From Nostoc sp. NMS7 (GTDB lineage: Bacteria > Cyanobacteriota > Cyanobacteriia > Cyanobacteriales > Nostocaceae), in assembly GCF_017115085.1 (NCBI RefSeq), contig NZ_JABXKJ010000164.1:1-64000 (forward strand): a stretch of DNA of 64,000 nucleotides. Reading direction: 5' to 3'. A program made the translations under genes and the position numbers. The notes below the pieces were generated by a model. It was not told the DNA's origin. It ran no database searches and was given only the letters and a program-made list of their open reading frames with translations. This document shows positions 1 to 64,000 of the stretch, in pieces; positions within the stretch are counted from its first letter, which is position 1; each line of letters opens with the position of its first letter.

Positions 1-60
1 TGGGCATGGGGCATTGGGCATGGGGCATTGGGCATGGGGCATTGGGCATGGGGCAGCATG
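1..60. repeat. Heptamer tandem repeat (TGGGCAT/GGGGCAT)
   Basis: The window opens with alternating 7-bp units TGGGCAT and GGGGCAT, about eight in a row. Heptameric short tandem repeats (STRR) are characteristic of heterocystous cyanobacteria and lie between genes. Short ORFs across it are products of the repeat and are not genes. The array may start before the window. Confidence 0.9.
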
Positions 61-66
61 GGTTAT

Positions 67-157
67 TCCCCTTGTCTCCCTTGTCTCCCTCATCTCCCTC
101 ATCTCCCCCATCTCCCTCATCTCCCTCATCTCCCCCATCTCCCCCATCTCCCCCTAA
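67..157. repeat. CTCCCTCAT/CTCCCCCAT low-complexity repeat
   Basis: A pyrimidine-rich tandem array of 9-bp units (ctccctcat, ctcccccat) directly follows the heptamer array. The same motif recurs in reverse orientation at about 45507-45555 and briefly near 52002, so it is a dispersed repeat family of this genome. Confidence 0.85.
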
Positions 158-830
158 ACTCCCCACTACCAGACTTTGTAACCAAGTCGCTAACGTGGAG
201 TGAGTCAATTCAAAATGTATCCAACCAGGGGGAACTATTTGGATGCTAAAAACGCCACCACAGATCCCTGATACATCTGAGGCGATCGCACTGGCAAGCT
301 CCATAGCTTTTCGATTCTGAGATTTTGAAAGTCGCAGAGCCACACCTGAAATATACAAAACTCTACTATTATCTCTATCTTTATATAGATTCTTTTCTTC
401 ATCTTTTATGCTTATATCTTTTAATTTATAAGTATCAATACTTAGAACATTTATCAAGCAACTACATAGTAGCTGTTTTATTGACGTATATTTGCTATCT
501 AGTAATTTATGATGCACGTAATTTTATTTAAATAATCATGTAAAATATATTTTTTAAATTTTTGTCATCTATCTTGCGGTATAAGTTAAATTTAGATGAA
601 GAAAAATGAGAAGAGGATAAAATTTGATGAATAATCGATGAATAGTAAGTAAACTTTACTACCATCATTGTACAGTAGGAAGTATAACAAAAGAGTAGAG
701 AGTAATTTGCTTTCTATTCTTTGTATGGCTGGCGCTGTTGGGCGTTAAGCCTGCCTCGCCAACACAAAGACACTCCTTGCACCTTTTTATTTACACGTCT
801 TTGTTTTCAGCCGATCGCTCTTTGTTACCT
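158..830. other. AT-rich intergenic region without a recognisable gene
   Basis: About 670 bp of AT-rich sequence. The open frames here are short and of low complexity, and none resembles a known protein. The distal part (about 600-830) is the presumed upstream region of the Crp-family gene. No clear -10/-35 or operator could be assigned by eye. Confidence 0.5.
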
Positions 831-1550
831 ATGCAATCTCAATCCTCCTTTTCTGAGGCATCACGGCCTTTTTTGACTTGGCAACGAATTCTTGACTGGG
901 CTCAAGAACACTACCGCTGCCGCACCTTTAGTAAAGATGAACGCATTCCAGCCCGGCCTGGATTGCTATATTTGGTACAAAGGGGTGCGATCCGCATGGT
1001 AGGAACCGCACAAGTTAGTGCGACTGCTAGTCAGCTAACGTCTCGACGAATCAACAGAACCCCAGAAGAAGCGTTCTTGGGTTTTGTGGGAGCGGGACAG
1101 CCATTTGAAATTGTTGCTCAATCACCATTTACACTCCAGGCTTACGCCCATGTTGACCAAACTGCGGTGCTGTGGATGTATTGGCACGACCTAGACAATT
1201 GGCCTCACTTCCGTCGTGAAGTTATGGATGCCTTTAGGTATCAGCACCAGCGTAAGCTGCTGTGGCTGAGTGCCTTGGGACAACGCCGCACAATTGACCG
1301 ACTCTTAGGATTTCTCACATTGTTGATTGAGGAATATGGAGAGCCAGCAATGAGCGACACTGATCCAGATGTGATTCGCGGTTATTGTCTGCCTTTTCCC
1401 CTCACCCATGCCCAAATTGGTAGCGCGATTGGTTCCACTCGTGTCACCGTCACCCGCTTGATGGGCAAGCTGCGTCAACGCGGCTTAATCCTCACCCAAG
1501 GGGATAATCTAATATGCTTGCCAGCAGAGTCGATTAATAGAGCTGGTTAA
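831..1550 (+). CDS. Crp/Fnr-family transcriptional regulator
   Basis: Predicted DNA-binding regulator of about 239 aa. The N-terminal part reads as a degenerate cyclic-nucleotide-binding (cNMP) beta-barrel, followed by a long dimerisation helix and a C-terminal Crp-type winged helix, where LTHAQIGSAIGSTRVTVTRL matches the helix-turn-helix of CRP/NtcA proteins. The frame is open from a TTG at 738, but ATG 831 is preferred because the family-like sequence begins there. The arginine and glutamate residues that hold cAMP in CRP are not obvious, so the ligand is unknown. It is not NtcA itself: the barrel diverges. It is transcribed alone and faces the minus-strand gene that follows. Confidence 0.8.
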   Translation: MQSQSSFSEASRPFLTWQRILDWAQEHYRCRTFSKDERIPARPGLLYLVQRGAIRMVGTAQVSATASQLTSRRINRTPEEAFLGFVGAGQPFEIVAQSPFTLQAYAHVDQTAVLWMYWHDLDNWPHFRREVMDAFRYQHQRKLLWLSALGQRRTIDRLLGFLTLLIEEYGEPAMSDTDPDVIRGYCLPFPLTHAQIGSAIGSTRVTVTRLMGKLRQRGLILTQGDNLICLPAESINRAG

Positions 1551-1603
1551 AGCACAGTTCAGAGCGGCGATTTTCGCCACTCTGGCTTGAGTGGATCGCA
1601 GTG

Positions 1604-2650
1604 TCAGCGAATTTTGACAAACCCAGCTTGGGTAATCAGTTCCTGTCCCTGCTGAGTTAGCAGTAAGTTGGCGTAAGCGACACCTGCTTGCTGCTCAGTC
1701 TGACCATTCTGTTTGACCACCACAAACAGATTGCGGGTAATCGGGTATTTTCCTGATTGGAAAGCCTCAATGTTCAACTTGTTCCGTTTACCAGGACATT
1801 CCGACGGGAGGACAGAAGGTTCTTGGTAAGGAGCAATATATGTCCCTTGCGTCCGCCCCAACAGCAAGGCTTTGATTGAGCATTGAGGAATCACCTCTGG
1901 GGCAGAAGCGTAATAGATACCACCAGGACTACCAGCTAATTTTTGCAAGGCTTGGGTGGTTGTGGAGACAAATTCCACATTGGGGCTGAAAGCTTGACCA
2001 CCCAAGATGTCTTGGACAAAAAGCTCAACCGTACCGCCATCAGCAATACGGCGGGAATAGGGCTTAATCGGAATATTGGGGCCGCCCACCTGGCTCCAAT
2101 TATTAACTTTGCCTGTGTAAATTGACTTTAACTGTTCTATGGTTAATCCTGGGATATTAATATTGGGGTTAACTGCGATCGCCAAACCATCAATTGCAAC
2201 AGGAATTTGTTTTAAACTGAACCCACGCTGCTGGGCACGGCTTAATTCCTGATCTAGAACTGGTCGGGAGGACTGGGCAAAAGCTAATTGACCGTCTATC
2301 AGCGACTGGATACCAGTACCAGAACCAGGAGATGCATTGCTAGGTTCTACATAACGTAGGCGAAACTCTGGTCGCGCCGCTTGAATTGCTGGATCAACTA
2401 CTAGTCGAATCGGTGCCCAAGATGTACTGCCTCCGTAATTAAATAATCCTGTAGGAACATCCTGTACTGAGGTGAAAGTCTTGCCACTAGGTTGTTCTGA
2501 TGTGGCTTGGGGCGTTTTGGTCTTACCAGAATTAATTGTATTTAGCTCAAGACCAGACTTTCTGCTGAACCACCAAAAACCGCCAGCTACTAGCCCGACC
2601 GTGATTAGGATGGATAAGACAAGAATAGGTATTTCGTTTTTTTGGGACAT
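1604..2650 (-). CDS. PstS-like phosphate-type substrate-binding protein
   Basis: Type II periplasmic binding protein (348 aa) of the PstS-like/PBP superfamily. One N-terminal membrane anchor (about residues 8-29) is followed by a linker rich in Thr/Ser/Gly. The binding fold has NYGGSTSWAPIR near the start, SGTGIQSLIDGQ and the typical GLTIEQLKSIYTGKVNNWSQ segment. No signal-peptidase cleavage motif is evident, so it is probably membrane-tethered. It is a close paralogue of 9210-10259, and the first 30 residues also match the branched-chain-type protein at 7653-9047. No pstC/A/B permease or ATPase genes are nearby. A sensory role with the Ser/Thr kinase at 10286-11701 is possible but inferred. 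Confidence 0.8.
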   Translation of the reverse strand: MSQKNEIPILVLSILITVGLVAGGFWWFSRKSGLELNTINSGKTKTPQATSEQPSGKTFTSVQDVPTGLFNYGGSTSWAPIRLVVDPAIQAARPEFRLRYVEPSNASPGSGTGIQSLIDGQLAFAQSSRPVLDQELSRAQQRGFSLKQIPVAIDGLAIAVNPNINIPGLTIEQLKSIYTGKVNNWSQVGGPNIPIKPYSRRIADGGTVELFVQDILGGQAFSPNVEFVSTTTQALQKLAGSPGGIYYASAPEVIPQCSIKALLLGRTQGTYIAPYQEPSVLPSECPGKRNKLNIEAFQSGKYPITRNLFVVVKQNGQTEQQAGVAYANLLLTQQGQELITQAGFVKIR

Positions 2651-2957
2651 AGTAAATTACCCGCGCGTCCATTCAATACAAGTGCTTGACTTGATAGGTG
2701 CTTGCTACTTGAGATTGTATTTGGAGAACGGGTGTTTTATTAACGAATTCTGACAGCATTGAAAAATAGTTGGTTTGAGTGTCTAGGGTGTTTTTGCCAG
2801 CACCATTGAAAGTTCAGGTTTGGACTCTTCAAGAATCCCTGTTCCTTTAGGGCTGGGAGTGTCAAAAATCCTCACTTCTGACTATTTTAAAAGCCAAGGT
2901 ATATTAACAATTCAAAATTCAAAATTCAAAATTAAAGACATTTATTCTTGGTTGAAA
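2651..2957. other. Intergenic region with AATTCAAAATTC repeats
   Basis: About 300 bp between two minus-strand genes. It contains the short direct repeat 'aattcaaaattcaaaattcaaaatt' around 2909-2933, a common intergenic motif of Nostoc genomes, and nothing that reads as coding. The part next to 2651 should carry the promoter of the PstS-like gene, but no clear box is visible. Confidence 0.5.
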
Positions 2958-3935
2958 TTATTCGAGGAACGGGCTTAGAAGAAGTCCTCCTCGGAAATGG
3001 TTCGCATTTAATTCGCGATCGAGCTTGAGTAGTGAGCCTTTCCCCAGATGGCGATCAAAGATGTCGCCATAGTTACCTACAGATGTGAGAACTCGGCGTT
3101 GCCACTCTTTATCAAGACCGAGTTCGGGTGCAGAAATCGGTAGCGTCCCAGCACCGCCTGCATACCAGGGTGTTTCCGGTCTTTCGGCGTTGATCAATGT
3201 ATCCACTGTCCACGCGACGATCGCCGACCACTGAGCGTCTTCGGTTCCGGTCGCAGCGATCACCGGAAAGGTTGTCAGCGACTCCGGGAGGATGCGGCTT
3301 GATAATCGGTTCACCCCAGAGTCGAGGCGGATATTTGCAAGGGTCGTGATTTCACCAGCGATCGCGTGGCAATTTTGCACATTGTATGTATCGATCATCT
3401 CCCCATCCTCAGAGAATGCCCGACGGAACCAATTCTTGTGGAGCGCACCGAAGTAAGCTGTGAGGCTCCGCTCGACCGAACTGCCAATCATGAAGCAGAT
3501 GCTTTCTCCGGCCAGGTCGCTGACGTGGTGTACAGCCGAGGTGGACGCCACCATCACCACATGGGATTCTACGAAGACAGTAGGACCTGGCAGTAGTTTA
3601 CCGGCCAGTTTCTGCTCGTTAATTTCCGATCCTGTGAGGAAGTATACGTCGTCCTGCTGGTTACGCACAGCGTCGAAGTCCTTCGGTGTCTCGTACTGAT
3701 GATATTCGATGCGGTCAGAAGATCCCAGCACGGCGGCGGCGATCGCACGGCAGATATCAACGTTTAGACCACTCCAGCCACCTGACTCGGCTTCAGTTGC
3801 CAAACCTGTCCGCTCGACGCTGCCACAGCGAACCACATTGTGTTCCTTGACACGTTTGATCACCGAACCCGCCTGAGCGGGGGAAATCGAGCCGCAGATA
3901 CCAAGTAGAGTCAGCAAGACTAACACAAAGCGCAT
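2958..3935 (-). CDS. Amino-acid ABC transporter substrate-binding protein (AapJ-like)
   Basis: Exported binding protein of the polar amino-acid family (PBP2, general L-amino-acid type), 325 aa. It has a signal peptide with an Ala-Gln-Ala cleavage site around residues 20-23, then VVRCGSVERTGLA and SGGWSGLNVDICRAIAAAVLG, which match the start of AapJ/BztA proteins. The ORF begins at ATG 3935 after a strong Shine-Dalgarno sequence (GAGGAGA). No aapQ/M/P permease genes are present. GC content and codon use are higher than in the neighbouring Nostoc genes, and with the next gene this suggests transfer from another bacterium. Specificity cannot be read from sequence. Confidence 0.8.
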   Translation of the reverse strand: MRFVLVLLTLLGICGSISPAQAGSVIKRVKEHNVVRCGSVERTGLATEAESGGWSGLNVDICRAIAAAVLGSSDRIEYHQYETPKDFDAVRNQQDDVYFLTGSEINEQKLAGKLLPGPTVFVESHVVMVASTSAVHHVSDLAGESICFMIGSSVERSLTAYFGALHKNWFRRAFSEDGEMIDTYNVQNCHAIAGEITTLANIRLDSGVNRLSSRILPESLTTFPVIAATGTEDAQWSAIVAWTVDTLINAERPETPWYAGGAGTLPISAPELGLDKEWQRRVLTSVGNYGDIFDRHLGKGSLLKLDRELNANHFRGGLLLSPFLE

Positions 3936-4189
3936 GAATTCTCCTCAGGGAATGTCGAAAAACGGGGATACGAAGAGTGCTGAGTTCCGAGTACTGAGTG
4001 GAGAATCTCACTTCTTTACTCAGGACTCAGCACTCATGTCTTTAACCGAGTACCGTGGGTTTAAGTCCCCCGGTTCAATAACCGGTAAGTTTTGGGTCGG
4101 GGTCTGTCTTACAAAGTTGCTCCTCTTGGGGAGACCCCAAGACCGCACTTTGCGCTAAATCCCCGTCACAAAACTTAATTACGAATTAT

Positions 4190-6247
4190 TTAAGGGTTAG
4201 CTGCTGGATAAGTGCTTGGTAGTGGGTTGAAGCCCTTGGGAATTTTATTGACTATCCCCTGGCGCTTGTCCTCCGGCGTGATTCCGATCGCTCGGCAGCC
4301 TTGCCCACCGTAGTGCGGTAGTGTGTTTACAACGCTATCTGGAATCTTCGCAAATGAGGCTGGCAGTGGGGGCGAGATGCCAAGCAGTCTCTTCGGATCG
4401 AAGCCCGAGAGCAGGCTGTCGGTGATCGGCGAATTGATGTCCCGTGGTCCGAGGTACTTTTGTTCAAATCCTGGCGGCCCGAACTTGTTGAACTCTGGGG
4501 AGTTACCAGCAGCAAGTGCCTGTGCCTCATCGGGGAGGCTGGCGAGGGCAGGCAAATTAAAGATCGTGTTAATCGTCTCGATCACCGAGTTGTGATCGCC
4601 CTCGACGTGGGAGACAGCGTGCGTCCGCGCGTAGGGTGAAATTAGGATTAACGGCACACGGACACCACGGGAGAGTGGCAACCCGTCAGGGCCATAGGAC
4701 AAAATCCTTGGTGGCACATGGTCGTAGAAGCCATCGGACTCATCATAGGTAATGATAATAGCACTCTGCTGCCAAAGCTTTGGATTTGAGGCGATCGCAT
4801 TGATCGCCCTGGCCGCCATCGCCTCGCTGAGTTGGCGATCGGTGTAGCCCGGATGGTCGTCATCGCCCGACTTTGCCGCATTAATCGCGGCAATCTCATC
4901 CGCAGGTGTATTGGGGTTCGTGATCGGTGGCTTCAAACCCTGCTGGTTCGTGTAGCCGCCACGGATGTAGAAGACACCGCCTTTGGGCAGGGTATCTTTG
5001 GCGATGTCGGTGAAGAAGTCACCAAGTCCGCGGAGGTTTTTGCTTACCTCCGGCGTGTTGGCGATATAGCCGAAATACTCTGCGCCGTTGTGATGAGTGA
5101 CATAGGCATTGTGGGAAGCGATGCCGTTGGTATCCGTCGGTTCGAGATTGTAGCCTTCTTGGTACCAGCGCCAATTGACAGGCTCACTTCGGAGTTTCTG
5201 GATATAGGGGATATCCTGCTGGATATCGGCTAGATCGAATAAAGGATTCCTGTTGCCAGCTAAAACCGACCGAATATTGCGCCCCTGGAAGGTGAGCGGC
5301 AGACTGGCGAAGGTCAGGTTTGAGGAGATGTTGTTATCGGCGTAGCTCTCTTTCGTGCCAGCAGGCTGCTTGTTGTTCGTCGTTGTGTCGAACTGGGAAC
5401 CATAGAATGGCTGTGGGTCGTTGACCAGGGGTACACCCTGCGTCGTCCCCGTGTGGCTACCCACGGTGTAAGATTTGCCGCTCGAACCGTGCTTCACCCA
5501 CTGAGTTTCACCCGCCTGCCCTGCGATCATCGCCACTGCATTCGGGGTTGAGGGCGTGTCTTCGGTTGCAAAGATGTTGTCGAAGACCGTGAAGCGACTA
5601 GCCCACTTCCAGAAGAATGGAATGGTGTCGCAGTCGATGTGCGACATGACTAGACGCGCAAACTGCTTGCCCTCAGCAATATTGGCGGCTCCACCCTTGG
5701 ACGCGAAGCGCGTGTACTCGTCGTAGACGAACTGATCCATCTGTGGCTTGCCGTCCACAACGTGCAGCTTGGTTGCCAGTCCGGTGTGCGAGTGGTCAAC
5801 GCTGTCAACGACAGTAGCGTTCTGCTCAGACCCAATCCGAAATGGCTGAACCGTGACGGTCATGCCATTGGCATCGGTGTAGGTCTGGGTGAAGCCCGGC
5901 GTTTTCTTTGGGTCACGACGCTTTTGTCCATCTGAGTAGAGTCCGTTAACACCGGGCAACGTGCCATACTCGTTGTCGAAAGAGTGGTTCTCGTTAAAGA
6001 TTACGAAGACGTACTTGATCCGATCCTGAAGCAGTTTTTTAAGCACCTTTGGCGGCAGCTTGGGTTCCTTGTGCGGATCATTCAAATATCGCGCTACATC
6101 TGGCGCTGCATTTGGCTGAGTTGTGACGGTTGAGTTTGCTTGCAATGCTTCGTGTGGAGAGGAATCCTCTGCGATCGCCGAGCCGAGAAACATCGACGGT
6201 AGTAGCAAGAATGTCAGAGCAAAATATAACTTTGTAAATCGTTTCAA
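4190..6247 (-). CDS. Phosphoesterase family protein (phospholipase C/acid phosphatase-like)
   Basis: Secreted hydrolase of 685 aa in the alkaline-phosphatase-like phosphoesterase family that includes bacterial phospholipase C and AcpA-type acid phosphatases. A signal peptide (about residues 1-26) precedes the catalytic start, where YVFVIFNENHSFDNEYG carries the metal-binding Asn-Glu-Asn and Ser-Phe-Asp positions typical of the family. ITYDESDGFYDHVPP near residue 505 and GDHNSVIETI are the second metal-binding cluster. The upstream AAGGAG Shine-Dalgarno and the GC-rich codons match the preceding amino-acid-binding gene rather than the surrounding DNA. The likely role is periplasmic or extracellular phosphate-ester hydrolysis; the substrate is unknown. 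Confidence 0.82.
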   Translation of the reverse strand: MKRFTKLYFALTFLLLPSMFLGSAIAEDSSPHEALQANSTVTTQPNAAPDVARYLNDPHKEPKLPPKVLKKLLQDRIKYVFVIFNENHSFDNEYGTLPGVNGLYSDGQKRRDPKKTPGFTQTYTDANGMTVTVQPFRIGSEQNATVVDSVDHSHTGLATKLHVVDGKPQMDQFVYDEYTRFASKGGAANIAEGKQFARLVMSHIDCDTIPFFWKWASRFTVFDNIFATEDTPSTPNAVAMIAGQAGETQWVKHGSSGKSYTVGSHTGTTQGVPLVNDPQPFYGSQFDTTTNNKQPAGTKESYADNNISSNLTFASLPLTFQGRNIRSVLAGNRNPLFDLADIQQDIPYIQKLRSEPVNWRWYQEGYNLEPTDTNGIASHNAYVTHHNGAEYFGYIANTPEVSKNLRGLGDFFTDIAKDTLPKGGVFYIRGGYTNQQGLKPPITNPNTPADEIAAINAAKSGDDDHPGYTDRQLSEAMAARAINAIASNPKLWQQSAIIITYDESDGFYDHVPPRILSYGPDGLPLSRGVRVPLILISPYARTHAVSHVEGDHNSVIETINTIFNLPALASLPDEAQALAAGNSPEFNKFGPPGFEQKYLGPRDINSPITDSLLSGFDPKRLLGISPPLPASFAKIPDSVVNTLPHYGGQGCRAIGITPEDKRQGIVNKIPKGFNPLPSTYPAANP

Positions 6248-6415
6248 AGCACATCTCCTTGGTAATTTTTATCCAGGTAATATCGCTATTTAGTATTCAG
6301 ATACCGCAAGCATTTGATTAATTTAAAATAGGTATTTCGGTTAAGCTGTGCTTTATTGGTTCCGAAATTAATCAAAACTTAATCTCGTTGAGCAAAAGCA
6401 AAATTATGCCGCTAT

Positions 6416-7090
6416 TTAAGCTTTTTGCTTTCTTTTAAGCCACAAACCGATAGTACCAACAACTACTATTCCACCAAAATTTCCAGGTTCAGGAACAGGC
6501 TCAGTTTTAGCGAAAGTAACGGCAGTAATGCCGGAGCTTTGCACACTTCCAAGGTCGCTGTTGTCCAAAAATTTTCCATCAGTGGTACTACCCAGACCTG
6601 TAAAATTCCTGTCAAAATACAGTTCAAAACTGTACAAGTTATTATTTTCTCCTCTCAATAAGCCTGCGTCTGCAAAAGCAAGTATGTTCTCTTGAATGTA
6701 AGCTGTATTGCCAGCCAAACTGTTGGATAATGTTCGCAAAACAGTATTGTCATTGACTAAGTTGATAGTCCAACTTGTCAAATCTACAAAAGAACTAGAA
6801 GCGGGTAATTGATCCACATCTACTGTGTAAGTTCCATTAAAAGAACCATTTGCTAAATTCACAGGTAGCCCTACTGAACTATCAAGAGGCGTAGGAGCAA
6901 AATTTCCCGAAATATTAAATGTTTTCAAATTGACAGCCTGAGCTGGATCTGTGCCAATAGCTGCTAGCATAGCGAAACCAAGCGCGACGTTAGCAGCTGC
7001 TTGCGATAACCTTCTTAAAGGTGTTGCACTCAGCATAAGTTTGCTCTTAATATTTTTTGCCCATAGTTTAGAGAAGTGCGCTTTTTGCAC
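6416..7090 (-). CDS. PEP-CTERM sorting-domain protein
   Basis: Exported protein of 224 aa. The N-terminus has a positively charged stretch and a hydrophobic segment ending in PAQA, a plausible signal peptide. The body is a Ser/Thr/Asn-rich beta-type domain. The last 26 residues have the PEP-CTERM signature: VPEPG, a hydrophobic helix (GGIVVVGTIGLWL) and a basic tail KRKQKA. PEP-CTERM proteins are sorted and processed by an exosortase and often relate to envelope or exopolysaccharide. The ATG at 7036 is an alternative start that gives a shorter signal peptide. Function otherwise unknown. Confidence 0.85.
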   Translation of the reverse strand: MQKAHFSKLWAKNIKSKLMLSATPLRRLSQAAANVALGFAMLAAIGTDPAQAVNLKTFNISGNFAPTPLDSSVGLPVNLANGSFNGTYTVDVDQLPASSSFVDLTSWTINLVNDNTVLRTLSNSLAGNTAYIQENILAFADAGLLRGENNNLYSFELYFDRNFTGLGSTTDGKFLDNSDLGSVQSSGITAVTFAKTEPVPEPGNFGGIVVVGTIGLWLKRKQKA

Positions 7091-7652
7091 ACCGAAAATA
7101 ATGCCAAAGTGAAGAAACTGCTATGGGTAGGCTTGAAGGTATACAGCAGAATTCAGAATCCAGAATCCAGAAGTAAAACAGGGTTTATAAGCTAATCGGC
7201 ATTGAAGTTGCATAATCAGGGCGGGCAAGACTTCGGCGTGAGCGCTCAGTCGAACGCTGCCCACCCCACAAGATATTGAGAAAATTTTAATATGCAAATT
7301 AGATGTGTTTTAGCTTACCTGGCTTTGGGACGAATCGTCGTGTACTTCACCTTCCTTGAAATCTGCTGTAAATAAAAATCCAGAAGTCATAAATGACTGC
7401 ACCCATAATTTAATACAATTTTCATCGCAGCAAATTATTCTTGATTTTTGCCACAAGGGACAAGGTATTAAACCACTTGTCCATTAGCCGTCTGGGTTCG
7501 GCAGTTACTCACTTGGGAAAACCTCAAGATTGCACTACCTCAGCAGCTGCTAAAAATCCCCACTTCTGTATTTTGTTACCTGAAAATTAATGACAAGTTA
7601 AGGAAAAGCAAAGGTTATTAAATAGTCGTCTTTAATTTTGAATTTTGAATTG
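7091..7652. other. Intergenic region with dispersed Nostoc repeats
   Basis: About 560 bp without a supported gene. It holds the repeat 'ttcagaatccagaatccagaa' (about 7149-7172) and 'gacttcggcgtgagcgctcagtcgaacgctg' (about 7229-7259). A near-identical copy of the second lies at 62815-62846, upstream of prmA. Both are dispersed intergenic elements. Confidence 0.7.
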
Positions 7653-9047
7653 TTAACGCACTGGTTCAAAGTCATAATCAGCGCCGGCACGAGAACCAGG
7701 AACGATTTTTACAAGTTGGACTGGCGCATTGCGATCGCCTGATGCTAAAAACCGAATTGTACCAGAAGCGCCAGTGGCAGAAAAGTCAGAGGAAGTTAGT
7801 GCTTGTTGAACTCCAGATCGCGTGGGATTGCGTTCTAATGCCGCAATCAAAGCTACAGTGGCATCATCGCTGAGGGCGCTTCGCCAACTCACATCAGCGC
7901 CCCATAACTGCCGAGATTTCTGGGGAAAATCTGACTTGGGATCGCTATCAATATGCCAGGGAACTGCCAATACCATCCCCACAGCTTGTTCTCTGCCAAT
8001 TTCTAAAGTTTTAGCGGTGTAAACATCATCTCCAGAGAGCAGAGTTAACTTTTTCTGGTTAATCTGAATTACTTGCAGCGCTTTATCCAGAGTTTCAGTG
8101 TTAGCAGCTAACATCAACACTTCTGCACCTTGTTTAGTTGCTTGTTCTATACTTTTAGCCGCACTAAAATCCACCTTGGATAAGTCAAATTCGCTGGATA
8201 CCTGTCCACCCTCCAGCAAAACAGATGAAACAAACTCAGACTTTAAAGACTGGCTATAGTTACTCTGAGAATTAAAGAAAACTGCTGCATTTTTTTTCTG
8301 CAAGGTTTTCACCATATAGTTAGCCAAACTTCTAGCAGCGATAAAATCACTGGGAACCGTGCGAAAAACGTAGCGGCTAAAGTTAGAAATTTTTACAGAT
8401 GTGCTGGTAGGGGAAATGGCTACAAGTTGTCCAGAAGTATAAATAGTACCTGCGGCTAAGGTGGAATCGCTAGTAATCGGCCCAACTACACCTAATACTT
8501 CTGAATTGCTGACTAGGCTGGAAGCGATTTGCTTGGCTATTTTTGGATCGTCGTTGTCGTTAGCTATCCCTACCTTCAACGGCACTCCTTTGATTCCTCC
8601 AGAGGTATTAATTTCATTTTGGGCTTGGGCGATACCACGTAAAACTTCTAAAGAAGTATTGGGGTCACTGCCTATTGGTACAGAAGCCACAATGGTGTAG
8701 CTCTTTGAAGATTTGATTCGGGCATTGTTAAGAAAGATCAATGCTTCTGGATCGTTACGGTTGAGTTTTAGGGCAGCTGTGAAATTGGCGATCGCCTGAT
8801 CATAACTTTTAGCAGCGATCGCCTGTACTCCCGCTTTTTTAACTGAAGAAATGTCGCCAGGAGTCAAGGATTTTTCCCCAAAACTAATCTGGTCTTGTAA
8901 GGATGGATTGCTGCCTGTCTTCTGATTTGGAGTATTACCAGGTTTGAAACCAGAGTTGTTACTAAACCACCAAAAACCACCGCCAACTATTCCAACTGTC
9001 AGCAACAGAGCCAAGGCTAAAATTGTGGTTTCATTCTTTTGGGACAT
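7653..9047 (-). CDS. Branched-chain amino-acid-type ABC substrate-binding protein with N-terminal anchor
   Basis: Type I periplasmic binding protein (LivJ-like, Peripla_BP_6), about 464 aa. An N-terminal membrane segment (MSQKNE..., nearly the same as in the PstS-like genes on both sides) is followed by a single TPR-like segment (about residues 60-105, AKSYDQAIANFTAALKLNR). The binding fold comes next, with VPIGSDPNTSLEVLRGIAQA, GGIKGVPLKVGIANDNDD and VVGPITSDSTLAA. The frame begins two codons upstream (MFM), but the conserved MSQKNE start is preferred. No Liv permease genes are present. An anchored binding protein with a TPR linker suggests a receptor-like role (inferred). Confidence 0.8.
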   Translation of the reverse strand: MSQKNETTILALALLLTVGIVGGGFWWFSNNSGFKPGNTPNQKTGSNPSLQDQISFGEKSLTPGDISSVKKAGVQAIAAKSYDQAIANFTAALKLNRNDPEALIFLNNARIKSSKSYTIVASVPIGSDPNTSLEVLRGIAQAQNEINTSGGIKGVPLKVGIANDNDDPKIAKQIASSLVSNSEVLGVVGPITSDSTLAAGTIYTSGQLVAISPTSTSVKISNFSRYVFRTVPSDFIAARSLANYMVKTLQKKNAAVFFNSQSNYSQSLKSEFVSSVLLEGGQVSSEFDLSKVDFSAAKSIEQATKQGAEVLMLAANTETLDKALQVIQINQKKLTLLSGDDVYTAKTLEIGREQAVGMVLAVPWHIDSDPKSDFPQKSRQLWGADVSWRSALSDDATVALIAALERNPTRSGVQQALTSSDFSATGASGTIRFLASGDRNAPVQLVKIVPGSRAGADYDFEPVR

Positions 9048-9209
9048 GAACAAATTTGAATAAAGTAAAAATGTTTATTATTTGTAGAACTTAGGTCTTG
9101 AGATAAAAAACGAACTACTCCAGAGGCAGAGAACACTGAGAAATAAGAGTTTAAGAGAGTTTTTGCGTAAGTCCTAATTTGATTATCTTGCTAAATCTAA
9201 CCACTTTGA

Positions 9210-10259
9210 TCATTTAAGTCTAACAAATCCAGCCTTTTCGATCAGTTCTTGACCTTGAGGTGTCAGCAGCCAATTTGCATAAGCTTCGCCAGCTTGCTGA
9301 TCTGTTTGACCATTTTGTTTAACGATTACAAATAAATTGCGGGTAATTGCATAGTCTCCACTCCTAAATGCTTGACTATTCAACTGATTACGTTTATTAG
9401 GACATTCAGATGGAGGTATAAAGTGTTCTTGGTAGGGAGGCACAAATTGACCGCTTGTGCGCCCTAGTGGTATGGACTTAATCGTACACTGAGGTACAAT
9501 CTCTGGGGCAGAAGCATAGTAAATTCCGCCAGGACTTGCAGCTACTTTTCGTACCGCTTCAGTGGTGGTGTTAATATAACTAACGTTTGCACCAAAATTC
9601 TCTTTATTTAAAACATTTTCGACAAAAAACTCTGCTGTACCCCCAGCTTCTTTGCTGCGAGAGTAGACTGTAATTGGTAAATTTGGGCCACCCACCTGTT
9701 GCCAATTAGTAATCTTGCCTGTGTAGATGTCTTTGAGTTGGGCGACAGTTAAACCAGGGATATTGAGACTCTGGTTAACTGCGATCGCAATACCATCAAT
9801 TGCCACCGGAATTTCTTTTAGACTAAATTCTTTTTGTTTAGCTTCTGCATTTTCTTCAGCTTTAACTGAGCGAGAAGATTGAGAAAAAGCTAGTTGATTA
9901 TCTATCAACATCCGAATCCCAGTTCCCGATCCTGGTTGACCTGACGGAGGTTGAGTGTAGCGTAAAATAAACCGAGGACACAGGCTTTGCAGAACCGAGT
10001 CTGCCTCTTTACGAATGGGTGCCCAGGTTGTGCTACCACCATAGTTGAATGTCCCCTCTGGGAGATTTGCCACGTTACATTTGTTGATAAACTGGTTTAG
10101 GGGATTACTTATGTTGCTTGTGTTGCCAGTCTCTGAAGGTTTAGGAATTCCATTTATTTGCGCCCACCGTTCCATAAAAAACCATAAGCCACCAAAGATG
10201 AAGCCAATGGTGATGACAGCGGCTAAGAAAAGGCTAAGTGTTTCGTTTTTCTGAGACAT
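9210..10259 (-). CDS. PstS-like phosphate-type substrate-binding protein (paralogue)
   Basis: Type II binding protein of 349 aa, a paralogue of 1604-2650 over its full length. Shared segments include NYGGSTTWAPIR, SGTGIRMLIDNQLAFSQSSR, GLTVAQLKDIYTGKITNWQQ and a C-terminal segment ending WLLTPQGQELIEKAGFVRLK. It has one N-terminal membrane anchor starting MSQKNE. Its start lies 26 bp downstream of the stop of the minus-strand kinase gene, so the two probably form one transcription unit reading kinase to binding protein. No Pst transporter subunits are nearby. Confidence 0.82.
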   Translation of the reverse strand: MSQKNETLSLFLAAVITIGFIFGGLWFFMERWAQINGIPKPSETGNTSNISNPLNQFINKCNVANLPEGTFNYGGSTTWAPIRKEADSVLQSLCPRFILRYTQPPSGQPGSGTGIRMLIDNQLAFSQSSRSVKAEENAEAKQKEFSLKEIPVAIDGIAIAVNQSLNIPGLTVAQLKDIYTGKITNWQQVGGPNLPITVYSRSKEAGGTAEFFVENVLNKENFGANVSYINTTTEAVRKVAASPGGIYYASAPEIVPQCTIKSIPLGRTSGQFVPPYQEHFIPPSECPNKRNQLNSQAFRSGDYAITRNLFVIVKQNGQTDQQAGEAYANWLLTPQGQELIEKAGFVRLK

Positions 10260-10285
10260 AGATGGCTGTTAGCACCAGAAGTTTT

Positions 10286-11701
10286 TTAAAGAAAGATAGA
10301 TAATAATTTATAAATAAGTCGAAAGACGGCTGTTAATGAAATAGTTACTAAGCCTGCTGCAACTGCTAAAACAACTACAGCCTGAATGCCAATACCGCCT
10401 TGTAAAAAGGGGATAAAAAAAATAATCGCAAAAGTAATTGCCGGAATAATTAATAAATCGAACTTTTCAATCCACCGCCTGGTTTGGACAAATATCAGTA
10501 TCCCCAAAATTACAGATGCAACAATGAAAGTAGCTATTGGTGATTTTACTAGACTGAAGAGGGCGATCGCGATCAATGCGCCCTCAAATCCACTAAATGC
10601 CGCCCCACCTAATAATTCCAGTGTAGAAAACGCTGGTTGAGTTGATGAACGCTGAGGGACGACGGGATTAGAACTTTTGCCTGGTTGTGGTTGCGGAAGT
10701 GTTACAGAAGGTGTTACAGAAGGCGAATTAAGTTGTGTAGGGGCTTGAGGCTGTGAGTTAAGTGCATCTAAAACCTCCTGGGCTGACTGGAAGCGCTGAT
10801 TAGGAGCCGGTAGCAGCATCTTGTCTAAAATGTCAGCAAGGCGAGGGTTGACAGTCACTTGCGATCGCCATTTCCACTGGTTGCTATAAGCATCAAATAA
10901 TTCAATTGCTTCCTGATTTGTCAACAAAGTAACAAGAGTTACAGCCAATGAGTATAAATCTGTAGATGGGAATACTTGACCCCTAGCCATCTGCTCAGGT
11001 GGTGCAAATCCCATAGAATAAATTCCTGTGGAAGAAGCCGCAGAACCAAGTGCAGCGTTTGTTACTTGTTTAACTGCACCAAAATCTAGTAAAAAAAGTT
11101 TACCATCACGACGACGCATGATGTTAGAAGGTTTGATGTCTCTGTGGATAATGCCTCGATTATGGACAAAGTTTAGCACCTTCAGGATTTCTTGCAGCAC
11201 CTCCAACACTTGCTGCTCAGAAAATTTGCCATTTTGAATTAATTCTTCCTCTAAATTTTGCCCATCAATGTATTCTTGTGCCAAGTAAAAAAATTGGTCT
11301 TGCTGCCCTGCTTGCAAGCTATTAACTATCACTGGAAAGAAGGCAAACAAGTCAGGAATTTGCTCGTGATCGTTACCAAGTTGGGCTAAAACTTCTGCCT
11401 CTCTCTCGAACATCAGCTGTGCTTGTTGCAATTGAGTTGGGCTTAAATTCCCGGCTGGTTGAAACTGCTTAACTACGCATTGACGCATTCCAGGTATTCG
11501 GCGATCGCGTGCCAAAAAGGCTGCTCCAAACCCGCCCCTTCCCAGCAACTTCGTTGTCACGTATCGACCATCTAGCATCAGTGGCATACCGCAGGTGGTA
11601 CAGTACTTCTGCTGCATTGTTCTCAGCGTCGTAGTATCATCTAAATCGACAAAATAGTTTTTTGGGCGTGGGCAATAGGGACGAGTGCAGTAAACTTCCA
11701 T
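10286..11701 (-). CDS. Serine/threonine protein kinase with N-terminal zinc ribbon and C-terminal membrane segments
   Basis: Hanks-type kinase, 471 aa. Residues 5-37 have four cysteines in the pattern CxxxxC...CxxC, a zinc-ribbon-like head common in Nostoc kinases. The kinase domain spans about residues 46-315: glycine loop GRGGFGAAF, lysine in VVK (about 78), catalytic HRDIKPSN (186-193) and DFG (206-208). A Pro/Gln/Ser-rich linker follows, then about four hydrophobic helices (about 372-470), so the kinase domain should sit in the cytoplasm on the membrane. The downstream gene encodes an anchored binding protein, and the pair may work as a sensor unit (inferred). Confidence 0.9.
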   Translation of the reverse strand: MEVYCTRPYCPRPKNYFVDLDDTTTLRTMQQKYCTTCGMPLMLDGRYVTTKLLGRGGFGAAFLARDRRIPGMRQCVVKQFQPAGNLSPTQLQQAQLMFEREAEVLAQLGNDHEQIPDLFAFFPVIVNSLQAGQQDQFFYLAQEYIDGQNLEEELIQNGKFSEQQVLEVLQEILKVLNFVHNRGIIHRDIKPSNIMRRRDGKLFLLDFGAVKQVTNAALGSAASSTGIYSMGFAPPEQMARGQVFPSTDLYSLAVTLVTLLTNQEAIELFDAYSNQWKWRSQVTVNPRLADILDKMLLPAPNQRFQSAQEVLDALNSQPQAPTQLNSPSVTPSVTLPQPQPGKSSNPVVPQRSSTQPAFSTLELLGGAAFSGFEGALIAIALFSLVKSPIATFIVASVILGILIFVQTRRWIEKFDLLIIPAITFAIIFFIPFLQGGIGIQAVVVLAVAAGLVTISLTAVFRLIYKLLSIFL

Positions 11702-11966
11702 TTTCGTGATTATTTAAAATAATTCGTAATTGATAATTCGTAATTAGTTCATTCAGGTTACATAGAAACTAAATTTTTTTATCAGGAACAGGAAACTTTT
11801 TTAGTGATGTCTAACCTCTGGCTTCCCTACAGCACTCTGCATGAACAGCGATGGGTTAATAATTACGAATTACGAATTACGTAGCTTGCTTCTCGCGTTT
11901 GGCGAGTATTACGAATTATTTAGTCATTGGTCGTTTACCAAAAAACAAAAGACAAATGACCTGATT

Positions 11967-12980
11967 TTAGCCTTCGCCGGATGAGATGGGCGTTGCTCCA
12001 TCCAAGGTACTTACCACGATGCTTTTTTGTGCCAATATTAACACATCTTGATTCCATCCAGGGTTAGCAAATTCGGGCAAAATTTCCCGGCTAAAAGCTT
12101 CTGCGGCCTTGGATCTATACCGATTAGGATTAAAAATCAGCCACAGTGTCCGTTTGACGACAACGCCTTCGATGTTGGCACAGTGCAGAACGCCCATTTG
12201 TAACTCTTTAGCGATCGCACTAGTTGAGACAAAGGCAGCCCCCAGACCAGATTGCACAGCATTCTTAATTGCTTCAATGGAATTTAGTTCCATTTCAACC
12301 TTAAAACGTCTGGTATCAATCTCACAGCGTGATAGCACTTGGTCAATTACTTTGCGAATAGTCGATTGGGAATCTAGGGCAATGAATTGTAATTTATATA
12401 GGTCTTCTTTGTGGATTTTTTCCAGTTTCGCAAAGGGATGAAAGACAGGTAAAATCAGCGCTAGTTCGTCTTCAGCGTAAGGAATAACTTCTAAAGATTC
12501 TGATAGTTCACCCGGAATTTCACCGCCGATAATTGCCAGATCAACTTGTCCGTTAGCGACACTCCAAGCAGTGCGTCGAGTAGAGTGGACGTGTAATTGC
12601 ACTGCCACATCGGGATATTTTTGTCGGAACATCCCGATCATTCTGGGCAAAAGATAAGTGCCGGTGGTTTGAGAAGCACCGACAATCAAAGTACCGCCTT
12701 GGAGATTTTGTAAATCCTCGATCGCGCGGCAGGTTTCTTGACACAGACTGAGGATTTTTTCCCCGTAGCTGAGGAGTAAATGCCCTGCTTCAGTTAATTG
12801 GGCGCGTCGTCCTCCCCGATCGAATAAGGGGACATCTAGCTGCCGTTCGAGATTTTGAACTTGCAAACTCACGGCAGGTTGGGAGACGTAAAGACTATCA
12901 GCGGCACGCTTGAAGCTTCCTTCTTGAGCGATCGCTTTCAGAATACGTAATTGATCTAAAGTGAAAGGAAGGTCAGACAT
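11967..12980 (-). CDS. pacR: LysR-type regulator of photosynthetic carbon assimilation (PacR/RbcR-like)
   Basis: LysR-family transcription factor, about 337 aa from ATG 12980; the frame is open upstream, but [14 protein letters not shown] is the usual start. The winged helix (about residues 6-65) has [25 protein letters not shown], and the rest is the LysR effector domain. It resembles the CmpR/NdhR/RbcR group. Gene order (LysR, then divergent nnrU-like, thioredoxin-like, ndhF1) matches the Anabaena PCC 7120 locus whose regulator All3953 was named PacR. The regulated targets are known from Anabaena and are not shown by this sequence. Effectors of this group are Calvin-cycle or photorespiratory metabolites. 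Confidence 0.85.
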
Positions 12981-13193
12981 AAGGCTCAAACCACAAACTT
13001 TAAAAGGAGCGGATGCATACAACAAATCAGCTTGGGCAACAATCAGCCAGTGATGATTTGTTGCATATTAAACTTGAAGGCTTGACTCGAAAAAGACAGT
13101 GGCACAACATCTTGACTAAAGTCTCCTTTGGAATACTCTGTGGTATTGGTTGTACTGAGTTCGATTTTCTTTAAATTATTTCACCCGTGTAAT

Positions 13194-13916
13194 ATGCTGC
13201 TGATTTCTTGGTTGACACCTAGTCATTTTGTCATACTGGCGTTACAAATAGTTTTTGTGATCGCTCACAGTGGAGGCGCTGCTTTACGCCCTTGGGCAGA
13301 AAAATACATCGGACCAAGGCTTTATCGCATTCTGTTTGCATTAGTTAGCCTCCCGTTGGCTGTAATCTTAATTATTTACTTTTTTGGACACCGTTATGAT
13401 GGTTTGCAACTTTGGCAGGTACAAGGAGTGCCAGGAGTGCAAGAATTTGTTTGGGTGCTATCAGCGATCTCGTTTTTGTTTTTATATCCTGCTACCTTCA
13501 ATCTACTAGAAGTTGCTGCTATTCAAAAGCCCCAAGTTCATCTTTACGAAACAGGAATTATTCGGATTACCCGTCATCCCCAGATGGTGGGACAAATAAT
13601 TTGGTGTGTTGCCCATACTCTGTGGCTAGGTACTACCTTTACTATTGTGACTTCCATTGGGTTGGTGTTGCATCACTTGTTTGGGGTTTGGCACGGGGAT
13701 CGGCGTTTAAGCGATCGCTATGGCGAAGCTTTTGAAATTGCCAAACAACGGACTTCAATTATTCCCTTCAAAGCAATTATCGATGGACGTCAATCTCTCA
13801 AATGGCATGAATTTCTTCGCCCTGCCTATTTGGGAGTTGCGATTGTTATCGCTTTATTTTGGTGGTCGCACCCACTCTTGCTGGAAGCAACTAGTAGGAT
13901 AAAATGGGAAATCTAG
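13194..13916 (+). CDS. NnrU/Z-ISO-like membrane protein
   Basis: Integral membrane protein of about 240 aa with about six hydrophobic helices, of the NnrU family, which includes plant 15-cis-zeta-carotene isomerase (Z-ISO). Visible motifs are IAHSGGAALRPWAE near the start, RHPQMVGQIIWC (the conserved His/Arg region) and HHLFGVWHGDRRL. ATG 13194 is chosen over an in-frame ATG at 13128, because the family starts with a hydrophobic helix right after it. It is transcribed divergently from the pacR-like gene. Carotenoid isomerisation or a role in NO metabolism are both possible; the enzyme activity is inferred from the family only. Confidence 0.8.
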   Translation: MLLISWLTPSHFVILALQIVFVIAHSGGAALRPWAEKYIGPRLYRILFALVSLPLAVILIIYFFGHRYDGLQLWQVQGVPGVQEFVWVLSAISFLFLYPATFNLLEVAAIQKPQVHLYETGIIRITRHPQMVGQIIWCVAHTLWLGTTFTIVTSIGLVLHHLFGVWHGDRRLSDRYGEAFEIAKQRTSIIPFKAIIDGRQSLKWHEFLRPAYLGVAIVIALFWWSHPLLLEATSRIKWEI

Positions 13917-14332
13917 GCGATCCCCAATGTCAGCATAAAATCACAAATAAATGAGAATTTCAGCTGATCAATTGTCCCAAAATCAATGTAGGATAAGTTG
14001 AAGGATCTATCAGTGGAGGTGTGTTCAGTCAGCTAAAGATTTTATATTGGTAGTTGTTAGTCAGTTGCTTTGACTTGGGAGTAAGTGGCAGATTCAGTCA
14101 AATTCTCAGATAAAGACGGTAATCAGGAGTTTAACATTCAAAAAAGCCACCGTGAAAGTAGCGCTGGCTTTTTGAGTCAGAGACAGATTAACGCGCTGAA
14201 TTTTTGCCTAATTATTCTGTGTCCTGAGATTTAGTTCCTAAAAGCATCTATCGGCAGTTACTGACTTGGCAATCCTTCACTTTAAAGCTGATAGGTAGTC
14301 TCATATAAAAACCCTATAATCCAAGAGGCGTC
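13917..14332. other. Intergenic region between nnrU-like and thioredoxin-like genes
   Basis: About 415 bp without a coding signal. It contains a strong terminator-like hairpin (see 14141-14173). The last 60 bp should hold the promoter and ribosome-binding site of the thioredoxin-like gene; 'ccaagaggcgtc' just upstream of ATG 14333 gives a GAGG Shine-Dalgarno match. Confidence 0.5.
14141..14173. terminator. Rho-independent terminator, possibly bidirectional
   Basis: AAAAAGCCA and TGGCTTTTT form a perfect 9-bp stem around a 15-nt loop. It has an A-run on one side and a T-run on the other, so it could end transcripts from either strand. It lies 225 bp downstream of the nnrU-like stop. Confidence 0.7.
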
Positions 14333-14719
14333 ATGGTTTTGTCGGTTAGTGAACGGACATTTACACAAGAAGTTTTAGAATCTCCTATTCCTGTTTTAGT
14401 TAATTTTGAAGCACCTTGGTGTGGCTTGTGTCGGATTATCCACCCATTATTGTTGCAATTTCAAGCCCAATGCGGGGAGGAAATTAAATTAGTTACAGTT
14501 AACGCCGATCAAAATTTTAAATTGTCTACTACTTATAGGCTAAAATCACTACCCACTTTACTATTGATTGAAAATGGCACTATTGGCGATCGCTTGGAAA
14601 GCTTTCGCGGCACAGAAGATTTACGTCTAGCTTTAGAAGGCATTAAAGCCAGATACAGCAGTTGCCCCAAAATTTACAAAAGTTCAAAAACAGTGGACTT
14701 AGAGTATCGGTCAGCTTGA
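14333..14719 (+). CDS. Thioredoxin-like protein
   Basis: Thioredoxin-fold protein of 128 aa. The active site reads WCGLCR instead of the canonical WCGPC, so the proline between the cysteines is replaced by leucine, which should raise the redox potential. It keeps the usual strand order (PVLVNFEAPWCGLC, VTVNADQN, LKSLPTLLLIENG with the cis-proline) but has a divergent tail of about 25 residues. It lies between the nnrU-like gene and ndhF1, as in Anabaena. The electron partner is unknown. Similar thioredoxin-like proteins of cyanobacteria have unsettled roles. Confidence 0.85.
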   Translation: MVLSVSERTFTQEVLESPIPVLVNFEAPWCGLCRIIHPLLLQFQAQCGEEIKLVTVNADQNFKLSTTYRLKSLPTLLLIENGTIGDRLESFRGTEDLRLALEGIKARYSSCPKIYKSSKTVDLEYRSA

Positions 14720-14754
14720 TGGGCATTGTGAATGGGGCACTTGTACTGAGCGTT

Positions 14755-14858
14755 GTCGAAGTATGAGGCATAGGGCATAGGGCATAGGGCATTGTGAATG
14801 GGGCATGGGGCATGGAACTAATGACCAATGACAAATGACCAATGACCAATGACCAAAT
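14755..14858. repeat. Heptamer tandem repeats (GGGCATA, ATGACCA)
   Basis: Two short heptamer arrays in series: 'gcatagggcatagggcatagggcatt' then 'accaatgacaaatgaccaatgaccaatgacca'. The second is the TTGGTCA-type STRR unit. They separate the thioredoxin-like gene from ndhF1. Minus-strand ORFs across them are repeat artefacts. Confidence 0.85.
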
Positions 14859-14984
14859 CTAAAGCCATGCTTAACACCCCACCCAATCATCATTGGGTGG
14901 GTTATTTTTATCCTAAAGGGTGTGTGTCACAATTATTAACAGTTCCGACACGTTAGTTAAGAATTCTAAAAGTAGGCGTCAGTG

Positions 14985-17087
14985 ATGGAAGTAATCTATC
15001 AGCATGCCTGGCTGATTCCAGTATTACCTCTTTTTGGGGCAATGCTGGTCGGTCTAGGATTAATCTCGTTCAATCAGGTGACAAACGGCTTACGGCAGCT
15101 TAACGCTGTGGTGATTATCTCCCTGATGGGAGCAGCTATGGGGCTGTCGTTTGCCTTGCTATGGAGTCAAATTCAAGGACACGCGACTTATAACCGCACC
15201 TTGGAGTGGGCAGCAGCAGGTAATTTTCACCTGAACATGGGCTACACTATTGACCACCTGACAGCCCTAATGCTGGTGATTGTTACCACGGTAGCCTTCT
15301 TAGTCATGGTTTACACCGATGGCTACATGGCTCACGATCCCGGTTACGTGCGGTTTTATGCTTATCTGAGTTTGTTTGGTTCTTCAATGTTAGGTCTGGT
15401 ACTCAGCCCCAACCTAGTACAGATTTATATATTCTGGGAACTGGTTGGGATGTGTTCCTACTTGCTGGTCGGCTTTTGGTACGATCGCAAATCAGCAGCC
15501 GATGCCGCTCAAAAAGCCTTTGTCACCAACCGCGTCGGTGACTTTGGTCTATTACTCGGCATTTTGGGGCTGTACTGGGCAACAGGAAGCTTTGAATTTA
15601 ATGTTATGGGCGATCGCCTGTCCCAACTAGTCCAATCAGGTTCTATCAGCAATTTTCTCGCTATCCTGTTTGCGATTTTAGTTTTCTTAGGGCCAGTGGC
15701 GAAATCTGCCCAATTCCCCCTCCACGTCTGGCTACCAGATGCAATGGAAGGCCCCACCCCCATTTCTGCCTTGATTCACGCGGCAACGATGGTGGCAGCA
15801 GGTGTTTTCCTGATTGCGCGGATGTATCCAGTATTTGAACACGTTCCAGCAGCAATGAACGTGATTGCCTTTACTGGGGCGTTTACGGCGTTTTTGGGGG
15901 CAAGCATTGCGATTACTCAAAACGATATTAAGAAAGGCTTGGCTTACTCCACCATTTCCCAACTCGGTTACATGGTGATGGCAATGGGAATCGGTGCTTA
16001 CAGTGCTGGACTATTCCACCTGATGACCCACGCCTATTTTAAGGCGATGCTGTTCTTGGGTTCAGGTTCAGTAATTCACGGCATGGAAGGTGTTGTGGGT
16101 CACGATCCCGCCTTGGCGCAAGATATGCGCTTGATGGGCAGTCTCCGAAAGTATATGCCGATCACGGCAATTACCTTTTTGATTGGTTGCTTGGCAATTT
16201 CTGGGATTCCGCCCTTTGCTGGCTTCTGGTCAAAAGATGAAATTCTGGGCAAAGCTTTTGAAGCTAACCCACTCCTCTGGTTCATTGGCTGGCTAACTGC
16301 CGGGATTACGGCTTTCTATATGTTTAGGATGTATTTCTCGACATTTGAAGGTGAATTCCGGGGGAATAACGAGAAAATCAAGCAAAAACTCAAGAAGGCG
16401 GCAGCGACAATTGTCCTGGAATTAGAATCAAAAGAACCAGCCCCGAATTTTGGGCCTGGGGCGATGAAAAAAGGAGAATTGGCTGCCACTGGTGAACACC
16501 ATGACTCCCACGACTCCCACGGGGATCATAGCGATTCTCCTCACGAGTCGCCGTGGACAATGACTCTACCGTTGGCACTGTTAGCTGTGCCTTCGATTTT
16601 GATTGGTTTGCTAGGAACTCCCTACGCCAATTATTTTGAAGAGTTTATCTTTCCTCCTAGCGAAACTCTGACCGAAGTTATAGAAAAAGCTTCCGAGTTC
16701 AATCCGACGGAATTCTACATCATGGCGGGTGCCTCAGTGGGAATTTCCTTGATTGCAATTACCTTAGCTTCGCTGATGTATTTGCGAGGGAAAATTGACC
16801 CAGCGGCGATCGCTGCTAAAATCAAACCACTTTACGAGTTATCCCTCAATAAATGGTATTTCGATGACATTTACCATCGCGTTTTTGTCCTCGGCTTGCG
16901 TCGTCTAGCTAGACAAGTTATGGAAGTTGACTTCCGTGTTGTCGATGGTGCTGTTAACCTCACAGGCTTTTTTACCCTTGTCAGTGGTGAAGGTCTGAAG
17001 TACCTAGAAAACGGTCGCGCTCAATTCTACGCCTTGATTGTCTTTGGGGCTGTTTTGGGCTTAGTGATTGTCTTTGGTGTCACCTGA
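14985..17087 (+). CDS. ndhF1: NAD(P)H-quinone oxidoreductase subunit 5 (NdhF1)
   Basis: Large antiporter-like membrane subunit of the thylakoid NDH-1 complex, 700 aa with about 16 transmembrane helices. It carries respiratory and cyclic electron flow with proton pumping. Family blocks are clear: GYMAHDPGYVRFYAYLSLF, FVTNRVGDFG, WLPDAMEGPTPISALIHAAT and LAYSTISQLGYM. The length and lack of CO2-uptake-specific features fit NdhF1 (NDH-1L) rather than NdhF3/F4. A His/Asp/Ser-rich hydrophilic insertion lies near residues 498-522. The frame also permits a GTG one codon upstream (14982), but ATG 14985 is preferred. Nearby pacR-like gene: PacR-type proteins regulate carbon and electron-transport genes. 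Confidence 0.97.
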   Translation: MEVIYQHAWLIPVLPLFGAMLVGLGLISFNQVTNGLRQLNAVVIISLMGAAMGLSFALLWSQIQGHATYNRTLEWAAAGNFHLNMGYTIDHLTALMLVIVTTVAFLVMVYTDGYMAHDPGYVRFYAYLSLFGSSMLGLVLSPNLVQIYIFWELVGMCSYLLVGFWYDRKSAADAAQKAFVTNRVGDFGLLLGILGLYWATGSFEFNVMGDRLSQLVQSGSISNFLAILFAILVFLGPVAKSAQFPLHVWLPDAMEGPTPISALIHAATMVAAGVFLIARMYPVFEHVPAAMNVIAFTGAFTAFLGASIAITQNDIKKGLAYSTISQLGYMVMAMGIGAYSAGLFHLMTHAYFKAMLFLGSGSVIHGMEGVVGHDPALAQDMRLMGSLRKYMPITAITFLIGCLAISGIPPFAGFWSKDEILGKAFEANPLLWFIGWLTAGITAFYMFRMYFSTFEGEFRGNNEKIKQKLKKAAATIVLELESKEPAPNFGPGAMKKGELAATGEHHDSHDSHGDHSDSPHESPWTMTLPLALLAVPSILIGLLGTPYANYFEEFIFPPSETLTEVIEKASEFNPTEFYIMAGASVGISLIAITLASLMYLRGKIDPAAIAAKIKPLYELSLNKWYFDDIYHRVFVLGLRRLARQVMEVDFRVVDGAVNLTGFFTLVSGEGLKYLENGRAQFYALIVFGAVLGLVIVFGVT

Positions 17088-17159
17088 TTTCTGTAGTGTC
17101 AACTGCGACAAGCAACTGGCGGTTAGTTAGAAACCGCCCTTTCTACCTGAAGTTGATTT

Positions 17160-17189
17160 AGGAGCCTAATTTAGACTCCTTTTTTTTTG
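17160..17189 (+). terminator. Rho-independent terminator of ndhF1
   Basis: AGGAGCCTAA / TTAGACTCCT form a 10-bp stem with one mismatch and a minimal loop, followed by nine T residues. A second hairpin, GGCGGTT/AACCGCC, precedes it at 17119-17138. It lies about 70 bp after the ndhF1 stop. Confidence 0.85.
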
Positions 17190-17280
17190 GCTGATAGTCA
17201 GCAATTAAAATAATTCATAATTTGCTCTAGGCCATCAACGAAAATCGGCGGGAATCCCATCCCAACAAGAGGGGTGTCCG

Positions 17281-17365
17281 GGATAGCCGCCCGCCTTTCC
17301 ATTGTCATTAGTTATTAGTCATTAGTCATTGGTACTAATGACTAATGACTAATAACTAATGACTT
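17281..17365. repeat. Heptamer repeat (TTAGTCA/TAATGAC) in inverted halves
   Basis: 'gtcattagttattagtcattagtcattggtac' is followed by 'taatgactaatgactaataactaatgac', that is, the TAATGAC heptamer in both orientations, so the region can fold into a long hairpin. The same unit recurs at 45566-45646. Confidence 0.85.
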
Positions 17366-17530
17366 AGATTTCCCCCCGGCTTGAAGCTGGGGGATGAGTT
17401 AAGGTAATATTCTTGCTTTGCCTTGTGTCCCAATTGTAGCAGTAGCTCTTTTTTGAGGAAATTTTTGGCTCGTGCTAACTGACCTGGGTAGTTTTGCCTG
17501 CAATGCTATACTAATTACCCAACGGGATAT
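17366..17530 (-). pseudogene. Probable IS200/IS605-type remnant: TnpB tail and right-end hairpin
   Basis: On the minus strand a short open frame (…ATATIGTQGKARILP, stop at 17402-17404) is followed at once by a hairpin, CCCCCGGCTT-G-AAGCTGGGGG (17376-17396), with a 10-bp stem and one G-T pair. A coding tail followed by a small GC hairpin is the layout of IS200/IS605 right ends, where it also forms the end of the omega-RNA. The upstream body of the transposase is absent. The protein tail alone is too short to prove TnpB, so the call rests on layout. Confidence 0.4.
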
Positions 17531-18109
17531 CTAGAACTATTTTCTGGAAATGCGCTCTAAATCTACAATAATGAAGATAAGGTTCGCCCTCACTGCTTAT
17601 TAACCTGCTGACCTAATTGTTACCGATTCTACATGTGGGAAAATTGGGTTCACCGGCAGTTCCTCCTAGTTAAAAATCAGAGTCTAATGGCGTAAAATTA
17701 CCTTCACTCTAGACAATCAAACACCTGTAGTTTCCACGCCACTTGACGCCAGTCCGCTCAAGTCGGGAGACCCGCCCACGCGGCTGGCTCCTCCACTTAG
17801 CGAGACCCCAAGACCCAACGGGAAAGGCAGTCCCCCAGACGCTCGTTCGCCCTTGGCGTCTCCCTTTGGGAGAAGACTCGCTCTCCGTGGTGCTATCGAC
17901 GGGAACCGCCATCGCGCTTCGCGTCTCCCCTTCTCCCAAAGGGAGAGGCTAACGCCAAGGGAGAGGACGGGGGCTGCCTCACCGCAGTGGCTCCCCTGCA
18001 TAGCGCTTTTGGGTAGTATGGATTCTCTAAAACCCAGCTTCTCAAAAACCCGTCGCGTAATTACCTAGCGGGGCTAAATTTTAATCAGGCGTGCAATCTG
18101 AAGTTTGGT
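17531..18109. repeat. Repeat-rich spacer with GC-rich inverted elements
   Basis: About 580 bp without a supported gene. From 17740 to 18005 the DNA turns GC-rich and contains 'ccctttgggagaag' and 'cttctcccaaaggg' as an inverted pair (17872-17885 and 17930-17943), plus 'cgccaagggagagg' motifs. This is a known type of palindromic repeat seen between Nostoc genes. Several ORFs are open across it on both strands only because the repeat lacks stops. Confidence 0.6.
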
Positions 18110-18382
18110 TAGGTGAAGAGACTTGAACGCAGGCGAACTCTGAGAGCATCGTGCAGTGAGAAGTTCGGATACGCTCAGAGTTGTCCGTGAGTCGGCTTCC
18201 TTGCAAAGGAACTGCGGAAGTAGTTCCCCGCTCTTGCTGGGTCGGGCTTCTTTTCCTTAGAACTGAGGAAGCTTTGTCTCAGGGTAATTCGTTTCCAGCT
18301 TGTTTCTGTAAGCCGTGAGGGTATACAGAAAAGAACCAGATTAAACAAAAAATGATGTTTTGACCAAAGGTCGGTTCACTGC
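18110..18382 (+). promoter_or_regulatory. Long structured 5' leader upstream of the RNase gene
   Basis: The 270 bp before ATG 18383 contain a series of stems on the + strand: AACTCTGAG/CTCAGAGTT (18136-18144 with 18174-18182, 9 bp perfect), GGAACT/AGTTCC (about 18208-18227), TTTCTGTA/TACAGAAA (about 18303-18330, 8 bp perfect), and GACCAAAGGTC 11 nt before the start codon, which could hide the ribosome-binding site. No known riboswitch class was recognised. An autoregulatory leader for an exoribonuclease is a plausible reading. A free-standing small RNA is the alternative. Confidence 0.5.
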
Positions 18383-20740
18383 ATGGAATTTTCAATCGCT
18401 ACACTCCTGGCCAATTTCACCGATGATAAATTGGTAGCTCGGAAAGTTTTAGAAAAGAAACTTGGCTGTGAAGATGAAAAAAGTTTACAAAAACTTCACA
18501 TTGCCTTAGATGTTCTCGAAAAAATCGGTCTTTTGGTGAAAGAACGGGGCAAGTACCGCCGTGTCTCAGAAGAAGGAATAATCGAGGCAAAACTGCGTTG
18601 TTCTAGTAAAGGCTTTTGCTTTGCTATTCAAGATGTGGAAGGAGCTGAGGATATTTACATCCGCGAAAGTCATCTGAGTAATGCTTGGAATGGCGATCGC
18701 GTTTTGGTGAGAGTTCTCAAAGAAGGCAGTCGCCGTCGCTCTCCGGAAGGGGAAGTGAAGCTGATTCTAGAACGTTCTAACCACACATTACTGGCACGAA
18801 TTAAGCAGGTAGAAAGCGGTTTCCGGGCTGTGCCTTTAGATGATCGATTGCTGTTTGAACTCAAAATCCAACCTAACGGGGCAAAGTTGGAAGACGCGAT
18901 CGATCACCTGGTTCATGTGGAAGTTTTGCGTTACCCCTTGGCACAATATCCTCCCCTCGGTCGAGTTGTGCAAATTCTCGGCAGCGATGCCGAAGCGGCT
19001 GCTGATATAGATTTAGTTACGTGCAAACACGACCTTTCCCGGACTTTTCCAGATAATGTCCTAGAAGCAGCCGTCAAGTTACCCAAAAAGCTGCTGAAAG
19101 CAGACCTGAAAAATCGCTTAGATTTACGTAATTTGTTTACTCTCACCATTGAAGGGGTAAATGGCGGCGACACCAAAGTTGTAGAAAACGCTTTTAGTTT
19201 AGAAAAAAACCTAGCCGGAAATTGGCTTTTGGGCGTTCATATCACCGATGTTTGTCACTATGTCCAACCTGACGAAGCCCTAGATAGAGAAGCATTCAAA
19301 CGCGGCAAATCAGTGTATCTAGGAGAATTGGTGCTGCCAATGTTGCCCCCAAGTGTGGCAGAACGCTGTTCTTTAGTACCTGGGAGCGATCGCTTAACTA
19401 TCTCTTTTTTAATTACAATTGATCCCCAATCGGGACAAGTGCTGGAGTGGGAAATTCAATCCAGTGTGATCAATGTAGAAACGGCACTGAGTACTGAACT
19501 TGCCCAAGCAATTCTTACAGGTGAAGCTAAAGATCAATCACCACAGGTTTCCCAAATGCTGCAAGACCTCCAAGCCTTGCAAAAAGCTGTCAAACAGGTA
19601 CGTTTGACTCGTGGTAGCCTCCAGTTGAATCTGCCGCCCAGTCAAAACGCCTACTATGATGAGGGGATTCTAGGGACTGTAGCGGTGAATGATTTACCAG
19701 TGCGATCTCTACTCACGGAATTGGTGCTGCTAGTTAATCAACTGACTGCAACTCACTTAAATGCTCTTGGTGTTCCCGCCATCTGGCGAGTCCAAGGCAC
19801 ACCCGATGTCGAAGATGTCCAGGAAATGCTGAAATTGGCAGTCAATTTAGGCGTTGACCTCACACTAGATCCAGAAGTCGATATCCAACCCTTAGATTAT
19901 CAGCATTTGACCACAGCTTTTGGGGAATCTCCCTCGGAGCAAGTTCTGACATACTTGTTACAAGATACACTTAAGGCATCGGCGTACAGCACCACCAAAG
20001 GATCTCACTTTGGTCTGGCATTACCGCAATATGTTCACTTTAGCGCTCCCTTGCGGCGTTACCCAGATTTGCTCATGCAGAGAGTGTATTACACGCTACT
20101 CGAAAACGGGCGTGATCGCCGCAATACCCGTGTGAGAGAGCGCGTTAACCTGCGCCACTCCTCCAGCCACGAGGAAATTAACTGGAACGTTTTACCCCCA
20201 GAATTGCAACAAGAACTCCAAAGCGATTTAACTAGGGTAATTGTCCAAATCAACGACCGAGAAAAAGAAGTCCAAGAAGCTGAAGCCGATTTAGCCGGAC
20301 TACAAAAAGCCCAACTGATGAAGCAGCGCATCGGTCAGGTATTTCAAGGCGTGATTACTGGTGTCCAATCCTACGGTTTCTTTGTGGAAATTGAAGTACC
20401 AGCAGCTGAGGTGGAATCCAACAGTAATCCGGGTGTGCCTTTGCGCGTGGAAGGATTGGTACACGTCAGTTCTCTTAAAGATGATTGGTATGAATATCGC
20501 GCCAGACAACAAGCACTATTTGGTCGCAAAAATCGCGCTTCCTATAGACTGGGCGATCGCGTCGCCGTGCAAGTTAAAAGTGTCGATTACTACCGTCAGC
20601 AAATTGATTTGGTAACAGTTGGCAGCGATGGTCTAGCCAAAGGTTCAACTGGCAATGGTTCCCATGATGAGCTTTCAGACCTCTACTTACCAAATGATCT
20701 TGAGTCTGATGACCTAGACTCTTACTCGGAGGATGAGTAA
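18383..20740 (+). CDS. rnr: Ribonuclease R/II family 3'-5' exoribonuclease
   Basis: Exoribonuclease of 785 aa. The N-terminal region holds a winged-helix-like part and a cold-shock/OB segment (about 60-200). The RNB catalytic domain (about 235-560) has the HITDVCHYVQPDEALDREA signature with its conserved aspartates and LPMLPPSVAERCSLVPG. A C-terminal S1 domain (about 645-740, GVITGVQSYGFFVEI) follows, then an acidic tail. Cyanobacteria usually carry a single RNase II/R-type enzyme, for mRNA decay and rRNA processing. The protein is longer than E. coli RNase II and close to RNase R. ubiX follows 17 bp downstream, so they are probably co-transcribed. Confidence 0.92.
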   Translation: MEFSIATLLANFTDDKLVARKVLEKKLGCEDEKSLQKLHIALDVLEKIGLLVKERGKYRRVSEEGIIEAKLRCSSKGFCFAIQDVEGAEDIYIRESHLSNAWNGDRVLVRVLKEGSRRRSPEGEVKLILERSNHTLLARIKQVESGFRAVPLDDRLLFELKIQPNGAKLEDAIDHLVHVEVLRYPLAQYPPLGRVVQILGSDAEAAADIDLVTCKHDLSRTFPDNVLEAAVKLPKKLLKADLKNRLDLRNLFTLTIEGVNGGDTKVVENAFSLEKNLAGNWLLGVHITDVCHYVQPDEALDREAFKRGKSVYLGELVLPMLPPSVAERCSLVPGSDRLTISFLITIDPQSGQVLEWEIQSSVINVETALSTELAQAILTGEAKDQSPQVSQMLQDLQALQKAVKQVRLTRGSLQLNLPPSQNAYYDEGILGTVAVNDLPVRSLLTELVLLVNQLTATHLNALGVPAIWRVQGTPDVEDVQEMLKLAVNLGVDLTLDPEVDIQPLDYQHLTTAFGESPSEQVLTYLLQDTLKASAYSTTKGSHFGLALPQYVHFSAPLRRYPDLLMQRVYYTLLENGRDRRNTRVRERVNLRHSSSHEEINWNVLPPELQQELQSDLTRVIVQINDREKEVQEAEADLAGLQKAQLMKQRIGQVFQGVITGVQSYGFFVEIEVPAAEVESNSNPGVPLRVEGLVHVSSLKDDWYEYRARQQALFGRKNRASYRLGDRVAVQVKSVDYYRQQIDLVTVGSDGLAKGSTGNGSHDELSDLYLPNDLESDDLDSYSEDE

Positions 20741-20757
20741 AATCCAGTAAAAGTTGC

Positions 20758-21378
20758 GTGTCAAATAACACTAAGCCTTTAATTTTAGGCGTATCGGGCG
20801 CATCTGGTCTGATTTACGCTGTTCGCGCGATCAAATTTTTGCTAGAAGCGGAGTATAGTATTGAATTGGTTGCCTCTAAATCAACTTACATGGTTTGGCA
20901 GTCAGAACAGGAAATTCGGATGCCACCAGAACCAACTCAACAAGAACAATTTTGGCGAGAGCAAGCTGGAGTGGCACTTTTGGGGAAACTGCGCTGCCAT
21001 CCTTGGAGTGATATTGGAGCCGGGATTGCCAGTGGTTCCTTCGCCACTCTGGGGATGATGATCATTCCATGCAGCATGAGTACAGTGGCAAAGCTAGCGG
21101 TTGGCTTGAGTTCCGATTTACTAGAACGGGCAGCAGATGTCCAACTCAAAGAAGGGCGAAAGCTGGTCATTGTTCCTCGTGAAACGCCTTTTAGCCTCAT
21201 CCACCTACGTAACTTAACCTCTTTAGCAGAAGTTGGAGTTAGAATTGTCCCCGCTATTCCCGCCTGGTATCACAATCCCCAAACCATTGAGGATTTAGTT
21301 GATTTTGTAGTTGCCCGTGCTTTAGATCAACTAGATATTGACTGCATCCCAATTCAGAGGTGGCAAGGTCGTCGCTAA
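20758..21378 (+). CDS. ubiX: Flavin prenyltransferase UbiX
   Basis: Enzyme that attaches dimethylallyl to FMN to make prenyl-FMN, the cofactor of UbiD decarboxylases (plastoquinone-type quinone synthesis). 206 aa, typical length. The family marks are LGVSGASGLIYAVRA (flavin loop), SGSFATLGMMIIPCSMSTVAKLA and KLVIVPRETPFSLIHL. The start is GTG 20758, 17 bp after rnr; no better start is in frame. The ubiD partner is not in the window. Confidence 0.95.
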   Translation: MSNNTKPLILGVSGASGLIYAVRAIKFLLEAEYSIELVASKSTYMVWQSEQEIRMPPEPTQQEQFWREQAGVALLGKLRCHPWSDIGAGIASGSFATLGMMIIPCSMSTVAKLAVGLSSDLLERAADVQLKEGRKLVIVPRETPFSLIHLRNLTSLAEVGVRIVPAIPAWYHNPQTIEDLVDFVVARALDQLDIDCIPIQRWQGRR

Positions 21379-21440
21379 CGCCCTGAGTGGATTGATCATA
21401 AATTTCACAATCGTCTTAAAAGGGTAATCATAGAGATGGC

Positions 21441-21535
21441 TGTTAGTGTCAGTAGTCAGTCAAGAATAATCAGACTCATAACTGATAGCTGACAACTGAT
21501 AACTGACCACTGATAACTGACAACTGACACAATTG
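21441..21535. repeat. Heptamer-like repeat (ACTGATAACTGAC)
   Basis: Units 'actgataactgaccactgataactgacaactgac' repeat directly before ATG 21538, so the ribosome-binding region of the LapA-like gene lies inside the repeat. No clear Shine-Dalgarno is present there. Confidence 0.8.
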
Positions 21536-21537
21536 CT

Positions 21538-22239
21538 ATGGCTGTAATTCGCTTAATTCTATTGGTGGCGGTACTAGGAGGACTAACGCTGTTATTACTC
21601 CAAAATTGGTCTCCTGCCATATCGCTAGTATTTTTGGGCGTGCGAACTCAACCATTACCACTAGCGATATGGATTTTGTTCAGTACTGCCACTGGTGCTT
21701 TCACATCTATATTGATTGCTACTTTGTTTAACTTATCCAATTATTTTGTGGGAGGACGACGCCAAATTCCTAACAAAGCAAGCGCGACTTCACCTCGTGC
21801 AAAGGCAACCCGGAGAGAAGAACCTACATCTGGCCCTGCCAGTCCTCCACCACCTGCTAGTAAAAAACAAGAGCCTAGCAGTGATGTATTTGATGATTGG
21901 GAGACAAATAGCAATAAAGATGATGATTGGAACTTTGATGAAAAGTCAGAGTCAGCGCCTAACCCTAATCCTCAAACTCAACAGCCTAGAGACTCAACAA
22001 CTTACGAACCTCAATCAGAAGCCAAAAGCAATTCTCAATCTGGTTCAGTTTATTCCTACAGCTACCGTGAGCCAAAAAATACGGCTGCGGGAAAAACTGA
22101 ATCAATTTACGATGCTGATTATCGAGTAATCATTCCCCCTTATCAGCCACCGACTACCAATCAAGCGGATGATGATTGGGAATTTTTTGATGATGATGAT
22201 GATGATTTTGAAAATGATGGTAAACGCCCCCGTCGGTGA
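21538..22239 (+). CDS. LapA-domain membrane protein with long acidic tail
   Basis: Protein of 233 aa. Residues 1-65 hold two hydrophobic helices around GVRTQPLPLAIWILFSTATG, as in LapA/DUF1049 proteins of the inner membrane. Residues 80-233 form a Ser/Pro/Asn-rich, strongly acidic and probably disordered cytoplasmic tail ending with WEFFDDDDDDFENDGKRPRR. In enterobacteria LapA helps regulate lipopolysaccharide synthesis through LapB and FtsH. Whether the cyanobacterial protein does so is unknown, and the tail has no counterpart there. Confidence 0.75.
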   Translation: MAVIRLILLVAVLGGLTLLLLQNWSPAISLVFLGVRTQPLPLAIWILFSTATGAFTSILIATLFNLSNYFVGGRRQIPNKASATSPRAKATRREEPTSGPASPPPPASKKQEPSSDVFDDWETNSNKDDDWNFDEKSESAPNPNPQTQQPRDSTTYEPQSEAKSNSQSGSVYSYSYREPKNTAAGKTESIYDADYRVIIPPYQPPTTNQADDDWEFFDDDDDDFENDGKRPRR

Positions 22240-22258
22240 GATGTAGCAGGCTACGTCT

Positions 22259-22471
22259 CTACTTGATGCCACACCGCTCTCTAGACTCCTGCTTGACCTC
22301 ACCAGTCATCGCAGCTTCCTGCAAAGTCATGAAAGCATTAAAATCTTCCAAGCCATAGCGGGTAGTCAACAGTTGTCGTAGTTGATTTTCAGCTTCCACT
22401 GTCAAATAGCCAGTTGCTAAGGCTTTTTGTACAATGTCACGAATTCGAGTCATAGTTGATGCCTCATTCAT
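22259..22471 (-). CDS. Small conserved hypothetical protein (70 aa)
   Basis: Compact, mostly helical, charged protein with no signal peptide or membrane helix. The central part TRIRDIVQKALATGYLTVEAEN and LEDFNAFMTLQEAAMTGEV looks like a real, folded small protein and resembles short conserved cyanobacterial proteins of unknown function. It could start at ATG 22471 or at the second Met (residue 7). It is convergent with the LapA-like gene, with 19 bp between the stops. Confidence 0.65.
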   Translation of the reverse strand: MNEASTMTRIRDIVQKALATGYLTVEAENQLRQLLTTRYGLEDFNAFMTLQEAAMTGEVKQESRERCGIK

Positions 22472-23049
22472 CCTACTATTTATTAATTCAGGCTTATTGG
22501 GGTGAAATATGCAGTAGTTTTTGTGTCAAAACTTCAAATTTGCATTATTTTTTGGGCGATCGCAGTAGATTAGTCATTATTTATACCTTTATCATCAAGA
22601 TTTAATTGCTCAGTGCTTGTCATAACCCAACTTTTAGAATAACCACAATGTGCTCTTAGAAACAAAGTATTTTGTATACTTAAAATTACCCACCAGAGTA
22701 AAAATCCGAATTATTTAGATAGACAGAACTTGTTTGAATAAAGTTTCAAACAAGTTCTGTTAATTTTTTCATCAAGTCTAAAAATACCTAAGCAGCAATT
22801 GTCAAGTCACCTAAAGAAAGTTATTAAATTTGTTATAAATTTAGGGTTTATTATGTATGTTGATTTCACAGAAGAATTGTTAATCTATTGCCTGAGTTAC
22901 TTTAAATACATTAATAACAGTAATCACGGCATTTAATATAATTAAAATAGAAGATGAATTTGTCGGAACTGAAAATAATTGGGAGTTATAAAAGTTATAC
23001 GTAAATTTTATTCTGCAAAGGAAAAAGGCTTATATGATACTATCGCTCC
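22472..23049. other. AT-rich intergenic region
   Basis: About 580 bp of AT-rich sequence between the divergent 70-aa gene and the hicA remnant. It contains an inverted pair, 'acagaacttgtttgaa' (22722-22737) and 'ttcaaacaagttctgt' (22745-22760), a 16-bp perfect stem that could act as a terminator or operator. No coding sequence was recognised. Confidence 0.6.
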
Positions 23050-23324
23050 ATGAGTAAACTCAAGAAATTAGTGGAGCAATTTCTCAAGCAGCCTCCAGAA
23101 GTGCAGTTTCAGGAAGTACGCTATTTATTAGAAGCTTTTGGCTTTAAAAAAAAAGGTCTAAGGGTAGCCATCATAGTTTTCGAGACTCCCAAGCTAGAAC
23201 GATCACTATACCCAAAACTGGGGGACAAAAAGTTAAAGGAGTTCATGTTCAGCAAATAGTTGAACTATTAAATTTAGAAGAGTGGATTGATGAAGACACT
23301 GAACCAGAAGAACAAGCAAATTGA
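23050..23324 (+). pseudogene. HicA-family toxin, frameshifted in a poly-A tract
   Basis: The first 37 codons read MSKLKKLVEQFLKQPPEVQF... then run into an A9 tract (23146-23154), after which the frame is lost and ends at 23259. Shifting the frame by one base after the tract (that is, A8) restores KRSKGSHHSFRDSQARTITI, then KVKGVHVQQIVELL and a stop at 23322-23324, giving about 90 aa. GSHHSFR with the catalytic histidine and the K(V)KGV..I.(K/Q)ELL tail are HicA hallmarks. HicA is an mRNA-cleaving toxin normally paired with HicB. No hicB is seen next to it. Slippage on A9 could still make some full-length protein. Confidence 0.85.
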
Positions 23325-23499
23325 GAAGCCGTCCCTAGAATATTATTTAAATCTTCACTATCCTGTAACACTTTAGTCATACATAATAAAGTGCGTTAGT
23401 CAAGCCCAACCCAGGCATTGCTTGAATAGGCATATATGAGTCATTCAGTTTATAATTAGAAACTGTGACTCAAAACTCACAATTGGAGCGAAGTAACTG

Positions 23500-24045
23500 G
23501 TGAGCAGTTTATTACAAGGAGTCAACCTGTACTTAATTGGCATTATGGGCGTTGGTAAGACGACAGTAGGGCGCTTACTGGCAAAAGAACTAGGTTATGG
23601 GTTTGTGGATACCGATAATGTCATTGCCCAAGCAACAGGTAAATCTATCAATCAGTTATTTGCACAAGTTGGTGAAGCCGAGTTTCGCCAGTTAGAAAGC
23701 GACGTACTTTCACAAGTTTGTGCTTTTACAAAGTTGACTATTGCAACTGGTGGGGGCATTGTAATGAGGCGAGAAAATTGGGGTTACTTACACCACGGTT
23801 TGATAGTGTGGCTAGATGCGCCAGTGGAGATAATTTACAGCCGTTTAGCTGAGGATACCACAAGACCACTGCTGCAAGATGTTGATCCTCAAGGTAAATT
23901 GCGATCGCTCCTCGAACAACGAACACCACTTTACTCTCAAGCCGATTTGCACATCATCGAGCGAGAGGGAGAAACACCTGAAGACGTTGCCCAGCGAGTA
24001 CTTGAGGCAATTCCTACCGTTCTCAAAACACAAGTTTCTCATTAA
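23500..24045 (+). CDS. aroK: Shikimate kinase
   Basis: Phosphorylates shikimate with ATP in aromatic amino-acid synthesis. 181 aa, standard length. Walker A is GIMGVGKTTVGR (about residues 14-25), followed by the shikimate-binding GFVDTDNVIAQ, FRQLESDVL, the ATGGGIVMR loop and the lid region with RPLL. Translation starts at GTG 23500, since no upstream ATG is in frame and the family N-terminus fits. It is transcribed alone. Confidence 0.95.
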   Translation: MSSLLQGVNLYLIGIMGVGKTTVGRLLAKELGYGFVDTDNVIAQATGKSINQLFAQVGEAEFRQLESDVLSQVCAFTKLTIATGGGIVMRRENWGYLHHGLIVWLDAPVEIIYSRLAEDTTRPLLQDVDPQGKLRSLLEQRTPLYSQADLHIIEREGETPEDVAQRVLEAIPTVLKTQVSH

Positions 24046-24156
24046 TCGGGAATATTAGACCTCTTGCAAAAGTTGAACATCCGCCCGAAAATAAATTTTC
24101 TTTTCTTATAGCTCAAATCGGTTTAAACCGACATCTTGCACCATTCTCAATTAGCA

Positions 24157-24283
24157 CTATCGCCCGCCCAGAACTCAAGTTCTGGGCTGATAGCTCAACT
24201 CCACGCTTAGTGGACTCAAACTTTTGCTCAGTCTTCTTTAGAAGACTTTAGCTATTAGCCTCAGAATTCATTCTGAGGCGGTT
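24157..24283. repeat. Cluster of short palindromes
   Basis: Four short hairpins follow one another: CCAGAACTCAAGTTCTGG, TCCACGCTTAGTGGA, TCTTCTTTAGAAGA and CCTCAGAATTCATTCTGAGG. Such palindrome series recur in Nostoc intergenic DNA (compare 40150-40200). They lie between aroK and the xisH remnant and could end transcription from aroK. Confidence 0.65.
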
Positions 24284-24286
24284 GTT

Positions 24287-24511
24287 GGAACTGATGCAAG
24301 ATATCAGTCGAAAAAGAAACCTAAAGAATTGTTGTTGAAGTAAAGAGTTTTGTCGGGCAATCTGACGTAAAAGATTTGGAGCAAGCATTAGGGCAGTATG
24401 TCCTGTATCGCCAAATCCTGAATGAAATGGGGAGCGATCGCAGAAAATAGAATTTATTTTGTTTACAATCCAGTAGATGAGGTGATTGTACAGTGGATAA
24501 ACTCTCATTAA
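24287..24511 (+). pseudogene. xisH remnant (fdxN-element excision controlling factor type)
   Basis: Reading across two frames gives the core of XisH: VEKET, a TAA stop, RIVVEVKSFVGQSDVKDLEQ, ALGQYVLYRQIL (24301-24450), then in another frame RIYFVYNPVDEVIVQWINSH with a stop at 24509-24511. The conserved VE(V/I)KSF and ALGQY...YR blocks and the VIVQWI tail are those of XisH. The stop overlaps a GTG GAT AAA CTC at 24493, the usual start of xisI (MDKL...), but xisI breaks off after a few codons. XisH/XisI help excise the fdxN element in heterocysts. This copy is dead. Confidence 0.75.
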
Positions 24512-24517
24512 GAAGAC

Positions 24518-24604
24518 TTAAATTACCAAATTTTGCGAATTACTATAAGCTAACTTCTTCGCGTCTTTTTGCGCTTGTTTTGTGTGAACCAACTGCAAAC
24601 TCAC
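24518..24604 (-). pseudogene. Truncated Txe/YoeB-type toxin
   Basis: Starting at a GTG that overlaps the stop of the antitoxin fragment, 28 codons read SLQLVHTKQAQKDAKKLA and then diverge to a stop at 24518. This N-terminus is typical of YoeB/Txe endoribonucleases of cyanobacteria, which are about 85 aa. Two thirds of the protein, with the catalytic residues, is missing, and it abuts the xisH/xisI fragment on the other strand. Confidence 0.7.
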
Positions 24605-24762
24605 CAATCCAAATCTCCATCACAATCTTCAATAGGAGTAGCCACCCCTTGTTTAATAGATTCTCGCATTCCAGGGATAGATAATAAGTAAAGAGTTTCC
24701 TGAATAGCAGACCAGTCTTTTTCAGCTAGCAGAATCGCGGTAATGCGATTGCCTTCAATGTA
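24601..24762 (-). pseudogene. YefM/Phd-type antitoxin, C-terminal fragment
   Basis: The minus-strand frame reads YIEGNRITAILLAEKDWSAI, then QETLYLLSIPGMRESIKQG and ends in DCDGDLDW with a TGA stop. The ETLYLL...GMRESI pattern is the conserved end of YefM-type antitoxins. The N-terminal DNA-binding half is lost where the sequence passes into the HigA fragment on the other strand. The 4-bp stop/start overlap with the toxin fragment preserves the original operon junction. Confidence 0.75.
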
Positions 24763-24899
24763 CCGCAGTACGGTTATCAAAATTCTTTGGAAATAGCTCA
24801 GAGTTTTGGTTAAACCTCCAACAAACTTGGGAACTTTATCACGTATTAAAGGAAGAAGAAGAGGAACTAAAAACTATATTGCAATTCAGAACTACGTGA
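24762..24899 (+). pseudogene. HigA-type antitoxin, C-terminal fragment
   Basis: Forty-five codons read TAVRLSKFFGNSSEFWLNLQ, QTWELYHVLKEEEEELKTIL and a short tail to a TGA at 24897-24899. RL(S/A)..FG.S.EFWLNLQ is the strongly conserved part of HigA/VapI antitoxins. The start and the first helices are missing; they are replaced by the inverted YefM fragment. No higB toxin is visible. Confidence 0.75.
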
Positions 24900-25200
24900 T
24901 AAATTGCATTTCCACCCACCACACAATAACTCCAAATATCACTGTTTATTCAGTGATTACTAAAAGAGAGAAACCAGTTTTCTATCGGTGATATATTGAA
25001 AATAGTGGTGTAGTTTTTGAGAGAAACTGCGATATCTCTTGACTCGCCGCTACGCGTCTGGCCATCCAAACAAAATAATTTGTGAGTGATACCTATATAA
25101 AAAGCTTATTTTTGCTCTTGGCAGCTATAAGACATTGTTGCAGGTTACAAAGTCTTCTACACTGACTTAAATAGGTTTTAACTCTTAACGGCGGCTCCTC
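24900..25200. other. Upstream region of argB
   Basis: About 300 bp. Nothing coding was recognised. The argB ribosome-binding site would be in 'taacggcggctcctc', which has no good Shine-Dalgarno match, as is common in cyanobacteria. Confidence 0.5.
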
Positions 25201-26097
25201 ATGACGGTCAACGATTCTGAATACATCAGGCAAGATGAAGCCACTCGTGTGCGTGTACTAAGCGAAGCACTACCTTATATTCAACAATTCGCCGGTCGCA
25301 CTGTTGTTGTCAAATATGGTGGCGCAGCGATGAAAGATAGCACACTCAAAGACAAAGTTATCCGCGATATTGTATTTTTATCCTGCGTGGGCTTGCGTCC
25401 AATTGTAGTCCACGGCGGTGGCCCAGAAATTAACAGTTGGTTAGATAAGCTGGGCATCGAACCACAATTTAAAAATGGTCTGCGAGTCACTGATGCCGCC
25501 ACAATGGATGTGGTGGAAATGGTTTTAGTTGGTCGAGTCAATAAAGAAATTGTCTCCCTGATTAACCAAGCTGGAGGCTTGGCTGTAGGACTTTGCGGCA
25601 AAGACGGTAATCTATTTACAGCCCGTCCCCAAGGTCAAGAAGGCATCGGTTTTGTGGGGGAAGTCAGTAATGTGAATATCAAGATTTTGGACACCCTCGC
25701 TAGCAATGGCTATATTCCGGTAGTGTCCAGCGTCGCCGCAGACGAAACGGGACAAGCTTATAATATTAACGCCGATACTGTAGCTGGAGAAATCGCTGCT
25801 GCACTAGGAGCAGAAAAGTTAATTTTACTGACCGACACCAGTGGAATTTTAAAAGATTACAAAGACCAGTCTACTTTGATTCCAAAAGTAGATATCCGCG
25901 AAGCCCGCGAGTTGATTGCCAATGGTATAGTTAGCGGTGGGATGATTCCCAAAGTAAGTTGTTGTGTGCGATCGCTTGCTCAAGGAGTCCGTGCAGCACA
26001 CATCATTGATGGTCGCATTCCTCACGCTCTATTACTAGAAATCTTTACTGATGTTGGGATTGGGACAATGATTTTAGGTTCGCAGTTTACCTCCTAG
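25201..26097 (+). CDS. argB: Acetylglutamate kinase
   Basis: Second step of arginine synthesis: phosphorylates N-acetylglutamate. In cyanobacteria it is the target of PII (GlnB), which relieves arginine inhibition, linking it to nitrogen status. 298 aa. Family motifs: [11 protein letters not shown] (ATP site), [44 protein letters not shown] and the C-terminal [15 protein letters not shown]. An N-terminal helix before VVKYGG, needed for arginine sensitivity in hexameric forms, is present. It is transcribed alone. Confidence 0.97.
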
Positions 26098-26167
26098 AGA
26101 CGCTGGTTATCTTTAATGAAGGTGCAATATTTGACAAAATTCCAGCAAAGAAGTCTTAGAATTTTTG

Positions 26168-27703
26168 TTATCTAATCATCTTCTCTAAAGCGATTTGCAA
26201 ATCTTTTGTCAAATCGCTCACAGCTTGTCTAGCCGCCAAGCGATCGCCTTGACAATTTCCCCAGCGTTCGGTAACTGAAATTGGCTCTCCCACGGTGATT
26301 TGTACCTGTCGCAAACCTAAACCAGGTCGTCCCGGAAGTGTGGTATTTTGAATTCGGGAAAGCATATCGAATACAAGCAAAGCTGTTTCTGCAAACCGTT
26401 CCGCCGTCGGTTGTTCCTGAATATAAGTAGCTGTGACGGCAACAAAACTTTCGACTATCCGCATATGTCGCATTCGCAAGTCTGCTTCCTCGGCAATCCA
26501 GTCTGCCAAACCGCGTTTAAAGGGTGGTAAAGTCTTGATATCTGGCAAATCTTCCCGATAAATGTAATTCCAGCCAGCCTCTTCCAAACGGCGACAACGG
26601 TCAATAAAATTACCCTGCGCTTGAACTCCAAAATATTGTTCCGCAACTTGTAAAGCCTTATCCAGTAGGCGATGTAGTCGGGCAATCAACACCTGATTCG
26701 GACTAGCAGATTCATCAGTTGAGATGCTTTTTGGGATATCTTGATGATAAAAGCGACGATAAAACTCTTCCATCTCCGTAATTAGATATTCAGCCAACCG
26801 ACAAAGGCGTTGATAGCAAAACTCTACGCCCTCACCCGAATCAATCTCCTTAACTGCCAAGCCGCTATCAGCTTCCAACTTACTCAACAGCAAATCCAGT
26901 TTAGACCAAGGTGGCTCAACGTAGCGATATTGGATCGCGATCGGCACAATGATCACAGTCTCAGAACGGTTAGCTTTTTGCAAGTCTTCTACACACCAGA
27001 AGCCCATTTGAGCAACACCGGGTTCCAGTGGGCTAACAATACCACTATGACCATTTGTACCGCCTTCGGGTGCCACTGCGATCGGGAGTTCGCCATTAGC
27101 AAACAACTCCCGTGCAGTTTGAATAGCTTGGCGATCTAGTCGCCTACCGCGATGAACCGGCACACCTCCGATTCTAGAGAACAACCAAGCTAGCCAATCT
27201 CCAGCCCAAACTGTCATACCCCGGTCATAGAGAAAATAGCTGTGAACAAGAGATTGTAGTGTAATACCTTGCTGACGCGCAACCTTTGGCACAATGCGGG
27301 AAAGCAAATACAGCATACAGAGAGGATCTTCTACCTCTGGGTGGCGAAATGCCAACAAAAAGCGAATTTTTCCAGCCTGAAATTGTTGATAAAGTTCAGC
27401 TAATACCTCAACATTTTTGGCTTCAATCCTAACAATACCAGCCGTCAGCCAAGGTCGAGTGCGAAACCGTAGTGCGATCGGCAGTAACCACCGAACAATC
27501 TGAAGTACCAGCCGATTAAACCGTTGAGTAATAAATTTCAGTGGTGGTTGAGTAGACTGAATCGATCTAGGCAAGTCGCTCTCCAGATTGTATCGGAATA
27601 AATAGGCAAACACTGCTAAGTTGCAAAAAATTGTAGGTTGGGTGGAGGCTTTGCGTAACCCAACATCCTGATAATCAGTTGGGTTCCGCTCCGCTCCACC
27701 CAA
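26168..27703 (-). CDS. PlsC-type 1-acyl-sn-glycerol-3-phosphate acyltransferase family protein
   Basis: Membrane-associated acyltransferase of about 470-511 aa. The PlsC region has LAFRHPEVEDPL (HxxxxD-type motif, with His-Pro-Glu-Val-Glu-Asp) near residue 115, GGVPVHRGRRLDRQAI, and PIAVAPEGGTNGHSG (the E-G-T motif). The C-terminal 250 residues are specific to a cyanobacterial subgroup. The ATG at 27703 lies in an intergenic inverted repeat, and residues 26-38 copy the tail of the neighbouring DUF2127 gene, so the true start is probably later; a TTG at 27574 fits the conserved part best. The lipid substrate is unknown. Confidence 0.75.
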   Translation of the reverse strand: MGGAERNPTDYQDVGLRKASTQPTIFCNLAVFAYLFRYNLESDLPRSIQSTQPPLKFITQRFNRLVLQIVRWLLPIALRFRTRPWLTAGIVRIEAKNVEVLAELYQQFQAGKIRFLLAFRHPEVEDPLCMLYLLSRIVPKVARQQGITLQSLVHSYFLYDRGMTVWAGDWLAWLFSRIGGVPVHRGRRLDRQAIQTARELFANGELPIAVAPEGGTNGHSGIVSPLEPGVAQMGFWCVEDLQKANRSETVIIVPIAIQYRYVEPPWSKLDLLLSKLEADSGLAVKEIDSGEGVEFCYQRLCRLAEYLITEMEEFYRRFYHQDIPKSISTDESASPNQVLIARLHRLLDKALQVAEQYFGVQAQGNFIDRCRRLEEAGWNYIYREDLPDIKTLPPFKRGLADWIAEEADLRMRHMRIVESFVAVTATYIQEQPTAERFAETALLVFDMLSRIQNTTLPGRPGLGLRQVQITVGEPISVTERWGNCQGDRLAARQAVSDLTKDLQIALEKMIR

Positions 27704-27708
27704 CCTAC
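27633..27708. repeat. Inverted repeat GTAGGTTGGGTGGAG / CTCCACCCAACCTAC
   Basis: A 15-bp perfect inverted repeat (27633-27647 and 27694-27708) brackets 46 bp with 'gcgtaacccaacatcctgataatcagttgggttccg', itself partly symmetrical. This is a widespread palindromic repeat of Nostoc. It has been read through in frame by the acyltransferase ORF. Confidence 0.85.
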
Positions 27709-27788
27709 GTCTAATGTACTATTTTAGCCTAGACAGTCCACTACGTGCATTTCAAAAATCAAATACTAGTCCTATATCGAATCAAAAA

Positions 27789-28235
27789 TTATTTTGAATG
27801 TTTAGGAAAAGTTCGGAATAAATAGACAAACACTGCTAAGTTCAACACAAGAATAAATATTTTTATCGCCGAGAACCCCCGAATCAATTCATAAATTTCT
27901 GGGACAATACTGATACCAACAAGTACCAACACCAAGACGTGTGCCCAACGCTTTTCGTACCATAAACCAACGGCTTCAATAGTAGTAACAATAGCATAAA
28001 CTCCTGCTCCAATACCACTAAATGCCAAGGTTCGCGGATTTAAGTTGAGAACTTTATTTAAAACCCAATCAATAATTATCGATTTACCTTCTAAAACATA
28101 ATTTTCTGAAAACACCTCTAGATTTTGATAATTTTTTAATGTCAATAATAAAGCGATCGAAGTAACCATAAGCAGCATCGCGGTAAATGCTTTGTAGAAA
28201 ACAATTGCCACTAATCCCAATGGACGCTTTTTCAA
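27789..28235 (-). CDS. DUF2127 family membrane protein
   Basis: Membrane protein of 148 aa with four predicted helices (about residues 10-30, 68-90, 97-115, 121-142), matching DUF2127: RPLGLVAIVFYKAFTAMLL at the start and EAVGLWYEKRWAHVLVLVLV in the middle. Function unknown. A segment of its 3' end (27812-27843) recurs at 27590-27621 inside the acyltransferase ORF, so a second tandem copy was probably once present. Confidence 0.8.
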   Translation of the reverse strand: MKKRPLGLVAIVFYKAFTAMLLMVTSIALLLTLKNYQNLEVFSENYVLEGKSIIIDWVLNKVLNLNPRTLAFSGIGAGVYAIVTTIEAVGLWYEKRWAHVLVLVLVGISIVPEIYELIRGFSAIKIFILVLNLAVFVYLFRTFPKHSK

Positions 28236-28949
28236 ACAACCCCCTCAGTATATATAAGTGAAACTCTGATTAACTGGCTCTGGATGAGTGGAGAGTTCAA
28301 AGCTAACACTCATTTAAATTATCAATTATTAATTATCAATTTTTCGTTTTCAGTCAGAGACTAGGAATGCCTAATTAGAGGCTCCGCCTCAAGACTTGCG
28401 GCACCGCAATGAGGAGCATTTCTAGCCTCTGGCTAGAAACGAGGTTTTAAAAGCAAAAAGGGCGGTTAGAAACCGCGCGCCAGGTGCTTCTCCCAAGGGG
28501 AGACGCACCTGGCGCGAACAAGTCGGCGGAGCCGCCCAACGCACTGGCTTGTCTACACGAGGCTTTACCCACCTCCGTGGGTTAAGAATCCTTGATTTTG
28601 TATTAGTCCACGGAGGTGGACGAGAGTTTGTGTAGCCGCGAATTCCATTCGCCAAGGCTTAAGTTGACACGCATGGTTGATCTACCCCAACCCTACAAGG
28701 CTTGGCGGCTGTGAGGTTAGGTTTTTGATTACTGAATCGATGCTCTAGTTAAGAATAACCCGATGAAACTTGCAACTTTGCTCAATTCTGGGGTTTTGAT
28801 TGACATTGGATGTGCATAGGCGTAGCCCGCACTTCTTTACGAGAGGCTGCGCCAACGGCAAAGCTCTGTTACCACCGCAGGTCTTACCCTGAGCTTGCCG
28901 AAGGGTCTCGTAGAGAAGGGCATCGCGCATTGAAATAAATCATATCCAA
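28236..28949. other. Repeat-rich intergenic region
   Basis: About 710 bp with no supported gene. It contains 'gcttctcccaaggggagacgc' palindromes (about 28487-28507), a paired 'cacctccgtgggtt' / 'ccacggaggtgg' stem (28570-28583, 28609-28620), and the 'accgcaggtcttaccctgagcttgccgaagggtctcgtagagaagggcatcgc' element (28873-28926), which recurs at 39852-40024 and 62960-63020. Confidence 0.7.
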
Positions 28950-29022
28950 TGGAGGTTAGCGGACTCGAACCGCTGACGTCCTGCTTGCAAAGCAGGCGCT
29001 CTACCAACTGAGCCAAACCCCC
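28950..29022 (-). tRNA. trnA-UGC: tRNA-Ala (UGC)
   Basis: The minus strand reads GGGGGTTTGGCTCAGTTGGT at the 5' end, the anticodon loop TTTGCAA (anticodon TGC) on a perfect stem CCTGC/GCAGG, the T arm GCGGTTCGAGTCCGC and an acceptor 3' strand closing with CTAACCTCC plus discriminator A. All four arms pair. CCA is not encoded. 73 nt, a standalone gene. Confidence 0.97.
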
Positions 29023-29093
29023 ATAAAATTAAAATAGTAGGTAACTTTGGTTGCTGTTGTTATTGTAACTGATATTGTTCCATTACCAAAAGG

Positions 29094-30002
29094 ATGAAGC
29101 TAGAAAATATCCAAGTTGTTGCAGCACTGTATAAATTTGTGAAGCTGCCAGATTTTGCCGAGAAACGAGATCCTCTGCTGTCTTACTGCCAAGCACAAGA
29201 TGTCAAGGGAACAATTTTGCTGGCACATGAAGGCATTAACGGTACAATTGCGGGTTCGCGTCAAGCGATTGACTCTGTTCTCTGCTTTCTGCGTTCTGAC
29301 CCCCGTTTAGCTGACCTAGAATCCAAAGAATCCTATACCGAAACCCCGCCCTTTGAGCGGATGAAGGTGCGATTGAAGCCGGAAATTGTGACTTTGGGGT
29401 TGCCTGAAATTGACCCAAGTGAGCAAGTTGGGACTTATGTCAATCCCCAGGAATGGAATGATTTGATTTGTGATCCAGAAGTAACCGTAATTGACACCCG
29501 CAATGATTATGAGGTAAGTATCGGTACTTTTCAAGGGGCGGAAAATCCCCAAACTGGCTCATTCCGGGAATTTCCCAATTATGTGCTACACCACCTCGAC
29601 CCAACTAAACACAAAAAGGTTGCTCTGTTTTGTACAGGCGGCATTCGCTGTGAAAAAGCCTCATCCTTTATGCTTGCCCAAGGCTTTGCAGAAGTCTATC
29701 ATCTCAAAGGTGGCATTCTCAAGTATTTGCAGGAAGTTCCAGCACAGGAAAGTTTATGGGAAGGCGAATGTTTTGTCTTTGATGAGCGGGTAACTGTCAG
29801 TCATGGGTTGGATGAAGGGAGTTGTGAGCGGTGCTTCTGTTGTGGACGTCCGATTTCTGAAGAAGATAAGCTGTCTCCAAAGTATGAGCTAGGTATCTCC
29901 TGTCCCTATTGTTTTGATAGCCTCACCGAGGAGAAAAGAGGGCGTCAGCAGCAAAAATGGCGTCACTACCAAACCCAAGTTGCTAACAAAAATCGGATGT
30001 AA
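29094..30002 (+). CDS. trhO: tRNA uridine(34) hydroxylase, rhodanese family
   Basis: TrhO/YceA-type enzyme, 302 aa: oxygen-dependent hydroxylation of U34 in tRNA, the first step to cmo5U-type modifications. An N-terminal acylphosphatase-like domain (about 1-95, with [10 protein letters not shown]) precedes a rhodanese domain (about 110-220, [10 protein letters not shown] and the active cysteine in [12 protein letters not shown]). A C-terminal Cys-rich segment follows ([12 protein letters not shown] ... CPYCFD), probably binding zinc. It is divergent from the tRNA-Ala gene 71 bp upstream. Confidence 0.93.
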
Positions 30003-30091
30003 GGGTTTAGCATTGCCAAACCCCTACGACAGTTCCGGTTTTTTTCCATCATACATATTTGGTATTTTCTGTGAATGCGTAAGTCCTAGTT

Positions 30092-31624
30092 TTATCTTGG
30101 GCATCCCAATGTAGTGATATATAAAACAGCTTCATCAGCAGGAATACCCAAAACTTCATTTACTTGGTCATCAAAAAATCCAGCGATGCCACTAACGCCG
30201 AGATTCAGGTGGATTGCAGCTAAATTTAGGCGTTGTCCCAAATGACCAGCATCCATGTGTAAATAACGGTAAACGCGATCGCCATATTGTGCGATCGCAG
30301 CTTTCAGATCGGCTGTATGAAATAACACCGCTCCTGCATCCCGCCCTAATTCTTGTCCTAAACAGAGAAAATGTAACTCTCGCCGAAAGTTTTTAAACCG
30401 AATTTGGCGTAATTCTTGGGCTTTAGGTGCGTAATAATAACAACCCGCCTCCAATCCTTGGACTCCGCAAACAGCAATGAATGTTTCGATTAAATTCAAA
30501 TCAAAGTAGTCTGGAGAAATATCTAAATTTTGGTCGATGTAATTTTGCGGTTGGTAAGTGAAATCGAGTAAACTTTTCAATTCATCGAAAGTTAAATCAT
30601 CACCATTGTAAGCGCGGGTAGAGCGTCGCTTGTACATTGTGATTTCCAGTTTTGACAGATTTTTCCCCCAGTCTATAGGCGCAGTGGTGGTGGGAATTTT
30701 CAAACAGAAAGGAAAATTGTATTTATCCTCCAAAGATTTTTCTTGTTTGATAGTTGGGAGATTGAGATTGCCAGTTATACCTAATTGGATCTGGGTGTGT
30801 CGATGAAAATATGCCAGCAATTCACCATCGGGGATTTGGGGATAACTGGTTTCGGTAGCCGAAGGTAAAGCAGTACATCCCAATGGCAAATTTTGATTGA
30901 CATCTAACAAGTCTGCCAGAGGTAAGACAGCGATCGCACCTTCTTGTTGCGGATCGATATAAAGCAGATCATTTACCGATTCATCTACAAAACCGCCGAT
31001 TAAATGCGGGCGATAGTCAGTAATCGCACCAGCCAATTCGATATTGCCCAACAGGTGTCCTGTATCTAGAAAAATCCGGCGGTAAGCCCGATCTTCATAG
31101 CGCCACGCAGAACGATAAAATACCGCAGTCACAATAATTGCTAATTGGGTATTATCTAGGGAAGGATGCCAGAAACAAGCAGCTTGGAGAGTTTGCCAAA
31201 CATCACTTTCCCAATAATGCATCAGGGAATGATCCCGACACTGGTAGTTATACAGACCAGGTGGCAATAACGACGTACCACGGGAAACCACATACACCTC
31301 GGCAGGGTATAATCCGCCGGCACTGGGAGCAGCACGTAAATACCCCGCACTACCCATAGAAGGCATTTTCGCTGTCAATCCATAGCTGCGAAACAGCAGC
31401 CGTGAAAGTCTTTGCCACCATTGAGCATCTGGGTTATTAGCATAAGCCTCTGGTTTCTCTTGGATATAGGGTTTGAGATCAAAAGTAGAGCCAATTTTGT
31501 ACTCTTTGAAGGGAACCGGCTGTTTAGCCCAATCTAACCCTTGATTTTTGGAGGCGAGAGTATCAGGGTTGTATTTAGTCCGTTCGTGATAATGCTGGGC
31601 AATTGATTGGTGTAATTCTGGCAT
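30092..31624 (-). CDS. SagB/ThcOx-type dehydrogenase (double nitroreductase fold)
   Basis: Flavin-dependent oxidoreductase of about 510 aa made of two nitroreductase-like halves. The first (about 85-260) has AAPSAGGLYPAEVYVVS, the second (about 320-505) KRRSTRAYNG, and both halves end with the 'H(M)DAGHLGQ' / 'LDTGHLLGN' type segment. SagB proteins oxidise azolines to azoles in peptide natural products, but genomic stand-alone copies are common in cyanobacteria and have no known substrate. No precursor peptide or cyclodehydratase gene is adjacent. ATG 31624 gives the family N-terminus; the upstream ATG adds 15 unrelated codons. Confidence 0.85.
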   Translation of the reverse strand: MPELHQSIAQHYHERTKYNPDTLASKNQGLDWAKQPVPFKEYKIGSTFDLKPYIQEKPEAYANNPDAQWWQRLSRLLFRSYGLTAKMPSMGSAGYLRAAPSAGGLYPAEVYVVSRGTSLLPPGLYNYQCRDHSLMHYWESDVWQTLQAACFWHPSLDNTQLAIIVTAVFYRSAWRYEDRAYRRIFLDTGHLLGNIELAGAITDYRPHLIGGFVDESVNDLLYIDPQQEGAIAVLPLADLLDVNQNLPLGCTALPSATETSYPQIPDGELLAYFHRHTQIQLGITGNLNLPTIKQEKSLEDKYNFPFCLKIPTTTAPIDWGKNLSKLEITMYKRRSTRAYNGDDLTFDELKSLLDFTYQPQNYIDQNLDISPDYFDLNLIETFIAVCGVQGLEAGCYYYAPKAQELRQIRFKNFRRELHFLCLGQELGRDAGAVLFHTADLKAAIAQYGDRVYRYLHMDAGHLGQRLNLAAIHLNLGVSGIAGFFDDQVNEVLGIPADEAVLYITTLGCPR

Positions 31625-31738
31625 AGTACTTTGAATATCCTTGGGGCATCCTTTTTTTGATCTTGGCATTCATTAGCCTGATTATTTCGTGTAAATTAGT
31701 ACAATCTTCAGAGTCATAAAGTGGTAATTGGTAACAAC

Positions 31739-31771
31739 TGCATTGGGGAATGGGGAGTGGGGAGTGGGGAA
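31739..31771. repeat. GGGGAATGGGGAGT tandem repeat
   Basis: 'ggggaatggggagtggggagtggggaatggg' is a short heptamer array (GGGGAGT/GGGGAAT, the complement of the CCCCART STRR type). It lies between the SagB-like gene and the M28 peptidase gene. Confidence 0.85.
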
Positions 31772-31863
31772 TGGGCAAAAAGAATGTAGAGACGTAGCAG
31801 TGCTACGTCTCTACAAAGGTTCTGGATAAAGTATATTTAATTTCTGGAGATGTCTAATATTTT

Positions 31864-32712
31864 TCACAACCCCCGAATCGCAATTTCTAACCCTTCACAT
31901 ACACCGCTGAGAAAATCTAAATCCAAAGTAGCGATCGCATCACTAGATTTGTGATAATGTGGATTTCGCAAGAATGCCGTATCTGTAACCATCATTGCCG
32001 GATAACCCAAATCCCAAAAAGGTGCATGATCACTACGCCTGGTTTGGGGAACTATTAAACCTCTATTTGGTACGGGTAGCCATTGACTAGATACGCCAGT
32101 TTTCCGAATACTCCGACTCATGCCAATTAAGTCAGGCAATGTCCGCAAATTGCCTATTAAAGCAATAAAATCACCTCTGTCTGGATAGAAGCGTTCCAGA
32201 GGAGAGGGGTAACTTTGAGAACCGGCTGTAGAATCCTTATAGCCCAGCATTTCTAGGGAGATCATTAAGCGCAGCTGTTGTTTTTGTTGATGCAACAAAG
32301 CTGCATAGTCAGCACTACCCAGTAAGCCGTATTCTTCCATATCGAAAGCAACCAGCCTTAAAGGATATCTTACAGCTTGGCCAGCAAACTTTCTGGCTAA
32401 TTCTAGCAACACCGCCACACCTGTAGCATTATCATCAGCTCCTGGTGTTCCCGGAACGGTATCATAATGAGCCCCAATTAAAATAGGTGGCAAATCCTGT
32501 TTTTCCCCTCTAGCTTGGGAGGGTAAATTTAATATCAAGTTCTTACAAGCTTTACCTCTGACTTCAAAGGTGTGGATTTCCACACTCCCCCATTGGGAAA
32601 ATTGCTGGCGGATGTATTCTTGGACAAAAAAATGTCCAGCCGTTGCCATGTAAGGATCGCGTTCTCGTGCGATCGCACTCAGGGAAGTTTGTAATCGCTC
32701 TGTTAAATTCAA
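31864..32712 (-). CDS. M28 family zinc peptidase
   Basis: Co-catalytic zinc aminopeptidase-like protein, 282 aa. Metal-binding motifs are in order: GAHYDTVPGTPGADDNATG (His, then Asp bridging two zincs), DMEEYGLLGS (catalytic Glu and Glu ligand), YPAMMVTDTAFLRNPHYH (final His). No signal peptide is seen, so it is probably cytoplasmic or leaderless. Peptide substrate unknown. Its start is 304 bp from the divergent dnaK. Confidence 0.9.
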   Translation of the reverse strand: MNLTERLQTSLSAIARERDPYMATAGHFFVQEYIRQQFSQWGSVEIHTFEVRGKACKNLILNLPSQARGEKQDLPPILIGAHYDTVPGTPGADDNATGVAVLLELARKFAGQAVRYPLRLVAFDMEEYGLLGSADYAALLHQQKQQLRLMISLEMLGYKDSTAGSQSYPSPLERFYPDRGDFIALIGNLRTLPDLIGMSRSIRKTGVSSQWLPVPNRGLIVPQTRRSDHAPFWDLGYPAMMVTDTAFLRNPHYHKSSDAIATLDLDFLSGVCEGLEIAIRGL

Positions 32713-33016
32713 ATTTTTAAAGTAGTGGCAATATTAAGGTTTTCAGGCACTCAAAGAAGCAGAACAAGTATTATTAAGGTGCATTTATCAACTTGTAGAT
32801 ACCATAAATAGAAGTAGCATTGAGGCAGCTTAGGCACACCAACCATCTCAATGCTATCCTAGTCTTGCAACTATCTCCTCTAACTGCACTTCTGAGCTTA
32901 CTGCCTTAATGATGACTATTATACAATTGGGGTGTTTTTATCCTGTGGCACAAAGCTAGAGGTAGTTCCGCCCAATCATAATAAATATATAAGACACTTT
33001 AGGAGAAGAGTAACGC
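32713..33016. promoter_or_regulatory. Divergent promoter region of M28 peptidase gene and dnaK
   Basis: About 300 bp shared between the two divergent genes. TATACAATTGG-like and TAATAAATATATAAG sequences offer -10-like boxes for dnaK. GGAGAAG at 33002-33008 is a good Shine-Dalgarno for ATG 33017. No CIRCE inverted repeat (TTAGCACTC-N9-GAGTGCTAA) is present, so HrcA control is unlikely. Confidence 0.5.
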
Positions 33017-35098
33017 ATGGGCAAGGTAGTCGGCATCGACTTGGGTACAACCAACTCAGTAGTCGCCGTTATGGAGGGTGGCAAGCCGGTGGTGATTGCC
33101 AATGCAGAAGGAATGCGAACAACCCCCTCCGTAGTTGGCTTTAGCAAAGAAGGTGAAAGGGTGGTTGGGCAAATGGCACGACGCCAAACCGTCCTCAATC
33201 CCCAAAATACCTTTTTTGCAGTGAAACGCTTCATTGGGCGGAAGTATGGCGAACTTAACCCAGATTCCAAGCGTATACCCTACACTATCCGCAAAGACGA
33301 AGTGGGTAATATTAAGATTGCCTGTCCCCGTCTAAATAAAGATTTCGCCCCAGAAGAAATTTCGGCAATGGTGCTGAAAAAATTGGCAGACGATGCTAGC
33401 CGCTATTTGGGTGAACCAGTCACAGGGGCAGTGATTACAGTACCTGCTTATTTTAACGATTCTCAGCGCCAAGCAACCCGCGATGCTGGCAGAATTGCCG
33501 GTTTAGAGGTGTTGCGGATTCTGAATGAACCGACTGCTGCATCTTTGGCTTATGGATTAGATCGGGGTGAGACGGAAACTATCTTAGTATTTGACTTGGG
33601 TGGTGGCACTTTTGACGTGTCGATTTTAGACGTTGGTGATGGGATATTTGAAGTTAAGGCTACCAGTGGAGATACGCAACTTGGTGGTAATGACTTTGAC
33701 AAAAAAATCGTAGATTGGTTAGCAGATCAATTTCTGGAAACAGAAGAGGTAGACTTAAGACGCGATCGCCAAGCTTTACAACGTCTAATGGAAGCGGCGG
33801 AAAAGGCCAAAATTGAACTTTCGGCTGTCAGCGTCACTGATATTAACTTACCCTTCATCACCGCCACGGAAGATGGCCCCAAACATCTGGAAACTAGTCT
33901 AACTCGTTCCCAGTTTGAGGGCTTGTGTAGTGATTTGGTGGGGCGGTTGCGGATACCAGTCAAACGAGCGCTCAAAGATGCTGGACTCTCACCTAGAGAC
34001 ATTGAAGAAGTTGTGTTAGTTGGCGGTTCTACACGGATGCCAATGGTAAAACAACTTGTGCGGGACTTGATTGGTACGGAACCCAACGAAAACGTCAACC
34101 CCGATGAAGTCGTGGGAGTGGGTGCAGCAATTCAAGCAGGCATTCTCGCCGGGGAACTTAAAGATGTGCTGCTTTTGGATGTCACACCCCTCTCTTTGGG
34201 ATTGGAAACCATCGGCGGCGTGATGAAAAAACTCATTCCCCGCAACACTACTATCCCAGTCCGCCGTTCTGACATTTTTTCCACGTCCGAAAATAACCAA
34301 AATACTGTGGAAATTCACGTAGTCCAGGGTGAACGGGAAATGGCAGCAAATAACAAGTCTCTAGGACGCTTCAAGCTGTATGGCATCCCGCCAGCGCCAC
34401 GAGGAATCCCCCAAGTTCAGGTGTCATTGGATATCGACGCTAACGGGATTTTACAGGTAACAGCCCTAGATAGAACTACTGGGCGAGAGCAAAGTATCAC
34501 CATTCAGGGCGCTTCCACCTTGAACGAGTCGGAAGTAAATCGGATGATTCAGGACGCTCAGAAATACGCCGATGTTGATCGGGAACGTAAAGAAAGGGTA
34601 GAAAAACGGACTCGTTCTGAGGCGTTGATTTTCCAAGCAGAACGCCAACTCAGAGAAGTAGCGCTGGAATTTGGTATGCAGTTTGCCCGCAGCCGCCGCC
34701 AAAGAATTGATAATATTTGCCGACAACTAAAAGAGAGTCTTAAGGAAAATAGCGATCGCGGTATTGATCAAGCCTACGCCGATTTGCAAGATGCTCTCTA
34801 TGAGCTAAATCGGGAAGTCCGCGAGACTTATGCTGAAGATGAAGACGACGACTTATTTGGTACTATCCGTGACATCTTTACTGGCGGTGATAAAGATAAA
34901 GAACGCGAATCTCCCAGAGATACATATCGAGAACGCGACTCATACGGTAAGGATTATGGCAAAGATTACGGTAAAGACTATGGCAGAGACTATAGTCGGG
35001 AGGATCGTTCTTCTTCCTATGACAGCCGTCCTGCACGCAAATCACGCCCCAGCTACCAAGATAACTGGGATGATGAAGAAGACAATGATTGGTTGTAG
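33017..35098 (+). CDS. dnaK: Hsp70 chaperone DnaK (DnaK1-like paralogue)
   Basis: ATP-driven chaperone, 693 aa. The ATPase domain (1-about 385) starts [18 protein letters not shown] and has [15 protein letters not shown] and [18 protein letters not shown]. The substrate domain and lid follow. The C-terminus is unusual: a charged, Asp/Arg/Tyr-rich tail with GKDY repeated, instead of EEVD-like ends. Cyanobacteria have several DnaKs; this overall sequence and tail are closest to the DnaK1 type. The dnaJ gene 174 bp downstream is its probable partner. Confidence 0.93.
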
Positions 35099-35272
35099 TA
35101 CTTTTAATAAGACTTAGAAGAGATAAGTGAGGAGTTAAAAATTAAATCTTTCAACTCCTAACTTTTAACTCTTAACTCCTCTCTTCTAATTAATCCCAAA
35201 TCCCAAATCCTTCGACTGAGCTTGTCGAAGTGTTAGTCCGAAGTCTAAAATCTAAAATTTAAATAACTGACT

Positions 35273-36268
35273 ATGCAAAATTTGCCGAATTTCCGCGATT
35301 ACTACGAGATTTTGGGAGTATCTAAAGATGCCTCTAGTGAGGAAATTAAAAAGGTTTATCGGCGGTTAGCAAGGCAATATCACCCCGATCTCAATCCGGG
35401 TAACAAAGAATCTGAGGAAAAATTTAAGGATATTGGCGAGGCTTATGAAGTTCTTTCAGACATGGCCAAGCGATCGCAATACGACCAGTTTAGCCGCTAC
35501 TGGAAGCAAAAAGGCTTTGCGGGCAATAAACAGACGCCAAAGGCTAAAACTTGGCAGAGTAATGCTAGCGATCGCAACGTTAATCAGGAGGTAGATCCAA
35601 GTCAATTCTCCGACTTTGAAAGCTTTATTAATCAAGTTATTGGCGTCAAAAATAAAAATGGGGCAAATAACTCCACTAATGGCAATACTAGCGATCCATT
35701 TCGTTCCCCCAGAACAAAAGTTGCCTATACCGTTAACACTCCACCTCGCACAACCCGTCGGGATATAGAAGCTAGATTAACGCTCCCACTAGAAAAAGCT
35801 TATCAAGGTGGTAATGAACGCATTCGTTTGGAAGATGGGCGATCGCTAGAAGTTAGTATGCCTCCAGGTATGGTAACAGGTCAAACCATCCGTTTGCGAA
35901 ACCAAGGCGTTGGTGGTGGCGATCTCTACTTAAAAATTACCGTTGAACCTCATCCATTATTTAAGCTAGAAGGTTTAAATATACTCTGCCAAGTCCCAGT
36001 TACTCCTAGTGAGGCAGTTTTAGGAGGACAGGTAGAAGCACCCACTCTTGATGGTCCTGTAAAAATGACTACTCCTCCCGGAGTTAGGTCTGGTCAAAAA
36101 TTCCGACTAGGGAATAAAGGCTATCCCAGTGATGATGGGAAACGTGGGGATCAATTAGTAGAAATTCAAATCGTTACACCGAAAAATATTAGTCAAGAAG
36201 AACGGGAACTTTACGAAAAGTTACGGCAAATTGAAACCTTTAAACCCCGTGCTGATTTACTGGGTTAG
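35273..36268 (+). CDS. dnaJ: DnaJ/CbpA-type J-domain co-chaperone
   Basis: Type II Hsp40, 331 aa. J domain at 8-75 with the HPD triad in YHPDLNPG (about 37-39), which stimulates DnaK ATPase. A Gly/Asn-rich linker follows, then two C-terminal beta domains (about 155-320, [16 protein letters not shown] and [14 protein letters not shown]). There is no cysteine zinc finger, so it is CbpA-like rather than canonical DnaJ. Same strand as dnaK; a likely functional pair. Confidence 0.93.
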
Positions 36269-36346
36269 GGATAGCGATCGGGGAATTAGAGGCTATAATC
36301 TCAGATTGACGTAAAATAGGTCAAATCTACTTTTCTCTTCCAGTGC

Positions 36347-37171
36347 ATGTCAGCAGAAATCAAATTTCGTCACTACTTTGTTGACGAAGCAGGTGATCTT
36401 ACATTCTTCGATAAAAAGGGACGCATCATCGTAGGTCAACCTGGAGCATCTAAATTTTTCATGGTTGGTGTTGCTCAAATTTCTGATCCAGAACAAGTTA
36501 CCTGGGAACTGAATGCACTCCGCTCTAGCTTGATGACACATCCTCGCTTCAAGAATATTCCCTCTATGCAACCTGAAGCAAAAAAGACTGCAATTACCTT
36601 TCATGCAAAAAACGATCATCCTGAAATTCGTGAAAAGGTTTTTGATCTGATGCAGTCTTTCGACATCAAGGTTTTAGTTGCAATTTGCAGTAAAGCTGAT
36701 ATGGCAGAATCAGCAAAAGCAAACTTTAAGAGCTTAGGCACAAAGCTTCACCAGAACGCAATTTATGACGATCTAATAACACAGGTATTCAAAAATCTGC
36801 TCCATAAAGCAGACGTTATCCGAATTGCTATTGCTAGACGTGGTAAGGCAGTACGCGAAGAAGCACTAGAAGAAGCCATTAACCAAGCTCAGAAAAATTT
36901 TGAGTCTCAATGGAAAATTGGTTCAAATAGCTCGATTATCATTGAGCCTACTTATCCATCTGAGGTTGCTGGTTTACAAGTCATCGACTATTACCTGTGG
37001 GCTGTACAGCGATGCTATGAACGCGACGATGACCAGTTTTTTCTGCCTCTTGCCAATAAATATAGACTGATTATGGACTTGGACGATAAGCGCAACAAAC
37101 CTTATGGAGAGTGGTATGGCGATCGCAACCCATTAACACTTGAAAAGCTAAAAGGGGCTAGGTCTAAGTAG
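36347..37171 (+). CDS. DUF3800 domain protein
   Basis: Protein of 274 aa starting with FVDEAGDLTFF, the DUF3800 signature, a predicted RNase H-like fold with acidic residues. A second acidic patch (YPSEVAGLQVIDYYLWAVQR) near residue 205-225 closes the family. DUF3800 proteins are often carried on mobile elements and near defence genes, but the molecular role is unknown. The ATG at 36347 is the first in frame. No partner gene is obvious: dnaJ lies upstream and a J-domain gene downstream. Confidence 0.8.
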   Translation: MSAEIKFRHYFVDEAGDLTFFDKKGRIIVGQPGASKFFMVGVAQISDPEQVTWELNALRSSLMTHPRFKNIPSMQPEAKKTAITFHAKNDHPEIREKVFDLMQSFDIKVLVAICSKADMAESAKANFKSLGTKLHQNAIYDDLITQVFKNLLHKADVIRIAIARRGKAVREEALEEAINQAQKNFESQWKIGSNSSIIIEPTYPSEVAGLQVIDYYLWAVQRCYERDDDQFFLPLANKYRLIMDLDDKRNKPYGEWYGDRNPLTLEKLKGARSK

Positions 37172-37400
37172 AATTACTACTCGGACACACGGCATGAAGC
37201 CGACGTTCGCCCCTTAAGCTACTATTATACAGGATATAAATCATCTAAATCCAACTATTCAAGTCTTCACCTATAAAAGGGTTGGGCATGATCCCAGAAT
37301 ATCATCAGCCATTTTTTCCCATGTAGAATGGGCGGGTTTACAATATTAGAAAAAACTTGATCGCAAAGTGACTTAAACAGCCGTGAATCAGAACGGGGCA

Positions 37401-37937
37401 ATGCCACAAAGCAGTAAACCAACTTATTACTCCTTGCTAGGACTGCATCCCTGGGCATCGGTAATCGACATTCGTCGCGCTTATCGGCAACTGAGCAAAC
37501 GCTATCATCCTGATACTACAGACTTGCCGACTGCGATCGCCACTCCCAAATTTCAGCAAATCAACGAAGCTTACGCCACCCTTAGCCATCCAGAACGTCG
37601 GTTAAGCTACGATTTAAAAATTGGCTATTCCCGCTTTGGAGTGATTCAACCACCCCCTGATTTAAATCAGCCCGTTTCCCGTTCTCATGACTGGTCAAAA
37701 TCAGCTTACCTCGATGCGAGCGATCGCCCCCTCTCATCTGGCGAAATCTTTGCTTTATTTATGTTGGTGTTAACATTTGTAGGTTGTCTACTACTAGCAG
37801 TTGCCATCGGCTTAACTCGTGGTGAAACTGCTATCCAAACCCATTTGCTGCAACCAACTGCACCTGTACAACAGCAGATTATCCATGTGTCGCAACCAAT
37901 TACCCATCTGGTAATTAAAAATAAAAAAATTTCCTAA
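37401..37937 (+). CDS. J-domain membrane protein
   Basis: About 178 aa. Residues 7-67 form a J domain (YYSLLGLHPWASVIDIRRAY, then RYHPDTT with the HPD triad). The rest is a linker and one transmembrane helix (about 117-140, IFALFMLVLTFVGCLLLAVA) with a short outer tail. It should recruit a DnaK to a membrane. ATG 37401 is preferred over the GTG six codons upstream. The two genes that follow are on the same strand. Confidence 0.85.
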   Translation: MPQSSKPTYYSLLGLHPWASVIDIRRAYRQLSKRYHPDTTDLPTAIATPKFQQINEAYATLSHPERRLSYDLKIGYSRFGVIQPPPDLNQPVSRSHDWSKSAYLDASDRPLSSGEIFALFMLVLTFVGCLLLAVAIGLTRGETAIQTHLLQPTAPVQQQIIHVSQPITHLVIKNKKIS

Positions 37938-38008
37938 TCCAAAATCGTTCGATTGAGCGTTCGCGGAGCGTCTCGTAGAGAAACCGAAATCCAAAATCTA
38001 AAATTCCT

Positions 38009-38281
38009 ATGCCTCTTCTTCCCTCTGATACCCCCCTATATAATCATTCCCTGCCACAAATTGAGCAGTGGCTAAAAGATCAAGGCTGTCAACAAGACGA
38101 TATAGAGAGACATTGCTGGCGTGTACAGCGCCCTAGTTGGCAAGCTGAATTATGGCTTGATGTTGAGCAAGTCGTAGTGCGATATGTCCAATCCGGGCAA
38201 AATGGACAAGATATCCAACGCTCATTCAAATATTCCCTTAGTCGGGATGATATAGAACAAGCTGTATTTTCCGGCCCATAA
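38009..38281 (+). CDS. DUF3143 family protein
   Basis: Small cytoplasmic protein of 90 aa belonging to DUF3143, found in cyanobacteria and plastids. Its conserved part is LYNHSLPQIEQWLKDQGC, then WRVQRPSWQAELWLDVEQ. Function unknown. It is 71 bp after the J-domain gene, a combination that looks like an operon; the spacer contains the 'gttcgcggagcgtctcgtagagaaacc' repeat. Confidence 0.85.
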   Translation: MPLLPSDTPLYNHSLPQIEQWLKDQGCQQDDIERHCWRVQRPSWQAELWLDVEQVVVRYVQSGQNGQDIQRSFKYSLSRDDIEQAVFSGP

Positions 38282-38591
38282 GAAAGTGCAAAGTGGCACA
38301 GAGATAAGTGCGATCGCATCAGTTGAGAGGCGGGACGAATGCGATCGGATCAGTTCTTTAAACAGGTACAATTGTTAAACTCTGATCCAAATGGAGGTAG
38401 AATCTAACAACACATCCGACACCATGATTTGCATCGCCAAAGCGGACGCAAAAATTATTATAGATATTTTCACTACTGTTTTCTAGAATCAACGCTTTTT
38501 AAAGCATCTTTACCGATGGCATGAATGTACCAGCCTAGACTACCTATTCAGCTAAAATAACTAATTATCAAGAAGTTTTAATAAATAGCTC
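38282..38591. other. Intergenic region
   Basis: About 310 bp with two HIP1-like gcgatc motifs and no coding sequence. The last 30 bp should hold the translation start signals of the 117-aa gene. Confidence 0.5.
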
Positions 38592-38945
38592 ATGTCCTCA
38601 ATTCCTCTGACACTAAACCTAATTGAAGGTTCTGTCTCCTTTAGTTTTTCACCCCAAGCAGCACGAGAATTAAAGACAGCGACGGATAAACTGATGGAGC
38701 GCCTGAAAGCTGTCGCCGCTAAACCCACTCCTAGCGGCGGTAAAATCACTCCCCAGCCTCCTCTAGAATATTGTTATACAGGTGAAGTATTTTTAGAAAT
38801 TTTTTGTAATCCTAATATCTGGCCAACGCCCTTCGCAGCCAAAGTTTTGCTGACTGTCCGCAACGTCAACATCCGCTTGACTACTGAAGCTGAACTTACC
38901 CGGATCATTGAAGACATTAATCAGTATTTAGAGCAAGTTGGGTAA
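38592..38945 (+). CDS. Conserved hypothetical protein (117 aa)
   Basis: Soluble protein with an N-terminal SIPLTLNLIEGSVSFSFSPQ, a central PxP(S/T)GGK stretch and a C-terminal helix. No catalytic motif was recognised. It resembles uncharacterised cyanobacterial proteins. Good coding composition and an ATG start support a real gene. A terminator-like hairpin lies just downstream. Confidence 0.65.
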   Translation: MSSIPLTLNLIEGSVSFSFSPQAARELKTATDKLMERLKAVAAKPTPSGGKITPQPPLEYCYTGEVFLEIFCNPNIWPTPFAAKVLLTVRNVNIRLTTEAELTRIIEDINQYLEQVG

Positions 38946-38961
38946 TATTTCGATAAAAATT

Positions 38962-38995
38962 ACCGGAGCAGTTCAACATTAGGAACTACCCCGGT
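38962..38995 (+). terminator. Hairpin downstream of the 117-aa gene
   Basis: ACCGGAGCAGTTC pairs with GAACTACCCCGGT (11 of 13 positions) around an 8-nt loop, 16 bp after the stop at 38945. The T-run after it is only three bases, so termination is likely but not certain. Confidence 0.6.
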
Positions 38996-39251
38996 TTGAC
39001 AATCTACATACTTTACTCAAGTTGTGGCACCAGATATACAGAAAAAATCGTTCTCATGCCTTCTTCCACTTGAAAAGTTGTATCAATTCAGACTCCAATG
39101 CTTCTGTGTTAATGAAAAACGCAAGATTCTATATCGGGCAATGCTCATCAAAAACCAGAGATTATCCCCTAAGTTGAGTGTCGAATCTTTGATTGTGATA
39201 TCGACACATCGAAAATCAACTCCCAATCTCAAATCCGAAATCAAAGATTGA

Positions 39252-39488
39252 TTAGTCGTTGTCCCATTGTTCACGACCAATTAGGTCGCCAATGCGATCG
39301 CGCAACAAAAAGTCACATTTCTCTAATTCACATTCAACGCAAACCCACTCTCTCGCTGGAATGTATTGGCAGAGGGTATATATTGGCTGTTGTCTGCTAA
39401 TCATTCCCTTTTGCACTAGTCGGCGTGCTTCGTCTTGAATCACATCTAGAGAATAGTAATTGATAGAAGACACCGTATTCACACTCAT
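39252..39488 (-). CDS. DUF4327 family protein
   Basis: Small protein of 78 aa. It begins MSVNTVSSINYYSLDVIQ and ends IGDLIGREQWDND, with WVCVECELEKCDF in between (three cysteines), as in cyanobacterial DUF4327. Function unknown; the cysteines could bind metal. It is transcribed alone on the minus strand. Confidence 0.8.
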   Translation of the reverse strand: MSVNTVSSINYYSLDVIQDEARRLVQKGMISRQQPIYTLCQYIPAREWVCVECELEKCDFLLRDRIGDLIGREQWDND

Positions 39489-39967
39489 CGTTTTTACTCA
39501 CTAATTAACACTTACGATAGTATTCCCGTTAATAATTAGGAACAAACATGACAGAATTTAGACTTGTGTCCAGGATTTTGTAGTTTGCTATACGGAACTG
39601 TTTTTATTTTGACGCTAGATATCCTGAAATTATCTCAAGAAATGTTAAGAAAGTCAACAAATCCTGACATTTTGGCAAAATCCGCTTTACAAAAAAAATT
39701 CCGAGTAGTTAACTTAACCTGCTTCTTTAGCTCTATGACTTTTATCCAATAAGTCTTAAGGCAAGATTTGGCAGTTGGGAAGAGTTCAGGGCGCGTCACC
39801 GAGAGCGAGTCATAGAGCGTCATAGCCCGCACTTCGACAAAGCTCAGTGACCACCGCAGGTCTTACCCTGAGCATGCGCCGTACCACTTCCTGGAAGCAA
39901 GCTACGCGCAGCGCGGTGCCCTGAGCTTGCCGTTCGCACAGCGCGATGCCCTGAGCTTGCCGTTCGC

Positions 39968-40024
39968 GCAGCGTCTCGTAGAGAAGGGTCTCGTAGAGAA
40001 GGGTCTCGTAGAGAAGGGCATCGC
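39968..40024. repeat. Tandem GTCTCGTAGAGAAGG repeat
   Basis: Four copies of 'tctcgtagagaagg' in a row, ending in 'gcatcgct'. TCTCGTAGAGA is itself a palindrome. Further copies lie at 28906-28926, 37969-37982 and 63002-63025. Confidence 0.85.
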
Positions 40025-40463
40025 TTAGATATCAAATAATCACCTTAAAACCGGATCTAGAACTGCTGGTATTTATCTAAGCGTAAATAACACAAGAATG
40101 TTTGTCAGATACTAGTACTTTGTCAAGTTGGTTTTGAGGGTTTGTAGTAAGCACTTTAGTGCTTAGAAAATAAGGACTAAAGTCCTTACTACGAACTTGC
40201 TTACCCATCAATTTAAACTTGACAGACTACTAGGGTGCAAAACATAGCCGCTAAAGTACACTACGAAAGCTTTTACCCTAGCATTTTTTAACAATTTCCT
40301 AAGCAAAAGCGTAGTTGGTTAATTTCAGCACTGATATTACACAGTTTTCTTTTGAAAAACATTTGTAGAAGTGTGGAGTCATACTAATTCGTAATTAGGA
40401 CACATATAAACAGAAAGCATATATATAGCAATCCTATTTGATTTGCTCTCCACCGAGAGGCTC

Positions 40464-40500
40464 AGATCCCCGACTTCTTGAAGAAGTCGGGAATCTTTTT
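40464..40500. terminator. Terminator-like hairpin with T-run
   Basis: AGATCCCCGACTTCTT and GAAGAAGTCGGGAATCT pair over about 16 bp, followed by TTTTT. This hairpin is a repeated element in Nostoc genomes. No gene ends directly upstream on the + strand, so it may be a mobile palindrome rather than a dedicated terminator. Confidence 0.6.
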
Positions 40501-40654
40501 GTTCGTAACGCATTTAGGATTGCTATATGGAACTACCGATCCCGGAAGCAGGTTATAGTTACATTAAAACAGGCGCAATCTAGTCACGTCTGTAAACTGT
40601 TTGGCGGATTTGCTGAGATTAATTGTTCTGAAGTTACATTGTTATTTAAGTTAC

Positions 40655-41074
40655 TTATTCACTAGATGATTGATTATCTTGATCTGGGCTGTCTTCTACT
40701 GATACCAGATTTTCTGGCGGACGCTCATCGTTAAGTTGAACTAGTAGTGCTAGTACTCTATTACCGCGTTCTATGGAGTGATCTTCGACAAATATCACCT
40801 CTGGTGTACGACGTAGCCGTACCCGCGCCCCAAGTTCGCTGCGGACATAACCCGTGGCCGATTTTAAGCCTGCCATTGTTTCTGCCTTAGCTTCATCTGT
40901 ACCATAGATACTGACGTAGATTTTGGCGTGTTGGAGATCGCCAGAAACATCAACATTAGTAACACTTACCATTCCTGTACCCACACGGTCATCTTTAATG
41001 CCGTTGAGCAGCATTTGGCCAACTTCCCGTTTAATCAGTTCAGCAACGCGGGAAACCCGGCGATTTGTAGACAT
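40655..41074 (-). CDS. rbfA: 30S ribosome-binding factor RbfA
   Basis: KH-fold ribosome maturation factor that helps process the 16S 5' end and supports growth in the cold. 139 aa. Family motifs: [37 protein letters not shown], and the [19 protein letters not shown] block. The tail is acidic. DUF751 lies 123 bp upstream on the same strand. Confidence 0.94.
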
Positions 41075-41197
41075 AAAAATTTCGCCTCCTCACAGAGGTT
41101 GTACGACAAAAATAGATGCAAGTTGGGTAGACAATACTTAGCGGGAGCAACGCTAAGATCAACCGTCTCTGGGGCACAGCCCCGATATAGCGCTAGT

Positions 41198-41404
41198 CTA
41201 GATTGTACTCAAGCCCAGCATTGCACGTAGGGTGAGAGTAAGGAAGACTAGGCTGCTCAGAAATAAACCCAAGATGGCGATGAAGGTAACAGGGCGCTTC
41301 AACAGTGGCACTAATGGCGCAAAGGCGTTCAGAAACACTCCTAAGAGGATAGTAATTAAGTACCGGGGGTAGCGAAAGACGTTATCCCAAAATCCGTCAA
41401 ACAT
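41198..41404 (-). CDS. DUF751 (Ycf33-like) membrane protein
   Basis: Small protein of 68 aa with two hydrophobic helices, FWDNVFRYPRYLITILLGVF and FIAILGLFLSSLVFLTLTL. It matches the DUF751/Ycf33 family of cyanobacteria and plastids, probably thylakoid-located. Function unknown. Same strand as rbfA. Confidence 0.88.
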   Translation of the reverse strand: MFDGFWDNVFRYPRYLITILLGVFLNAFAPLVPLLKRPVTFIAILGLFLSSLVFLTLTLRAMLGLSTI

Positions 41405-41569
41405 CTGAATGTCAACTGCCTTGTTATATACTTACGTTTGTTTTGATATGCTTTATCCACTCAATTGTAATCTATGCGGCTGGAAAATTAGCCAGTTAAT
41501 ATAAAATATGGCTCGTCGGTTATATTGGCTTTATTTAGTTGTGATTATTTTCAGTTCAATCGGAAGTAA

Positions 41570-42427
41570 ATGGTAATTCAAATCCCCAAGGAAACTAGCC
41601 CGCGTCCATTTTTGAAGTGGGCAGGGGGTAAAAGTAGGTTGATACAGCAATATATTCCTTATTTTCCCAAGAGTTATAAAAATTACTATGAACCATTCTT
41701 AGGTGGTGGTGCTGTTTTTTTCTATCTCCAACCTAGTGCAGCCATTTTAACTGATATTAACGCCGAATTAATTAATACTTATTGTTGTGTTAGAGATCAT
41801 GTTGAGGAATTAATTTATATATTGAAAGAGCATAAAATTCGACATGATAAAGATTATTACTATAGTGTCCGAAATAACTCTGGTGGTACTAATATAGAAA
41901 AAGCTGCTCGAATAATTTATCTTAATAAGACTTGTTTTAATGGTCTTTATCGGGTAAACTCACAGGGTAAATTCAATGTGCCTTTAGGCAGATATGAAAA
42001 TCCTAATATCTGTCATGAAAACTTACTGCGAGTAGCCTCGGTAGCACTTTCTCACGCAGAAATTCAACAAGCAGATTTTACAAAAGTCCTAAATCATGCG
42101 ACTAGCAGTGATGACTTTGTATTTTTTGATCCGCCCTACCATCCGATCAGTGAAACTAGCTATTTCACCGCTTATAGTCAAAATTGTTTTAGTAAAAAAG
42201 ACCAAGAACTTTTAAGAGATACTTGTGCAGAGTTAGCAAGTCGTGGTGTCAAAGTTATGGTATGTAATTCTGATAGCGAATTTATTAGAAAAATTTATAC
42301 AGAGATTAATTTTGAAACCTCCAAAATAAAAGCAGCGCGTTCAATTAACTCAAATATAAAAAATAGAGGCATGATTGACGAACTACTAATTACATCTTTT
42401 AAAGATTTTTATTTGCCCAAGCAATGA
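41570..42427 (+). CDS. DNA adenine methyltransferase (D12 class, Dam/DpnII-like)
   Basis: N6-adenine methylase, 285 aa. AdoMet-binding motif I is FLKWAGGKSRL (about residues 15-25) with FLGGGAVFF. Catalytic motif IV is DPPY, in VFFDPPYHPISE (about residue 188). The order motif I then DPPY is the alpha (D12) group, whose members often methylate GATC. It overlaps by 29 bp, tail to tail, with the minus-strand nuclease gene. This fits a compact type II restriction-modification pair. AT-rich composition differs a little from neighbours, as is usual for transferred R-M genes. Confidence 0.9.
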   Translation: MVIQIPKETSPRPFLKWAGGKSRLIQQYIPYFPKSYKNYYEPFLGGGAVFFYLQPSAAILTDINAELINTYCCVRDHVEELIYILKEHKIRHDKDYYYSVRNNSGGTNIEKAARIIYLNKTCFNGLYRVNSQGKFNVPLGRYENPNICHENLLRVASVALSHAEIQQADFTKVLNHATSSDDFVFFDPPYHPISETSYFTAYSQNCFSKKDQELLRDTCAELASRGVKVMVCNSDSEFIRKIYTEINFETSKIKAARSINSNIKNRGMIDELLITSFKDFYLPKQ

Positions 42428-42875
42428 ACCTGTCTAAGCTATAAACTGCTAATAAATTATGGTTATCGTTAACTCTTGCTTTCAGCCATTTGCTTGCACC
42501 TTCTCGCATACCTTCACCACCTAAAATCACGATAGTTGGTGCAGGGTAATAGTGCTGAATGTTCATGTTCAAGTAAGGGAACTTTTCATCAACCGAACCG
42601 GGGCTTTCTTGCCATTTGCACTCGAAAATTAAACCAGATGGCATTGCAGGTGAACCAATAACATAAAAATCAACCTTCAGATCGGTATGATAAATTCCAG
42701 TTCCAATATAAACTTCTTTTCCATAACGTTTTGGTAATAAAGCAGCATTTAGGATAAATTCTTTCGGGACATAGTTCCCTACTTGGAAATAATTATACCC
42801 ATTCAAGATTGCTTTTACATTTCCTTCTAAAATATTCCCAGACTTATTTGCTCGTCCGCCTTGAGTCAGAGCCAT
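42399..42875 (-). CDS. PD-(D/E)XK nuclease superfamily protein, probable restriction endonuclease
   Basis: About 158 aa from ATG 42875, which follows GAGGGATTGAAG; the frame opens further to a TTG. KVDFYVIG ... LIFECKWQE supplies the Asp and Glu-x-Lys of a PD-(D/E)XK active site (about residues 78 and 95-97). GGRANKSGNILEGNV at the start resembles the first helix of type II enzymes that act with a Dam-like partner. The 3' end overlaps the methylase gene, so the two genes cannot be separated easily. Recognition site unknown; possibly that of the methylase. Confidence 0.75.
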   Translation of the reverse strand: MALTQGGRANKSGNILEGNVKAILNGYNYFQVGNYVPKEFILNAALLPKRYGKEVYIGTGIYHTDLKVDFYVIGSPAMPSGLIFECKWQESPGSVDEKFPYLNMNIQHYYPAPTIVILGGEGMREGASKWLKARVNDNHNLLAVYSLDRFIAWANKNL

Positions 42876-43177
42876 CTTCAATCCCTCTGCCAAAAGTCCT
42901 ACTTATTATAGGATTTCACAGAAGCACTAAAAAAGGGTCAGTTACTTAATATGAATTTTTGATTTTGACTAAACAAGGTTGGATTAATAGGTAAAAAAAT
43001 CCGCAAGTTTGGTACTTTTGTACTAAATAAATACAAATGTATTAATAATTTGGATGAGGAAGGAGTTACTAATTCAGGGAAGTATGAAAGGAATCAAATT
43101 TCCTTTTCTTTTTGTCCCTTAACCTCTTTAACAACTGGAATTTAGCTTGGATAAATTTTAGTGATTTCGCCTTAGCT
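42876..43177. other. Intergenic region upstream of the nuclease and downstream of the HetZ-like gene
   Basis: About 300 bp, AT-rich, with no coding signal. It should contain the promoter of the minus-strand nuclease gene near 42900-42960. Confidence 0.5.
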
Positions 43178-44398
43178 TTAGCCTGTCTGGGCTTCAGTAT
43201 GACCGTTGCGGATAGCCCATGCGATTTCTAAAAGTTGAGTCCAGCGCTTTTGTAACTGTTTGGGGGTGCATTTGATGACTTTGGCGATCGCTTGGTCGTT
43301 TTCCCGTGCAGTTTTTAACTGTAATAGTTGCTGTTGCTCTTGTGTGAGTTGATTCACAAAGATTTCCCACTGCTGGGAAGATAAACCCAACTTTTGCTCT
43401 AAACCCGCGCCTAACCATTGATGTACCAATTGCCAATGGTGTTGCTTAGAAAACTTTTCCACATGGTATTTAAACCGTTGTTGGAGATAATCGCGCTGAC
43501 GGCTGGTTAAACCGAGAATTTGGTCAATTTCTGGGGCTGAAAGGTCTTGGAGTTTCAAGCTGAGGTAGTTCATACAGTCAGATTGACCTTGAGACTCCAG
43601 ATATTTCATCAATTCAGTGATGACGCGATCGCGTTCTGACTCTTCTGATGGATCAAAATTAGTTTGGGCAATCATCTGCGATCGCAGTTGTTGCACCGCC
43701 GAGTTACGCTGGTAAGATTCTGCTTCTTCACCCTTGGCACACTCTACCGCCATTTCAATATCCACAGTAGTTTCTTGGGGCTGACGACGAGCAAAACCTT
43801 GGGCCCGCAAGATAATTAATTGCTGATTTGCACCACCAGGTAAATTGATCCGGCGTTTGGCGTACTGTTCTGTAAAGGACATATATTCAGCTAATTGCAG
43901 CTGAGTACGCGGCGTCTGATCATTAGGTAGTTCGTTTTCTCTGCGGAAAGCTTTAATAGCTTCGATATAAAATGCTTGTAAAAAATCTTCAATTAGGCTG
44001 TAACGAGCCTCAAAACCCAACTCCGAGCCTGACATAGTTATATGGCGGTAAACCATAGCACCCAAATTGCTATGTAATTCCACCCGTCCTTGTTTGGAAC
44101 CTAGTTGGTAGTAACGTAAGCACTTCTGCATCCGATGCCTTCCCAACGTCATCTGCCAGGACTTGATTTCCCCAGATGTTTGAATACGGGAGCTTTTCTC
44201 GCAAATGCGTTCTACTTCCACGACTATGCGCTTTGCTAAAGCTTCTACGCACTTGGGCGCTGCTTTTACTTGCCCTTGCATTTCCTCACACAGCAATTCA
44301 ATCAAGGTATCGCTGCTGCTGTCTGAAAATTCTTCAGTCGAAAGGTGGTTCTCAAAAATGGGTCTAGAGTTTGGTAGATTGACGACGTTAGCTTTCAT
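43178..44398 (-). CDS. HetZ-related protein
   Basis: Protein of about 406 aa from ATG 44398; a TTG lies 17 codons further out in frame. It is all-helical with the block EYMSFTEQYAKRRINLPGGA and RRQPQETTVDIEMAVECAKG, which I associate with the HetZ family of filamentous cyanobacteria. HetZ is an HTH regulator needed early in heterocyst differentiation. The C-terminal third has sigma-70-like helices (LSAPEIDQILGLTSRQRDYL; IAKVIKCTPKQLQKRWTQLL), suggesting DNA binding. Which paralogue it is cannot be settled here. It is transcribed alone. Confidence 0.65.
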   Translation of the reverse strand: MKANVVNLPNSRPIFENHLSTEEFSDSSSDTLIELLCEEMQGQVKAAPKCVEALAKRIVVEVERICEKSSRIQTSGEIKSWQMTLGRHRMQKCLRYYQLGSKQGRVELHSNLGAMVYRHITMSGSELGFEARYSLIEDFLQAFYIEAIKAFRRENELPNDQTPRTQLQLAEYMSFTEQYAKRRINLPGGANQQLIILRAQGFARRQPQETTVDIEMAVECAKGEEAESYQRNSAVQQLRSQMIAQTNFDPSEESERDRVITELMKYLESQGQSDCMNYLSLKLQDLSAPEIDQILGLTSRQRDYLQQRFKYHVEKFSKQHHWQLVHQWLGAGLEQKLGLSSQQWEIFVNQLTQEQQQLLQLKTARENDQAIAKVIKCTPKQLQKRWTQLLEIAWAIRNGHTEAQTG

Positions 44399-44806
44399 GA
44401 CTTTTCCAGGTAGTAGTATTGCACCGTAATTACAACGCAGACACAGCAATCAAGACCGTGCTTGGCTTGTGAATCTTTAGGCATTCATCCATCAAAACTT
44501 GCCCTATGTAATGCTCATATCTAAAGGTCATATATAAAACTGTAGGAAATACGAAAGAGTTACAGTTATGGCAATGTGTCGGTTTTTTTCACAAGCCACT
44601 AGATTGAGGCTGGGACACGAGTACCCGCCATTTTCTCAAAGTTGTCAAATACCTTGCTGTGCCAACTGTTGCCACCATTTTGTTATATCCACTGCTTCAC
44701 CAAACAGCCCGCCGTAGACATCGCCTTTAAATATGACAATTTCAAAACTGGAGTTGTTTTGATCACAATTTCCGAAACAAAGAGGTACGCCTGTGAAGTG
44801 GAATTC
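44399..44806. other. Intergenic region between HetZ-like and TsaC-like genes
   Basis: About 400 bp. ORFs across it are short and unsupported. The half next to 44399 is the promoter side of the HetZ-like gene. No NtcA box (GTA-N8-TAC) was found by eye. Confidence 0.5.
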
Positions 44807-45466
44807 TTATACCCATGCTGCTGCGGCTTCCCAACCTAAACCCCTCCGTATCATTACTGCTTCGTCTCCGGTCATATCCAAGATGGTAGAGACTTCATAT
44901 GTAGGTTCCTCGCCAGTGTCTACAATTATGTCTACTAACTTGTCCAAACGGTCAAATAGCTCTACCCGCGACAGAATAGTTTCTGGAACTATTGGAATCA
45001 TGCCATTATCTGCTTCATCTGATGGCAAATGTGCTGAAGTAGAAATAATCGGATTGCCCAACGCTGCCAGCAACTCCAAACACATAGTATGGTTTGGTAC
45101 TCTAATTCCAGTAGTTTTCCGTTTGGGGCTTTGCACCAATCGCGGTACTAACTTAGTCGCTGGGAGCAAAAACGTGTATGGACCTGGAATCAGCCGCTTC
45201 ATAATTCGATAGCCTGTGTCACTTACGAAGGCATAAGTTGCCACATTTGAAAGCGAGGGAGATAAAAATGTCAGTGGTTTATCATTTGCTAGCTGTTTAA
45301 TTTGCCGCACTCGTTCTACCGCCGATTTAGCATTCAAATCACAACCGATCGCATAGACTGTATCAGTAGGGTAAAGCATGACTGCGCCACTTAAAAGCGC
45401 CGACTTTATTTCCTCTATTCGGCGAATTTGAGGATTATCCGGATGAACTGAGAAAATTTTTGCCAT
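44807..45466 (-). CDS. L-threonylcarbamoyladenylate synthase-like protein (TsaC/Sua5/YrdC family)
   Basis: 219 aa. YrdC-fold protein that makes threonylcarbamoyl-AMP for t6A37 of tRNA. Motifs: IKSALLSGAVMLYPTDTVYA (nucleotide entrance), KQLANDKPLTFLSPSL, PGPYTFLLPAT and TTGIRVPNHTMC with ISTSAHLPSDE. Length fits the single-domain form (TsaC/YciO) rather than Sua5. Cyanobacteria often have more than one paralogue, so it could be the YciO-like one. It is divergent from larC, with repeat DNA between. Confidence 0.88.
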   Translation of the reverse strand: MAKIFSVHPDNPQIRRIEEIKSALLSGAVMLYPTDTVYAIGCDLNAKSAVERVRQIKQLANDKPLTFLSPSLSNVATYAFVSDTGYRIMKRLIPGPYTFLLPATKLVPRLVQSPKRKTTGIRVPNHTMCLELLAALGNPIISTSAHLPSDEADNGMIPIVPETILSRVELFDRLDKLVDIIVDTGEEPTYEVSTILDMTGDEAVMIRRGLGWEAAAAWV

Positions 45467-45472
45467 AACCGG

Positions 45473-45555
45473 GAGTGGGGAGTGGGAGAATGGGGAGTGG
45501 GGGATAAGGGAGATGAGGGAGATGAGGGAAATGAGGGAGATGAGGCAGTGAGGGA
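45473..45555. repeat. GGGGAGT and GGGAGATGA tandem repeats
   Basis: 'gggagtggggagtgggagaatggggagtgggg' then 'gggagatgagggagatgagggaaatgagggagatgagg'. The second part is the reverse complement of the CTCCCTCAT array at 67-157. It lies between the TsaC-like gene and larC. Confidence 0.88.
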
Positions 45556-45565
45556 GAAGAATTAA

Positions 45566-45646
45566 TGACTAATGACTAATGACTAATAACTAATAACTAA
45601 TAACTAATAACTAATGACTAATGACTAATGACTAATGACTAATGAC
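45566..45646. repeat. TAATGAC/TAATAAC heptamer array running into the larC start
   Basis: About eleven units of TAATGAC or TAATAAC end in 'aatgactatgaataaaat'. The last ATG-containing unit supplies an in-frame ATG at 45642, two codons before the natural ATG 45648. The upstream translation signal of larC is therefore repeat DNA. Confidence 0.9.
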
Positions 45647-45647
45647 T

Positions 45648-46937
45648 ATGAATAAAATAGCTTATCTTCAATGTCCGACAGGAATTTCTGGTGATATGTG
45701 CCTCGGTGCTTTGATAAGTTTGGGTGTTCCTGTGGAGTATTTAATTGAAAAACTCAATGGGTTGGGTATTGAACAGGAATATCAGTTAAGGGCAGAGTTT
45801 GTCCAACGGAATGGTCAGCAGGCGACTAAAGTTCATGTGGATTTAGTAGACGATCATCATCACCATCACCACGATCGCGAACACAGTCACGATCGCACAC
45901 GCCACTTGCCAGAAATAGAGCAGATGATTCTCAAAGCGGAGTTGCCATCACGGGCAGAAGCTTGGAGTTTGGCGGTATTCCGGCAGCTAGCAGTCGCAGA
46001 AGGGGCGGTGCATGGCATTGACCCTGAAAAAGTTCATTTTCATGAGGTGGGTGCTGTAGATGCGATCGTCGATATTGTGGGTACTTGCCTGGGGTTGGAT
46101 TGGTTGGGGATTGAGAGCAATCAGGAAGGATGGCCTTTACTTTACTGCTCGGCGTTCCCGACTGGTGGCGGCACTGTTCGGGCTGCACATGGTCAGATGG
46201 CGGTACCAGTACCAGCAGTATTAAAGCTGTGGGAAATGCGGGGTTGTCCAGTTTATAGTAATGGCATTGAACGAGAACTGGTGACACCAACCGGAGCCGC
46301 GATCGCCACTACTTTGGCAAGAGATTTTGGTTCACCACCGGCGATCGCTATTAAGCAGATAGGACTGGGAGCAGGAACCATAAATTTACCCATTCCCAAT
46401 ATTCTACGCCTCTGGCTGGGCGAAAGCGCAAGTTTACAGTCTAATTTCAGTGATTCTGAAGATAGCAGCCAAAATTTAGAAACCATCTCAGTATTAGAAA
46501 CCCAAATTGATGATTTAAATCCGCAAGCGATCGGCTATGTGTTTGAGGCGTTATTTGTTGCTGGTGCGCTAGATGTTTTTACCCAAGCGATCGGCATGAA
46601 AAAGTCCCGTCCAGGGATTTTACTAACTGTGATTTGTCATCCAGAAAATTTGCTCAGTTGTGAAGCGGTTTTATTTAGTGAAACGACTACTTTGGGCATT
46701 CGGCGAACAACTCAACAACGCGCCATTTTACAACGAGAAATTCAACAAGTGGAAATTGAATATGGCAAAGTGCGTGTTAAAATAGCATGGAAGGGACAAT
46801 CACTAGAAAAAGTTATTGCTAATGTGCAGCCAGAATATGAAGATTGTGCAGACTTAGCCCGAAAACATCATATTCCCTGGCGCGAAATTCATCGACTGGC
46901 GCTACAGCGTTGGTATTTAGAAAATCAAGACCACTAA
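45648..46937 (+). CDS. larC: Nickel pincer cofactor biosynthesis protein LarC
   Basis: Inserts nickel into the pyridinium dithiocarboxylate nucleotide (NPN cofactor). About 429 aa, normal length. N-terminal CPTGISGDMCLGALISLGVP, a His-rich stretch (DDHHHHHHDREHSHDR, about residues 67-82) that fits metal binding, HFHEVGAVDAIVDIVG and FPTGGGTVRAAHGQMAVP are family marks. No larA, larB or larE is in the window. The start at 45648 is preferred; two extra codons upstream come from the heptamer repeat. Confidence 0.92.
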   Translation: MNKIAYLQCPTGISGDMCLGALISLGVPVEYLIEKLNGLGIEQEYQLRAEFVQRNGQQATKVHVDLVDDHHHHHHDREHSHDRTRHLPEIEQMILKAELPSRAEAWSLAVFRQLAVAEGAVHGIDPEKVHFHEVGAVDAIVDIVGTCLGLDWLGIESNQEGWPLLYCSAFPTGGGTVRAAHGQMAVPVPAVLKLWEMRGCPVYSNGIERELVTPTGAAIATTLARDFGSPPAIAIKQIGLGAGTINLPIPNILRLWLGESASLQSNFSDSEDSSQNLETISVLETQIDDLNPQAIGYVFEALFVAGALDVFTQAIGMKKSRPGILLTVICHPENLLSCEAVLFSETTTLGIRRTTQQRAILQREIQQVEIEYGKVRVKIAWKGQSLEKVIANVQPEYEDCADLARKHHIPWREIHRLALQRWYLENQDH

Positions 46938-47019
46938 TTATCTTCTCGTAAATCTTTGATTGGGGCAGTGATTCAGAAGATTATTAGTCGTGCTGAATTC
47001 CATAAATAAAAACCTCATT

Positions 47020-47055
47020 CATAGATGATTACTTGTATACAAGTAATCATCTATG
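47020..47055. repeat. Perfect 36-bp palindrome
   Basis: CATAGATGATTACTTGTA is followed directly by its exact reverse complement, with no spacer. It is AT-rich and without a T-run, 82 bp after the larC stop and 8 bp before the VapC fragment. It could be a cruciform-type terminator, an operator or a scar. Confidence 0.9.
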
Positions 47056-47063
47056 GGTGTAAT

Positions 47064-47195
47064 TTAAGGTGAGATCGCAGTTGTATTAACAGCAGTAATT
47101 TCTGAGTAACGGGCAAAATCACTAATATTAAATGTAAGAATATGGGTTAACCCATGCACCAGCATTGCTGCAACTAGTCGCGCATCGTGGCACTT
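47064..47195 (-). pseudogene. VapC-type PIN toxin, C-terminal fragment
   Basis: In a frame different from the ORF above it, the minus strand reads HDARLVAAMLVHGLTHILTF then NISDFARYSEITAV and stops at 47064-47066. D(A)R(L/I)VAAM..HG...ILTFN..DF.RY is the conserved C-terminal half of PIN-domain VapC toxins, with the acidic Asp. The N-terminal half with the first aspartate is missing. The overlapping minus-strand ORF enters just before this in a shifted frame. Confidence 0.75.
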
Positions 47196-47374
47196 TCATA
47201 GAAAGGGCGTTCCCTTGATGGTTGTACCAGTCGCTCAAGCATGGTATCCAAGTGAGGTTTAATCTCTTCTGGAGTCCGGTTGGAAATCTTCGCCAACAAC
47301 AGGGTAATTGTCTCAATATCTTGACTATGGGCTTGTTCTAAATCACTCACAACAGATTTTGGTTGAGTGTTCAT
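47174..47374 (-). CDS. Small protein next to the PIN remnant (66 aa)
   Basis: The frame reads MNTQPKSVVSDLEQAHSQDI and QTITLLLAKISNRTPEE-like helices, and ends FYESATMRD. The last nine residues are the start of the PIN segment in the original toxin frame (…FYE.A..HDARL), so the 3' end is a fusion across a deletion. The first 50 residues may be an independent small protein or an antitoxin. I do not recognise them. Confidence 0.4.
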   Translation of the reverse strand: MNTQPKSVVSDLEQAHSQDIETITLLLAKISNRTPEEIKPHLDTMLERLVQPSRERPFYESATMRD

Positions 47375-47486
47375 AGCTTAAACATCATCTAATTCAAGTT
47401 AATCTCTTAATTTTCAGCTTACTGATAAATTGCTGCCCCGGAAGCGCACTTAAGACTTGTCTACAATTTAATAAACTAAAAACCGT

Positions 47487-49073
47487 TTAATTACTTAGAG
47501 CTTTGATTAAATATTGTGTCAATGTAAACGCATCTACACCCAATTCGGTACGCTCTTGGGCGGCTATTATACCTGCTTGCGAATGCCACCAAGCGCCAGT
47601 TGCGACAATATCTTCTATGGGAATCTGTTTAGTTGCTGCTTGCGCCAACAATCCACCCAGTAGCCCAGTTAACACGTCGCCGCTACCGCCACGCGCTAAG
47701 GCGGGTGTACTTTCAGGAACAATCCAAACGACACCTTCAGGGTTTGCGATCGCAGTTCTCGCCCCTTTCAACAATACTACCGCCCCACTTTGCGCGGCTG
47801 CTTCTTGTACTGCTTTCACCCTGTGATGTTTGGCATCAGCGACATCAGCAAACAATCGCTGGAATTCGCCAGTGTGAGGTGTGAGTACGGTTACTGCTTG
47901 ACGTTTTTTTAATGTGGCGATCGCTCCCATTTGTGCCAAGATATTTAAACCATCGGCATCGAGAATTAAAGGGCGATCGCTGGCGATCACTTCTTGCACA
48001 ATCGGAGTGGCATCTCGTGTTAAACCCGGACCACAAGCGATCGCATTAAAGGAACTCAGATCGGTGTTTTCTGGTAGTTGTAGGTGGGCGATCGCTCCAT
48101 TTTCTGTCTCTGGACAACCGACAATTAGGGCTTCTGGCAAGTGTGACACCAAAAGGGGTTTTAGAGATTCGGGTACGGCAATGGAAAGCATCCCCACACC
48201 ACTAGCTCTAGCACCCAAACCAGTTAAAATTGCCCCACCTGCATAGCGCCGCGAACCGCAAATCAGCAGTAAATGTCCTTCCTGATATTTGTGGGTAACT
48301 GGTGGACGGGGTAGGGGTAGAGTCGCAAGTGCCGTTGCTGTTGTAATACGTTTAATCCTGGGTATATTTTTTAGAACAGCTTCTACATCAGCGAAAGGAA
48401 TATTAAAATCGATTAACTCAGCTTTGCCGAGATATTCCAACGCCTGGTCTTGGAAGAAAGCTAGTTTCCATAAACCCAAGCAAAATGTGTGGGTGGCGCG
48501 AATCGCAGTTCCTAATACTTCGCCTGTGTCGGTGTGTAAACCTGAAGCTAAATCGATGCTATAAATCGGCACAGATAATTCATTTAACTGATTAATTGCA
48601 GAAGCGATGGGATCAGTAAGATTTCTTTCTAAACCATACCCAAATAAGCCATCAATCAACAAATCAGAATTTGGTAGTTGCTCAATTGTTTGATAAATTG
48701 GGATGCCCAAATTCTGGGCATATTGCAAGTGTTGCGAAGTTAATTCTTTGAGCTTAGAGAAAGGAGAATAAATCCAAACCTCATACCCGCGAAAGTATAA
48801 TTCACGGGCTACTACTAAAGCATCCCCGCCATTATGACCTGGGCCGACAAGAATTCCGACACGCGGATTTAGGGAGGGGGAGAGTAATTTTGAATTGTTT
48901 CCGCTTTGTCCAAGGTTCGGGTAAATATCTTGAATGCGACGGGCAATTAATCCCGCGACCTTTTCCATCAAAGCTGCTACAGGCATTCCCGCCGCAAAGA
49001 TTCGTTCTTCAATATCGCGCATCTGCCCAGCAGTCACTACCACTTGCGAAATTTTTTCTTGCCTGTTCTGCAT
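47487..49073 (-). CDS. nnr: Bifunctional NAD(P)H-hydrate epimerase / ADP-dependent dehydratase
   Basis: Repairs hydrated NADH and NADPH. 528 aa, two domains. The N-terminal YjeF_N epimerase (about 10-230) has ILVGPGHNGGDALVVARELY and DGLFGYGLERNLTDPI. The C-terminal ribokinase-like dehydratase (about 245-520) has GSRRYAGGAILTG, VLTPHTGEF and the ATP/Mg site in ARGGSGDVLTGLLGGLLAQ. Fusion of the two activities is normal in bacteria. It is monocistronic on the minus strand. Confidence 0.95.
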   Translation of the reverse strand: MQNRQEKISQVVVTAGQMRDIEERIFAAGMPVAALMEKVAGLIARRIQDIYPNLGQSGNNSKLLSPSLNPRVGILVGPGHNGGDALVVARELYFRGYEVWIYSPFSKLKELTSQHLQYAQNLGIPIYQTIEQLPNSDLLIDGLFGYGLERNLTDPIASAINQLNELSVPIYSIDLASGLHTDTGEVLGTAIRATHTFCLGLWKLAFFQDQALEYLGKAELIDFNIPFADVEAVLKNIPRIKRITTATALATLPLPRPPVTHKYQEGHLLLICGSRRYAGGAILTGLGARASGVGMLSIAVPESLKPLLVSHLPEALIVGCPETENGAIAHLQLPENTDLSSFNAIACGPGLTRDATPIVQEVIASDRPLILDADGLNILAQMGAIATLKKRQAVTVLTPHTGEFQRLFADVADAKHHRVKAVQEAAAQSGAVVLLKGARTAIANPEGVVWIVPESTPALARGGSGDVLTGLLGGLLAQAATKQIPIEDIVATGAWWHSQAGIIAAQERTELGVDAFTLTQYLIKALSN

Positions 49074-49227
49074 CAGTGCTGAATTATGAGTTTTAGGTTA
49101 ACTGAAACTTTAGCAGATTTTAAATAACCTCAAGCAGCCTAACCAAGAAACTGCGATCGCTAAAAGATTTAGAACAGGTGTTTTGTGAGATGAAAGCGCG
49201 TAAAGTAATTAAGGTGGCGATCGCTGC

Positions 49228-49665
49228 TTAATTTTTTGCAGAGTACAGCAGATGATCTGGGTCTAGCCAAACAATGTAGAAAATCTCGTTAATAAAGAAT
49301 CCATGAACCCTACCATGTTCATTTGAGGAGATGGAAAACTGATATGGTATATCAACTAATTGTTCTTCATTCGGCAAACCAAATCCCCTCTCGCTGGTAT
49401 CTTCCTACTTGATGGGATGACATCTGAGGGTAGTGCTACGATTCACTAACAACTCTTGAGCCGTTAGGCTAGATAGAGCTTTTAACCGATCAAGCAAGGT
49501 CAGCCAGTAGATTACTTCTTTTTCCCTACAAGAAAACTTGTTGTGGGCATCTTGATAGTATTTAAACGAAAAGCTGATGCCTTGAGGTGGCTTCAGCTTT
49601 GTTGGTCTAATACCTGATGCGTCGTCTTTGGCAACCTCAGTCTTCTTAATCCTTTTCTTCGGCAC
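49228..49665 (-). pseudogene. Probable toxin partner of a Panacea-type antitoxin, broken by an amber stop
   Basis: The ORF stops at TAG 49405-49407 after 86 codons (…STTLRCHPIK). Reading on in the same frame continues without shift for 59 more codons: EDTSERGFGLPNEEQLVDIP, then HGRVHGFFINEIFYIVWLDP, to a natural stop at 49228. The continuation has good coding character, so the TAG is a recent nonsense change, perhaps from TGG. The end HGF....FYIVWLDP.H.LY looks like small RNase-type toxins. The start overlaps the upstream antitoxin gene by 20 bp, a typical toxin-antitoxin arrangement. Function inferred. Confidence 0.7.
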
Positions 49666-50116
49666 GAGATCCGTAGTACTCCTTCATCCACTGTTTCTGA
49701 ATAACTTCGTTGGAAGGTTCATCAGGTGGTAGATTTCCTCTAGCCAAATTCCAGGGTGTCTCGGCATGAGTCATCTGCTCTAGTTCATAAGCATCGCAGG
49801 CAAAGTACTCTTGTGCAACCTCATCTAGAAACTCTTGAATTTCTTGGGGTAATTCCGGGTTAGCATCCTCTAAAATTGGTTGCCATCCTAAAAGCTTATA
49901 CTTCTGGTACAACGCAGGTATCATAGGCCCATGTATCCAGGCTTGAAAATCCTCTGGGAATAGAGGAGTGTCATTGAGTGCAAGATGCCAAGCCTGAGCA
50001 TAGTACACAAGCTTTTGCAGCTTTAGATTACTTATAAAAGAGCCTGTTTCATTTGCTAACCAGATAAAGTAATCTGCTACGTTAAAACATGACAACACTA
50101 CAACCACCTCCTTCAA
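49646..50116 (-). CDS. Panacea-domain (DUF4065, SocA-like) antitoxin
   Basis: About 156 aa. The Panacea domain is evident in NVADYFIWLANETGSFISNL, KLQKLVYYAQAWHLALNDTP and FQAWIHGPMIPALYQKY. Panacea domains neutralise many unrelated toxins and SocA acts as a proteolysis adaptor. The next gene downstream overlaps it by 20 bp and would be the toxin. The second in-frame Met is not better placed, so 50116 is kept. Antitoxin kept intact while the toxin is broken is the order of loss expected. Confidence 0.85.
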   Translation of the reverse strand: MKEVVVVLSCFNVADYFIWLANETGSFISNLKLQKLVYYAQAWHLALNDTPLFPEDFQAWIHGPMIPALYQKYKLLGWQPILEDANPELPQEIQEFLDEVAQEYFACDAYELEQMTHAETPWNLARGNLPPDEPSNEVIQKQWMKEYYGSRAEEKD

Positions 50117-50402
50117 TCTGCTAGATAATAGCTAGCCTTGATTCGCTCTAATACATCAGCTTACAGAGTTATCACAGCAAGAGCTATGAAGAATTTCCGG
50201 CTTCTTTCTTATAGTTTAATTGTACTACTTTAAGCTTCTATTTAGTGAATCATAAAACTCTCAATAACTTTTGGTGGACTTGCCGTACAGATAATTTTCT
50301 AAGTACGCTTCAACAAAAAACTTGAAGCAGCCTAACGTTCCTGTTAAAGGGTTACTTGCAAACCTTTGCAACCACATCAAGGGCTTCCAGGAATGTCGCT
50401 TT
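50117..50402. other. Intergenic region between Panacea gene and PIN gene
   Basis: About 285 bp. Nothing coding was recognised; minus-strand promoters of the Panacea gene should lie here. Confidence 0.45.
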
Positions 50403-50942
50403 TCAGTAATCATAATCCTCCTCATCCATCCAATCTGGCTCAATCATCCCAAAATCGACATCAGGCACTGTAATCTCAATTTCAACATCTTCAACTTCAA
50501 CTTCTGGTTTAGCTTGGAAGTATTTCTGTATCAAATCACCAACTATTACATAGCCTTCCGCTTCAACTATCTCTAAAGATGTAACTTTTACAAACTGACT
50601 AAATCGCTCAGACACAATTTCCTGTGCTTCATGTTCGCCGAAAATTGTTTTTTTAATAACTTCGAGCTTCTTATCCTCAACCTGCCAATGCTCTTTAGCT
50701 TGTTTTAGCGATTTCTCAATTTCCTTTTGTGCGTCCCTTGCTTTTTGTATTAGATGTGATGTAATTTCCTCTCTAACCACTTCAGAAAGAATCAATCTTG
50801 TAGAACTATCTCGAAATTGTTCTAATTGCTTAAGTAGTCCTGATTCTAGCCTCAAACCCTGAGCGTCGAAAATTGATGTATCTAAGGTAATAGCTTTAAA
50901 CTGACCCGCTCTAACAAGATTTTTAAGTTGATCTAGCTCCAT
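50403..50942 (-). CDS. PIN-domain-like protein with abnormal acidic C-terminus
   Basis: 179 aa. The N-terminal half is PIN-like: AITLDTSIFDAQGLRLESGL (first catalytic Asp), STRLILSEVVREEITSHLIQ and a long helix. PIN domains of this type (DUF4935-like) continue with a second acidic cluster after GDLIQKYFQAKP. Here that part is replaced by VEVEDVEIEITVPDVDF and WMDEEDYDY, so the C-terminal catalytic acids are lacking and the protein may be inactive. It starts 4 bp after the stop of the ParE fragment. Confidence 0.65.
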   Translation of the reverse strand: MELDQLKNLVRAGQFKAITLDTSIFDAQGLRLESGLLKQLEQFRDSSTRLILSEVVREEITSHLIQKARDAQKEIEKSLKQAKEHWQVEDKKLEVIKKTIFGEHEAQEIVSERFSQFVKVTSLEIVEAEGYVIVGDLIQKYFQAKPEVEVEDVEIEITVPDVDFGMIEPDWMDEEDYDY

Positions 50943-50946
50943 ATAT

Positions 50947-51069
50947 TTAACTCAGAACAATTAAAAGTTGCATAGCCTTGTGACCAGCCTCAACATTTTC
51001 TACCGCAAAATAATCTGCGATCGCTTGTAAATCACCAGAAGCAGGGAGTGAGATAATGTACCGGTTCAT
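50947..51069 (-). pseudogene. ParE-type toxin fragment
   Basis: Forty codons: MNRYIISLPASGDLQAIADY, then FAVENVEAGHKAMQLLIVLS and stop. MN(R/K)Y.IS..A..DL..I.DYFA..N...G is the N-terminal half of ParE/RelE toxins (usually about 95 aa). The rest has been lost, and the PIN gene begins right after. Two bases upstream lies the ParD fragment, keeping the operon order antitoxin-toxin. Confidence 0.75.
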
Positions 51070-51071
51070 TC

Positions 51072-51166
51072 CTAAGCCTCTTTTGCTTGCTTCAACTGTG
51101 TTAAAAGCTGATTCACAAAAGTTTCACCATCAATTCTTTCTCCCCTTTCAAGTGATGCTCATAACG
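51072..51166 (-). pseudogene. ParD-type antitoxin C-terminal fragment, frameshifted
   Basis: The minus strand reads WNRYEHHLKGEK in one frame and, one base later, DGETFVNQLLTQLKQAKEA with TAG at 51072-51074. R(Y/W)..H....GE.IDG..F...L is typical of ParD C-terminal ends. The DNA-binding part is missing or not recognised upstream. Confidence 0.65.
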
Positions 51167-51299
51167 ATTCCATCCTTGGCTTTTTCTATGATAGAGCGTT
51201 GATAAGTCAGATCCTTAATGTCTGAAGTTGGATTGAGGTTTGAAGTAATCCTCCTGAAAACGGGAAGACTATGGTTACTTCACTAATGGGGAAATTTCC

Positions 51300-51932
51300 A
51301 TGAAAGTTCTGAATAGGAAAATGCTCAAAAAATCTCTGCTTAACTGTCTAATTTTGCCTTTTTCTTTAGCAACCGGGCTGTGCGTGGGAACGCTTTTTGA
51401 TTCTCAAGCGAATGCTTTACCAGGGCAAAGTACAGAGGAAGTAGGCGCCTGGATTAAAGCACATCCCACACTCCGCCCCAGGAGTGGGGAGCAATTATTT
51501 GTGCAAAAGACTGATACAGCTGCTCAACGATTCAGTTTTCAAGCGTCGGTATTGCCTCCCGGTAGGATAGAATTTTCTAAAGACCGTGGCAGAATTCGCA
51601 CTGAGCGCATTGCCATGTATGATGCCATTAACGGTATGACATTTGCGCGTCTCCAGGAATCCTTGCGGGTGATTTATGGCTTGGAGATTTATCAAGACTA
51701 CGATCGCGCCCAAGTCGTGTATCAGTATCCCAACCAAAGCGTAATTAACTCGGCGCGTTTTGCCGAAACTCCGATTCGGGAAGCTTTAAAGGGAGAATTA
51801 CGAGTAGGCGATCGCTATGTATATTGGGTGGAAATCGCCCAACCGAAGACTGGCAAAGCTTTTACCGGTGAAATGACGATTTTGCTTAAAACTGACCTAG
51901 ACAAGTTAGAAAAGGAACTGCAAAGTCGTTAA
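51300..51932 (+). CDS. Conserved exported protein (210 aa)
   Basis: An N-terminal signal peptide (about residues 8-39, basic then LLNCLILPFSLATGLCVG, cleavage near ANA-LPG) precedes a soluble domain: SRSGEQLFVQKTD-like core with FSFQASVLPPGRIEF, IAMYDAINGMTFARLQESL and a YVYWVEIAQP strand. It resembles uncharacterised cyanobacterial secreted proteins. No enzyme motif. ATG 51300 follows 'gggaaatttcc'. Function unknown; periplasm or thylakoid lumen is likely. Confidence 0.7.
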   Translation: MKVLNRKMLKKSLLNCLILPFSLATGLCVGTLFDSQANALPGQSTEEVGAWIKAHPTLRPRSGEQLFVQKTDTAAQRFSFQASVLPPGRIEFSKDRGRIRTERIAMYDAINGMTFARLQESLRVIYGLEIYQDYDRAQVVYQYPNQSVINSARFAETPIREALKGELRVGDRYVYWVEIAQPKTGKAFTGEMTILLKTDLDKLEKELQSR

Positions 51933-52000
51933 TGGGCATCGGGCATTGGGCACTTGTACTGAGCGAAGTCGAAGTATTGGGCATTGGGCATTTCTCTTGT
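51933..52000. repeat. GGGCATC/GGGCATT heptamers with interposed element
   Basis: 'gggcatcgggcattgggcacttgtactgagcgaagtcgaagtattgggcattgggcat'. The middle part 'cacttgtactgagcg..gtcgaagtat' recurs at 14739-14764 next to the heptamers there, so the two repeat families travel together. Confidence 0.8.
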
Positions 52001-52042
52001 CTCCCTCATCTTTTCTGGTTTAAAAATTACTGAATTGGTGTT

Positions 52043-52411
52043 CTACAACTTCCCCAACCCTACAGGCGCTAGGGTTTGCCATATACCCGAAAAAATACTT
52101 TCAGATGCTAAGGAAATTCGTAGCAAATCTTCTTTCAGTAGTGGCGGCCAATCAACCCCGGCTTTACACCCTGCGGTAAACAGCTGTTGCGCCTTAATGC
52201 TTAACTGATAAAGGGCTAAAGCCAGTTCTCGGTCTAGGCTTTTTGCATCTTTGAGGGCTTCAAACACCACTTTCAATGCCAACAAAATCGAGGTGATCTG
52301 ACCAGGTATCGGGGGTTTCCCGTGTTTCATACGCATTAACAGCGCATCTGGGTTTTCCTCGGTTATGATTGTCTGATCTATGAGGAGTTTCCGAGCTGTT
52401 TCGTAATTCAT
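52043..52411 (-). CDS. Conserved hypothetical protein (122 aa)
   Basis: All-helical soluble protein: MNYETARKLLIDQTIITEEN, MRMKHGKPPIPGQITSILLA and CKAGVDWPPLLKEDLLRISL stand out. It seems conserved among cyanobacteria, where similar short proteins have sometimes been annotated as dethiobiotin synthetase without a P-loop. There is no nucleotide-binding motif here, so I give no function. It is transcribed alone. Confidence 0.65.
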   Translation of the reverse strand: MNYETARKLLIDQTIITEENPDALLMRMKHGKPPIPGQITSILLALKVVFEALKDAKSLDRELALALYQLSIKAQQLFTAGCKAGVDWPPLLKEDLLRISLASESIFSGIWQTLAPVGLGKL

Positions 52412-52620
52412 GTAGTCAGTTTAGCGTACATTTTGCTTCAGTATGAATACCTAATTAAAAACTCATAAAACTAGCTTATGGTTATTTATAGCAATCTCAT
52501 TTGATTTGTGAAAAGATCGGCATAGGGAAAATGAGCCGGAATTTGCGATGCTCTACCTTAACCAGATAGACTCAATATAATATCTTGGAAAAATATACCT
52601 TGCTGGGAATCAGAAGCAAA

Positions 52621-52857
52621 ATGATATCACCGAATTTAGAAGAAATTGAGCGCTCCGTGCGTGCCTTGTCTGTGGAAGAACAACTTTGGCTACTAGAAAG
52701 GATTGCTCGACAAATCCGAGAAACGGAGTATACAAAAGATAAATTGGCTGATGCCAAAAATCCCGAAGAACAACTGAGAGTGATGGTTAGTCAGCCAAAG
52801 ATTCCAACCGAAATTGCTGCTAAAAATGATGAGTTTGCGATTTCGGAAATCCTCTGA
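52621..52857 (+). CDS. Orphan antitoxin-like protein (78 aa)
   Basis: Reads MISPNLEEIERSVRALSVEE, then QLWLLERIARQIRE and a Lys/Asp-rich tail. ‘L..I...V..LS.EEQ.WLLE.I..QIR’ is common in small cyanobacterial antitoxins whose toxin follows. The frame begins at a TTG 12 codons upstream, but the ATG is preferred. No intact toxin follows; about 120 bp later come fragments of another module. Confidence 0.6.
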   Translation: MISPNLEEIERSVRALSVEEQLWLLERIARQIRETEYTKDKLADAKNPEEQLRVMVSQPKIPTEIAAKNDEFAISEIL

Positions 52858-52975
52858 TATCTAAAAGTAAATATTATAAGATTGTCAGAATTAAAAAGTC
52901 AAATATGGAAGTTATTGGTGAGCGATAGCTCACCGATAATTGCTGAGTGCGATCGCTCATTAACTACAAAATGAT

Positions 52976-53104
52976 CTCAGACTCCGCCCACCAGTTCTAG
53001 AAGCTATAGTAGATCGGATGACCGAGCTAGTGAAAATAGACACAACACCACTAACCGATGCGGAAGTGGAGATAATTTTAAATGAAGGTATTGCTAGATA
53101 CTAA
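52976..53104 (+). pseudogene. VapB-type antitoxin C-terminal fragment
   Basis: An open frame without a start reads RPPVLEAIVDRMTELVKIDT, then TPLTDAEVEIILNEGIARY and stop at 53102-53104. The 'PLTD(A/E)EVE.(I/M)L' end is a typical antitoxin tail. It overlaps by 23 bp the ATG of the PIN fragment, the usual VapBC junction. The N-terminal DNA-binding half is missing. Confidence 0.6.
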
Positions 53105-53177
53105 CATCATTCTAGAACCAGAAGCATTTGTAGAAGATGCCACAGCTTTATTAGAAGCCATTGCACAGCAACGATAG
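53082..53177 (+). pseudogene. VapC-type PIN toxin, internally deleted fragment
   Basis: MKVLLDTNIILE is the invariant start of PIN-domain toxins with its first catalytic Asp. It joins directly to PEAFVEDATALLEAIAQQR and stops at 53175-53177 after 31 codons. Family members run to about 130 aa, so three of the four acidic residues are gone. It ends about 280 bp before psaC, whose promoter must therefore lie in or after it. Confidence 0.7.
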
Positions 53178-53455
53178 ATAACTTTCCCATCTAATCTTTT
53201 GGATTGACTTTTCTGGCAAATGACTTTACAATTCACCTCCATTATGGTAGATGACTGGGGTAAATACGCTGCGATCATGTTGCTGATTAATAAGTCAATC
53301 GGGACGATCTCGCAAAAACAATTGATCAAGGGTGTTCATTACATTGTTTGAAGTTATGTAGCCTTTTGATTACGGCCTATCAACCACTGCGGTAAACTGT
53401 GCGTTGATTATGATTCTTTCGCAGAGAAGAACACTCGAAAGGAGCGGTTTTTTAA
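53178..53455. promoter_or_regulatory. Upstream region of psaC
   Basis: About 280 bp. 'gaaaggagcgg' (53437-53447) is a strong Shine-Dalgarno for ATG 53456. The minus-strand ORF that covers much of this stretch has no protein-like character. A light-responsive promoter is expected for psaC but no clear HLR1 element was recognised. Confidence 0.5.
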
Positions 53456-53701
<246 letters not shown>

Positions 53702-54478
53702 AAAGCTCAGTGCTGACTGACTGAACTGCTGATTGCGATGCGGGTCTACTGCCCAACTGTTCTTTCCAGAACGGTTGCCTTGTCCCCTTTGGACACAAGG
53801 GAGAGATGCAAGCCTTTGCGCCTGTGGCCAGTGATATAGACCATCAAAAAAAGCCTCCGCACCCTGCGGGATCTTGCTACAGAGTTCTCGCGATCGTCGT
53901 TAGTCCTGAGGCAAAATGAAGTAAATCAAAAAAACAATTTCTTGATTCTTCACTCAGCGAGAAGTTCAGATCGGCGGTTTCCGTCGATCTGAACTTCTTG
54001 CAAAGGCAGACACCAAGGGCGAACGGGGACTCGGAACTCAGAACTCAGTCTTGAAGAATTTTAAAGTTTCTTAATAAACCACGTCTATCTTGAAACCTGT
54101 AGTTCTTCGATGATGAAAAAAATTTTCCCTCATCCCCCAACCCCGAATCCCAGATTTGGGATTGGGGGAGCCAGAATTTCAAAGTGCCTCTCCCAGATAT
54201 GGAAGAGGGATTTAGGGAGAGGGCGAAAACTACGCTTATAAACTTACAGCAGATTTCAACGAAAGTGAAGTACACAACGATTCGTCTCAAAGCCAGGTAT
54301 AAAGCCTGTTTTACTTCTGAATTCTCAATTCTGCTGTAGATGAAGTTTAGAAAGCATCTTTAGCAATACCTAGTGCTGGAGGGAGTAAATTACTCCCTTT
54401 TTTCTTTGCAAAAAGTCGAATTTGTGCTAACAACTATACTGGTGGATTTAATCATCCTGAAAAAAAGCGGTGTGAAGA
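53702..54478. other. Intergenic region between psaC and glmS
   Basis: About 780 bp with no supported gene. It holds a hairpin after psaC ('ccttgtcccctttggacacaagg', 53780-53802), the perfect stem at 53960-53998, and the repeat 'ccccgaatcccagatttgggattggggga' (about 54139-54167), a palindromic element found widely in Nostoc. Confidence 0.65.
53960..53998. repeat. 14-bp perfect inverted repeat
   Basis: AGAAGTTCAGATCG and CGATCTGAACTTCT flank an 11-nt loop (gcggtttccgt). GC-moderate, with no T-run after it. It is probably a dispersed palindromic element; it could also work as a late terminator for psaC. Confidence 0.85.
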
Positions 54479-56362
54479 ATGTGCGGAATCGTTGGATATA
54501 TAGGCACTCAAGCGGCGACAGACATCTTATTAGCTGGGCTGGAAAAACTAGAGTACAGGGGCTACGATTCTGCTGGAATCGCCACTATTTGGGAAGGTAA
54601 GGTTAATTGTGTGCGGGCAAAGGGCAAACTCCATAACCTGCGTTCTAAACTTGAACAAATAGAAACCCCTAGCCAAATTGGTATTGGTCACACACGCTGG
54701 GCAACTCATGGTAAACCAGAAGAGTACAACGCCCATCCCCACATGGATACGGCAAAGCGAGTGGCGGTGGTACAAAATGGCATTATCGAAAATTACCGCG
54801 AGTTGCGCGAGGAACTCAAAGGAAAAGGACACCAGTTTCTTTCTGAAACCGATACAGAAGTAATTCCCCATCTCATAGCCGAATTTTTAAAGAATCTTCC
54901 CCCCTCATCTACCTCATCTGGCTTCCTAGAAGCAATTCGCCAAGCTGTTAACCACTTACATGGGGCATTTGCGATCGCAGTTATTTCTGCTGACTACCCC
55001 GATGAATTGATTGTTGTTCGCCAACAAGCACCTTTGGTAATTGGTTTTGGGCAAGGGGAGTTCTTTTGTGCGTCTGACACCCTAGCGATCGCTTCCTACA
55101 CCCGTGCAGTGCTACCTTTGGAAAATGGCGAAATTGCCCGCCTCACACCTTTGGGCGTTGAGATTTACAATTTTGCTGGCGACAGGTTGAAAAAACAACC
55201 CCGGCTGCTCAACTTCAATCCTGGAATGGTAGAAAAGCAGGGATTCAAACACTTCATGCTCAAAGAAATCCATGAGCAACCAGGGGTAGTAAGAGCTAGT
55301 TTAGAAGCATACTTTAATAATCTTGGAGAATCTACCGAATCGCCAATCAATCTTGGTTTACCTGCGGATTTATACAACGATTCAGAACAAATTCAGATTG
55401 TCGCCTGTGGTACCAGTTGGCACGCAGCATTAATCGGAAAATATTTAATCGAACAACTAGCAGGAATTTCAACTCAGGTACATTACGCTTCTGAGTATCG
55501 TTATGCACCATCACCCGTGACCGCTAATACGTTGATCATTGGCGTTACCCAATCAGGTGAAACCGCCGATACCCTAGCAGCTTTGGCGATGGAAAAAGAA
55601 CGTCGCCAAGGGAAAGAACCCAAATATCAAGCGCGACTACTGGGTATTACTAATCGCCCCGAAAGCAGCCTTGGTCATCTGGTATCGCATATCATTAGTA
55701 CTCTAGCGGGAATTGAAATTGGGGTAGCGGCGACGAAAACTTTTACTGCTCAATTGATGGCGTTTTATGCTTTGGCATTGGATTTAGCAGCTCGTCGTCA
55801 GACACTTTCAAAAGATATTTTAGAGAAAATTATTAATGGGTTGTGGCAGATTCCCAAAGAAATTGAGGCAACTTTGGAAACTCAGGAACGTTTAACTGAA
55901 CAGTTAGCCCACGAATTCGCCGAAACCCAAGATTTTATTTTTCTGGGAAGGGGAATTAACTTTCCGATTGCTTTAGAAGGGGCGTTGAAATTAAAAGAAA
56001 TCAGCTATATTCACGCCGAAGGCTATCCGGCTGGAGAGATGAAACATGGCCCGATCGCTCTGTTAGATGCGAAAGTACCAGTAGTTGCGATCGCAATCCC
56101 TGGTAGTGTTTACGAAAAAGTTATTTCCAATGCCCAGGAAGCTAAAGCTAGAGATTCTCGGTTAATTGGCGTGACTCCCGTCAACGATGGCGAAGCTGCG
56201 GAAATCTTTAACGATCTTCTTCCTGTCTCTCATGTGGACGAGTTACTTTCTCCCCTTCTCACAGTAGTTCCCTTACAATTGTTGGCTTATCATATTGCCG
56301 CCCGTCGCGGTTTGGATGTCGATCAGCCCAGGAATTTAGCCAAGTCTGTAACAGTTGAGTAA
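54479..56362 (+). CDS. glmS: Glutamine-fructose-6-phosphate aminotransferase (isomerising)
   Basis: Makes glucosamine-6-phosphate, the entry to peptidoglycan and other amino sugars. 627 aa. The mature N-terminus starts MCGIVGYIG with the catalytic Cys2. The glutaminase domain (1-about 240) has GIGHTRWATHG and HNGIIENY-like VVQNGIIENYREL. Two SIS domains follow (about 295-425 and 465-600, with GCGTSWHA-like ACGTSWHAALIG and HAEGYPAGEMKHGPIAL). Ends PRNLAKSVTVE, as in the family. No glmS ribozyme is seen upstream, as expected outside Firmicutes. Confidence 0.97.
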   Translation: MCGIVGYIGTQAATDILLAGLEKLEYRGYDSAGIATIWEGKVNCVRAKGKLHNLRSKLEQIETPSQIGIGHTRWATHGKPEEYNAHPHMDTAKRVAVVQNGIIENYRELREELKGKGHQFLSETDTEVIPHLIAEFLKNLPPSSTSSGFLEAIRQAVNHLHGAFAIAVISADYPDELIVVRQQAPLVIGFGQGEFFCASDTLAIASYTRAVLPLENGEIARLTPLGVEIYNFAGDRLKKQPRLLNFNPGMVEKQGFKHFMLKEIHEQPGVVRASLEAYFNNLGESTESPINLGLPADLYNDSEQIQIVACGTSWHAALIGKYLIEQLAGISTQVHYASEYRYAPSPVTANTLIIGVTQSGETADTLAALAMEKERRQGKEPKYQARLLGITNRPESSLGHLVSHIISTLAGIEIGVAATKTFTAQLMAFYALALDLAARRQTLSKDILEKIINGLWQIPKEIEATLETQERLTEQLAHEFAETQDFIFLGRGINFPIALEGALKLKEISYIHAEGYPAGEMKHGPIALLDAKVPVVAIAIPGSVYEKVISNAQEAKARDSRLIGVTPVNDGEAAEIFNDLLPVSHVDELLSPLLTVVPLQLLAYHIAARRGLDVDQPRNLAKSVTVE

Positions 56363-56387
56363 GTGTTTGGGATAGATATTAAGTGAG

Positions 56388-56530
56388 TGTACAACAATAA
56401 AAAAGTCGTATAACAAATAAAAAAGTTATACAATATATAAAAAAGTTGTACAATTTATAACTTCTGAGTAGCTAACGATAGAATAATGCTTGTAGGCGCT
56501 TAAATTGTACGACTTTTTTATACTTCTACA
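56388..56530. mobile_element. Non-autonomous transposon (143 bp) with TGTA ends and GTGAG target duplication
   Basis: Left end TGTACAACAATAAAAAAGTC and right end (read inward) TGTAGAAGTATAAAAAAGTC match at 20 of 23 bases over the first 23. The direct repeat GTGAG flanks both sides (56383-56387, 56531-56535). Inside the left end, the core AAAAAAGTYGTAYAAC recurs at exact 20-bp steps (A-runs begin at 56399, 56419, 56439). There is one inverted copy near the right end. TGT ends, 5-bp duplications and stepped repeats are features of Tn7/Tn5053-type elements, whose TnsB binds such repeats. No gene inside. Confidence 0.8.
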
Positions 56531-56536
56531 GTGAGG

Positions 56537-56903
56537 TGTAGAGGAATAAAAAAGTTCAACAATAAATAATAAAGTTCTACAATTTCTGTTAGGTGCTTTA
56601 CCCCGCTCCAGGCATCCGTCCATGAATCGCTCGCTTGTCTGTACGCCGTGCGATCGCTACGTTATTACTAGAGCGATCGCCTCCGGCGGGGCGTAGCCCA
56701 TCGCGCCCACATTCGGGTAGAATCACTCTCCTAATTGTTCAACTTTTTTATTTAAGTTTGGTGTCTCTGTGTTGAAAAAGTGGTATGGTGATACCTTTTC
56801 TATCCCCAAATTGTTCAACTTGTTTTTACGTGGACTTGCACCCAACCACGAAAAATCAATGCTTTGAGAGACTAGAATTGTTGAACTTTTTTATATGCTT
56901 ACA
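56537..56903. mobile_element. Second non-autonomous transposon (367 bp), TGAGG target duplication
   Basis: Left end TGTAGAGGAATAAAAAAGTT and right end (inward) TGTAAGCATATAAAAAAGTT share 19 of 24 bases, including all of ATAAAAAAGTTCAAC. TGAGG flanks both sides (56532-56536 and 56904-56908). The left end has two motif copies 20 bp apart (G at 56554 and 56574); the right part has three inverted copies (56735-56751, 56811-56828, 56877-56894). The interior holds HIP1 sites and no ORF. Its left duplication overlaps the right duplication of the first element by four bases. Confidence 0.8.
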
Positions 56904-56946
56904 TGAGGGTTTTGTCAATACGGTTCATTAAGGTGCGCGTCGCATA

Positions 56947-57156
56947 TTTGCTATATCGGCGAACTCATTTGCTATATCGGCGAACTCATTTGCTATTTCG
57001 GCGAACTCATTTGCTATATCGGCGAACTCATTTGCTATATCGGCAAACTCATTTGCTATATCGGCGAACTCATTTGCTATTTCGGCGAACTCATTTGCTA
57101 TTTCGGCGACTCCATTTGCTATTTCGGCGACTCCATTTGCTATTTCGGCGACTTAC
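56947..57156. repeat. Ten-copy 21-bp satellite (TTTGCTATATCGGCGAACTCA)
   Basis: Units start exactly every 21 bp from 56947 to 57136. Variation is small and ordered: TATATC or TATTTC in the middle; the last three copies change GCGAACTCA to GCGACTCCA or GCGACTTAC. All three frames of 21 bp stay open, which explains a spurious repetitive ORF. The array is not CRISPR because there are no spacers. Iterated sites for a DNA-binding protein, or a transposon end array, are possible. Confidence 0.9.
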
Positions 57157-57306
57157 TTGCCACAAAAACCATCACTAGATATTTATCCAAAAGACTTGTC
57201 TGCTTTAACTCCTGCCATTTTTTAAGTCGTCGAACTCACGCTAATAGAGTTATTTTGGTCGTGATAAATACAGCAATTCGCTGGGGTTGTAAGGTGAACC
57301 CAGAAA

Positions 57307-60300
57307 TTAATATTCATCTACAAACTGAGGATGAACCCACAGAAATTCGCGGCGTTTGTTCTGCACTCGCACCAAACCACCAAAGCTAGGATCTTTTTGT
57401 TTCAATAGGGCGTGTAATTCTCGCAAAATCGAGCCTTGGGCGCGAATTGCATCACCTTCTAAAAAGGAAGCATCGCCTTTGGACTTCCCAGTTAATGCCA
57501 TCTCACTGCCCTTCAAAGTAGATTCAATAGTTTTTTGTCCCAAATCAAGTTGTTTTTCAAAGGCTTTGTAGGTGGTGTCATCCAGCATAAACTTAGTTGC
57601 CGAACCAGCTACAGGTAATACTAGGCTGAGAGTTCCTGTCAAAAGTTTGAGATAGGGGACTGCCTTGGTGAACCACTCACGGCGCAAGTCTAATTCATAA
57701 ACTCCCTTTTTCTTGTCGTCGGGATTTAAGGCTGGAAGAGGTTGACGTGCGTGTTCACACCAGAGAGTAAGTTGAAACTTAGCGCTGATCCATTTGGGGC
57801 GATCGCCAAATCCTGGTTCAATGGGCTTAAAGCTAAACAAACGTGGTCCATCTTTCGCTTCATCGGTGAACATCTGCATTAGGTCTGCAAACTGTTGATC
57901 AACTTGGCTGAGAATAATACGTTGCTTCTGAGATAATGCCTGAAAGCGTTGTTGATTTCGACTATCTAAGATAATGAAATCTCTGCGGATGACCTTTAAC
58001 TCCTCTTTCACGATGCTTCGGAATTGCTTAATGCCAATTACTTGGGATGGGGGCGGAGTCGTGGGTGCGTTATTTAGCAAACAATCAATGTTTTGCCATT
58101 CATCACATCCTGAAACTGTGCAGAGAAACTCATCATTCTTCTTTTTACTCTTAATTAATTTTTCTACCTCAAATAGTCCGTTTCCAGGTGTATTTAGGCC
58201 GCAAGGTGCAACACAAGAAACCATAACGTTACAACGTAATCCTTCCCAGAAGTTTTCAACTAGCCATTTAATATCTTCTGTGAGATAGGACAAAAAGCGT
58301 TCTGGATAAGCTGCCCGCACTGTAATTTTTACATCAGTGTCCACATACTCCAGCAATGCCCGACCGTTGTAGTCATTGTCAAGCATCAAACCCCGTTGCC
58401 AGTGGATGCTGTCTTCGTAATTTGTCCGCCCTAGTGAGTATTTATGCAACCGAACAATCAACTGGTAAAACAATCCTTCTGCCACTGCAAACTGTCCCCG
58501 ACTGTCCACAATGCGGCAGATTTGTACCTGTTGTCTGTCTCCCGCTTCTGGTTGCTCTCCCCAATTGGGTAATCTTTCCGGGCGTGTATCAGGGACGAGT
58601 TGGGCAATCAGGCTGGTATTGCTAGGTTTTAACTGATCTAATACCACTTTGTAGGAGAGATCAAAGCGTTCCATCAGCCGTAAAAAGATGGGATGGAGTT
58701 CTTTTGAGTAGCCTTCTTCCCCTGCAAATGGGGGATTGCTCCATAATTCACTGAGATAATCAAATTCGATTAATCCATTTTTGTCACGAGTTTTTTTATC
58801 ATCCAGCACGAAGCTGATCGCTTTTGCCAGCCAGTCGGGTTTGAGGATGACTATATCGCGCAGTGTTGGGTCGTAATGGTAATGGATGAAATGCCCCAAG
58901 ATATGGGAGATGCGAAGGAATAGTTCTGCTTGCTGCTCATCAATTCCCTGTTGGGCGCAGATGGCAATAACATCATCGTAAGGTAAATAGGCTTTGTCCC
59001 TAGTTTTCAAGATTTCCCGTACCTGTTGCCACTTGGCAGGAACGGAACGCCCGACTTCAGGAAGAGATGCAGCGACACGAGCAATTTTTTCTTTTAATTC
59101 TATCAGCCCGGTGTTATGTGTTGTAATTTCCTGGGGTTTACTGTCTACATGGAAGAAATCAAGCACCGTATCTTTGCCGAATTGATCCAAAATTTCCTGT
59201 CTGTCAATGTCTGGTTGTCGCTGTCCGGGTCCGCCGTGGGTGGCAACTACCAATACTTTGGCATCCGGTTCTCGATTTTTGATTAGCGTGATCCACTCTT
59301 TGACAAAACCTTGCTGGGGTCCTTCCCGTGGTTTCCACACTACCAGATACACGGCTGGCGCACTGAAAAACAACTGGTGTGTTGGTCGATAAACCCGTTG
59401 ACCGCCAAAATCCCAACCATTCAAGGTGATTTCTGTGCCACTGTCGGGATCGGTAAGAATTACAGGTTTAATCTCAATCCCGTGAGTGGTGGGGCGACCT
59501 TCCACCCATTCATCACCCCCCAACGCTCCTAACAGGCAACTCTTCCCGACTTCACCCTCACCAACTAGGATTAGTTTGGCTTCATTTAGTGTTATTTGTT
59601 TGTCTGCTTTTGCCCGCAGGTATTCTAAGACGGCTTCAGTGCCTTGTTCATAAGCAGCCGCAAGGTCGGGGTTGAGCGGATTATCGTCGAGTTCCACAGT
59701 CTCTAAGTGCGGAAGTTGTCCTAAAGATGGTGGTAAGTCGGTCAGACTATTGGCATTTAATTCGAGTTTTTGAAGCTGTGTAAATTCACCAATCCAATTG
59801 GGCAAAAATTGTAATTCACATTGGTAAGCCCATAATCTTCGGAGTTGCTTAAGTTGTCTGAGAGATATTGGAAGTTTTAAGAGCGGGTTCCCTCCAGACA
59901 TATAACCTAAACCTAAATGTTGCAGCTGGCTCAGGAATGCGATTGCCTCTGGCAGTTCTGTCAGTTTGTTATTGGTGAGATTCAGTATTTGTAACAGAGA
60001 CAGGGAGGCGATTGCCTCTGGCAGTTCTGTCAGTTGGTTGCTGGAGAGGTAAAGCGTTTGCAACAGAGTCAGGGAGGCGATCGCATCTGGTATTTCTGTC
60101 AGTTGGTTGCTGGAGAGGTCAAGCGTTTGCAACAGAGTCAGGGAGGCGATCGCATCTGGTATTTCTGTCAGTTGGTTGCTGGAGAGGTAAAGCGTTTGCA
60201 ACAGAGTTAGGGAAGTGATCGCATCTGGTATTTCTGTCAGTTGGTTGCTGGAGAGGTCAAGCGATTGCAATAGAGTCAGGGAGCCGATCGCATCTGGTAT

Positions 60301-60609
60301 TTCTGTCAGTTGGTTGTTGTAGAGGTTAAGCTCTTGCAACTGAGTCAGGAAGGCGATCGCATCTGGTATTTCTGTCAGTTGGTTGTTCGAGAGGTTAAGC
60401 TCTTGCAACTGAGACAGGGAAGCGATCGCATCTGGTATTTCTGTCAGTTGGTTGTTCGAGAGGTTAAGCTCTTGCAACTGAGACAGGGAGGCGATCGCTT
60501 CTGGTACCTCAGTGAGTTCCATATTGCTGAGATCGAGTTCTGTTGCTCCCTCTTGCCGTGCCTTTTCAATACGCTGCTCCGCTTTCTGATAAGCCTGATC
60601 TCTTGCCAT
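57307..60609 (-). CDS. LRR-Roc-COR protein (ROCO GTPase)
   Basis: 1100 aa. About twelve leucine-rich repeats (residues 22-310, 23-residue unit LTEIPDAIASLTLLQTLYLS) precede a Roc GTPase domain with P-loop VGEGEVGKSCLLG (349-361) and DFGGQ (400-404). The guanine-specificity motif is ATHGG rather than NKxD. A COR dimerisation domain follows (about 530-740, LPYDDVIAICAQQGI, then IVILKPDWLAKAI). The last 300 residues are unassigned and may be an effector. Prokaryotic ROCO proteins are dimeric GTPases of unclear duty, frequent in Nostoc. ATG 60609 fits. Transcribed alone; its 3' end faces the satellite and transposon region. Confidence 0.92.
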   Translation of the reverse strand: MARDQAYQKAEQRIEKARQEGATELDLSNMELTEVPEAIASLSQLQELNLSNNQLTEIPDAIASLSQLQELNLSNNQLTEIPDAIAFLTQLQELNLYNNQLTEIPDAIGSLTLLQSLDLSSNQLTEIPDAITSLTLLQTLYLSSNQLTEIPDAIASLTLLQTLDLSSNQLTEIPDAIASLTLLQTLYLSSNQLTELPEAIASLSLLQILNLTNNKLTELPEAIAFLSQLQHLGLGYMSGGNPLLKLPISLRQLKQLRRLWAYQCELQFLPNWIGEFTQLQKLELNANSLTDLPPSLGQLPHLETVELDDNPLNPDLAAAYEQGTEAVLEYLRAKADKQITLNEAKLILVGEGEVGKSCLLGALGGDEWVEGRPTTHGIEIKPVILTDPDSGTEITLNGWDFGGQRVYRPTHQLFFSAPAVYLVVWKPREGPQQGFVKEWITLIKNREPDAKVLVVATHGGPGQRQPDIDRQEILDQFGKDTVLDFFHVDSKPQEITTHNTGLIELKEKIARVAASLPEVGRSVPAKWQQVREILKTRDKAYLPYDDVIAICAQQGIDEQQAELFLRISHILGHFIHYHYDPTLRDIVILKPDWLAKAISFVLDDKKTRDKNGLIEFDYLSELWSNPPFAGEEGYSKELHPIFLRLMERFDLSYKVVLDQLKPSNTSLIAQLVPDTRPERLPNWGEQPEAGDRQQVQICRIVDSRGQFAVAEGLFYQLIVRLHKYSLGRTNYEDSIHWQRGLMLDNDYNGRALLEYVDTDVKITVRAAYPERFLSYLTEDIKWLVENFWEGLRCNVMVSCVAPCGLNTPGNGLFEVEKLIKSKKKNDEFLCTVSGCDEWQNIDCLLNNAPTTPPPSQVIGIKQFRSIVKEELKVIRRDFIILDSRNQQRFQALSQKQRIILSQVDQQFADLMQMFTDEAKDGPRLFSFKPIEPGFGDRPKWISAKFQLTLWCEHARQPLPALNPDDKKKGVYELDLRREWFTKAVPYLKLLTGTLSLVLPVAGSATKFMLDDTTYKAFEKQLDLGQKTIESTLKGSEMALTGKSKGDASFLEGDAIRAQGSILRELHALLKQKDPSFGGLVRVQNKRREFLWVHPQFVDEY
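59925..60521 (-). repeat. In-gene 69-bp repeats of the LRR domain
   Basis: The LRR part of the ROCO gene has nine or so nearly identical 69-bp units (23 codons), for instance 'gcgatcgcatctggtatttctgtcagttggttgctggagagg' repeated. Many units contain a HIP1-type GCGATCGC. Nucleotide near-identity shows recent unit duplication, so copy number is likely to vary between strains. Confidence 0.9.
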
Positions 60610-61203
60610 GACTAAATCCTTTCTCTCACTACCAAAATCGGAATAATAGCTAGATTTTTCTGGTTAACAGCCCATACAGTAAATTTAGCCAGAAAATCTT
60701 AGCCTAACATTCCAACAAACGGCGAACAACGCTACGGATAAAAATTAATTGACTTGCTGAAAAATAAAATATATGCAGATGAGGGCGATCGCATTTTTGA
60801 AATGGTGCGATCGCGCTTGTACATTAACTCAATGCGTGGAACGATGGTTAAAGTTAAGTATCTCTGCAAAATTAATTTCTTATTTTTCCATAATGACGAT
60901 TGGTAAGCATTTGATTCGCTTGGGAATTCTCCAAATTTACTTAGTGCAACCTGTGAACCTATCCCACTAATAATATTTGTGCTATAAAGCTTAAGCTTAT
61001 TGACGAACTGAAAACGAAAAATTCAGGTTTTCAAGCACATTTTACAAAAAGAAGTAGGGATTTTTAGAATAGTGGGATAGGTTCGTGCGATCGCATCCCT
61101 CGCTTTCCTCAAGCTGTTGATTCAGCTTTGCACTTGGGATGCGATCGCCACTAAATCTTGGAGCAAATATTCCCAAATCCTTACAGGGAAGTCGTTTGCG
61201 AAA
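60610..61203. other. Intergenic region upstream of ROCO gene
   Basis: About 590 bp. Only short ORFs without protein character are open here. It contains the inverted pair at 60955/61070. The first 80 bp upstream of 60609 should hold the ROCO promoter; GAGAAAGGATT before the ATG (60616-60626, complement) gives a ribosome-binding site. Confidence 0.5.
60955..61084. repeat. 15-bp perfect inverted repeats, 130-bp span
   Basis: GAACCTATCCCACTA (60955-60969) and TAGTGGGATAGGTTC (61070-61084) are exact inverted copies separated by 100 bp of AT-rich DNA. The span might be a miniature element or a long-range hairpin. No direct target repeat is obvious at its borders. Confidence 0.85.
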
Positions 61204-61229
61204 TTGTACAACTTTTTTAGTTGTTTACA
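61204..61229. mobile_element. Lone transposon end matching the elements at 56388 and 56537
   Basis: Read inward from 61229, the sequence is TGTAAACAACTAAAAAAGTT, then GTACAATTT: the same TGTA-n6-TAAAAAAGTT-GTAC design. No matching left end with a TGTAA duplication is found, so it is a solo or decayed end. It finishes four bases before the ATG of the DUF4160 gene. Confidence 0.65.
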
Positions 61230-61233
61230 TGTA

Positions 61234-61494
61234 ATGCCAGAAATTAGCCGTTTTCTAGGAATTATTATCACCATGTATTATAATGACCATCCACCCCCAC
61301 ATTTCCACGTTCGCTATAATCAACAAAAAGCGATTATTAATATCGAAACATTATCGATATTAGAAGGAAAACTGTCTTCAAGAGTATTAGCATTTGTACT
61401 TGAATGGGCAAACTTACATAAAACAGAATTGATGGAAAACTGGGAAAAAGCTAGACGGAATAATCCTGTAGAAAAAATCGAACCACTGGAGTAA
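61234..61494 (+). CDS. DUF4160 domain protein
   Basis: 86 aa from ATG 61234. The DUF4160 signature is complete: MPEISRFLGIIITMYYNDHP, PPHFHVRYN and a C-terminal W(A/E)..H..EL..NW. The frame is open for another 39 codons upstream, but those lie across the transposon end. DUF4160 is nearly always followed by DUF2442, as here (3 bp after), and the pair behaves as a toxin-antitoxin-like module in distribution. Biochemical role unknown. Confidence 0.88.
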   Translation: MPEISRFLGIIITMYYNDHPPPHFHVRYNQQKAIINIETLSILEGKLSSRVLAFVLEWANLHKTELMENWEKARRNNPVEKIEPLE

Positions 61495-61497
61495 ATC

Positions 61498-61782
61498 ATG
61501 CTCAAAGATATTATTGCAGTCGAACCGAGAGAAGGTTATCAACTATACCTCAAGTTTGAAGACGACAAACAAGGAATTATTGATATTAGTAAAATAATCC
61601 CCTTTACAGGTATTTTTGCACCACTAGAAGATATTAACTATTTCAAACAAGTAAAAATCAACCCTGAGTGGGGAACGATTTACTGGGAAAATGGCGCAGA
61701 TTTTGACCCCGATGTACTTTATGCAGAAATTACAGGGGAAGCAATTAGTAATTATCAATTTACGGAAACAGCTAGTGAATAG
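61498..61782 (+). CDS. DUF2442 domain protein
   Basis: 94 aa. MLKDIIAVEPREGYQLYLKF at the start, then the DISKIIPFTGIFAPLED core and WGTIYWENGADFDPDVLYAE near the end match DUF2442. It begins 3 bp after the DUF4160 stop, so the two are translated from one mRNA. This looks like the intact module of this region, in contrast to the fragments elsewhere. The likely role is a regulator/antitoxin partner (inferred). Confidence 0.88.
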   Translation: MLKDIIAVEPREGYQLYLKFEDDKQGIIDISKIIPFTGIFAPLEDINYFKQVKINPEWGTIYWENGADFDPDVLYAEITGEAISNYQFTETASE

Positions 61783-61870
61783 CCGTCAATTATGCAAGGT
61801 ATCGGTCAAGGAGTACAACCATGAAAGTTACAGTGTGGGATGCGGAAATTATCAAAAGGAATTCTGTTTG

Positions 61871-62791
61871 TTAAGAACGCCGGACATTCAAGCAACACCA
61901 TTCTTTTCGTTTCCACAGGGTAGCCACGATCCAACCATTTTGTTCTAAAGCATCAGCAACAGCTTTAGATTGTTCTAGTAAAATACCACTGAAAATTGCC
62001 CAAGTCTCAGGTTTAGCGATCGCACTCATTTCTGGAACCAACTCAATAATCACGTCAGCCAAAATATTGCAAACGATACCGTCAATTGGTTGAGAAACCA
62101 GTTGTGTCAAAACGTCTACACTTCCCAGTGCAGGTAGTAAACGTTCTGGGCTAATGTCGTTTAAGGTGCGATTGCTGATAGTTGATTGCACCGCAAAAGG
62201 GTCATTATCCACTGCATAGACTTTCTCGGCTCCCAGTAGCAGCGCCCCAATGGAAAGGATACCAGAACCACAGCCAATATCCGCAATTACCATATCTTCA
62301 TGTTTGCCACTATTACCCACAAACGACTGAGAAACTCCACTCAGCCGCATTTCTAAAGATTCCAAACATAGCTGAGTGGTGGCATGGTTGCCCGTACCAA
62401 ATGCTACACCAGGGTCAAGACGAATCACTAACCGTTCCGTTGTTTCTGGTAATGGTAGCCAAGCGGGGTTGATCAGGAAGCGATCGCCTATTTCCTGCGG
62501 ATGCCAATATTGTTTCCAGCTAGTCGCCCAATCTTCCTCATCAATTAACTGCCATTGCAGGGAGGGAGATGAAACTCCTACACAGAGGGCATCTTGACGC
62601 AGCCACAGCGACAGCGCTGCCAAATCTAGTAGCTGTGTTTGAATTGTCGGCAAGTAAGCTCTTACTAAAGATGAATTTCCTTTGTTTTCACTAGCTGTAC
62701 CACGACAGCCAAAATCTTCCAGTCGCCAAAAGATTGAATCTTCTAGGTCTGGTTCACATAAAATCTGTAGTTCCCACCAAGTGTTTGCCAT
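61871..62791 (-). CDS. prmA: Ribosomal protein L11 methyltransferase
   Basis: AdoMet-dependent methylase that trimethylates L11 on several lysines. 306 aa. The N-terminal part is a substrate-binding domain ([20 protein letters not shown]). The methylase fold has motif I in [20 protein letters not shown], preceded by [20 protein letters not shown] and followed by DNDPFAV and CNILADVI. All are typical. serA follows downstream of its start on the same strand. Confidence 0.95.
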
Positions 62792-62799
62792 ATAATTTT

Positions 62800-63055
62800 A
62801 GATTTTAGATTTTAGACTTCGGTATGAGCGCTCAGTCGAACGCTTTTAAATTTTAGATTGGGGACTAGGTAATGGTTAATGACCAATGCGAAAAACAATG
62901 AACAGTTAGCCATTACCAATCCAAAATCCAAAATCGTTCGACTGAGCGACTTGCCTTGAGCGAACGCGTAGCGCGATGCCCTGAGCTTGCCGTTCGCGGA
63001 GCGTCTCGTAGAGAAGGGTCTCGTAGAAAAGCCGAAAGGAGCCGAAGTCCGAAAT
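62800..63055. repeat. Dispersed repeat cluster between prmA and serA
   Basis: Contains 'gacttcggtatgagcgctcagtcgaacgct' (62815-62844), TTAGATTTTAGATTTTAGA (62797-62815), 'ccgttcgcggagcgtctcgtagagaagggtctcgtag' (62990-63026) and 'aatccaaaatccaaaatcgttcgactgagcg'. All are members of families seen elsewhere in the window. Confidence 0.85.
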
Positions 63056-63061
63056 CCAAAA

Positions 63062-64000
63062 TTAGAGAGTTACTGTGTACGCGTCCCGAATGCCAGGGAC
63101 TTTTATAATCTCATCCAAAATGCCCTCAGGTAAAGGATCATCTATACTCAGAGCCATTACAGCATCACCACGGACGATTTTACGACCTACTTGCATGCTG
63201 GCAATATTCACATTAAAACTGCCGAGTAGGGAACCAAGTTTGCCGATAATCCCCGGCATATCGCGGTGCAGGGTAAACAACATATATTTGCTGGGTGGGA
63301 CGTTAATCGGGAAACCGTCAACGTCGGTGAGGTGGATTTCCCGCTCACCCAACAACGCACCTGTGACAGAATGAGTACCTAAAGTACCCGTAGCTTCTAG
63401 ATGAAGCGTTCCAGCATAGTCTCGAATCGAAGCATCGCGGGTTTCAATCACCCGAATTCCGCGTTCTTTGGCTTCTATGCTGGCATTTACGTAATTTACT
63501 CGTTCCCGCAAAGCTTGGTAAAGTAATCCTTTTAGCGCAGCCACTACCAAAGGCTGACTTTTGTTGGTCGCTAGTTCACCTTGCAGTCGCACAGTGAGTG
63601 TTTCCACCCGTCCGCCAGCTAGCTGTCCCACCAGATTACCTAGAGTTTCTGCTAGTTGCATATAGGGTTTGAGTTCTTCCAACACATCGGGGCCGAGTCC
63701 GGGAATGTTGACGGCGGAACGTGCTGGTAGTCCTAAAAGTACATCCCGAATTTGTTCGGCAACATCAATGGCCACATTCACTTGAGCTTCCGTGGTCGAG
63801 GCTCCTAAATGGGGGGTGAGGATGATTTCTTTACCTAGCGATCGCAACTCAGATTCACCCAGTGGTTCTGACTCGAACACATCCAAGGCTGCACCCCCGA
63901 TTGTACCAGCTTTCAGAGCTGCTGCTAAAGCTACTTCATCAATGATCCCACCACGAGCGCAGTTGATAATCCGGGCTGTGGGTTTCATTTTTGCCAGAGT
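63062..64000 (-). CDS. serA: D-3-phosphoglycerate dehydrogenase, C-terminal part (cut by the window edge)
   Basis: First step of serine synthesis from 3-phosphoglycerate. About 312 codons are visible, read from the window edge; the full protein is usually about 525 aa, so the NAD domain start lies beyond. Seen are KMKPTARIINCARGGIIDE, the catalytic ILTPHLGASTTEAQ (His), an intervening ASB domain, and a C-terminal ACT domain (LHRDMPGIIGKLGSLLGSFN) that binds serine for feedback. An in-frame ATG at 63988 is not the start. Confidence 0.95.
   Translation of the reverse strand, partial: TLAKMKPTARIINCARGGIIDEVALAAALKAGTIGGAALDVFESEPLGESELRSLGKEIILTPHLGASTTEAQVNVAIDVAEQIRDVLLGLPARSAVNIPGLGPDVLEELKPYMQLAETLGNLVGQLAGGRVETLTVRLQGELATNKSQPLVVAALKGLLYQALRERVNYVNASIEAKERGIRVIETRDASIRDYAGTLHLEATGTLGTHSVTGALLGEREIHLTDVDGFPINVPPSKYMLFTLHRDMPGIIGKLGSLLGSFNVNIASMQVGRKIVRGDAVMALSIDDPLPEGILDEIIKVPGIRDAYTVTL

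Follow-up and report, generated by a model that had tools for sequence, protein, structure and literature searches.

Tn7 inserts about 20-25 bp past glmS, in one orientation and with TnsD bound to the end of the gene, as described in PMC2918618. Target immunity of Tn7 acts via TnsB on the resident ends over up to 190 kb, and exceptions are also reported (PMC4321384, PMC12452197, PMC11406308). For CRISPR-associated transposons (CASTs) of type I-B1, PMC11406308 describes a TnsD for glmS together with a TniQ derived from truncated TnsD, and gives them as reported from cyanobacteria only; the same paper describes Tn5469 as having one TniQ and no cargo. Here we analyzed a 64-kb stretch of DNA from Nostoc sp. 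NMS7 (the window), in which two gene-less mini-elements with TGTA…TACA ends, termed E1 and E2, lie directly 3' of glmS. Judged from their sequence, they are tiny Tn7-type transposons of different sub-families, both located at the Tn7 homing spot. A search of titles, with the subscription literature mostly outside its scope, yielded no report of Tn7-derived MITEs or of CASTs stacked at glmS with base-pair spacing. Two papers of Parks and Peters on Tn7 islands reportedly treat multiple insertions at attTn7, and stacking at this site as such may already be known.

The original prediction had been made from the window alone, and its coordinates, termini, 5-bp duplications GTGAG and TGAGG, their overlap and the shared rebuilt target all proved exact (Table 1). 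Taking both elements out of the window leaves ATATTAAGTGAGGGTTTTG. The first base of E1 is located 25 bases past the glmS stop codon, which is the attTn7 position, and with E1 removed E2 starts 26 bases past it. Together the elements contain nine occurrences of a 20-bp motif, in E1 as three sites in 20-bp steps plus one opposed site and in E2 as two sites in 20-bp steps plus three opposed ones (67 and 76 bp apart). Using a matrix derived from these same nine sites, which themselves score 23-31 bits, we found one further strong match (at least 23 bits) in the window, at 61201; the next best reached 11.8 bits. Genome-wide, a one-site pattern allowing two mismatches at most gave 25 hits compared to 35 for the reversed control, so that weak single-site hits are attributed to chance; exact hits were found five times, all inside E1 and E2. 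Of 388 genomes of the order, 21 contained the two-site pattern, the window's own among them, and since the reversed control gave none in these genomes it is not a chance pattern. The interpretation of the stepped copies as arrays of TnsB-type sites is supported, in agreement with two non-coding Tn7-type mini-elements 3' of glmS.

Table 1. Position of glmS, the mini-elements and neighboring features in the window (RE, right end; LE, left end).
Feature	Position	Strand	Remark
glmS	54479..56362	+	ORF of 627 aa; orthologues found
Target duplication GTGAG, left copy	56383..56387	.	glmS stop codon +21 to +25
E1	56388..56530	+	143 bp; apparent fusion of RE and LE of a type I-B1 CAST
E1 RE	56388..56457	+	TGTA terminus and three TnsB-type sites in 20-bp steps
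E1 LE, terminal part	56464..56530	-	one site
Target duplication GTGAG, right copy	56531..56535	.
Target duplication TGAGG, left copy	56532..56536	.	four-base overlap with the right GTGAG copy
E2	56537..56903	+	367-bp MITE, TnsABCD transposon sub-family
E2 RE	56537..56588	+	two sites, 20-bp step
E2 LE	56732..56903	-	three sites; spacing 67 and 76 bp, counted inward from the terminus
Target duplication TGAGG, right copy	56904..56908	.
LRR-Roc-COR (ROCO) GTPase gene	57307..60609	-	homologues recur near glmS
E3, lone LE remnant of an E1-class element	61085..61229	-	90% over 142-147 bp to the LE of G378 and G418

Both elements combine TGT…ACA ends with a 5-bp duplication, as Tn7-like elements do. 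The arrangement of multiple TnsB-type sites, with one tandem end and one spaced end, is complete in E2, and E1 has kept three sites at its RE and one at its LE. They share with prototypic Tn7 the 5-bp duplication, the TGT…ACA ends, the distance of about 20-25 bp from glmS and the fixed orientation; which end faces glmS and the end anatomy likewise match. They differ from it in the sequence of the sites, and their relatives also carry Cascade genes. No ORF of at least 50 aa lies wholly within the 367 bp of E2 according to the ORF list, and both elements are too short to hold tnsABC genes of their own. Since there is no room for tnsABC and no cognate TnsB was detected in the genome, we regard E1 and E2 as non-autonomous derivatives. 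If they were instead fixed regulatory or structural repeats such as terminator-like hairpins, this would account for their location, where several relatives have the glmS terminator hairpin, and for the inverted repeats inside them; the target duplications, the about 11 sites of the E2 family with duplications of their own and the RE of E1, which is a CAST end, reduce the probability of this explanation to almost nil.

The origin of E1 was investigated by comparing its ends with those of other elements. In 70 of 70 positions its RE equals that of the glmS-borne element in Nostoc sp. FACHB-152 (L235); five other REs compared with the first 70 bases of E1 gave 60-69 of 70, with 66 for the glmS element of N. 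parmelioides FACHB-3921 (L237) and 60 for the Calothrix copy. With tblastn, tnsA, tnsB, tnsC (in two pieces), tniQ, cas6 and cas5 were detected in the FACHB-152 copy; cas8 and cas7 were not found by this search, and the element is therefore taken to be decayed. The N. parmelioides and Calothrix copies gave tblastn matches to tnsABC, tniQ and cas6-cas8-cas7-cas5. Identities of the cas genes were assigned by PADLOC on the Calothrix copy and the copy in genome G404, and additionally by NCBIfam on the latter for cas8, cas7 and cas5; Pfam detected cas6 and cas5 in the G404 copy and missed cas8 and cas7. The source of E1 thus shares its RE with elements at glmS that carry tnsABC, tniQ and I-B cas genes, and their positions point to glmS-directed insertion at a fixed distance.

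The remaining part of E1 resembles LEs of such islands, namely one at glmS in G404 (L222; 91% over 67 bp), one in G389 (85% over 67 bp) and one in G378 (87% over 62 bp). Because one half matches the RE and the other half the LE of CAST islands, E1 is, on this comparison, an end-to-end RE-LE fusion with the middle lost. It may have shrunk after insertion instead of having moved as a mini-element. Another RE-LE fusion is present in Nostoc calcicola FACHB-3891 (G363); it is 193 bp long, its joint differs from that of E1, and no matching duplication was found on its right side. The multiple dispersed copies typical of MITEs were not observed for E1; across the loci compared, the full-length element was confined to its own position. 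With type I-B1 CASTs of the AvCAST group E1 has the ends and the place after glmS in common; its relatives carry tnsA-tnsB-tnsC-tniQ-cas6-cas8-cas7-cas5, and those in G404 and Calothrix also a second, longer TnsD. Unlike these CASTs, E1 is a gene-free fusion of 143 bp.

E2 has different relatives. Over 47 bp its RE shares 93.6% identity with that of a TnsABCD element in Hydrococcus rivularis NIES-593 (L074/L223), and the sites in the LE of that element have the same spacing of 67 and 76 bp. The Hydrococcus element is 6,365 bp long, is flanked by the duplication TACGC and contains tnsA, tnsB, tnsC and tnsD between such ends. A further copy with sites of the E2 type, here called class D (those of the E1 type being class A), was found in Iningainema tapete (L241) with broken tnsA and tnsB. 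By tblastn, both elements have one TnsD-like protein and no cas match between their ends. The protein of the Hydrococcus element aligns to positions 1-214 of the 355 in the Pfam TnsD model, and the TnsD of the G404 CAST to positions 1-355. The elements of Hydrococcus and Iningainema are like E2 in RE, LE sequence and site spacing, and the Hydrococcus element is unlike it in having 6,365 bp with genes as opposed to 367 bp without. By description, the lifestyle of such TnsABCD elements without cas matches resembles that of Tn5469.

Elsewhere, relatives of E2 show 84.6-94.6% identity in five loci. Some match to E2 was obtained in 52 of the 53 genomes of the genus, many among the matches listed being 30-40 bp long and corresponding to an interior repeat. 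We examined 26 E2-type loci and found both ends in 19, one or both being absent in seven. An exact 5-bp duplication flanks 17 of the 19 two-ended copies; these represent about 11 distinct sites, since several copies are the same site in different genomes, and in L087, which is among the 17, a terminus is mutated. The search was also evaluated in the 13 assemblies of the genus with at most 20 contigs, scoring up to 13 candidates per genome: hits of at least 200 bases occurred in eight of these assemblies, and 12 of the 13 such hits among the matches listed lie off the glmS contig, with one of the E2-bearing contigs concerned (G265:C7) measuring 1.04 Mb. In G400 and G426 an E2-type RE is followed by just the first 31-37 codons of tnsA. 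A complete class D transposon was not found in the genus among the loci compared. E2 is non-coding, has dispersed copies with duplications and has an autonomous partner with similar ends, as expected for a MITE. Like bacterial MITEs in general it is short, bears end repeats and duplications, occurs in several copies and is presumably mobilized in trans. Unlike them it derives from a Tn7-type multi-subunit transposase and has asymmetric ends with multiple sites; most described MITEs stem from IS or Tn3 elements.

Several observations were made on the surroundings of the E2 family. Seven copies (L082, L083, L087, L194, L195, L196 and L209, about four distinct sites) share, close to the junction, a conserved GGTATTAATCGTAGTTTATGTCGGATAAAAGATAAGGGTATCTTATTTTG (with variants), and at some of these sites an imperfect palindrome GCATAAG-TGAGCAA-TTGCTCGCTTTATGC is present as well; this flanking stretch is possibly a candidate plasmid recombination or attachment site. 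E2-family or class D insertions close to genes of the tyrosine recombinase type were seen in G408:C5, G408:C6 and G391:C2 and also in L074, L204 and L241, the last three at 20, 65 and 66 bp from integrase-like ORFs (named by eye). Copies within 1.5 kb of a PF00589 gene were counted at three of eight distinct sites (expected 0.36, P 0.003), and in an 11-copy version for four of 11 copies (expected 0.45, P 0.0007); this comparison was designed after the pattern had been seen, takes integrase positions from among the matches listed and includes neither the split copy of G408:C3 nor the copy of G404:C1, whose nearest listed integrase is about 16 kb away. Genes for tRNAs were considered as targets and dismissed, as none was detected in the 10 loci scanned. 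Some copies lie beside other Tn7-like elements, with a TniQ gene next to L087 and, by eye, similar neighbors at L195 and L198.

We looked for a transposase in the window's draft genome that could act on these ends. Five PF09299 loci were found, on contigs C23, C135, C201, C119 (L036) and C259 (L037). Profile A1 detected the TnsABCD element on C23 (E 2.4e-160) and two weak hits only. The TnsB of C23 is 37% identical to that of the Hydrococcus element, and the 18 kb around it are devoid of a strong E1/E2-type site (best 16.2 bits). Neither the five PF09299 loci nor profile A1 thus revealed a cognate TnsB for the ends of E1 and E2 in this draft genome, and the two elements are presumably left stranded unless TnsABC comes from a related element. 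On C119, a single protein carries TnsA and TnsB domains, and on C259, which is cut by the contig end, the TnsB part alone is visible.

The original prediction had further proposed an autonomous copy with the same ends, possibly linked to cas12k. The first part holds insofar as Nostocales and other cyanobacteria do contain transposases with matching ends. The second part found no support: the relatives of E1 are I-B1 CASTs with Cas6, Cas8, Cas7 and Cas5, and that of E2 is a TnsABCD element without a cas match. Cyanobacterial V-K CASTs likewise have TGTA ends, and with the short TnsB/TnsC/TniQ sets on C135 and C201 the genome contains two loci that could make the pair part of a V-K (Cas12k) system. 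The 20 kb around each of them, however, lack a strong ATAAAAAAGTT-type site, the best values being 16.6 (L034) and 10.2 bits (L035) compared to 23-31 bits for the sites of E1 and E2. Ends shared with a TnsB-TnsC-TniQ set were thus not found around these two loci, and the relatives with matching ends are TnsA-bearing TnsABCD and I-B1 elements. We consider a V-K origin very improbable and rejected such a partner on the end motifs.

To place the pair in context, the strip 3' of glmS was compared in all 53 genomes of the genus and turned out to be highly variable. Among 22 loci with ends of the two-site pattern in other genomes (L072-L093; 3-20 kb each), the end is located just past glmS in 11 (L075-L079, L084, L086, L089-L092). 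By fixed criteria, 15 of the 53 genomes have a plus-strand site resembling those of E1 and E2 within 120 bp of the glmS stop codon and eight have one of the AATTCGG kind (class E), together 23 of 53; remnants were recognized by eye in a further four (G374, G421, G396 and G410), and several of the remaining genomes have an intact terminator hairpin after glmS. A transposon terminus was recognized after glmS in 22 of the 53 genomes, and in 18 of these 22 it lies 24-26 bp from the stop codon. Over all 72 loci (53 of the genus and 19 others) the value is 30 of 37; here at least two genomes are counted twice (G415 is L238, G417 is L242), and the count within the genus is therefore preferred. The glmS terminator hairpin of G404 is interrupted by a class E I-B1 CAST (about 28.5 kb, duplication GTTTA), and in G407 the same hairpin is unbroken. 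G363 contains a stack with the order glmS, ATTGT, a class E element of about 34 kb, ATTGT and the 193-bp class A RE-LE mini-element. Past glmS in L143 (G413), an 18-bp terminus and its 11-bp flank occur twice in tandem, both termini being identical.

The order in which E1 and E2 were inserted had been thought to be readable from the duplications. This is not the case, because insertions simulated with E1 first and with E2 first gave an identical final string. The proposed priority of the 367-bp element can be argued solely from the constant spacing relative to glmS: had both elements been positioned by their distance from the gene, a newcomer would always land next to it, and E2 would be the older one. 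The rebuilt target was not found as an empty site in any of the 53 genomes, where relatives had been expected to show it. Since the strip is hypervariable between genomes, we read this result as uninformative rather than as contradicting the prediction.

We favor, at a probability of roughly 0.85, a history in which a repeatedly hit attTn7 strip received first the class D MITE E2 and then the class A element from which E1 derives, an I-B1 CAST. It builds on the anatomy of the pair, the kinship of the two families, the fixed att distance in relatives and two classes of sites that follow TnsB clades. E2, a non-autonomous MITE of the CRISPR-free TnsABCD sub-family, would have inserted 26 bp past the glmS stop codon. 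Later a class A type I-B1 CAST, or a mini-derivative of it, would have inserted 25 bp past the stop, between glmS and E2, and would survive as the 143-bp E1. Both would most likely have been placed by a TnsD reading glmS, with TnsABC acting in trans. A fixed distance from glmS would explain why the duplications overlap by four bases and why in both elements the end with the tandem sites faces glmS. Since glmS was absent from every stretch fetched around the other E2-type loci, the placement of E2 by TnsD is suggested wholly by its position and orientation.

In the reverse sequence of events, E1 would have come first to attTn7 and E2 would then have entered the right-hand GTGAGG independently of TnsD, at random or drawn to the transposon end. 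The duplications agree equally with this order, and copies of the E2 family do occupy other sites, some of them beside Tn7-like elements. Had the insertion of E2 not been measured from glmS, however, its location within one base of attTn7 and in the orientation given by TnsD would be a coincidence. We regard the E1-first order as unlikely.

Two Tn7-type elements one base apart had been noted as conflicting with target immunity. The close neighborhood is confirmed, and the conflict is weaker than stated, as the elements belong to two site classes with separate TnsB clades. With models trained on sites outside the window, all four E1 sites scored as class A and all five E2 sites as class D, with margins of 2-12 bits. 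Leaving out one locus at a time, 84 of 86 sites were classified correctly, a value inflated by near-identical copies of the E2 family (the 63 class D sites comprise 18 different sequences and the 23 class A sites 16). The TnsB proteins associated with classes A, D and E form separate clades, each with a support of at least 100/99. What separates sites of classes A and D is chiefly two core positions, and for several single sites the class scores are just 2-4 bits apart, so that one TnsB could possibly bind both. Neighbors of unlike class at glmS were also found in G363 (class E, then A) and, judged from a 20-base remnant, in G399, where class A lies beside a class E terminus. Against a strict rule stand G420, with an unclassified remnant before class A, and G413, with its two like termini in tandem; moreover, the E3 LE, 4.7 kb away and lacking an RE, is of class A like E1, and like ends thus co-occur on the island. 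It is plausible that different TnsB-site classes allowed the second insertion to escape target immunity.

E3 is apparently shortened by a deletion between LE sites, and no RE of its own was found. The ROCO gene is probably cargo of the island: G413 and G077 have a homologue immediately past the transposon end 3' of glmS, and in G330 one lies about 58 kb from that gene. It gave no match in the PADLOC defence library. One might take E1, E2 and the E3 LE as pieces of one large Tn7-like island, with its RE at 56388, its LE at 61229, ROCO as cargo and E2 inside, which would fit the common class of the E1 RE and the E3 LE as well as the position of ROCO after the RE in G413 and G077. E1, however, has an LE of its own and an exact duplication, and the bases outside E3 are TGTAA, not GTGAG. 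The single-island explanation is thus improbable, and separate insertions of E1 and E2 remain the preferred reading.

The gene prmA follows glmS at 5.5 kb in the window, with ROCO and the E3 LE between the two genes, and at 3.5-11.5 kb in G356, G395, G411, G393 and G398, accompanied by serA in four of these five; the other stretches fetched around glmS ended before any prmA. To the right of E2 (56946-57170) lies a 21-bp tandem repeat, TTTGCTATWTCGGCGAACTCA, and similar arrays were seen elsewhere on the same contig (L110), in G240 (L113) and in G378 (L102). The DUF4160 ORF at 61117-61494 was probably called too long, as its first 39 codons are mostly transposon left-end DNA; the gene proper seems to begin at 61234.

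Taken together, the 53 glmS loci compared reveal that CASTs have landed recurrently at this site in Nostoc, and they illustrate how the order of insertions might be argued from position where duplications cannot tell. A MITE of the Tn7 family suggests that multi-site ends alone suffice for spread by a multi-protein transposase. More tentatively, and with the odds somewhat against it, attTn7 in Nostoc may be a contested site, at which sub-families of diverged class stack because class divergence evades the immunity of the resident; the CRISPR-free class D would survive largely as plasmid-spread MITEs near recombinase-type sites and return to glmS via the TnsD of others. With natural Tn7-type neighbors a single base apart, the specificity of target immunity can be tested directly, a point of importance to genome engineering with CASTs.
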